A stretch of 33,007 bases of DNA from an uncultured Desulfocapsa sp. (GTDB taxonomy: Bacteria; Desulfobacterota; Desulfobulbia; Desulfobulbales; Desulfocapsaceae), in NCBI GenBank assembly GCA_947311475.1, contig CAMZLK010000031.1, positions 1-33,007 on the forward strand, in the 5' to 3' direction. The translations under genes were made by a program, and so were the position numbers. Below, one piece after another: positions 1 through 33,007 of this stretch; within the stretch, counting starts at the first letter, position 1; each line of letters begins with the position of its first letter. Below the pieces are notes generated by a model. The model searched no databases. It had not been told where the DNA came from and worked only from the letters and a program-made list of their open reading frames with translations.

Positions 1-54
1 CGGATTGAGTAATCATGAAGTACTGGCGAATATAAAACGATCTTTACCCAAATG
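1..54 (+). pseudogene. Inverted partial copy of the 3' end of the DUF167/YggU gene (reads GLSNHEVLANIKRSLPK*), truncated by the window edge
   Basis: Translation of 2-54 matches the C-terminus of the minus-strand ORF ending at 270 (GLSNDEVLANIKRSLPK) with one residue change; lies in the left arm of a 124-bp inverted repeat. It could be an intact second copy extending beyond the window. Confidence 0.7.
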
Positions 55-324
55 AATAGAGTATTATCTAAGAGCTTGTCCGAGAATTCCCTTTCGGAGT
101 CTCGTTCCTCGCCACCTGCCCAAAATCGAAGAATTTTTGAAAAATAAACACAGCCATATATTTGATATTGCGAGCATTATTTTCTAACAATTCTGATGAG
201 TTTGGGCAGGTGGCGAGGAACGAGACTCCGAAAGGGCATTCTCGGACAAGCTCTTAGATAATACTCTATTCATTTGGGTAAAGATCGTTTTATATTCGCC
301 AGTACTTCATCATTACTCAATCCG
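1..324. repeat. Large inverted repeat: arms 1-124 and 201-324, loop 125-200
   Basis: Position i pairs with 325-i with no indels; I count 2 mismatches (positions 14 and 88) in 124. Confidence 0.95.
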
Positions 325-572
325 GCAATCAACACACTTTTCCTCCGAGACTGTAAACCATGTTTAATCTCCAGATCCTTTTTCTTTACATGGAGAAATG
401 AGGCAAGAAATTTAATAACAGCAGCATTGGCTTTCCCATCCACAGGAGGAGCAGTAATGGCAAGTTTTATAGCGTCATCATACGAGCCAACAAACGCATT
501 TCGGGAGGAACGTGGCTGAACATACACATTCAGGAGAGTCCTCCCATCTTTATAGGTGGAAATAAAAGGCAT
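270..572 (-). CDS. DUF167/YggU family protein
   Basis: Protein MPFISTYKDGRTLLNVYVQPRSSRNAFVG...APPVDGKANAAVIKFLASFL is typical of YggU/DUF167. Start taken at the MPF codon (572) because the longer ORF overlaps the upstream gene. Confidence 0.88.
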   Translation of the reverse strand: MPFISTYKDGRTLLNVYVQPRSSRNAFVGSYDDAIKLAITAPPVDGKANAAVIKFLASFLHVKKKDLEIKHGLQSRRKSVLIAGLSNDEVLANIKRSLPK

Positions 573-582
573 ATGGCGTGGA

Positions 583-1581
583 CTACTTTCCTTCTTCCTC
601 TTCGCTGTCAAGGTTAGAGAATACACCATCCAAATTGAAATTATCATTCACTCCCAATTGATCTTCGCCTTTTAAAAGGGATTCAATAACATTTTCATCA
701 ACGTCTATCAACGATTCAGAGGATCCATCCAACTTTTCCGAATCTTCAGCAGTGATGGAACCATCGTCACCGATCTTTATCTTTTGAAAGAGTTCATCAC
801 TCTTGACCGTTGTTTCCTTTTGAACAATCTCCTGGCCATCATCCGGGTAAAAAACTTCAATGGTTTCAAGATAACTCATAAGGGTGGATTTCAGATCTTC
901 CTTCACCTCTTTTTTCTTCTTCTCCAGGGCTTCAATTTCCATTGGCAGGCGCGCAAGTTCATCCTGGGCATCATCTCGAATTTTCGAAATCTCAGCATTG
1001 ACCTCAGCAAGCATTTGCTCTGCTTCTTTCCTGCTTTTTTCTTTTAGGTCCTCTGCAAAAAGCTGAGCACTGGCAAGGGTAGATTTGAAATCAACCTCAT
1101 CCTTCTTTAATTCCTGATTCTGTTCCTTAAGAACTTCGATTTTGTTCGTAAGAATATCCCTTTTTTTTTCAGACTCTTTCAAAGCCGCCTCAGCCTCTTC
1201 AATCAAAGCTTCCATGGTGCTGATTTCTTCGTTGTGCTCTGTATCCTCCTGCTCCATATCGGCAATACGAAGTTGCAACTCTTCTACTTCCTGTTCCAGC
1301 TCGGTGAGTTTTTTTTCTTTCTGAGCACAACTGTCTTTCAATTCATCGGAAATCTTCCTAGTAAACTCCATATCCGACTCAAGGGAACCGGTATAACTAT
1401 CCATGCTCTCTTTTGTCTCACGAAAGGCCTCAAGTTCTTCAAGCTGTTCAGCACACTGCTCCTGCAACTCGAAGAATTCATTTGCGACAATCTCGAGATA
1501 ATCCCTTACTTCCAAAGGATCAACTCCTTTGAATTTTGGTTGAAATTCTTGATCTTTTATTAGCTGTGGAGTTAGTACCAT
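583..1581 (-). CDS. DivIVA domain-containing coiled-coil protein
   Basis: N-terminus LTPQLIKDQEFQPKFKGVDPLEVRDYLEIVANEF matches the DivIVA N-terminal motif, followed by long coiled coil. Confidence 0.85.
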   Translation of the reverse strand: MVLTPQLIKDQEFQPKFKGVDPLEVRDYLEIVANEFFELQEQCAEQLEELEAFRETKESMDSYTGSLESDMEFTRKISDELKDSCAQKEKKLTELEQEVEELQLRIADMEQEDTEHNEEISTMEALIEEAEAALKESEKKRDILTNKIEVLKEQNQELKKDEVDFKSTLASAQLFAEDLKEKSRKEAEQMLAEVNAEISKIRDDAQDELARLPMEIEALEKKKKEVKEDLKSTLMSYLETIEVFYPDDGQEIVQKETTVKSDELFQKIKIGDDGSITAEDSEKLDGSSESLIDVDENVIESLLKGEDQLGVNDNFNLDGVFSNLDSEEEEGK

Positions 1582-1658
1582 GACAAAGCCCTCTTTAAAT
1601 CAGATGTTGAATCTGGAAGCAACAGATACAATAATTTCCATATTGCTCACTACTCATT

Positions 1659-1961
1659 TCATCTCACTCCCATTGCCATCTGTTTCAGTGTTGGTACAAG
1701 AAAGCTTTGGAGAAACATGATAGCCATGATCAAAATCATGGGTGAAAAATCAATTCCTCCCATGCTCACGGGGAATAGACGCCTGATGCGGCCAAGCAGT
1801 GGTTCAGTTGCTTCGTACAAAAAACGGACAATGGGGTTTCCAGGATCCGCATTTACCCAGGAGATAACTGCACGACCAATAATGACCCACATAAAAGCCG
1901 TCAGTAAAAAATCGATTAACTGTGCGATAGCCATCATAAAATTATTTACAACAAACATCAA
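1659..1961 (-). CDS. YggT family integral membrane protein
   Basis: 100 aa, hydrophobic, ...VIISWVNADPGNPIVRFLYEATEPLLGRIRRLFP... YggT signature; next to DivIVA and YggU genes. Confidence 0.9.
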   Translation of the reverse strand: MMFVVNNFMMAIAQLIDFLLTAFMWVIIGRAVISWVNADPGNPIVRFLYEATEPLLGRIRRLFPVSMGGIDFSPMILIMAIMFLQSFLVPTLKQMAMGVR

Positions 1962-1991
1962 AATACTCCATCTCTATTATTTTTCTTACTC

Positions 1992-3941
1992 TTAAGCGAC
2001 TCTTGCTCCTGGTGGAACAGAGGCGCTCACTGTGGAAAGAACAAGACGACTCTTCCCGTCTTCTTCCACCTTGGCGGCCAGTACCATCCCTTGAGACTCA
2101 ATACCCATCAGTTTTACAGGTTGCAAATTGGCCACAATAAGGACAAGCATTCCCAGAAGATCTTCCGGACTGTAATATTCAGCTATCCCGGCTACAATTA
2201 CCCGCTCTTCCGGTGCCCTTACTGTAAGTTTCAAAAGCCGATCAGATTTTTTGACGGGCTCTGCGGTTACTATTTCCGCCACCCGAAGTTCCACCTTTTG
2301 AAATTGATCAAATGAGATTACACCTTCAACGTTCCCAGATAATTGCTTGTTTTTGCAGCTCTTCTCTTTCTTTTTCTTCTTTGATTCCTGCTTAACAGAT
2401 TTCTTTTTCTTTTTTGTGTCAACCCGAGGAAAAAGGGCATCAATTTTTTGCAACCTGGTGCCAGCCTCAAGCATTCCCCAAGCTCCATTCCCACTAAGAT
2501 CCGTAACCAGCGGGCTGTCTTGTGCAAGACCAAGCCCTTCTGCCATTTTTCTGCACGTACCGGGCATTATCGGTTGCAGAAGAAGGGTAAGTAAGCGAAG
2601 AGTTTCAGTGAGATTGTAAAGCACCGTATGCAAACGAGCAACACGGGCAGGCTCTTTTACCAAAGCCCATGGTTCATTTGTTACGATATATTTGTTTGCC
2701 TGGCCGATCAGTTCCCACACAGCCTGCAAAGCACGATGAAATTGAAAAACACTCATGTTTTTTCTGTATTTTTCTATAACTGTACCGGCAAGATCAGAAA
2801 GCACCGTATCATCGCCGGCACCCACAAGCGCAGGAACGACACCATCGGTATACTTCACAAGCATTGCCGTTGTACGGCTGTACAGATTCCCAAGATCATT
2901 GGCAAGATCCGAATTTTTTCTGGAAACTATTGCATCAGAGCTAAATGAAGCGTCAAGCCCAAAAGACATCTCACGGAGACAAAAATACCGGATACTGTCC
3001 ACGCCATACTCTTCAATCAGCTCTGCTGGACGTATCACGTTGCCAATGCTTTTTGACATCTTTGTTTCATCAACATTCCAGTACCCGTGGACATGGAGTT
3101 TCTTATACAACGGAAGTCCCATGGACAGGATCATGGTTGGCCAGTAGATTGCATGAGGTTTTAAAATATCCTTGGCAATTACGTGCTCTGCCGCACTCCA
3201 GTAGTCATCAAACTCCTTGCCATCTGGATAGCCAGCACCCGTAAGGTAATTGATGAGAGCATCAAACCAGACATACGTGACAAAATTCTCATCAAAAGGC
3301 AGTGGAATCCCCCAGGTAAGACGGGAGGTGGGTCGCGAGATGCACAGGTCTTCGAGTGGTTCACTCAAAAACGAGAGAACCTCGTTTTTATAGCGTTCAG
3401 GAGTAATGAAATCGGGATTTGCATTAATATGATCAATCAGATCCTGTTGATAGCATGACATACGAAAGAAATAGTTTTCTTCTGTTATCTCATCGGGGAC
3501 AGTTTGATGATCTGGACATTTTCCGTCTTCAAGCTCTTTTTCAGTTAAAAACCGTTCACAGCCGGTGCAATATAATCCGGTATATTTATCAAAATAAATA
3601 TCACCCTTATCATACACCTGCTGCAAAATGGCTTGAACTGTCGCTACATGGTCTTTGTCCGTTGTACGAATGAAATTATCCGGTTCAACATCGAGTAATG
3701 GCCAGGTCGAACGAAACATCGCACTGATCCGATCAACATATTCCTTAGGGCTACAGCCCTCTTTCTCTGCAGCTTCTGCTATCTTGTCGCCATGCTCATC
3801 TGTGCCAGTTTGAAATCTAACGGTATCGCCAGTCAAACGTCGAAACCTGTTGTAGGTATCGGCAACAATGGTGGTATAGGCGTGACCAAGATGCGGCTGC
3901 GCATTTACATAATAAATAGGGGTAGTTATATACGTTGTCAT
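1992..3941 (-). CDS. metG: Methionyl-tRNA synthetase with C-terminal tRNA-binding domain
   Basis: TTPIYYVNAQPHLGHAYTTIVADT, KMSKSIGNVI (KMSKS), CTGCERF zinc motif, C-terminal EMAP/Trbp-like domain (FDQFQKVELRVAEIV). Confidence 0.97.
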   Translation of the reverse strand: MTTYITTPIYYVNAQPHLGHAYTTIVADTYNRFRRLTGDTVRFQTGTDEHGDKIAEAAEKEGCSPKEYVDRISAMFRSTWPLLDVEPDNFIRTTDKDHVATVQAILQQVYDKGDIYFDKYTGLYCTGCERFLTEKELEDGKCPDHQTVPDEITEENYFFRMSCYQQDLIDHINANPDFITPERYKNEVLSFLSEPLEDLCISRPTSRLTWGIPLPFDENFVTYVWFDALINYLTGAGYPDGKEFDDYWSAAEHVIAKDILKPHAIYWPTMILSMGLPLYKKLHVHGYWNVDETKMSKSIGNVIRPAELIEEYGVDSIRYFCLREMSFGLDASFSSDAIVSRKNSDLANDLGNLYSRTTAMLVKYTDGVVPALVGAGDDTVLSDLAGTVIEKYRKNMSVFQFHRALQAVWELIGQANKYIVTNEPWALVKEPARVARLHTVLYNLTETLRLLTLLLQPIMPGTCRKMAEGLGLAQDSPLVTDLSGNGAWGMLEAGTRLQKIDALFPRVDTKKKKKSVKQESKKKKKEKSCKNKQLSGNVEGVISFDQFQKVELRVAEIVTAEPVKKSDRLLKLTVRAPEERVIVAGIAEYYSPEDLLGMLVLIVANLQPVKLMGIESQGMVLAAKVEEDGKSRLVLSTVSASVPPGARVA

Positions 3942-3974
3942 CGTTACTAAAAAATATGCAGGTTTTTAAAAAAA

Positions 3975-4946
3975 TTACGCTTTTTTATGGCCTGCATTTT
4001 TATCCTTTTTCTCTTTTTTCTTTTCTGGTTTAACTCTTTCAGCATTCCGCCATTGCTCCTCAGCAAGTATTCCAACGTCACCAACGTGGTTCACAACCTG
4101 AAGCGTTCTCTGCAAGGGATTCTGCCGTCTTACCTTATAAAGCTGACCATCAACCTTGATTTTCTTTCCAGGCTGGGGCATGCCTTTTCGTTCCCGCTTA
4201 TAGGTTTCAAATTCATAGGTCAGGCAACAGAGAAGCCTGTTACAAACACCTGAAATTTTAGCAGGATTTAATGGCAGATCCTGCTCTTTGGCCATCTTGA
4301 TAGACACAGAATCAAACTTTTTCATGTGTCCCGAACAGCAAAGCTCCCGACCACAGGTACCAAGCCCGCCAATCATCTTGGTTTCATGGCGCACACCCAC
4401 CTGCCTCATTTCCACCCTTGTTCGAAATTCCTGAACAAGATCTTTTACCAACGCCCTGAAATCAACACGTTTGTCGGCAGTAAAATAAAAAATCATCTTG
4501 CTGCCGTTGAAAAACCGCTCCACACGAACAAGACACATCCGCAATGCATGTCGTAGAATCAACCTCTTACAAGTGTTAAAGGCTGCCTCTTCTTCTATGG
4601 GGATATTGGCGTAGCGGTTACACTCTTCATGGGCTGCTCGACGTGACAGTTCATAACTTGCCCGCCGTTCCCCGTCAGAATCTCTACAGGCAGGGGCAGT
4701 ACAAATAATGCATGCAGGTTCAATGCCGAATTCCCCGCGCACCATAACTACTTCACCCTTTTGCAAATCATCCAAAGTTGAAGATGCCGTGAATTCCTGG
4801 CCTTCCACACGAAATCTGATTCGATAAAAATAGAGCAAAACTGCTTCTTTTTCCACATCCGCTTCCGGCTGAGTATCTTTTTGATGAACCTGATCTTCTT
4901 CCATAATAACGTCTATTCTCTCAACCGAAACAGGAGCACTTCGCAA
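3975..4946 (-). CDS. PSP1 domain (YaaT-like) protein
   Basis: GLGTCGRELCCSGHM, KISGVCNRLLCCLTYE cysteine motifs of the PSP1/RicT family. The start may be downstream of 4946 because the ORF overlaps holB. Confidence 0.88.
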   Translation of the reverse strand: MRSAPVSVERIDVIMEEDQVHQKDTQPEADVEKEAVLLYFYRIRFRVEGQEFTASSTLDDLQKGEVVMVRGEFGIEPACIICTAPACRDSDGERRASYELSRRAAHEECNRYANIPIEEEAAFNTCKRLILRHALRMCLVRVERFFNGSKMIFYFTADKRVDFRALVKDLVQEFRTRVEMRQVGVRHETKMIGGLGTCGRELCCSGHMKKFDSVSIKMAKEQDLPLNPAKISGVCNRLLCCLTYEFETYKRERKGMPQPGKKIKVDGQLYKVRRQNPLQRTLQVVNHVGDVGILAEEQWRNAERVKPEKKKEKKDKNAGHKKA

Positions 4947-5917
4947 ACGAGTGTTCGATTACAGTTTCGACCCAATTCTTTTTCTGCCTGATTAATTGCT
5001 TGCAGTTTAGCAAAAAATTGTTCGGAATTCCAGCCTTTCCGTGTATTCAGGACATCTGTAGCAGGCTGTTGCCCATGGCACACAAGCAGACAATCTCTGA
5101 TCCAGAGTTTAACCAAGGAAAACAGATGCGGTAAATGCTCTTTCAAAGCCGCCATGGATTCCGCCATCAGAAGAAGCTCACCAGATTCATTTTCCCTGCT
5201 ACCCACAGGTTCAGCGAGCAGGACAACTAGTTTTTTCCAAAAATCTATGAGTTCTTTACGACGAAAAAGCTGCGCCTTCCCAGGGCTTCCTTCTCCAAGT
5301 TTTGCAAGGAGTGTTGCAGTTTCCAAATCAAGTGTATCATCCTGCTGCAAAAGAATTTTGCTGGTTTCCGCGTTGGTTAATCCGTAAAACGGAATACTCT
5401 GACATCTTGATATGATTGTCTGCAACACAACACCCGCTGAATCTGCGGTGAGAATAAGAAGGTTGTTCTCAGGTGGTTCTTCAAGGGTTTTTAAGAGACT
5501 GTTTGCGGCCTCCTGGCGCATGGTGTGTACATCTTCAATTAGGATTACTCGTGTTGCTGCCTCATAGGGAGCAAAAGAAAGTGCTTTTATGAGGTCTCGA
5601 ATCTGAGCAATCCTGATTGCACCCTTAACAGGAGAAACAAGCAAAAAATCAGGGTGCGACCCACCAATGAGTTTTTTACAAGACACGCACTCACCACACG
5701 CGATAAGTCCATTTGCAGCCGCACAATTGACGGCTGCAGCAAGCCCTCTTGCAAAGAATTGCTTACCAACTCCTTCCGGCCCTCGAAAAAGATATGCATG
5801 GGCAAGCCGGTCTGAAGCAAGACTTCTGGAGAGCAGATTCTTTGCCTGATGCTGACCATAAAAAGGCTTACCACCTATTTGGAGGTCAATAGCGGACATT
5901 TTGGAGTGAGCGTGCAT
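4913..5917 (-). CDS. holB: DNA polymerase III delta' subunit-like AAA protein
   Basis: AYLFRGPEGVGKQFFARGLA (Walker A), CGECVSCKKL, NSLLKTLEEPPENNLLIL, ISRCQSIPF motifs. Confidence 0.9.
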   Translation of the reverse strand: MHAHSKMSAIDLQIGGKPFYGQHQAKNLLSRSLASDRLAHAYLFRGPEGVGKQFFARGLAAAVNCAAANGLIACGECVSCKKLIGGSHPDFLLVSPVKGAIRIAQIRDLIKALSFAPYEAATRVILIEDVHTMRQEAANSLLKTLEEPPENNLLILTADSAGVVLQTIISRCQSIPFYGLTNAETSKILLQQDDTLDLETATLLAKLGEGSPGKAQLFRRKELIDFWKKLVVLLAEPVGSRENESGELLLMAESMAALKEHLPHLFSLVKLWIRDCLLVCHGQQPATDVLNTRKGWNSEQFFAKLQAINQAEKELGRNCNRTLVCEVLLFRLRE

Positions 5918-5933
5918 TTCAGGACATTCTCAT

Positions 5934-6061
5934 TAGTACCTTACTTCTGAACTTCTGGAAGAAAAAACAGGTAGCGTAGACTCCGAGAAACTGAGGAAGG
6001 TTAATTGTAATCATATTGTTACGTTATCTTCAAGGTACTTACTTGCAGTTCACCTGCGTTA
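5934..6061 (-). repeat. Interspersed repeat family A, copy 5 (internally diverged)
   Basis: Ends TTAGTACCTTACTTCTGAA... and ...GGTACTTACTTGCAGTTCACCTGCGTTA match the ends of the copies at 9698 and 22937. Confidence 0.75.
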
Positions 6062-7156
6062 GACATTAAAACGGAAATTCAGACAATCGCCATCAACCAC
6101 AACATACTCTTTTCCTTCAGAACGCATTAAACCTTTTTCTTTGGCACCATTTTCACCGCCACAGGCAACAAAATCATCGTAGCTAATAGTCTCAGCACGG
6201 ATAAACCCTCGTTCAAAATCGGAATGAATCTTTCCCGCAGCTCCCGGTGCTTTCGTTCCCTCGGTAATCGTCCAGGCACGAGTTTCTTTTTCACCAACTG
6301 TAAAATACGTGATCAGGCCGAGAAGTTTATAGCCGGCTGCAATCAAACGATTCAGACCAGGCTCCTCCATTCCCATATCTGCAAGGAATTCCTGCTGTTC
6401 TTCAGCATCAAGCTGGCTAAGCTCCTGCTCGATGGAACCTGCAATGATGATAACACCATCCCCGTCTTCGTTGGCTAGTTTTTCCAGAACCCGAACATAA
6501 TCGTTTCCACTGGTCACATCTTCTTCAAGTACATTGGCAACATAAAGAACCGGTTTGTCGGTGAGTAGACACATCTCTTTCATCATCTCTTCTTCCATAT
6601 CACTTTCAAGAGCGAGAGTTCTGGCAGAGGCTCCGCCATCAAGCACATCGCGGAGCCGTTCAAGAAAAACAGCCTGGGCCTTCAGGGTTTTATCACCGGA
6701 TTTGGCCATGGACCGGGCTTTTTTCAGCCTTTTTTCCACAGTATCGAGATCAGACAAAATTAACTCCATGGTGATAACTTCCCGATCCCTTTCAGGGTCA
6801 ATGGAACCATCCACATGAACAATATTTTCATCCTCAAAACAGCGAACCACATGGACAAGAGCATCCACCTGCCTGATGTGACCAAGGAACTGGTTTCCAA
6901 GACCTTCTCCCTGGCTTGCCCCTTTCACAAGGCCTGCAATATCTACAAACTCCATCTGGGTTGCGACTTTACGTTTTGTTTTGGCCATCTCAGCCAAAAC
7001 ATCAAGGCGTTTATCGGGCACCGGAACTATGCCCACATTTGGCTCAATGGTACAAAAGGGATAATTCTCGGCATCAATCCCAGCCGCAGTTAAAGCATTA
7101 AAAATTGTGGACTTCCCAACATTTGGAAGACCGACAATACCACAACGAAAACCCAT
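6059..7156 (-). CDS. ychF: Redox-regulated ATPase/GTPase YchF
   Basis: MGFRCGIVGLPNVGKSTIFNALTAA, NYPFCTIEPNVG, DIAGLVKGASQGEGLGNQFL; YchF TGS C-terminus. Confidence 0.97.
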   Translation of the reverse strand: MGFRCGIVGLPNVGKSTIFNALTAAGIDAENYPFCTIEPNVGIVPVPDKRLDVLAEMAKTKRKVATQMEFVDIAGLVKGASQGEGLGNQFLGHIRQVDALVHVVRCFEDENIVHVDGSIDPERDREVITMELILSDLDTVEKRLKKARSMAKSGDKTLKAQAVFLERLRDVLDGGASARTLALESDMEEEMMKEMCLLTDKPVLYVANVLEEDVTSGNDYVRVLEKLANEDGDGVIIIAGSIEQELSQLDAEEQQEFLADMGMEEPGLNRLIAAGYKLLGLITYFTVGEKETRAWTITEGTKAPGAAGKIHSDFERGFIRAETISYDDFVACGGENGAKEKGLMRSEGKEYVVVDGDCLNFRFNV

Positions 7157-7310
7157 ATATCAACTCCCCACCATTTAAGGCGCTATAAAAACAACTATTA
7201 TCAAACATCACGACAAATTATCAAAAATAGAATAGTATACCCTGCCCAAAGAGAAAAAGCCCATTTTTTTGGTAACTATTCAGCAGCAACTTTTCCTGTA
7301 AGGAACCCGT

Positions 7311-8618
7311 ATGTCCACTACATCCATACTTATCAATAATGTCACCCTTTTCACAGATCCCGCCACTCCACTTAGCGACAATCAATGGCTTTTATGTGAA
7401 GGTGACTCTATTCATTCCTTTGGCTCCATGGATTCAGTACCAGATTGCCCCGATGCTGTTCTAATCGATGGAACAGACAAACTGCTTATGCCAGGGCTTA
7501 TCAATGCACATAACCACTGTGCAATGACTCTTTTTCGTGGACTCGCTGATGATCTTGAACTCGGCGAATGGCTGAATGAACATATCTTCCCGGCAGAAGC
7601 CGCAAACGTTAATCCGGAAATGGTTTACTGGTGTACAAAACTTGCAGCAGCAGAAATGATACTATCAGGCAGTACCACTGTGGCTGATGGGTACTTCCAT
7701 GAAGATCAGGCGGCACGAGCACTTCTTGAGTCTGGGATGAGGGCTATCCCAGCCCATGGTATTGTTGATTTTCCAGCTCCTGGAGTTCCTGATCCCAAAT
7801 CCAATATTGACGCTGTGGAGACTTTCCTTTCTGACTGGAAAAACAAAAGTGACCGAATCTCACCTGGGGTATTTGCTCATTCGCCATACACCTGTTCTCC
7901 CCAAACATTACAGACTGCTAAAGCACTGGCGGTTCAACACAAAGTTCCTTTCTTCATACATATTGCAGAAAGCAGGCATGAACAGGAAATCATAATGGAC
8001 TTGCAGGGTACGAGTCCCATTCGCCATCTGTCAGCTCTTAATCTGCTGGACCAAGACACCGTCCTCATCCACTGCGTCTGGCTTGACGCTGAAGACAGAA
8101 AAATCATTCTGGACAGCGGGGCCGGAGTGATAATATGCCCCCAGAGTCACCTTAAGCTGGCATCTGGAATTGCAAAGGCTTCACTCATGGACTCAATGGG
8201 AATCCCCATGGGAATCGGAACAGATGGAAGTGCCAGCAATAACAGCCTGGATCTCTTTTGCGAAATGGACATCCTTGCAAAAACCCAGAAACTGGGGACA
8301 CTTGACCCCACCGCCATGCCCGCAAACCGGGTGCTGGCAGCAGCAACCGTAAATAACGCAGGAATTTTAGGCCTCTCCCATGTTGGAAAACTCATGCCTG
8401 GATACAAGGCAGATATTATTCTTTTAGATATGAAGCAACCTCACTTGCAACCTTTTTATAATAGCGACCTGCTGGTTTACAGCGGCAAAGGTGCAGATGT
8501 TGAAACAGTTATCATAAATGGAAAACTCATACTGCAGGAACGCACACTACTCTCTTTTGATCTTGATGAATGTATGGCGGAAGTTAAAAAGCTTGCTGTT
8601 CCTCTCGGTCTGCTCTAA
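7311..8618 (+). CDS. mtaD: Amidohydrolase, 5'-methylthioadenosine/S-adenosylhomocysteine deaminase type
   Basis: LMPGLINAHNHCAMTLFRGLADDLELGEWLNEHIFP, IHIAESRHE, GIGTDGSASNNSLDLFCEM motifs. Confidence 0.85.
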   Translation: MSTTSILINNVTLFTDPATPLSDNQWLLCEGDSIHSFGSMDSVPDCPDAVLIDGTDKLLMPGLINAHNHCAMTLFRGLADDLELGEWLNEHIFPAEAANVNPEMVYWCTKLAAAEMILSGSTTVADGYFHEDQAARALLESGMRAIPAHGIVDFPAPGVPDPKSNIDAVETFLSDWKNKSDRISPGVFAHSPYTCSPQTLQTAKALAVQHKVPFFIHIAESRHEQEIIMDLQGTSPIRHLSALNLLDQDTVLIHCVWLDAEDRKIILDSGAGVIICPQSHLKLASGIAKASLMDSMGIPMGIGTDGSASNNSLDLFCEMDILAKTQKLGTLDPTAMPANRVLAAATVNNAGILGLSHVGKLMPGYKADIILLDMKQPHLQPFYNSDLLVYSGKGADVETVIINGKLILQERTLLSFDLDECMAEVKKLAVPLGLL

Positions 8619-8644
8619 TATTTTTTATCACGGGTACTTACTGT

Positions 8645-8664
8645 CTGTCTCAAGAAAGAGACAG
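8645..8664. promoter_or_regulatory. Palindrome CTGTCTC-AAGAAA-GAGACAG (possible terminator stem or operator); first of three GTCTCAAnAAnGAGAn motifs
   Basis: Perfect 7-bp arms; related motifs at 8763-8778 and 9099-9114. Confidence 0.45.
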
Positions 8665-9080
8665 GCTTAACTGAACAAATCTCCATTACTACTTATTGCA
8701 ACAACAGGCAAAGAGTACCTGCCCAAGCCCACTTAGCCCCTCCTACCGGGAGCAGATACTTTGTCTCAATAAAGAGACTCGTAAAACCACACCAAATCAA
8801 TACGTTCCACAAAAAGGATAAAAAACTGTCTTCTTCAGGAGACACATTCTTCAAATTTCACACATCCTCTCCAGAAAAAATCATCTGCCAGCATAAATAC
8901 GAAATTTCCCCCTTTAAAACATGTTTGCATCTGCCAAGCACTAGCTGTTATATGTTATCATATTAACATATTACCTCATTTTCTCAACGGAACACGGGAA
9001 GAAGCTTTCAAACTGGCATGGAAAATGCTACAAGAATAAGCAGAAGCAGATTCCTTTGGTGGTATTCACACTAACAAAGG

Positions 9081-9096
9081 AAACTGTAAACAGTTT
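9081..9096. promoter_or_regulatory. Palindrome AAACTG-TAAA-CAGTTT upstream of the small exported protein gene
   Basis: Perfect 6-bp inverted arms ~50 bp upstream of the ATG at 9148, next to a GTCTCAATAACGAGAT motif. Confidence 0.4.
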
Positions 9097-9147
9097 ATGT
9101 CTCAATAACGAGATGCTTTATTATCTGATTAACTAGAGGAAATTAAA

Positions 9148-9408
9148 ATGAAAAAGTTACTTCTTGCAGTTCTGGCATGCGCTTTCATCGCAGGTCCCGC
9201 CTTTGCCAATGAGTTTAAGGTAGAGCAAACAATGTTGCTCAACAAAATCACCATGAAGATGGATACATTTAAAGACGACGCAAACAAAACAGATTTTTTG
9301 ACCCAGAAAAAAGCCTGTGTTGAAAAAGCCGCTGATCTTGATGGATTGAAAGAATGTGTTGCCAAATTCAGCCCTGATCAGATGAAAGCCATGGACGCCC
9401 CCAAATAG
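9148..9408 (+). CDS. Small exported hypothetical protein (86 aa) with signal peptide
   Basis: MKKLLLAVLACAFIAGPAFA signal peptide; GAGGAAA upstream of the ATG; mature ~66 aa with two cysteines. Confidence 0.75.
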   Translation: MKKLLLAVLACAFIAGPAFANEFKVEQTMLLNKITMKMDTFKDDANKTDFLTQKKACVEKAADLDGLKECVAKFSPDQMKAMDAPK

Positions 9409-9448
9409 TTAGATGTTCGGCAAATAGTCCTTCTCTTCATCTCCCCTC

Positions 9449-9484
9449 GCCAGGGCGGTTTAAATATTTTTAAACTGTCCTGGC
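9449..9484 (+). terminator. Strong stem-loop downstream of the small exported protein gene
   Basis: GCCAGGGCGGTTTAAA-TATT-TTTAAACTGTCCTGGC; 14 Watson-Crick pairs plus 2 G-U pairs; no clear U-tract. Confidence 0.6.
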
Positions 9485-9697
9485 CCTCATCTGAGCCGCC
9501 ATCCACTCCAACAGTTCCGGCAATTTTTTGCTTACACAAGACCATCTTGTCCCAAAATGCCTTCTTTCACAAACTCATCTTCAGAATTAAAAAAGAACAG
9601 CCGTAATATCACACATATGACTGTGCTTATTTTGGAGATTTCTTCGACTTTGATCAGGTCGTGCATGCTCCGTAATGCCCATCCTCGGACAAGCTCC

Positions 9698-9833
9698 TAA
9701 CGCAGGTGAACTGCAAGTAAGTGCCTCGAAGGTTTCTCTTCGTTCGCTATCTGGTGCTTATGCTTATAATTTGAGTTTGAAACACTTCGATTTTCTTGTT
9801 TTTTAATACAGCTTTTCAGGAGTAAGGCACTAA
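9698..9833 (+). repeat. Interspersed repeat family A, copy 1 (long form)
   Basis: TAACGCAGGTGAACTGCAAGTAAGTGCCTCGAAGG...AATTTGAGTTTGAAACACTTCGATTTTCTTG...CTTTTCAGGAGTAAGGCACTAA; near-identical to the copies at 12510, 22937 (inverted) and 32721. Confidence 0.95.
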
Positions 9834-10828
9834 AGCCCCTGCTTAAAACCAGGAAGCCCATAGGCTTTTTCAATCTCTTCTGATGATGCATTGGCGCCAC
9901 TACACTGCAAAACAACCTTTTTCCCCTTTAATTTCTCTTTCAATTGTATTGCAGCCATAAGAGTTGATGCACCGGCACCTTCAACAAAATTTTGGGTATA
10001 ATACCCTGCCAGCGCTATTCCTTTGTAAATTTCTGATTCTGAGAGGAGTACAAAATCAGTCAGGTTATCTTTATAGATCTCAAATGGTATCTCATACCCG
10101 GTACCAGTCGCAAAACCTCCTGCGAAAGTTGTATTCTCAGCTCTTTGGATGGCTCCCGCTTTCCACGACAAATAGGCTGCGCAAGAACTCTCTGCCTGGA
10201 CTGCATAGATTTCAATGCCAGGAGAAATTGCTTTTAGCACAGTCACTGCCGCAGCTGCCTCGCTTCCAGCTCCAATGGGCACAATAACTGCTTCTACATC
10301 AGGAAGTGCTTCTATAATTTCCAAAAACTCCGTGCCTACACCGTTTATTAAATGGGGTTCATTGGCGGGATGTACATAGTAGAACGCCCGCTCGCCTGCA
10401 AGCTTCTCAACAACTTTGGAGGATTCCTCAAAGGTCGTACCTGCTTCTATAAGCTCGGCACCGGCTTCTTGAATCTTCCGGTTTTTTGCAGGATTATTAT
10501 TAACAGGCACCACAACCACCGCAGTAAGACCAAACCAGGAAGCTGAAGCAGCAACAGAAATACCATGATTTCCAGTTGAAAAAGTGATCACTCCCTCCAC
10601 TCCTGCCTGTTTGAGATTGTGCATTAAATTTATGCCGCCACGCACCTTGAAAGAGCCGGTTGGGTTATGGTTCTCATGCTTGATATAAATTTGCGAACCC
10701 AGCACACTTGACAAACCTTCATAGTGAGTCAAATGGCTGGGAAGAAGGTATTGATAGACCGGTTTTTTGGCCTTGATCGCACCTGCAAGGGACACCGGAC
10801 AATTAGCGTTAGATTGCATAAATAACAC
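9830..10828 (-). CDS. PLP-dependent threonine/serine dehydratase-like protein
   Basis: YIKHENHNPTGSFKVRGGINLM (PLP lysine motif), FSTGNHGISVAASASWFG, PIGAGSEAAA. Confidence 0.85.
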   Translation of the reverse strand: MLFMQSNANCPVSLAGAIKAKKPVYQYLLPSHLTHYEGLSSVLGSQIYIKHENHNPTGSFKVRGGINLMHNLKQAGVEGVITFSTGNHGISVAASASWFGLTAVVVVPVNNNPAKNRKIQEAGAELIEAGTTFEESSKVVEKLAGERAFYYVHPANEPHLINGVGTEFLEIIEALPDVEAVIVPIGAGSEAAAAVTVLKAISPGIEIYAVQAESSCAAYLSWKAGAIQRAENTTFAGGFATGTGYEIPFEIYKDNLTDFVLLSESEIYKGIALAGYYTQNFVEGAGASTLMAAIQLKEKLKGKKVVLQCSGANASSEEIEKAYGLPGFKQGL

Positions 10829-10872
10829 GTCTTTTTTTGATTATGGATACCTGAGAAAAACAGCCAAAGTAT

Positions 10873-12375
10873 TCACCCATTGTCGCAAGTCTCACCATCC
10901 GGTTTTCCAGCTGGCAGAAAAATACGAAACTCTGTGCCTTCTCCTTCCATTGACTCAACTTCAATGGACCCACCATGTTTATGGATGATGGAATGAACGA
11001 TGGCCAACCCCAGGCCGGTACCCTGGTCAGCACCAAGAATTTTGGTTGTAAAATAAGGATCAAAAATTCTATCGAGATTTTTTGCAGCTATGCCACAACC
11101 GTAATCTCTTATACTGAAAAAAACATACTGCCCAGGGGTTAATTTACTGTTTCCGGGATGGTTGATATTGTCCGCTGCAATATCGATATAGCCGCCATCG
11201 GGCATGGCCTGTCTTGCATTACTGATTAAATGCTGGATCACTTGACTAATTTGCGTACTGTCACATTTTACGGGACATAGTTTTTCTACCATGGAAAATC
11301 TACAGCTGACATCCGAATTTTTCAGTTTACACTTACAATTCTCTTCAAAAATACTTTCCAGTTTAGCTTCCTGTATTAAGGGTGTGTTCTTCTTTGATAG
11401 CGTGAGCAGTTTACTGGTAAGCGCCTGGGCCTGCATCCCGGCCTTCTGTGCTTGCTGAAGAAGAGCTACGGCCTGATCATCCGAATCAAGCAGTAGAGTC
11501 GATAGCTGAATATTACCAAGTACAGCTGTTAAAATATTGTTAAAATCATGGGCAATTCCACCGGCAAGCACCCCAACTGACTCAAACTTCTTCAGTTTCA
11601 GCATCTCAGCTTCCATGCTTTTAGTCTCAGTTATATCGCGAAAGTACCAGATCCTACCAAGATACTTAGCATCGGCATCATAAAGTGGAGAAGAGTAACG
11701 TTCAAAAACTCTTCCATTTGTAAGCGGCAGAAGCTCAAGACTTGTCTCCTCAGGATGATCATACAGATATTGAACACGGCTGATAAAGGCATCCGGATCT
11801 ACCAACTGATCAAGAATTTTCCTGATCTGAATTTCATCATCATGGAGTGCTGCGATCCTTGAAGAAATACTCCACATTCTATGGAAACGATCATTGGTGA
11901 GAATAATTTTGTTATCAGGATTAACCACCAGAATACCATCCCGACTGGTCTCAAGCTGACTTTGCAGAATAGCATTATTGGAATGTTCGCTGGAATAGCC
12001 ACGATTCCTGAGCAACATTCCAAGATACTCTTCCTGTTTCGAAGGAACATGAAAAACGGAAAGATCGACATCATAATATGAAGAATCCTGATGCTGCATT
12101 CGAATTGCACGAACAGGAGGTGTAAAGCTTGCAGTAAGATTTTGCATATCTCTTTCGACACCATGGACATCGTCTGGATGAATGAAAGAGAAAATAGGGG
12201 TATTTAAAATTTCATTTTCAGGAAATCCCAACAAGTTTTCACTCGCAGGATTGGCATGGATGATCATGCCATCTGTGTCTAATAAATAGCTGACATCAAA
12301 CGATATTGCAACAGAAGCCTTTTCCAGGGCCTCCAGGGGAAGAGAAGCCGATTGAAGATCCATCATGCACACCAC
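10873..12375 (-). CDS. PAS domain sensor histidine kinase
   Basis: N-terminal PAS domains (DTDGMIIHANPASENLLGF), GGIAHDFNNILTAVLGN H-box, GTGLGLAIVHSIIHKHGG G-box. Confidence 0.92.
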   Translation of the reverse strand: MVCMMDLQSASLPLEALEKASVAISFDVSYLLDTDGMIIHANPASENLLGFPENEILNTPIFSFIHPDDVHGVERDMQNLTASFTPPVRAIRMQHQDSSYYDVDLSVFHVPSKQEEYLGMLLRNRGYSSEHSNNAILQSQLETSRDGILVVNPDNKIILTNDRFHRMWSISSRIAALHDDEIQIRKILDQLVDPDAFISRVQYLYDHPEETSLELLPLTNGRVFERYSSPLYDADAKYLGRIWYFRDITETKSMEAEMLKLKKFESVGVLAGGIAHDFNNILTAVLGNIQLSTLLLDSDDQAVALLQQAQKAGMQAQALTSKLLTLSKKNTPLIQEAKLESIFEENCKCKLKNSDVSCRFSMVEKLCPVKCDSTQISQVIQHLISNARQAMPDGGYIDIAADNINHPGNSKLTPGQYVFFSIRDYGCGIAAKNLDRIFDPYFTTKILGADQGTGLGLAIVHSIIHKHGGSIEVESMEGEGTEFRIFLPAGKPDGETCDNG

Positions 12376-12509
12376 GTGTAAAATATTGAATGCGTAAATT
12401 TACAATAACTTACAAGGAGTGTATGTGGAATAAATAAATCATGCAAGAAAACATACAAAAAAAAGTTGATTCTTATGAACCTAACGTTCAGTGGCCGTGC
12501 GCAAGTACT

Positions 12510-12620
12510 TAACGCAGGTAAACTGCAAGTAAGTGCCTTGTTACCTATGCCAATAATTTGAGTTTGAAACACTTTTTATTTTCTTGTTTTTATTACAGCT
12601 TTTCAGGAGTAAAGCACTAA
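12510..12620 (+). repeat. Interspersed repeat family A, copy 2 (short form)
   Basis: TAACGCAGGTAAACTGCAAGTAAGTGCCTTG...AATTTGAGTTTGAAACAC...CTTTTCAGGAGTAAAGCACTAA. Confidence 0.93.
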
Positions 12621-13036
12621 TCCGCGTTAGTAAATTCATCGAGTTCTGCCTGTAAGGCAGCCATCCTGATCGGTTTACTTAGAAACGGCACCTTGTGTGC
12701 AGAGCAAAGGTCACTCAACTCAGGAGAAAAATTGCCGGAACAAAAAAGAAATCGTTTACAAATTGAAGCATCTATTACACTCAGAATTTTAAACAAGCCT
12801 ATGCCATTTAAAGTAGGCATATCAACATCGGAAATAACCGCATCAAAACGTTGACCAGCTATTTTCAGCAAAGCTTCATGACCATCATTTGCCAGACTAA
12901 CCTCAGCCTTTCTTTCGAAAAGGTTCTTGAACAAATTAAGAATGAAGATATCATCATCCACAAACAAGTAATGAGGCAGTGAAGATTTAGAGGAGTTCGG
13001 TTCAATCTGATCAGATTTTTTCATTGGAGATTTCAA
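12617..13036 (-). CDS. Single-domain response regulator (receiver only)
   Basis: LFVDDDIFILNLF, DAVISDVDMPTLNGIGLF, LFCSG, LSKPI receiver motifs; no output domain. Confidence 0.88.
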   Translation of the reverse strand: MKSPMKKSDQIEPNSSKSSLPHYLFVDDDIFILNLFKNLFERKAEVSLANDGHEALLKIAGQRFDAVISDVDMPTLNGIGLFKILSVIDASICKRFLFCSGNFSPELSDLCSAHKVPFLSKPIRMAALQAELDEFTNAD

Positions 13037-13241
13037 GACAATTTTTCCTTTTGTTCACGGATATGCTAGTATTACTAACACCTTTGGCACAAACACGATA
13101 TTATAAAAATAATAGCTTTTCCAAGCAATTAAATCCATATCACCTTACGCCAATTGTGAATGTTTTCGTGCCACTTTTCGGGAATTTTTCCCAAAAGAGG
13201 CAATACCTCTTAGCGATACATTTTTACCAGGATATCTACAT

Positions 13242-16200
13242 ATGCCTTTATATTTTACCAAAGAAAAGCAGATTACAATTTCACACCTTCTGTTTCTGCT
13301 CTTACTTGCCTGGGGAACCTGCGCATGTGCCGCATTAGCACCAGTGTCCTTTAACAACGTCTCATCCACTGAAGGGCTTCCTCAAAACACGGCTCGTGTT
13401 TTACTGCAGGATAGAAGCGGTTTTGTCTGGGTAGGCACCGAAGATGGACTTGTTCGTTTTGACGGCTATTCGATGAAATCCTTCCGAAAACAACATGACA
13501 ACCCTGCCAGCCTTTCTGACAATTACATCTCTTCTCTGGCAGAAAGCAGGGATGGCCGGATATGGGCTGGTACCATGGGAGGAGGATTAAATGTAATCAA
13601 TCCGCAAAGTGGTGAGGTTAGACGCCTGAAAATCCTGCCCTCGTCAGATATATTGAGTATTGTTCAGGCTCCCGAACAAAATGAACTCTGGCTCGGTACT
13701 GATTCAGGGCTATACCTACTGAATATCTCATCGGATAATACTCTCAATGGAGCTAAAACAGCGAATCTGAACAGATCCATACTCACACAAATTCCGTTAT
13801 TGCTGCCGGATGGAACCCCCATGGAAAATTCAGTTACCGGCATTGCACTTCAGGACAAAAACATCTGGTTTTCCACTCGCGGTAAAGGTATCGGCCATTA
13901 CAAAAGAAAAGACAAATCTGTTACCTGGTATCTGCCCGGTAACCTTGGGCTGCAGGATGACACGTTTAACACAATAACATCGGATTCAAATGGGACTATC
14001 TGGGCCGGAGGACAAAACCATGGACTGGTACAGATCATTCGCAATGCAGATGAAATCCTTTTTAAACACTATAACAAAGAAAACAACGTACTCGCTGCAA
14101 ATGACGTCATGGCAATAGCCGGTGGCGAGAACGGTAAGCTATGGATTGGAACCTGGGGTGGAGGAGTCGCCCTATTCAACCCTGAAAATGGTACATCCGA
14201 ACTCCATCGAAAAAAGATCGGTGATCCTCACTCCCTAGCCAGTGATATTGTAATGGATATCCTTACCACCCGGGATGGGCAAGTATGGATAGGAACCTTT
14301 GATCACGGCATCTGCTGGTTTGACCCAGAAGCGCCCTTTCATTCCTACAGACCGACACCAAACAGAGAAGGAGGGCTTCCTGGAAACCTTATCTGGTCCT
14401 TTGCATCAGAACACGCAAACAAACTTTGGATTGGCACCAATAAAGGCCTTACCCGTTTAAATCTGGATTCCCATGAGTATGATATTCCCAAAAATATTCA
14501 GCCGACTGTTTTATGGGACAGTGTGCGGAAAGATGATATCCGTGCCATCCTCGCCGACGATGACTATTTATGGATTGCCGCAAGGCACAGCGGCCTGGTT
14601 CGACTGTCTCTCTCCACAGCAACACTTACTCCCATCACCAATCTGCTCAAACCGGGAAACAAATTAACTCACTCTTATATCAGAGTCATGATGAAAGACA
14701 GCCATGGATATCTCTGGTTTGGTGCAACAAAAGGTTTAAACAGATTTGATCCGAAACGTGGCGAACTCATTAACTTTATGCCAGACAAGGAGGTAAAACT
14801 TTCTCTTCCTCACCACCGGATTCGGGCCTTATTTGAAGACAGTAAAGGACACATCTGGGTGGGAACAAGTTTAGGTCTCATGCAGATCAATCGAAAAGGA
14901 GTGCCCATACAGGTTTGGCAACATACTTCTTCTGATGGAGCATCAAAACAACTCCTTGCAGGAAACGGGATCCGAGGGATTGGCGAGGATTTTCTTGGTC
15001 GGCTCTGGATCGCCACAGAAGGAGGCATATCTATTATCGACCAAAACACACGAAAATTCAATGCACTACACGAGAAAAACGGACTTCCAAGTAACGCTGC
15101 ATACTGTGCAATCCCTGTAGAACAATATATGTGGGTAAGTACCCTGCACGGATTGGCTCGTATCGATATCAGAACTCTTCAGGTTGAAAACTATTACAGT
15201 TCAGATGGTCTTCCGGATAACGAATTTAATTTCAACGCCTGGCACAAGCTCAACGATGGCCGTCTGGTTTTCGGAACACTGTCCGGCTTCACCATATTCT
15301 CTCCATCGCTGGTTCCGGGGCCGGAAAAATCTCGTCCAGCCCCCCCATTACGACTGCAGACGTATATCTTTAAAAAGAATAAAACACGGATTCCTGTGTC
15401 AGCGCAAGATGCACCTGTGACTGTGGGCTGGAAGAATAACCACATTGCTTTTGAGTACAGTGCGTTGCACTTTGGAGGCAATGCTTCAGTTTCCTATGAT
15501 GCCCTATTGCAGGGAGTTGATAAAAATTGGAACAGTGTCGGGAATCAGCGCCTGGCAAGCTACTCAGGTCTGGCACCCGGCCACTATACTTTTCAGATTC
15601 GTGCACAGGATACACATGGTCAGTGGCAGACAGAAACAGCCCCACTCCATTTCACCGTTACTCCTCCACCATGGCAAACACTCTGGGCTTACGCGCTTTA
15701 CGCTGTATCATTGGCAGGTTTTCTACTCCTGGCAGCCATGCTGTACAATCGTCGTTTACGTAATCGGGCTACAACTCTTCAGTTACTGGTTGCCGAACGT
15801 ACTGCTGAACTGGAAGAATCAAGCCTGCATCTGGCAGACAAAAACAGAACCCTTGACCGATTGATGAAAGCACGGGAACGTCTCTTCCATGCACTCTCCC
15901 ACGAAATCCGCACGCCACTTGCCGTAATAATGTCAGTTTTGGAATCTGTGCACCATAACGATTCCGGGGCCACTGTTAAAATCCCCATGGCACGGCAGAG
16001 TGCAAAGCGATTGGACAGACTGCTCGACAATATCCTTGACCTCTCCTGTCAGAAGAAAGATGCGTTACAGAACAACACTCCTTTTCAGGTACAAACAGTA
16101 CTCGATGAGGCAACAATCCCTTACGAGTTACAGGCACAAGCCGAGGGTAAGACCATGTTCATTGAAAGTCATCTGGGAGACGCCTGGCTTGCCCTTCCCG

Positions 16201-17405
16201 AAAACACCTTCGAGATGATGATCTCAAATTTACTCTCAAACAGCTTTAAATACACAAGACCTGGTGACAGCATATCCCTTAAGGGAACTATCGCCAAAGG
16301 CTTCCTGCATATTACTGTGAAAGATACTGGCACTGGTATTCCTGATGGCATGGAGGAAAGCATATTTGACTGGTTTGAGCGAGGCAGCACCAAGACAGAA
16401 ATTGATGGCTGGGGAATCGGCCTGGCCTTTGTCCGTGAAGCAGCAGAGGCTGCTGGTGGCAATATTCAGTTAGAGGCATCTAAAAATAACATTGGAGCAA
16501 AGTTTCTCCTTAGAATTCCTTTAGCCACTGCAGATGTAGCAGGAATTGTGATACAAAAAGCAAAACAGACAGAGAAAATAAACACAGACCCAATGGATCT
16601 CAGCCAGCAAAAGGCACGAACGCTGTTAATTATTGAGGACGATCCTGATTTACTGAAACTCCTGCCGACAATTTTCCCTTCTCACTGGGTCTGTTTGACT
16701 GCTTCAATGGCCGAAACAGGATGGAAAATGGCAGTGGACAGATTACCAGACCTTGTCCTCACAGATCTCATGCTACCCGGCGAATCCGGGTTTGACCTGA
16801 CCAGCAAATTAAAGGAAGATAGCCGAACTGCACACATTCCTGTTATCATCCTTACTGCATTGAATGATGAGGAACATCGCCTTGCGGGGCTTGGACTGTC
16901 GGCCGATTCATTTTTGACCAAGCCTTTTACAAACCGGGAATTACTCCTTCGCGTTCTAGGACTCCTTGCCAATAGAGAGCGTGTTTTTGAACGCGTTAAG
17001 TGCCTTGTTATTGATTTGGAGAATGAGACACAAAATGGGAAGTCACAAAACCTGTCTTCTGAAGATGCCTTTTTGCAAAAACTACATAAAGCCATAACAA
17101 CAGGAAGTGATATGGCATCAATAACACTCAACGATGCCGCTGATAAACTAGCCATGTCTAAACGATCTTTTCAAAGGGAAATGCAGAAGCGTGGAATAAG
17201 CTGGCGGGAATACAAACGAATGCGCAAGCTTCGTTTTGCCATGGATTTACTACGTGACCCGACTGTACGCATTGGCATAGTTGCAGAAAAAGCAGGCTAC
17301 AGCTCTGCAGCCCATTTCTCTAAAATATTCAAGCAGCACGTCGGTACTTCTCCCACGAAATGGCAACAGGAAAATCAAAACGGTTCTGAAAAACTAAAAG
17401 ACTAG
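13242..17405 (+). CDS. Hybrid two-component system protein: exported two-component-propeller repeats, Y_Y_Y domain, TM, HisKA-HATPase, REC, AraC-type HTH
   Basis: Multiple W[VI]GT..GL/G repeats, FQIRAQDTHGQWQ (Y_Y_Y), SHEIRTPLAVIMS, GWGIGLAFVREAAEAAGG, LIIEDDPDLL...LTDLMLPG...LTKPF, and C-terminal AraC HTH (VAEKAGYSSAAHFSKIFKQHVGTSPTKW). Confidence 0.95.
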   Translation: MPLYFTKEKQITISHLLFLLLLAWGTCACAALAPVSFNNVSSTEGLPQNTARVLLQDRSGFVWVGTEDGLVRFDGYSMKSFRKQHDNPASLSDNYISSLAESRDGRIWAGTMGGGLNVINPQSGEVRRLKILPSSDILSIVQAPEQNELWLGTDSGLYLLNISSDNTLNGAKTANLNRSILTQIPLLLPDGTPMENSVTGIALQDKNIWFSTRGKGIGHYKRKDKSVTWYLPGNLGLQDDTFNTITSDSNGTIWAGGQNHGLVQIIRNADEILFKHYNKENNVLAANDVMAIAGGENGKLWIGTWGGGVALFNPENGTSELHRKKIGDPHSLASDIVMDILTTRDGQVWIGTFDHGICWFDPEAPFHSYRPTPNREGGLPGNLIWSFASEHANKLWIGTNKGLTRLNLDSHEYDIPKNIQPTVLWDSVRKDDIRAILADDDYLWIAARHSGLVRLSLSTATLTPITNLLKPGNKLTHSYIRVMMKDSHGYLWFGATKGLNRFDPKRGELINFMPDKEVKLSLPHHRIRALFEDSKGHIWVGTSLGLMQINRKGVPIQVWQHTSSDGASKQLLAGNGIRGIGEDFLGRLWIATEGGISIIDQNTRKFNALHEKNGLPSNAAYCAIPVEQYMWVSTLHGLARIDIRTLQVENYYSSDGLPDNEFNFNAWHKLNDGRLVFGTLSGFTIFSPSLVPGPEKSRPAPPLRLQTYIFKKNKTRIPVSAQDAPVTVGWKNNHIAFEYSALHFGGNASVSYDALLQGVDKNWNSVGNQRLASYSGLAPGHYTFQIRAQDTHGQWQTETAPLHFTVTPPPWQTLWAYALYAVSLAGFLLLAAMLYNRRLRNRATTLQLLVAERTAELEESSLHLADKNRTLDRLMKARERLFHALSHEIRTPLAVIMSVLESVHHNDSGATVKIPMARQSAKRLDRLLDNILDLSCQKKDALQNNTPFQVQTVLDEATIPYELQAQAEGKTMFIESHLGDAWLALPENTFEMMISNLLSNSFKYTRPGDSISLKGTIAKGFLHITVKDTGTGIPDGMEESIFDWFERGSTKTEIDGWGIGLAFVREAAEAAGGNIQLEASKNNIGAKFLLRIPLATADVAGIVIQKAKQTEKINTDPMDLSQQKARTLLIIEDDPDLLKLLPTIFPSHWVCLTASMAETGWKMAVDRLPDLVLTDLMLPGESGFDLTSKLKEDSRTAHIPVIILTALNDEEHRLAGLGLSADSFLTKPFTNRELLLRVLGLLANRERVFERVKCLVIDLENETQNGKSQNLSSEDAFLQKLHKAITTGSDMASITLNDAADKLAMSKRSFQREMQKRGISWREYKRMRKLRFAMDLLRDPTVRIGIVAEKAGYSSAAHFSKIFKQHVGTSPTKWQQENQNGSEKLKD

Positions 17406-18077
17406 TTTTAATAAAACAAAACCTCCAATCAGGAGACCAACAAAGGCAATACAGAGAAGGTTAAAATAACGATCAATAAAGAGTTTGGCAGGCTCCCCCC
17501 ACTTGTGAAGAAGCCAGGCAACAAGAAAAAACCGACAGGCTCTGGCTGCCACAGAGGCCATCAGGAAAATGGGCAGATTTACCCTGGCAACACCCGCTGT
17601 AATAGTGGTCAGTTTATAGGGAAGAGGAGTCAATCCGAAAACAAAGACGATCCAGGCATTCCAGTGATCGTAAACCTGAAAAAGGTACTCCCCGCCAAGT
17701 GCACTGCCCATACTGGAAATAAGATAGGACGGAAGGGCAATATCAGGGCGCCCGTTGACATCAACCAGAGTCATATGGGCTACGTTTTCAACAATCCAGC
17801 GCCCCATGGTATCCCAGGCAAATATACCAATGCCATATCCTGCAAGGCCCCCAAGAACTGAGGCTAAAGTGCAATAAAACGCATATTTGTACCAGCGACT
17901 TGTAGCCCCAAGCACCAGTGCAATAAGCAACACATCAGGGGGAATAGGAAAAAAGCTTGATTCGGCAAAGGAGAGAACAACAAGTGCAAGTAAGCCATAT
18001 TTGCTGTCTGCCCAGTGCAGCATCCAGTCATAGAATCGACGCACAAAACCGCTTTTCTTCTGAATTTTTTCAACCAT
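17394..18077 (-). CDS. DedA/VTT (YqaA-like) membrane protein
   Basis: YGLLALVVLSFAESSFFPIPPDVLLIALVLG, FGLTPLPYKLTTITAGVARVNLPIFL. Start set at MVEKIQKK (18077); the longer ORF runs into the intergenic repeat. Confidence 0.85.
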   Translation of the reverse strand: MVEKIQKKSGFVRRFYDWMLHWADSKYGLLALVVLSFAESSFFPIPPDVLLIALVLGATSRWYKYAFYCTLASVLGGLAGYGIGIFAWDTMGRWIVENVAHMTLVDVNGRPDIALPSYLISSMGSALGGEYLFQVYDHWNAWIVFVFGLTPLPYKLTTITAGVARVNLPIFLMASVAARACRFFLVAWLLHKWGEPAKLFIDRYFNLLCIAFVGLLIGGFVLLKLVF

Positions 18078-18122
18078 ATCTATTTGAGTTTCAAGACAAA
18101 CAATAAATAGTAACAGTTTAGC

Positions 18123-18365
18123 AGTGCCCCATCTTCGTGTGTTTAGGTTTGGGCGCAATAGTAAACTATGATGACCTCGTAAAAAGGTCAAAAACAGGAT
18201 GGACTTGAAAAAACCTTCATATTCGAGGCACGGAAATTTATAATATTTTCGGCGTACTAAGGTACGTTGAAAATATTATAAATTTGTAGTAACGAAGAAG
18301 ATGAAGAGTTTTTACGAGTCCATCAACTATGCGAACATAACCTAAACACATGAAGATGGGGTGCT
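18123..18365. repeat. Outer imperfect inverted repeat (arms 18123-18162 / 18326-18365) enclosing repeat family B, copy 1
   Basis: AGTGCCCCATCTTCGTGTGTTTAGGTTTGGGCGCAATAGT pairs with ACTATGCGAACATAACCTAAACACATGAAGATGGGGTGCT; about three quarters complementary. Confidence 0.85.
18170..18324 (-). repeat. Repeat family B, copy 1, with a central long hairpin (18234-18285)
   Basis: Reverse complement GATGGACTCGTAAAAACTCTTCATC...CAACGTACCTTAGTACGCCG...GCCTCGAATATGAAGG...TTGACCTTTTTAC matches 32861-33007. Stem AAATTTATAATATTTTC / GAAAATATTATAAATTT is perfect over 17 bp. Confidence 0.93.
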
Positions 18366-18374
18366 GATGAGCTG

Positions 18375-19019
18375 TTACTTCCAGCCGTGCTCTCCTATCA
18401 GGCTAACAAATCTAACACTTTCAAGTTGCTGCACTTCAATCTCACCATCTATTTTTGTAAGATAATGCAGCTCCTGCACATCACGCTCTCCAACCGGAAT
18501 CACCATACGGCCCGGATCTGCAAGCTGATCGATAAGTGGTTCAGGAATTTCAGGACTCCCTGCTGTGACAATTATGGCATCATACGGTGCATGTTCCCGC
18601 CACCCCATTGTTCCGTCATCAAGACGGGAAAGAATATTGTAACAGCGAAGCTGATCAAAAATTTTACGGGCTCCGGCAAGGAGAGTATTTATCCGTTCAA
18701 CGGTATACACGTTAGCACAAAGCCTTGAGAGTACAGCTGCCTGATATCCTGACCCTGTTCCTATTTCAAGCACTTTTTCAGTACCTTGCAACTGTAGGGC
18801 CTGGGTCATGGCAGCCACAATAAGCGGCTGGGAGATCGTCTGGTCACTGGCAATGGGAAGGGGATGATCACCATAGGCTCTTCCCTGCATGGCATCATCA
18901 ACAAAGAGGTGCCGGGGCACCTCTGACATTACTTTTAAAACATTGGAATCGCTGATACCACGGCAGGCAAGCTGCTCTGAGACCATCCGTTCACGCGCTG
19001 TGGTAAAGCGGTCCATCAT
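18375..19019 (-). CDS. pcm: Protein-L-isoaspartate O-methyltransferase
   Basis: PRHLFVDDAMQGRAYGDHPLPIASDQTISQPLIVAAMTQAL, VLEIGTGSGYQAAVLSRL. Confidence 0.96.
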   Translation of the reverse strand: MMDRFTTARERMVSEQLACRGISDSNVLKVMSEVPRHLFVDDAMQGRAYGDHPLPIASDQTISQPLIVAAMTQALQLQGTEKVLEIGTGSGYQAAVLSRLCANVYTVERINTLLAGARKIFDQLRCYNILSRLDDGTMGWREHAPYDAIIVTAGSPEIPEPLIDQLADPGRMVIPVGERDVQELHYLTKIDGEIEVQQLESVRFVSLIGEHGWK

Positions 19020-19411
19020 TTTTTTTCAGTCTCCTGCCAGGAATAATCGTCCTGCCAGTCAAGCTCATCATCGTCATAGCCACTGTAGCGACACTGTTTA
19101 ACGGTATCTCCAGAAAGGGTAATCACCACCATGTCATAGCCATCGGGATCAAAAAAACCACCAACCAAAGGAGTGCTCTGCAGAGTTGACTGAGCTTCTT
19201 CGTAATAAACCCACTCTTCTGTCTGAGCCGATACCATACGTTTGGAATCCGGGTCACCCATGAGTTTCAGGACTTCTTCACGACTGGTCTGACCAGCCTG
19301 AATCATACAGACATCAGAAACCAAGTGACGCGTGGGGGTTCCAGAACAGCCAGCCAGAAGCAGGCTAAGAAAAAACATACTAATATAAAGGGGACGAAAA
19401 GTATTTGGCAT
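19016..19411 (-). CDS. Lipoprotein with SmpA/OmlA(BamE)-like domain
   Basis: Lipobox SLLLAGCSG; IQAGQTSREEVLKLMGDPDSKRMVSAQTEEWVYYE. Start at MPNTF (19411), because the htpG terminator lies just upstream. Confidence 0.75.
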   Translation of the reverse strand: MPNTFRPLYISMFFLSLLLAGCSGTPTRHLVSDVCMIQAGQTSREEVLKLMGDPDSKRMVSAQTEEWVYYEEAQSTLQSTPLVGGFFDPDGYDMVVITLSGDTVKQCRYSGYDDDELDWQDDYSWQETEKK

Positions 19412-19424
19412 GGGGATCTCCCGC

Positions 19425-19475
19425 AAAAAAAAAGAACGGCTGAAAAGACATAAAATACTCATTTTCAACCGTTCT
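19425..19475 (-). terminator. Rho-independent terminator downstream of htpG
   Basis: Minus strand GAACGGTTGAAAA...TTTTCAGCCGTTC followed by TTTTTTTTT. Confidence 0.88.
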
Positions 19476-19515
19476 ATAGCGTGATGAAGTGCTTTTTACA
19501 ACACATAAGTGAAGC

Positions 19516-21387
19516 TTATGCACCCACAGCTTTATTCAAAATTTTGTAATTCCTCTTCACCATCACCATGGGATCAACCACAAGACCCGCCTGAATCATT
19601 GCATTATCATATATCTGTGCTGCCACATCAGAGGCGAAAGCTTCATCGCTTTTCACAAGATCTGCAAGCTGCTTAATCAAAGGACTGGAAAGATTGATTT
19701 CAAGGTTTTTCTTGCTGGCCTCGGGGGCCAGTCCCTTCTCCATACGGCTTGCAGCCATTATTCGTTCCATGGAAGAAGTCATATAGCCATCAGGATTAAC
19801 AATCATAGCGGGAGAATCCACAAGACGCTTAGATTCGAGAACATCAGCAACTTTATCATCCAGTGTCTTTTTCAGCCACGAAACAAGATCATTGCAAGCA
19901 TCGTCACTGAGTTTTTCTTCCTTTTCTTCATCGGTTTCCTTTTCAGCACCACTCTTTGAAAGATCAAGATCAGCACGATCAGCGGAAACCAGTTTCTTAC
20001 CATCAAACTCACCTAAATGATTGAGCACAAAGTCATCGATTGGTTCCATGGTGTAGATAATCTCGATGTCTTTTTTATTAAACATCTCAACATAAGGGCC
20101 AGCTTCAATGGCTGCACGATTTGGGCCGTTGATGTAGTAAATCTCCTCCTGTCCTTCTGCCATGCGTTCAACATAATCAGTAAGGGACGTTGGCTTGCCG
20201 TCTTCTGATCTGGAGGATTCAAAACGAACCAGCGGTGCCAGCTCTTTCTGAAACTCATAATCTGAAGTCACACCTTCTTTGATGTAGATGCCAAAGGTGT
20301 TCCAGAAATCAAGGTAGTAATCAGAATCACGCTTAGCTTCTTCTGCCAGAAACTTCAAAAACCGTTTAGTGATAACTTTACGGAGCTTCATCACCAGTGC
20401 ATTATCCTGGAGTGCCTGACGGGAAATATTCAAGGGAAGGTCTTCACTGTCAACCACTCCTTTTAAGAATCGCAGCCATTCCGGAAGAATATTTTCAGAA
20501 TGCTGATCAATAAGAATTCGCTGACAATACAGATTCACACCCGGATCAACACGGCCAAAGCCCATGGATTCAAAATTTTCCTTGGGTGCAAAAAGAACCG
20601 CATTGATTGCAAGGGGGGCATCGACTGAGAAATGGAGTCGATAATGGGGTTCATCTGAGGCATTACCAACAAATTTATAAAAATCATTATACTCTTCATC
20701 GGTAATTTCATTTTTACTTCTGGTCCAGATAGCCTGAACGGTATTTACAGTATCCCCTTCAAGCTTGATGGGAAAAGGAACAAAAGTTGAATACTGCTTA
20801 ATGATACCTTCCACTTTCCATTTTTTATCATAATCGTGAGCATCATCCTTCAGCTCGATGATAATTTTTGTTCCGCGATGTAAACCAGTGGATTCAGAGA
20901 GAGTAAAACTTCCAGCGCCTTCCGAAACCCACTCATTTCCTTCAGACCCATCCCAGGAACGACTCTGTACAGTAACCTTTTTTCCTGCCATAAAAGCTGC
21001 ATAAAAACCTACTCCAAACTGGCCAATGAGATTTACATCTTTACGCGCAGCTTCTGCAAGTTCTGAAAGGAAATTACCGGAACCGGAATGGGCGATGGTT
21101 CCGAGATTGGTCTCAAGCTCCGCACGCGTCATACCAATACCGGTATCTGTGATAGTCAGGGTATGCTTTTCTTCATCGAGATCAATGGTTATCTCAAGGG
21201 GTACATGCTCATCAAAGACATCATCTTTGGTTAAACTCTCGTGACGCATCTTTTCCAGCGCATCGGAGCTGTTGGAAATAAGCTCACGAATAAAAATATC
21301 ACGCTCGGTATACAGCGAATTAATGACAATATCTAAAAGTTTCTTGGTTTCCGCCTGAAACTCATGTTTTGTTGCTTTATCACTCAT
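19516..21387 (-). CDS. htpG: Molecular chaperone HtpG (Hsp90 family)
   Basis: ETKKLLDIVINSLYTERDIFIRELISNSSDALEK, DTGIGMTRAEL, GQFGVGFYAAFMA. Confidence 0.98.
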   Translation of the reverse strand: MSDKATKHEFQAETKKLLDIVINSLYTERDIFIRELISNSSDALEKMRHESLTKDDVFDEHVPLEITIDLDEEKHTLTITDTGIGMTRAELETNLGTIAHSGSGNFLSELAEAARKDVNLIGQFGVGFYAAFMAGKKVTVQSRSWDGSEGNEWVSEGAGSFTLSESTGLHRGTKIIIELKDDAHDYDKKWKVEGIIKQYSTFVPFPIKLEGDTVNTVQAIWTRSKNEITDEEYNDFYKFVGNASDEPHYRLHFSVDAPLAINAVLFAPKENFESMGFGRVDPGVNLYCQRILIDQHSENILPEWLRFLKGVVDSEDLPLNISRQALQDNALVMKLRKVITKRFLKFLAEEAKRDSDYYLDFWNTFGIYIKEGVTSDYEFQKELAPLVRFESSRSEDGKPTSLTDYVERMAEGQEEIYYINGPNRAAIEAGPYVEMFNKKDIEIIYTMEPIDDFVLNHLGEFDGKKLVSADRADLDLSKSGAEKETDEEKEEKLSDDACNDLVSWLKKTLDDKVADVLESKRLVDSPAMIVNPDGYMTSSMERIMAASRMEKGLAPEASKKNLEINLSSPLIKQLADLVKSDEAFASDVAAQIYDNAMIQAGLVVDPMVMVKRNYKILNKAVGA

Positions 21388-21550
21388 TTTATATCTCCTC
21401 GTACAAAATCATTTTGAATAAAGGGGATCCGCACCCCAATTCCGTTGCTTTTTTACCAAAAGTCGGCCAAAATGATAAGCATAATTGCCCTGCTGTCAAG
21501 GCTCCGGACATACTGGAAACAGACAAAAACTCGATGCCGACATTGAAAAA

Positions 21551-22939
21551 ATGACAAAAGACACACTGATTATTGGCGCCGGACTCTCCGGCCTCACCAT
21601 TGCCTGGAAGCTGAAACAGATCCCGGATCATTCCATTCTTCTGCTTGAACAATCAGAACGTGCAGGTGGTGCCATCTGGAGTCACGCAGAAGATGGGTAT
21701 CGTGCAGAAGGCGGCCCGCATGGTTTTCTCGATAACTGTGTTGAATCGCAAGCACTGCTTGCTGAAACGGGGCTGGACAATGAATGTCTCAAGGCGTCTC
21801 TTGCAAAGTTTGTACGCTATGTGTGTATGGATGGCACGCTCAGGCTTATCCCCCAATCACCTCCTAAAATCCTTGCTGCCCCACTCATCTCGCCCCTTGC
21901 CAAATTACGCGTTGCCGGTGACTTCTTCAAAAAACCGCTGGAGGGCGAACCCACAGTGAGCGAATGGGTGCAACATCGTTTTGGAAAGGCATTGCTTCCC
22001 TACGTTGATGCTGTTTTCACGGGAACCTATGCAGGAGATCTGGAACGGCTCGTCATAGACGGCGTTATGCCAGGTGTTAGAAAGATCGAAAAGGAAAACG
22101 GTTCAATTATTTATGGCCTTTTAAAGAAGATGAAGGCCGCAAAAAAAACAAATAAGGGTGAAAAAAAAGGGCTTCCTGCCATGACCAGTTTCCCAACTGG
22201 AATGAGTAGATTGCCTGAACGCTTGCGTGAAAATCTTACGCAAGATGAAATCAAAACGAATTGTCAGGTGTTGGCAATTTCACGGCAAAATGGCGGCTGG
22301 GAAGTAAAAACTGAAGCAGAAAGTTTTTCCTGCCGCAACCTGGTTCTGGCGCTTCCGGTAAATAAATCCCTTTCCCTGCTTTCCGACTTTACGACTCCAC
22401 CTCTTACTGAAATTCCGGAAGCAAGGATCATTACCATTGCACTCGGTTTTGGGGGGAATGCAAGTTTACCTCCCGGTTTTGGATATCTCACGCCTGAACG
22501 CGAAAAACGATTTTGTCTTGGTGCACTCTTTTCCTCAAATATGTTTCAGGGCCGCGCCCCAAAAGATCATATCCTGCTTGAAGCATTGGTTGGAGGCCGC
22601 AGACACCCTGAACGTCTTAAACTTGATGATGACACATTAATTAAAGAGGCAGTTCAGGACTTGCAGCAACTTCTTACTCTTCCAGATCCTCCAAGCTACG
22701 CTAGAGTCCTCCGGCCACAAGGTGGGATTCCACAACTTGAAAAAGGCTATCCAGGCTTACTCAAATGGCGAAACAGTATGATGAAAGAGGAAAAAGGATT
22801 GTATGTTACAGGTTTTGGCTGGGAAGGCATTGGACTGAACGACATGATAAAAACTGCTTATCGGGTGAGCGAGGCAATCAAAGAGGGCGAACAGGATGGT
22901 GGGGAAGAAGACGCAGAGGTAAAGAAAGTTTATTTTTAG
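21551..22939 (+). CDS. hemG: Oxygen-dependent type protoporphyrinogen oxidase (HemY/PPOX)
   Basis: TLIIGAGLSGLTIAWKL (FAD-binding), SERAGGAIWSHAEDGYRAEGGPHGFLDN, FTGTYAGDLERLV; PPOX family C-terminus. Start at MTKDT. Confidence 0.85.
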   Translation: MTKDTLIIGAGLSGLTIAWKLKQIPDHSILLLEQSERAGGAIWSHAEDGYRAEGGPHGFLDNCVESQALLAETGLDNECLKASLAKFVRYVCMDGTLRLIPQSPPKILAAPLISPLAKLRVAGDFFKKPLEGEPTVSEWVQHRFGKALLPYVDAVFTGTYAGDLERLVIDGVMPGVRKIEKENGSIIYGLLKKMKAAKKTNKGEKKGLPAMTSFPTGMSRLPERLRENLTQDEIKTNCQVLAISRQNGGWEVKTEAESFSCRNLVLALPVNKSLSLLSDFTTPPLTEIPEARIITIALGFGGNASLPPGFGYLTPEREKRFCLGALFSSNMFQGRAPKDHILLEALVGGRRHPERLKLDDDTLIKEAVQDLQQLLTLPDPPSYARVLRPQGGIPQLEKGYPGLLKWRNSMMKEEKGLYVTGFGWEGIGLNDMIKTAYRVSEAIKEGEQDGGEEDAEVKKVYF

Positions 22940-23071
22940 TGCCTTACTCCTGAAAAGCTGTAATAAAAAACAAGAAAATCGAAGTGTTTCAAACTCCAGT
23001 TATTAGCATAAGCAACAGATAGCGAACGAAGAGAGACCTTCGAGGCACTTACTTGCGGTTTATCCGCGTTA
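22937..23071 (-). repeat. Interspersed repeat family A, copy 3 (long form)
   Basis: TAGTGCCTTACTCCTGAAAAGCTGTAATAAAAAACAAGAAAATCGAAGTGTTTCAAACT...CGAGGCACTTACTTGCGGTTTATCCGCGTTA; reverse complement of copy 1. Confidence 0.95.
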
Positions 23072-23083
23072 GTTAATCAAAAG

Positions 23084-23117
23084 AAACACCAGATCACTTT
23101 GAGATGACCTGGTGTTT
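23084..23117 (-). terminator. Terminator downstream of the amino-acid ABC substrate-binding protein gene
   Basis: AAACACCAGATCA-ctttgaga-TGACCTGGTGTTT stem (12/13), followed on the minus strand by TTTCTTTT. Confidence 0.8.
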
Positions 23118-23131
23118 TAATTTAATTTAAC

Positions 23132-24175
23132 TTATCGAATTGGATAAGCATACATCAAACCACCACGAGAACTCAAATCATTAGGAGTTCCTTTTCGTAC
23201 GAGTTTAAAGACAGTACTGTCTCCAAGGTGACGTTCATACACTTCACCATAATTACCCACTTGCTTGATAATACTGTAGGCCCAGTTAGTGGGGATCTGT
23301 AATTTCTCTGCCATATCACTGGTTGCACCTTTCTCACCAAAAAGCCGTCTTACTGCCTTGGGCTGCTTATCAATATCTTTCACTATAGCATCAATATTTT
23401 TCGAAGTTACACCGTACTGCTCTGCTGTAAGCATTACCTGAAAGCTCCAAAAAAGAATGGCTTCAAGTTCCTGATCAGGTTGGCAAGCGAGAGTTAAAGG
23501 CTCATTTGAAATGATTTCAGGAAGAATTGTGTAATCAGCAGGATTGGGTGCAAGCTGTCGATCCGATAAGAGAGCTGTATAATCACTGGCAAGAACATCG
23601 CACTTGCCTGCATAGAATGCCTGCAGACGAGCTGTTTTGTCACCGATATTTTCAACCTTATAATCCATTTTACGATTTCCGAACCAGTCTGCAATATTAA
23701 GCAAAGTGGTTGAACCTTCTTCTGCACAAACCACGGCACCAGTTAGCTCAGTGGCTGATTTAACACCAAGTTTATTTGCCACCATAAAGCCCTGACCATC
23801 ATAGAATGTGGTTACTGGAAATACTAATCCGGGATCGGCATCCCGGGTACCCGTACTGGTAATGCTGCGCGATGCCATATGAGCTTTGCGGGCTACGATT
23901 GTTTTCATACTGTCAGAGAAACCAATTCCACGGATGTCAGCTTTTGTGGCATCTCCGAAGATTGCAGCTGCTGCCATGCGGCCAAACTCAGTATTGAACC
24001 CTTGGAACACACCCTTACTGTCAGGTGCTGAAAAACCGGGCGAATTTGTATTTGTTAAACAGATGATACTTCCAGATGCCTTGATTTCATCCAGAACTGG
24101 ACCTGCTGTAGCCTGTGTACCAAAAGCAGTTGTTAAGGCAAACATTCCAAAAGCTAACGTAGCAATGCGTTTCAT
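23132..24175 (-). CDS. Amino-acid ABC transporter substrate-binding protein (AapJ/BztA-like)
   Basis: Signal peptide, GFSAPDSKGVFQGFNTEFGRMAAAAIFGD..., RRLFGEKGATSDMAEKLQIPTNWAYSIIKQVGNYGEVYERHLG. Confidence 0.88.
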   Translation of the reverse strand: MKRIATLAFGMFALTTAFGTQATAGPVLDEIKASGSIICLTNTNSPGFSAPDSKGVFQGFNTEFGRMAAAAIFGDATKADIRGIGFSDSMKTIVARKAHMASRSITSTGTRDADPGLVFPVTTFYDGQGFMVANKLGVKSATELTGAVVCAEEGSTTLLNIADWFGNRKMDYKVENIGDKTARLQAFYAGKCDVLASDYTALLSDRQLAPNPADYTILPEIISNEPLTLACQPDQELEAILFWSFQVMLTAEQYGVTSKNIDAIVKDIDKQPKAVRRLFGEKGATSDMAEKLQIPTNWAYSIIKQVGNYGEVYERHLGDSTVFKLVRKGTPNDLSSRGGLMYAYPIR

Positions 24176-24262
24176 ACCAAATCTCCATTAAAAATAATAA
24201 ATTGCGCCCTGATATTATTTAATATCTGGAACACTCGTACTCTTTATTCAGATAAAACTCTT

Positions 24263-25348
24263 TTATTTTGCTCGCTCTTTCTCAAGATGGCGACCATAAG
24301 CGGATAAACACCAGCAGGAGCAGAAATACCAAATACCAACGAAAAAATATGCCTCAAGCCCGTAGCGCTGCCAACCGGGATCACTGTAAGCCATTTTTGC
24401 AGTGGAGATAATATCATGGATTCCTACAATGATGACCAGCGAAGTGTCTTTATAGCCACCTATCAAGGTGTTAAAGATAGCTGGTAGCGATTGTTTCAAT
24501 GCCTGCGGCAAAACTATCAGTAAAACTTTTGGCCAATAACTTAAACCCAGGCTGTCTGCAGCTTCAGCCTGACCCAACTCCAGCGTTTGCAGTCCACCCC
24601 TGATATCTTCTGCAAAATATGCTGCATGAAAGAGCATCAGGGCAATCAGAATTGCAAAGAGAGGTTCTAGAAAAAACCCTCGGGGCATGACCATGGGAAG
24701 AACAAACAATCCCATAAACAGAACCATTAGCAGTGGGATCCCCCGAATCAGTTCAATATAACCAGCCGCCAGGTTTTTAAGCAACTGGTAATCATCCTGA
24801 TGCCGGGCAAGGGCCAGCAGGATTCCTAGGGGGAAGGCTGCGGCAAGACTAAATACGGATAGCAGTAAGAATACCGGGAGTCCATTCCACTTCACCGTCT
24901 GCACCACTGGCAAACCGAAAACATTGCCAAGCATCAGAGCCACAAAAACAGCAGCGCTGGCAGCCCATAGCAGAATCATCCATTTAACTTTCATCCGTTT
25001 AAAGATAAGCGTTGCAACAAGCCCGATAACAACAAGGCACGCAAGGGCTGCACGCCATTGCTGTTCATATGGATAGGTACCAAACAAAATAAGCCTGGCT
25101 TTTTCCCGCATAAAGGGCCAGCAGGCCCCATCTGTTGTTCGGCAAAGGGCTTCGTCACCATTAAACCCGACAGCATCGAAAAACATCCAGGAAAACACAG
25201 CAGGTACAATCCATAACAAAAACAACACCACACTGATGGTGACAATACTATCAAAGGTGTTCCGAAACAGGTTTATCCGCATCCATCGGATTACCCCGAG
25301 TTTTTTCACAGGTGGAGAGCTGATAGTGGTGTTATTGGTATGTATCAT
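24263..25348 (-). CDS. Amino-acid ABC transporter permease (AapM/BztC-like)
   Basis: AAGYIELIRGIPLLMVLFMGLFVLP, AYFAEDIRGGLQTLELGQAEAADSLGLSYWPKVLLIVLPQALKQSLPAIFNTLIGGYKDTSLV. Confidence 0.9.
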   Translation of the reverse strand: MIHTNNTTISSPPVKKLGVIRWMRINLFRNTFDSIVTISVVLFLLWIVPAVFSWMFFDAVGFNGDEALCRTTDGACWPFMREKARLILFGTYPYEQQWRAALACLVVIGLVATLIFKRMKVKWMILLWAASAAVFVALMLGNVFGLPVVQTVKWNGLPVFLLLSVFSLAAAFPLGILLALARHQDDYQLLKNLAAGYIELIRGIPLLMVLFMGLFVLPMVMPRGFFLEPLFAILIALMLFHAAYFAEDIRGGLQTLELGQAEAADSLGLSYWPKVLLIVLPQALKQSLPAIFNTLIGGYKDTSLVIIVGIHDIISTAKMAYSDPGWQRYGLEAYFFVGIWYFCSCWCLSAYGRHLEKERAK

Positions 25349-26497
25349 TTAATTGGTCACTATTTTTGTTCGGTAATTAAACCAGTTAAGAAGAGCAGTA
25401 ACCAAAAGACTGATGGCAAGATAGGTCATCATCGTAATGGACATGAGTTCAATGGGTCTGAAGGTCTGATTAATGGAAGTACTCATCACCGATACTAGAT
25501 CCGAATAACCGATTGCAAGCGCGATGGAAGTATTTTTAATCAGATTCAGATATTGATTTCCCATTGGTGGAATGATCATACGTAAGGCCTGCGGCAAAAC
25601 TACAAAGCGTGTTACCTGAGAAGGTTTCAAGCCAAGTGATGCTGCAGCTTCGATCTGCCCTTTCTGAACAGATTGAATTCCCCCTCGAACCAACTCCGTA
25701 ATTTGACCACCATGGTAAATACTGAGAGTGAAGGCAAGAGCCACAAACTGAACAGACAAACGCGAGCCACCAGTGAAGTCAAAACCTTTAAAAACAGGGA
25801 GAGAAAACTGATAGGAAACATGAAACAATACTGAAATCAAAAGAACAGTAAGGAACAAAACTCCAAGAACAGGCCATTTCGTAGGCAGTTGTTTCCCTGT
25901 GAGATCCTGAATCCGTTTAACATACCTGCCCCAAAGCACAGCAGCAATAAACCAAACCAGGATACCAGCCAGAACAAACACCATTCCATCATGCCAAATC
26001 AATTTGGGGTAATAGAATGCGCGATTGGAAATAAAGATGCCGTTAAAAAAGTTCCATGCATGTCGCACAGTGGGAAGACGGTTGATCATGACGATGAATA
26101 CAGCCAGAAGGATCAACAGCTTTGGTAGATTCCTCAAAACTTCAACATACGCGAGTGCCAGACGGGTACCGAGCCAGTTGCTGCCTGCACGAACAATCCC
26201 CATAACTACGCCGATTATGGTAGAACCCAGGATACAAACAAATGACAGTTCCAAAGTATTTAAAAATCCGACTAACAGAACACGTGCATAGCTGTCAGAG
26301 GCTGAGTACGAAATCAGGGATTCATTCACATCAAAACCAGCTTCACCACTCAAAAATCCAAAACTGAGCCGTATTCCAACATCAGCAAGATTATCCCGAA
26401 TGTTTTGAACGATAAGGTATGCCGCGGAAAAAAGAATCGCGGCAAGAATGAGCTGAATAATGAACGAGCGTTTTTCTTTATTGGCAAGCAGGTTCAT
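25349..26497 (-). CDS. Amino-acid ABC transporter permease (AapQ/BztB-like)
   Basis: YVEVLRNLPKLLILLAVF, YHGGQITELVRGGIQSVQKGQIEAAASLGLKPSQVTRFVVLPQALRMIIPPMGNQYLNLIKNTSIALAIGYSDLV. Confidence 0.92.
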   Translation of the reverse strand: MNLLANKEKRSFIIQLILAAILFSAAYLIVQNIRDNLADVGIRLSFGFLSGEAGFDVNESLISYSASDSYARVLLVGFLNTLELSFVCILGSTIIGVVMGIVRAGSNWLGTRLALAYVEVLRNLPKLLILLAVFIVMINRLPTVRHAWNFFNGIFISNRAFYYPKLIWHDGMVFVLAGILVWFIAAVLWGRYVKRIQDLTGKQLPTKWPVLGVLFLTVLLISVLFHVSYQFSLPVFKGFDFTGGSRLSVQFVALAFTLSIYHGGQITELVRGGIQSVQKGQIEAAASLGLKPSQVTRFVVLPQALRMIIPPMGNQYLNLIKNTSIALAIGYSDLVSVMSTSINQTFRPIELMSITMMTYLAISLLVTALLNWFNYRTKIVTN

Positions 26498-26520
26498 TTA
26501 TATCAAGACCGTATAAAATG

Positions 26521-27684
26521 TTAAGATACAATTTCATCTTCCATAATGGCTAATTTATTTACACAGCAAATCATGTCTTCAACCAGTTCACACTCTTTGG
26601 CCCCCAATCGTCTCCTGTTGGAAATGTCAACTTTATCAATAACTTTAGAATGCTCCCCACTGCCGCCTCTCGCCTGACAATAGCTTTCACGAGCGATCAA
26701 ATCTATCCCTTCAAGTCCCTTTTTTGCAATAAGCTTTGGAACACGTAGATGAACACTTGCCCGCATGGCAGTTCCCAAATTTGAGGGACAGCAGGTAATC
26801 ATACCTAAAACATCATCGAACATAAATATGGAATCTCTTCGGGTAATCTTTTTTAAGCCCTTTTCAATGGCATCAATTCCACGGCTTAATCGTTCAAAAA
26901 CAGCCTTAACATCCCCTCCTTGCTCCATTGAAATAATACGCAAGTGATCTCCCTCGTTAACCCATAAAATAAACTCTTTTGATTCGCTGAGAAATATTCC
27001 TCTACCTATGGGCCAATACTCATGATGCCCTGAAGCTGCCTGCATCTTATCTTTTCCTTTAAAGAGGAAATGCTCATCTATAAGTTTTTGAGTTTGTCCT
27101 GGCGTCATCGTGGTATGACGATAAAACTCACCCTTAAGATCACCTGTAAGAGTCGGAACAACTGCTTCAATCAATTTAATGATGTCCAGTCTGCTTTGTT
27201 GTGTTCCCCCTGGGTTTAATGGGAAAAAATCAAGGTTTCTTGCAACTCTGATTCGGGTTGAGATTACTTTGTTCCTTGCCTGTTCACTGAGATCTGTTTT
27301 GATATTAGTGACATCAAGATCAGTTACATGTTTGTCTTTGGCGAGATTATAGCCCTTATGATACGACTCAATAACTGGCTTAAAAAGCACCTTGAAATCA
27401 CTATAGGATTCATGGTCGCCGGCATGGCATCCAACTGACGACGATGGATAGAGAGTTCCGGTATTTATGGCACGGGCAATTGTCCATCCGGCTGTCTTTG
27501 TTTTGTGGTTTTTCAGTGCCTCAAACTTGTCTTTGTTCATGGCCTGGGCCATAAGAGATAAGTGTTTCCCGTCTTTTTTTAACTGATCGATTTTTCCTGG
27601 CCATTGATTCCTGGCAAGGTCACCATCCATGATACGATCATAAAACGGATCGGGGTTGGATTTATCAGACATATTACCACTCAC
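26521..27684 (-). CDS. Bacterial phosphagen (guanidino) kinase, arginine-kinase type
   Basis: VISTRIRVARNLDFFPLNP, EYWPIGRGIFLSESKEFILWVNEGDHLRIISMEQGG, CCPSNLGTAMRASVHLRVPKL, RGGSGEHS, DISNRRRLGAKE: canonical ATP:guanido phosphotransferase motifs including the N-terminal domain (SVGCHAGDHESY). Confidence 0.95.
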   Translation of the reverse strand: MSGNMSDKSNPDPFYDRIMDGDLARNQWPGKIDQLKKDGKHLSLMAQAMNKDKFEALKNHKTKTAGWTIARAINTGTLYPSSSVGCHAGDHESYSDFKVLFKPVIESYHKGYNLAKDKHVTDLDVTNIKTDLSEQARNKVISTRIRVARNLDFFPLNPGGTQQSRLDIIKLIEAVVPTLTGDLKGEFYRHTTMTPGQTQKLIDEHFLFKGKDKMQAASGHHEYWPIGRGIFLSESKEFILWVNEGDHLRIISMEQGGDVKAVFERLSRGIDAIEKGLKKITRRDSIFMFDDVLGMITCCPSNLGTAMRASVHLRVPKLIAKKGLEGIDLIARESYCQARGGSGEHSKVIDKVDISNRRRLGAKECELVEDMICCVNKLAIMEDEIVS

Positions 27685-27754
27685 TCCCTTCTGGTAAGAA
27701 CAATTTAAAAGACATTATTAAACCGGGAAAACTACTATCGAAACGCAGCTTCAT

Positions 27755-28552
27755 CTATACACGCCATTTCAGGAAATAATTCTCTACTTTACCAATTACC
27801 CAGGCCATGGACAATCCCATTAGAGAGAGAATGGAAACACCCGCTATCAACTGATCTGTTGCCATCAGACTTCCAGCGAGCAGAATGTAAGCCCCCACAC
27901 CAAACTCCGCCCCAATCATCTCTGCAGCAACCAGTAAAATAATGCCGATTGAGGCCGATATTCTGAAGCCTGAAAGAATTGCAGGGAGTGCGCCAGGAAT
28001 AATAATTTTTCGAACAATGGATAAGCGGGAAAGACCAAAAGACTGTCCCATGCGAATCAGACTTCGATCAACATTATCTACACCACCATAGGTCGCAATT
28101 ACAGTTGGAAAAAAAGTGCCAAAGAGGATTGTTGCAACCTTTGAGCCCTCCCCAATACCAAACCATATTATAAAGAGCGGCAGCAGGGCGATTTTTGGAA
28201 TCGCAAAAATTGCTGAGACCAAAGGAGATAACCCTGCTCTTACATTACTGAAAAGTCCTATCAGCAAACCAACACCAACACCGAGAAGTGTGCCAAATGT
28301 CCAGCCCAATATAAGTCGTTGCAGGGATGCTCGGAGATGCTTCCACAACATGCCACTGTCAATCAGCTGTAAGAAGGCATTAAATGCTTCAGATGGGGCA
28401 GGCAATACCAAATTGCTGATAAAGCCGATATTCGATCCGAATTCCCAAAACAGAATCAGCATCACAAAAACCATCATCCAAACAGTAAAAGACGGTTTAT
28501 GGCTGAATCCTCCTCCTCGAAAAGGGACAGGATTAGTTTCGTTATCAGCCAT
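27755..28552 (-). CDS. NitT/TauT-type ABC transporter permease
   Basis: LRASLQRLILGWTFGTLLGVGVGLLIG, RMGQSFGLSRLSIVRKIIIPGALPAILSGFRIS. Start at MADNETNP. Confidence 0.9.
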   Translation of the reverse strand: MADNETNPVPFRGGGFSHKPSFTVWMMVFVMLILFWEFGSNIGFISNLVLPAPSEAFNAFLQLIDSGMLWKHLRASLQRLILGWTFGTLLGVGVGLLIGLFSNVRAGLSPLVSAIFAIPKIALLPLFIIWFGIGEGSKVATILFGTFFPTVIATYGGVDNVDRSLIRMGQSFGLSRLSIVRKIIIPGALPAILSGFRISASIGIILLVAAEMIGAEFGVGAYILLAGSLMATDQLIAGVSILSLMGLSMAWVIGKVENYFLKWRV

Positions 28553-29312
28553 TGAGTAACTCCCGATCCGCAGCACGCGCATCATCACGCATCAATCTCC
28601 ACAGGTAGTGCTGCACCTCGTCAAGCTCTTCGTTGTCTGCACCACGTTCACTAAGAGGCTTGTCAATTTTTACAATCTCACGCACCCTGCCCGGCCTGCG
28701 GGAGAGAACCACTATTCTGTGGCCGAAACGTACTGCTTCCTGGAGATTATGGGTAACATAAATGGCAGTAAAGGATTCACGCATCCAGAGATCAATCAAA
28801 TCGTCCATCAGCAATTCACGAGTCTGGCTGTCAAGTGCTGAAAGAGGTTCATCCATCAACATCACTGCCGGTCTGACAGCCAGAGCACGGGCAATGGCCA
28901 CTCGCTGTTTCATGCCCCCGGAAAGCTGGCGGGGCCATGCTTTCTTAAAATCGCTGAGATGGGTTCGACTGAGTACATCATCTATAATTTTCCGTGATTC
29001 CTGCTTACTAATCGGATGATCTTCAAGAGCCAGGCTGATGTTGCCTTCCACCGTGCGCCAGGGTAGCAGAGCAAAATCCTGAAAAATATAGGTTAAGGGA
29101 TTGAGCGAAGATTTCGGTGGTTCCCCAAGCAGCAAGACCTCTCCCGAATCAGGTCGTTCCAGACCTCCCATCAAACGAAGCAGAGTTGACTTACCACAAC
29201 CTGACGGACCGACGATACAGATAATCTCACCTCCGCTTACGGTCAGGTCGATATCATCCAATACCGTCATATCGCCATAAGCGTGTGTAATATTATTGAG
29301 CTGCAGATCCAT
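28545..29312 (-). CDS. NitT/TauT-type ABC transporter ATPase
   Basis: IVGPSGCGKSTLLRLMGGLERPDSG (Walker A), LSGGMKQRVAIARALAVRPAVMLMDEPLSALD. Start at MDLQLNN (29312). Confidence 0.93.
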   Translation of the reverse strand: MDLQLNNITHAYGDMTVLDDIDLTVSGGEIICIVGPSGCGKSTLLRLMGGLERPDSGEVLLLGEPPKSSLNPLTYIFQDFALLPWRTVEGNISLALEDHPISKQESRKIIDDVLSRTHLSDFKKAWPRQLSGGMKQRVAIARALAVRPAVMLMDEPLSALDSQTRELLMDDLIDLWMRESFTAIYVTHNLQEAVRFGHRIVVLSRRPGRVREIVKIDKPLSERGADNEELDEVQHYLWRLMRDDARAADRELLNG

Positions 29313-29379
29313 AAAAATGAAAAAATGAAAAAATGAAGACGGCAGACTCTGAGGAATACCCGTCATGACAATGAAGGAA

Positions 29380-30414
29380 TTAATAGGTTTCAACAAAAGT
29401 CGGGTCAACAATCGTATCAATGGTAATACTCTTTGACACCATATTTTCCGACTGAAACCAGGCGAGTTGATCTTTGACATTTGTGATATTCAGCTTTGCA
29501 TTCTTATTGATACGCATGGCACCGTTACGAATAGAAGGTGCTGCCTTTTCATAGGGCCTGCTCACATAGACATACTTGTGGATGAGTTTAATCATATCCT
29601 CTGCTGCAGCGTCTCCTGCTGTTTTATCAACCAGTGCAGCATTAAAGTCATCTGCTCCTTTTGAAAATGCTTTCAGAAAACGCTTTACCATCTCTTTTTT
29701 ATCAGAAGCATTCGCAGTAGAAGTAAAAACCGTGGTTACCTGATAGTCAGGTATGTAATCGGATACTTTTCCGATCATTTCTACAGTGGGGCCCTTGGCC
29801 AATCCTTTTGCGATATGAGGAACAATGGACCAGGAATCGATCTGACCAGATTTCAAAGCACCAATTATGACACCAACCTTCTGCAATGGTTTGACCTTGA
29901 TATCACTGCGTGCAAACCCTTCTTTATCAGCTATCTTATGCGCCACATAATGAAAAGAAGAACCCGTTTGTGTAATTCCAAAGCTTTTCCCTTTCAAGGC
30001 GGCAGGTGAAGTAAGGCCTGAATCGTAAGCCTTTTTAGAGGCTAAAATCATCTGGCCGTCAATTCCAGGTTCTTCATGCAACACTCCTCCAATAACCTTG
30101 ATGGCACCTTTTTCAGCAAGATTAATCAAACCTCCAGAGATAGGTGCTACACCAAAATCCACATCACCTGATGCAATAGCCACCGCAATTGGCTGTGCAG
30201 CCTGGAAAAATTTAATCTCCACATCCAGCCCTTCATCCTTAAAATAACCCCGTTCATAGGCCACAAAAGTTGCAGCGTGTGATGTGAAGCGCAATGCACC
30301 CACAGCTATTTTATCTGCAGCTGCAACCGTGGATAAACATCCTGCCCAAAATGTTGCGGTAAACATACTGACCACTAAAAACTTCCCTAATTGCCGTTTG
30401 CTAATTGAAATCAT
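29380..30414 (-). CDS. NitT/TauT-type ABC transporter substrate-binding protein
   Basis: Signal peptide; VGALRFTSHAATFVAYERGYFKDEGLDVEIKFFQAAQPIAVAIASGDVDFGVAPISGG (NMT1/SBP_bac fold). Start at MISISKRQ. Confidence 0.85.
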   Translation of the reverse strand: MISISKRQLGKFLVVSMFTATFWAGCLSTVAAADKIAVGALRFTSHAATFVAYERGYFKDEGLDVEIKFFQAAQPIAVAIASGDVDFGVAPISGGLINLAEKGAIKVIGGVLHEEPGIDGQMILASKKAYDSGLTSPAALKGKSFGITQTGSSFHYVAHKIADKEGFARSDIKVKPLQKVGVIIGALKSGQIDSWSIVPHIAKGLAKGPTVEMIGKVSDYIPDYQVTTVFTSTANASDKKEMVKRFLKAFSKGADDFNAALVDKTAGDAAAEDMIKLIHKYVYVSRPYEKAAPSIRNGAMRINKNAKLNITNVKDQLAWFQSENMVSKSITIDTIVDPTFVETY

Positions 30415-30612
30415 TTTCTCCTCCAATGGAGTGGGTGATGAAATTTTCTTTTTCTAGTCAATAGAATGGGCAAATCCATGTGCAACCGTTCATGAATCCT
30501 ATCCGAAATATACATACCACATAACGGACTCTGCCTCTACAATATACTAAGCCAATATTGGAATATGAAAGCAAAAGAAATTACAGGAAAAACCCTGAGA
30601 GTTCCTCCAATG

Positions 30613-30627
30613 TAATAATTATTATTG
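30613..30627. promoter_or_regulatory. Candidate Per-box upstream of the PerR-like gene
   Basis: TAATAATTATTATTG contains the exact ATAATnATTAT core; about 11-12 of 15 matches to TTATAATnATTATAA; ~63 bp upstream of the ATG at 30690. Confidence 0.45.
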
Positions 30628-30689
30628 ACAAGAAACTAATAACCGCATATCTTACTTAAGAATGAATCTTACCACCCAAAACCGAACAA

Positions 30690-31142
30690 ATGCAAAACGA
30701 AAAACTCAGCAAACAACATCTTAAACAGCTCAAGCAACTCTGTAATGAAGCGGGTATTAAACTTACCCACCAGAGGCTCGAGATTTTCAAAGAGCTCATG
30801 GCTGTCTGTGACCATCCGTCTGCTGAATTGATTCATCAAAGAATCCACAAAAAACTTCCTACCATAGCCATCGACACTGTTTATCGGACCTTGGCCACTT
30901 TTGACGAACTAGGTCTGGTCAAAAAACTTCATATTATGAATGAACGAACGCTATTTGATACAAACGTGACTATTCACCATCATTTTATCTGCACCCACTG
31001 TAAGAAAGTAGAGGATATTTACTGGTCTGATTTTGACAATTCAACACTTCCTGAAGTGGTGAAAGGTATGGGGAAGGTTCAATCCAGACACCTTGAGATT
31101 CATGGTGTCTGCAACGACTGCCTGAATACAAATGAGAAATAA
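30690..31142 (+). CDS. Fur-family regulator, PerR-like
   Basis: Fur fold; CDHPSAELIHQRI, TLFDTNVTIHHHFICTHCKKVEDIYW, HGVCNDCLN; retains residues equivalent to PerR H37, D85, H91 and H93 plus two CxxC zinc motifs. Confidence 0.85.
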   Translation: MQNEKLSKQHLKQLKQLCNEAGIKLTHQRLEIFKELMAVCDHPSAELIHQRIHKKLPTIAIDTVYRTLATFDELGLVKKLHIMNERTLFDTNVTIHHHFICTHCKKVEDIYWSDFDNSTLPEVVKGMGKVQSRHLEIHGVCNDCLNTNEK

Positions 31143-31200
31143 ACAGTGTTGTTTTAAAGGCTTTTTTTTGGTCATCCAGTAAGAACGAATCTTATCAAAG

Positions 31201-31215
31201 ATATAATCATAACGA
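31201..31215. promoter_or_regulatory. Weak candidate Per-box upstream of catalase
   Basis: ATATAATCATAACGA: good left half-site and centre, degenerate right half. Confidence 0.25.
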
Positions 31216-31282
31216 AGAGCCCCCCTAACAACAGGGCATGCTCTGATAAAAACATAAAACTCAACAGTCAAGGAGAGGCAAC

Positions 31283-32743
31283 ATGTCAGAAAAAAAGAAA
31301 TTAACTAACAACGCTGGTGCTCCAGTAGGTGATAACCAAAATGTATTAACGGCAGGTGCACGTGGGCCTCTACTGATGCAGGATGTCTGGTATCTTGAGA
31401 AACTTGCCCATTTCGACAGAGAAGTCATTCCGGAAAGACGTATGCATGCAAAAGGATCTGGAGCATATGGTACCTTTACTGTCAGCCATGATATCACAAA
31501 GTATACCAAGGCAAATATCTTTTCGGAAATTGGTAAAAAAACAGAAGTATTTTCAAGGTTTTCAACCGTTGCAGGAGAGCGGGGGGCGGCTGATGCAGAA
31601 CGCGATATCCGTGGATTTGCCTTGAAATTTTACACTGATGAAGGGAATTGGGATCTGGTTGGCAACAATACACCAGTCTTTTTCCTTCGAGATCCTTTAA
31701 AGTTCCCGGATCTCAACCATGCAGTAAAGCGAGACCCACGAACCAATATGCGCAGTGCCAAAAACAACTGGGATTTCTGGACGTCATTGCCTGAAGCTCT
31801 GCATCAAGTGACCATCACCATGAGTGACCGTGGCATTCCGACAAGCTATCGCCATATGCACGGCTTTGGCAGCCACACTTTCAGCCTGATTAATGCAGAC
31901 AATGAACGATTCTGGGTAAAATTCCATTTTCATACACAACAGGGAATTAAAAATCTTACCGATGCCGAAGCTGAGAAAATTGTAGGAAAATGCAGGGAAA
32001 GTCATCAGGAGGATCTCTATGAAAGTATAGAAAAAGGAGATTTTCCACGCTGGACCATGTTTATTCAGGTGATGCCTGAAAAGGAAGCTGCAAACTGCCC
32101 CTACAACCCCTTTGACTTAACCAAAGTCTGGTTCCACAAGGATTACCCGCTCATTGAAGTTGGAGTTCTAGAGCTAAACCGCAATCCGGAGAACTATTTT
32201 GCAGAAGTTGAACAATCTGCGTTTAATCCAGCCAGTGTTGTACCCGGGATAGGGTTTTCTCCAGACAAAATGTTGCAGGGCAGGCTTTTTTCATATGGCG
32301 ATGCACAACGTTACCGTTTAGGAGTGAACCATCAGCAAATACCTGTCAATGCCCCCCGCTGCCCGTTCCACAATTATCACCGGGACGGAGCCATGCGGGT
32401 TGACGGTAACCACGGTAGTACCATCGGATATGAACCAAACAGTTATGAAGAATGGCAGGAACAGCCTGATTTCAACGAACCACCACTTAGCCTTGAAGGA
32501 GCAGCCGATCATTGGAATCACCGGGAAGACACTGACTATTTCAGCCAGCCCGGAAAACTCTTTCGACTCATGAGTACTGAGCAGCAACAGGTATTATTTG
32601 ACAACACGGCAAGAGCCATGGGCGATGCACCTGAGGAGATCAAAATGCGCCATATCGGAAACTGTCTCAAAGCCGACCCTGATTATGGAAAAGGTGTGGC
32701 AAAAGCACTTGGATTGTCACTAACGCGGATAAACAGCAAGTAA
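31283..32743 (+). CDS. katA: Heme catalase (small-subunit, clade-3-like)
   Basis: [99 protein letters not shown]. Confidence 0.97.
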
Positions 32744-32831
32744 GTGCCTTGTTGCTTATGCTGATAATTTGAGTTTGAAACACTTCGATTTTCTTGTTTT
32801 TTATTACAGTTTTTCAGGGATAAGGCACTAA
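32721..32831 (+). repeat. Interspersed repeat family A, copy 4 (short form)
   Basis: TAACGCGGATAAACAGCAAGTAAGTGCCTTGTTGCTTATGCTGATAATTTGAGTTTGAAACACTTCGATTTTCTTG...CAGGGATAAGGCACTAA. Confidence 0.95.
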
Positions 32832-32860
32832 ACGCAGAACAATAGAATTAATAAAATTTG

Positions 32861-33007
32861 ATGGCGTCGTAAAAACTCTTCATCTGCTTCGTTGCTACAT
32901 TTTTTATCTAATTTCAACGTACCTTAGTACGCTGAAATTAAATAAAAATGTGCGCCTCGCATATGAAGCTTTTTACTTAGCCATCTTTCAATTGACCTTT
33001 TTACTAG
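32861..33007 (+). repeat. Repeat family B, copy 2, with a central hairpin (32898-32950)
   Basis: GATGGCGTCGTAAAAACTCTTCATCTGCTTCGTTGCTACA...AACGTACCTTAGTACGCTG...GCGCCTCGCATATGAAGC...TTGACCTTTTTAC; may run past the window edge. Confidence 0.92.

Follow-up and report, generated by a model that had tools for sequence, protein, structure and literature searches.

The genome of an uncultured marine sulfur bacterium, Desulfocapsa sp., carries the gene for a rare, animal-type energy-storage kinase beside genes for an amino-acid importer. Which compound might such a kinase phosphorylate, and which of the neighbouring transporter genes belong to it? A preliminary description of the locus had proposed one operon for uptake of a guanidino or taurine-like compound and for energy buffering, formed by two ABC importers with an arginine-type kinase between them. 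Our analysis was performed on the window, the whole 33 007-nucleotide stretch presented here as contig C31 of a 3.16-Mb assembly (95.6% complete), and on the genomes of related bacteria.

Organization of the seven-gene array

Seven open reading frames are located on the minus strand in the order NitT/TauT-type A, B and C, phosphagen kinase, AapQ, AapM and AapJ, as assigned by Pfam and NCBIfam profiles. The first three encode a TauA/SsuA-like binding protein of the NMT1 family (29380–30414), an ABC ATPase of TauB/SsuB type (28545–29318) and a TauC/SsuC-type permease with a BPD_transp_1 domain (27755–28552). They are followed by the genes for a two-domain protein of the phosphagen kinase family (26521–27672, 383 residues), for two HAAT permeases, AapQ-like (25349–26497) and AapM-like (24263–25348), and for an AapJ-like periplasmic binding protein with an SBP_bac_3 domain (23132–24175). 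The array ends at an intrinsic-terminator-like hairpin (23117–23084, minus strand) with a 14-bp stem, the longest among 10 terminator-like matches (7.1 expected by chance). The gene array, the protein families and the strong terminator of the preliminary description are thus borne out. The tight spacing was recovered as well: ATPase and permease genes overlap by 8 bp (provided that TauC starts at ATG 28552), kinase and AapQ are 23 nt apart, and AapQ and AapM are directly adjacent (0 nt). The other gaps are 61 nt (TauA–TauB), 82 nt (TauC–kinase) and 87 nt (AapM–AapJ).

Two gene starts were corrected. The TauB start was set to about 29318; the longest reading frame, from 29480, would run into TauA. 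ATG 27672 was chosen for the kinase because GTG 27684 sits at the Shine-Dalgarno-like sequence AGAAGGGAG and the gene of the sister species has the same start, yielding 383 residues. Judged from spacing alone, co-transcription of the seven genes is plausible. A promoter scan was at chance level (20 found, 16 expected).

Upstream of the importer array, and divergent from it, are genes for a Fur/PerR-type regulator and then a catalase (30690–32743), likely a peroxide-response pair. The window also contains two copies (18109–18379 and 32854–32986) of a short dispersed repeat that also occurs in other genomes (L029, 1878–2007 and 3292–3420; L034, 11298–11431). The copy at 18109–18379 has a MITE-like look, with an inner palindrome flanked by inverted arms of 41 nt that are 85% complementary. 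In genome G031, one copy of this repeat sits between TauB and TauA.

The kinase: ATP site and acceptor site

The kinase has the domain pair of a true phosphagen kinase, PF00217 (207 bits) and PF02807 (61 bits), both above the cut-offs, and its best PDB matches are arginine kinases (E about 1e-70 or better). Assignment to the McsB protein-arginine kinases was rejected, as the equivalog score of 92 bits falls short of the cut-off of 500 and PF02807 is present. Residues are given in Limulus numbering, transferred via the spider enzyme, of which 331 residues match residues 22–352 of 1m15 end to end. The arginines contacting the ATP phosphates (124, 126, 229, 280, 309 and 330) are all kept, leaving the ATP site complete. 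Cys271, Asn274, His284 and Glu314 are also present, among them the combination of Glu314 and Cys271 expected for an arginine kinase.

Four other positions are substituted, in the same way in both species: Glu225 to Gly, Tyr68 to His, Asp62 to Ser and Arg193 to Lys. The first of these changes turns the active-site NEED of the family into NEGD (kinase residues 239–242, with Gly241 equivalent to Limulus Glu225; 26947–26958, minus strand), encoded by AAC GAG GGA GAT in both species. Arginine binding involves Tyr68 and the loop Asp62-Ser63-Gly64-Val65, for which we found His68 and Ser62-Ser63-Ser64-Val65. The kinase further contains an N-terminal extension of about 36 residues and, relative to arginine kinases, an insertion of eight residues, KITRRDSI (residues 275–282; 26827–26850, minus strand). 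The insertion, too, is common to window and sister species. A single-sequence structure prediction was too poor for use (pLDDT 33).

Every other sequence compared has Glu at position 225, including the fluke taurocyamine kinase, save one PDB copy of mitochondrial creatine kinase, apparently an engineered variant, in which the motif reads NEQD. The two arginine kinases in the comparison (spider, anemone) have Glu225, Tyr68 and Asp62 unchanged, and the same holds for four other bacterial homologues, namely three Desulfocapsaceae kinases and a Bandiella plasmid kinase. According to published models, the substrate guanidinium is contacted both in plane and out of plane by Glu225, which also helps to polarise the attacking nitrogen (PMC11075012), while Tyr68 contacts the amino group of the substrate arginine (PMC5598448). 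Of the earlier term ‘arginine-type phosphagen kinase’, the second part stands; a plain arginine type does not fit the replacement of Tyr68 and Glu225 in both species, and such an activity appears doubtful from these residues.

Comparison with related genomes

The sister species (G024, DQTH01000277) shares with the window a DNA segment of about 91% identity (24223–27734, minus strand), which spans a 62-bp leader, the kinase, AapQ and AapM only; the flanks are non-homologous. Upstream of the sister kinase we found genes for a DUF1638 protein and TilS, not TauABC. About 600 nt separate the DUF1638 gene (L011:4235–4846) from the kinase. On the other side, homology breaks inside the AapM–AapJ gap and AapJ is not next to AapM; the only AapJ-like match of the sister is the canonical AapJ (42%), although its contig stops 126 bp past AapM and a displaced copy could lie beyond. 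Kinase and AapQ are separated by 108 nt in the sister, as against 23 nt in the window. The AapM reading frame of the sister is broken by the loss of 1 nt (L011:594–620); low dN/dS on either side points to a deletion of recent date or to an error of assembly. Between window and sister, dN/dS is 0.146 for the kinase, 0.100 for AapQ and 0.04–0.09 for AapM. This range indicates purifying selection, which argues that the altered kinase is retained and not simply decaying.

TauABC is present without the kinase in three other members of the family (G031, G033 and G035; TauA protein identity 82–88%). Its DNA homology ends at 27761, immediately ahead of the TauC stop codon, and that of the kinase block at 27734, which places the junction within about 27735–27760. 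By these boundaries, the locus is composed of two adjoining modules, a stand-alone TauABC and kinase–AapQ–AapM, with AapJ appended in this genome; kinase–AapQ–AapM is the apparent inherited unit. The link to TauABC is local, while that to AapQM recurs, in one other species only. The linkage of kinase and transporters expected by the preliminary description upon synteny comparison is therefore divided: the part with AapQM recurs under purifying selection, the part with TauABC does not.

The importer genes

AapQ is 93% identical to its sister counterpart and at most 43% identical to anything else in the genus and in a sample of 395 genomes from the phylum. Nothing else in the bacterial family is more than 44% identical to AapJ. 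In binding proteins of this kind, an Arg and an Asp of the anchor motifs hold the carboxylate and the amino group of the amino acid. Both are retained in AapJ, and several nearby residues differ. The set resembles the general amino-acid importer AapJQMP in its J, Q and M homologues but differs in the order (kinase–Q–M–J, as compared with J–Q–M–P in the canonical operons examined) and in the absence of the ATPase AapP, so that binding protein and two permeases are not joined by an ATPase. A complete AapJQMP operon is located elsewhere in the host genome (G000:C36), about 40% identical to the kinase-linked genes.

The other importer has the A, B and C genes of NitT/TauT systems (TauABC/SsuABC) in order, but all three proteins score below the NCBIfam equivalog cut-offs, which supports only the broad NitT/TauT/SsuA kind, and the set is independent of the kinase.

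Distribution and relatives of the kinase

PF02807 was detected in five of 93 genomes of the family, five of 258 of the order and, in a phylum-wide sample, in one of 395, the genome of the window itself. Of the other 19 genomes of the genus, 18 lack it, and all 14 control genomes were negative as well. Three other Desulfocapsaceae (G039, G056 and G068) have lone arginine-kinase-like genes (L008:3763–4785, L009:2559–3557 and L010:10588–11583). These encode the same domain pair in the same bacterial family, but are 35–38% identical, have NEED and Tyr68 intact, and lie in unrelated neighbourhoods without importers. Arginine kinases are known from Desulfotalea psychrophila, Myxococcus xanthus and Sulfurovum (PMC6429109), likewise ATP:guanido phosphotransferases of proteobacterial or desulfobacterial hosts. 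Compared by description only, the present kinase differs from them in the replacement of Glu225, Tyr68 and Asp62, the eight-residue insertion, the N-terminal extension and the adjoining importer genes. The ATP site is conserved in animal arginine kinases (spider 7re6, anemone 4rf6 and Limulus 1m15; 43–45% identity for spider and anemone) and in creatine kinase (1qk1; 39%), which has a shorter insertion at the place of the eight-residue one. The changed acceptor site and the bacterial gene context set the present kinase apart from these animal enzymes. A literature search for linkage of such kinases to transporters found nothing relevant.

Whether bacterial phosphagen kinases are ancient or were acquired from eukaryotes is debated (PMC6429109). 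A small tree decides neither whether the bacterial kinases form a single group (AU p-value of 0.28 for monophyly) nor whether the lineage studied here joins creatine kinase (support of 59), and gives no ground for claiming a separate transfer or for dating the gene or tracing its source. The GC content of the kinase gene is 41.4% (window, 43.8%), and neither GC nor GC3 shows a sign of recent foreign origin. No matches were obtained when viral contigs were scanned with the kinase alignment. Plasmid and phage searches revealed mainly McsB-like partial matches. Besides these, a single true homologue came up, carried by a plasmid of the Rickettsiales bacterium Candidatus Bandiella woodruffii, which lives as an endosymbiont in the ciliate Euplotes. 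This gene (L035:4866–5963; NZ_CP110821.1, 55143–56240) is annotated as hypothetical and encodes a full two-domain phosphagen kinase with a hydrophobic N-terminal stretch; transposase genes follow it.

Discussion

The kinase could be a slow arginine kinase, an ATP-binding sensor or a kinase with an altered acceptor, and the last is the simplest reading. We favour, with a probability of about 0.4, a selected kinase of altered acceptor specificity that is tied to an Aap-type amino-acid importer, in a locus of two side-by-side modules. With its full domain pair, intact ATP site and remodelled acceptor site, the protein would most likely phosphorylate an acceptor that resembles an amino acid but is not plain L-arginine. 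The acceptor would enter through the Aap-type permease, which presumably borrows an ATPase, for example the canonical AapP encoded elsewhere. In favour of this reading, we count the intact ATP-side residues together with the identical changes of Glu225, Tyr68 and Asp62 in both species, and also the anchor motifs of AapJ, the complete AapJQMP operon in the same genome and the independence of TauABC. Several points count against it: the kinase–AapQM linkage is confined to two sister species and could be a historical accident; the frameshift in the sister AapM and the non-adjacent AapJ may mean that the importer is incomplete there; the cluster is devoid of AapP; and mutants of Limulus Glu225 are still partly active, which would leave room for arginine as a substrate. 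A bolder version is speculative and, in our estimate, unlikely: a lineage with the reaction-centre Glu and the arginine-head Tyr replaced would phosphorylate a different amino-acid-like acceptor delivered by a dedicated Aap-type permease, giving an undescribed phosphagen or phosphoramidate metabolite, possibly for trapping the import.

Among the alternatives, the one that survives best, if still doubtful, is a conventional arginine kinase serving as an energy buffer, slowed by the change of Glu225 and supplied with arginine by the Aap-type genes. The closest solved relatives are arginine kinases, the guanidino-specificity loop has arginine-kinase length, and neither Glu314 nor Cys271 nor any ATP-site arginine is lost; there are precedents in Desulfotalea, Myxococcus and Sulfurovum (PMC6429109). 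However, Glu225, Tyr68 and Asp62 are lost together, and the three other Desulfocapsaceae kinases that keep these residues sit alone, without importers.

Computational and structural work places the lost Glu at the reaction centre (PMC11075012), which would suit a catalytically dead or sensor-like homologue that binds ATP or ADP as well as an amino acid and acts as a regulator of the importer or of metabolism. The complete ATP site and purifying selection agree with this, but Glu314 and Cys271 would be needless for a pure sensor, and an effector domain is neither fused nor neighbouring; we regard such a role as unlikely. That the kinase stands beside the permease genes by chance, with no functional link, is improbable: its distribution is rare and patchy, the linkage recurs a single time and the kinase–AapQ gap varies (108 against 23 nt), yet kinase and AapQM stayed joined while both flanks changed. 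Least probable is the complete earlier model of one guanidino/taurine uptake and energy-buffer operon with both importers, which has in its favour seven co-directional genes with short gaps, and fails on a TauABC that is stand-alone in three genomes, missing upstream of the sister kinase and cut off by a break in homology in the gap at 27735–27760, and on the host genome, in which no PF02274 gene (arginine deiminase/amidinotransferase fold) was found. Thus, nothing points to the usual pathway for making taurocyamine, glycocyamine or creatine, although these compounds could still be imported. The model should no longer include the taurine-type importer, TauABC.

Few bacterial phosphagen kinases are known. 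A variant that lacks the reaction-centre Glu and is maintained by selection provides a natural test of the way in which these enzymes choose and activate their acceptor, and its stable linkage to an amino-acid permease offers a concrete handle on the substrate of the kinase.
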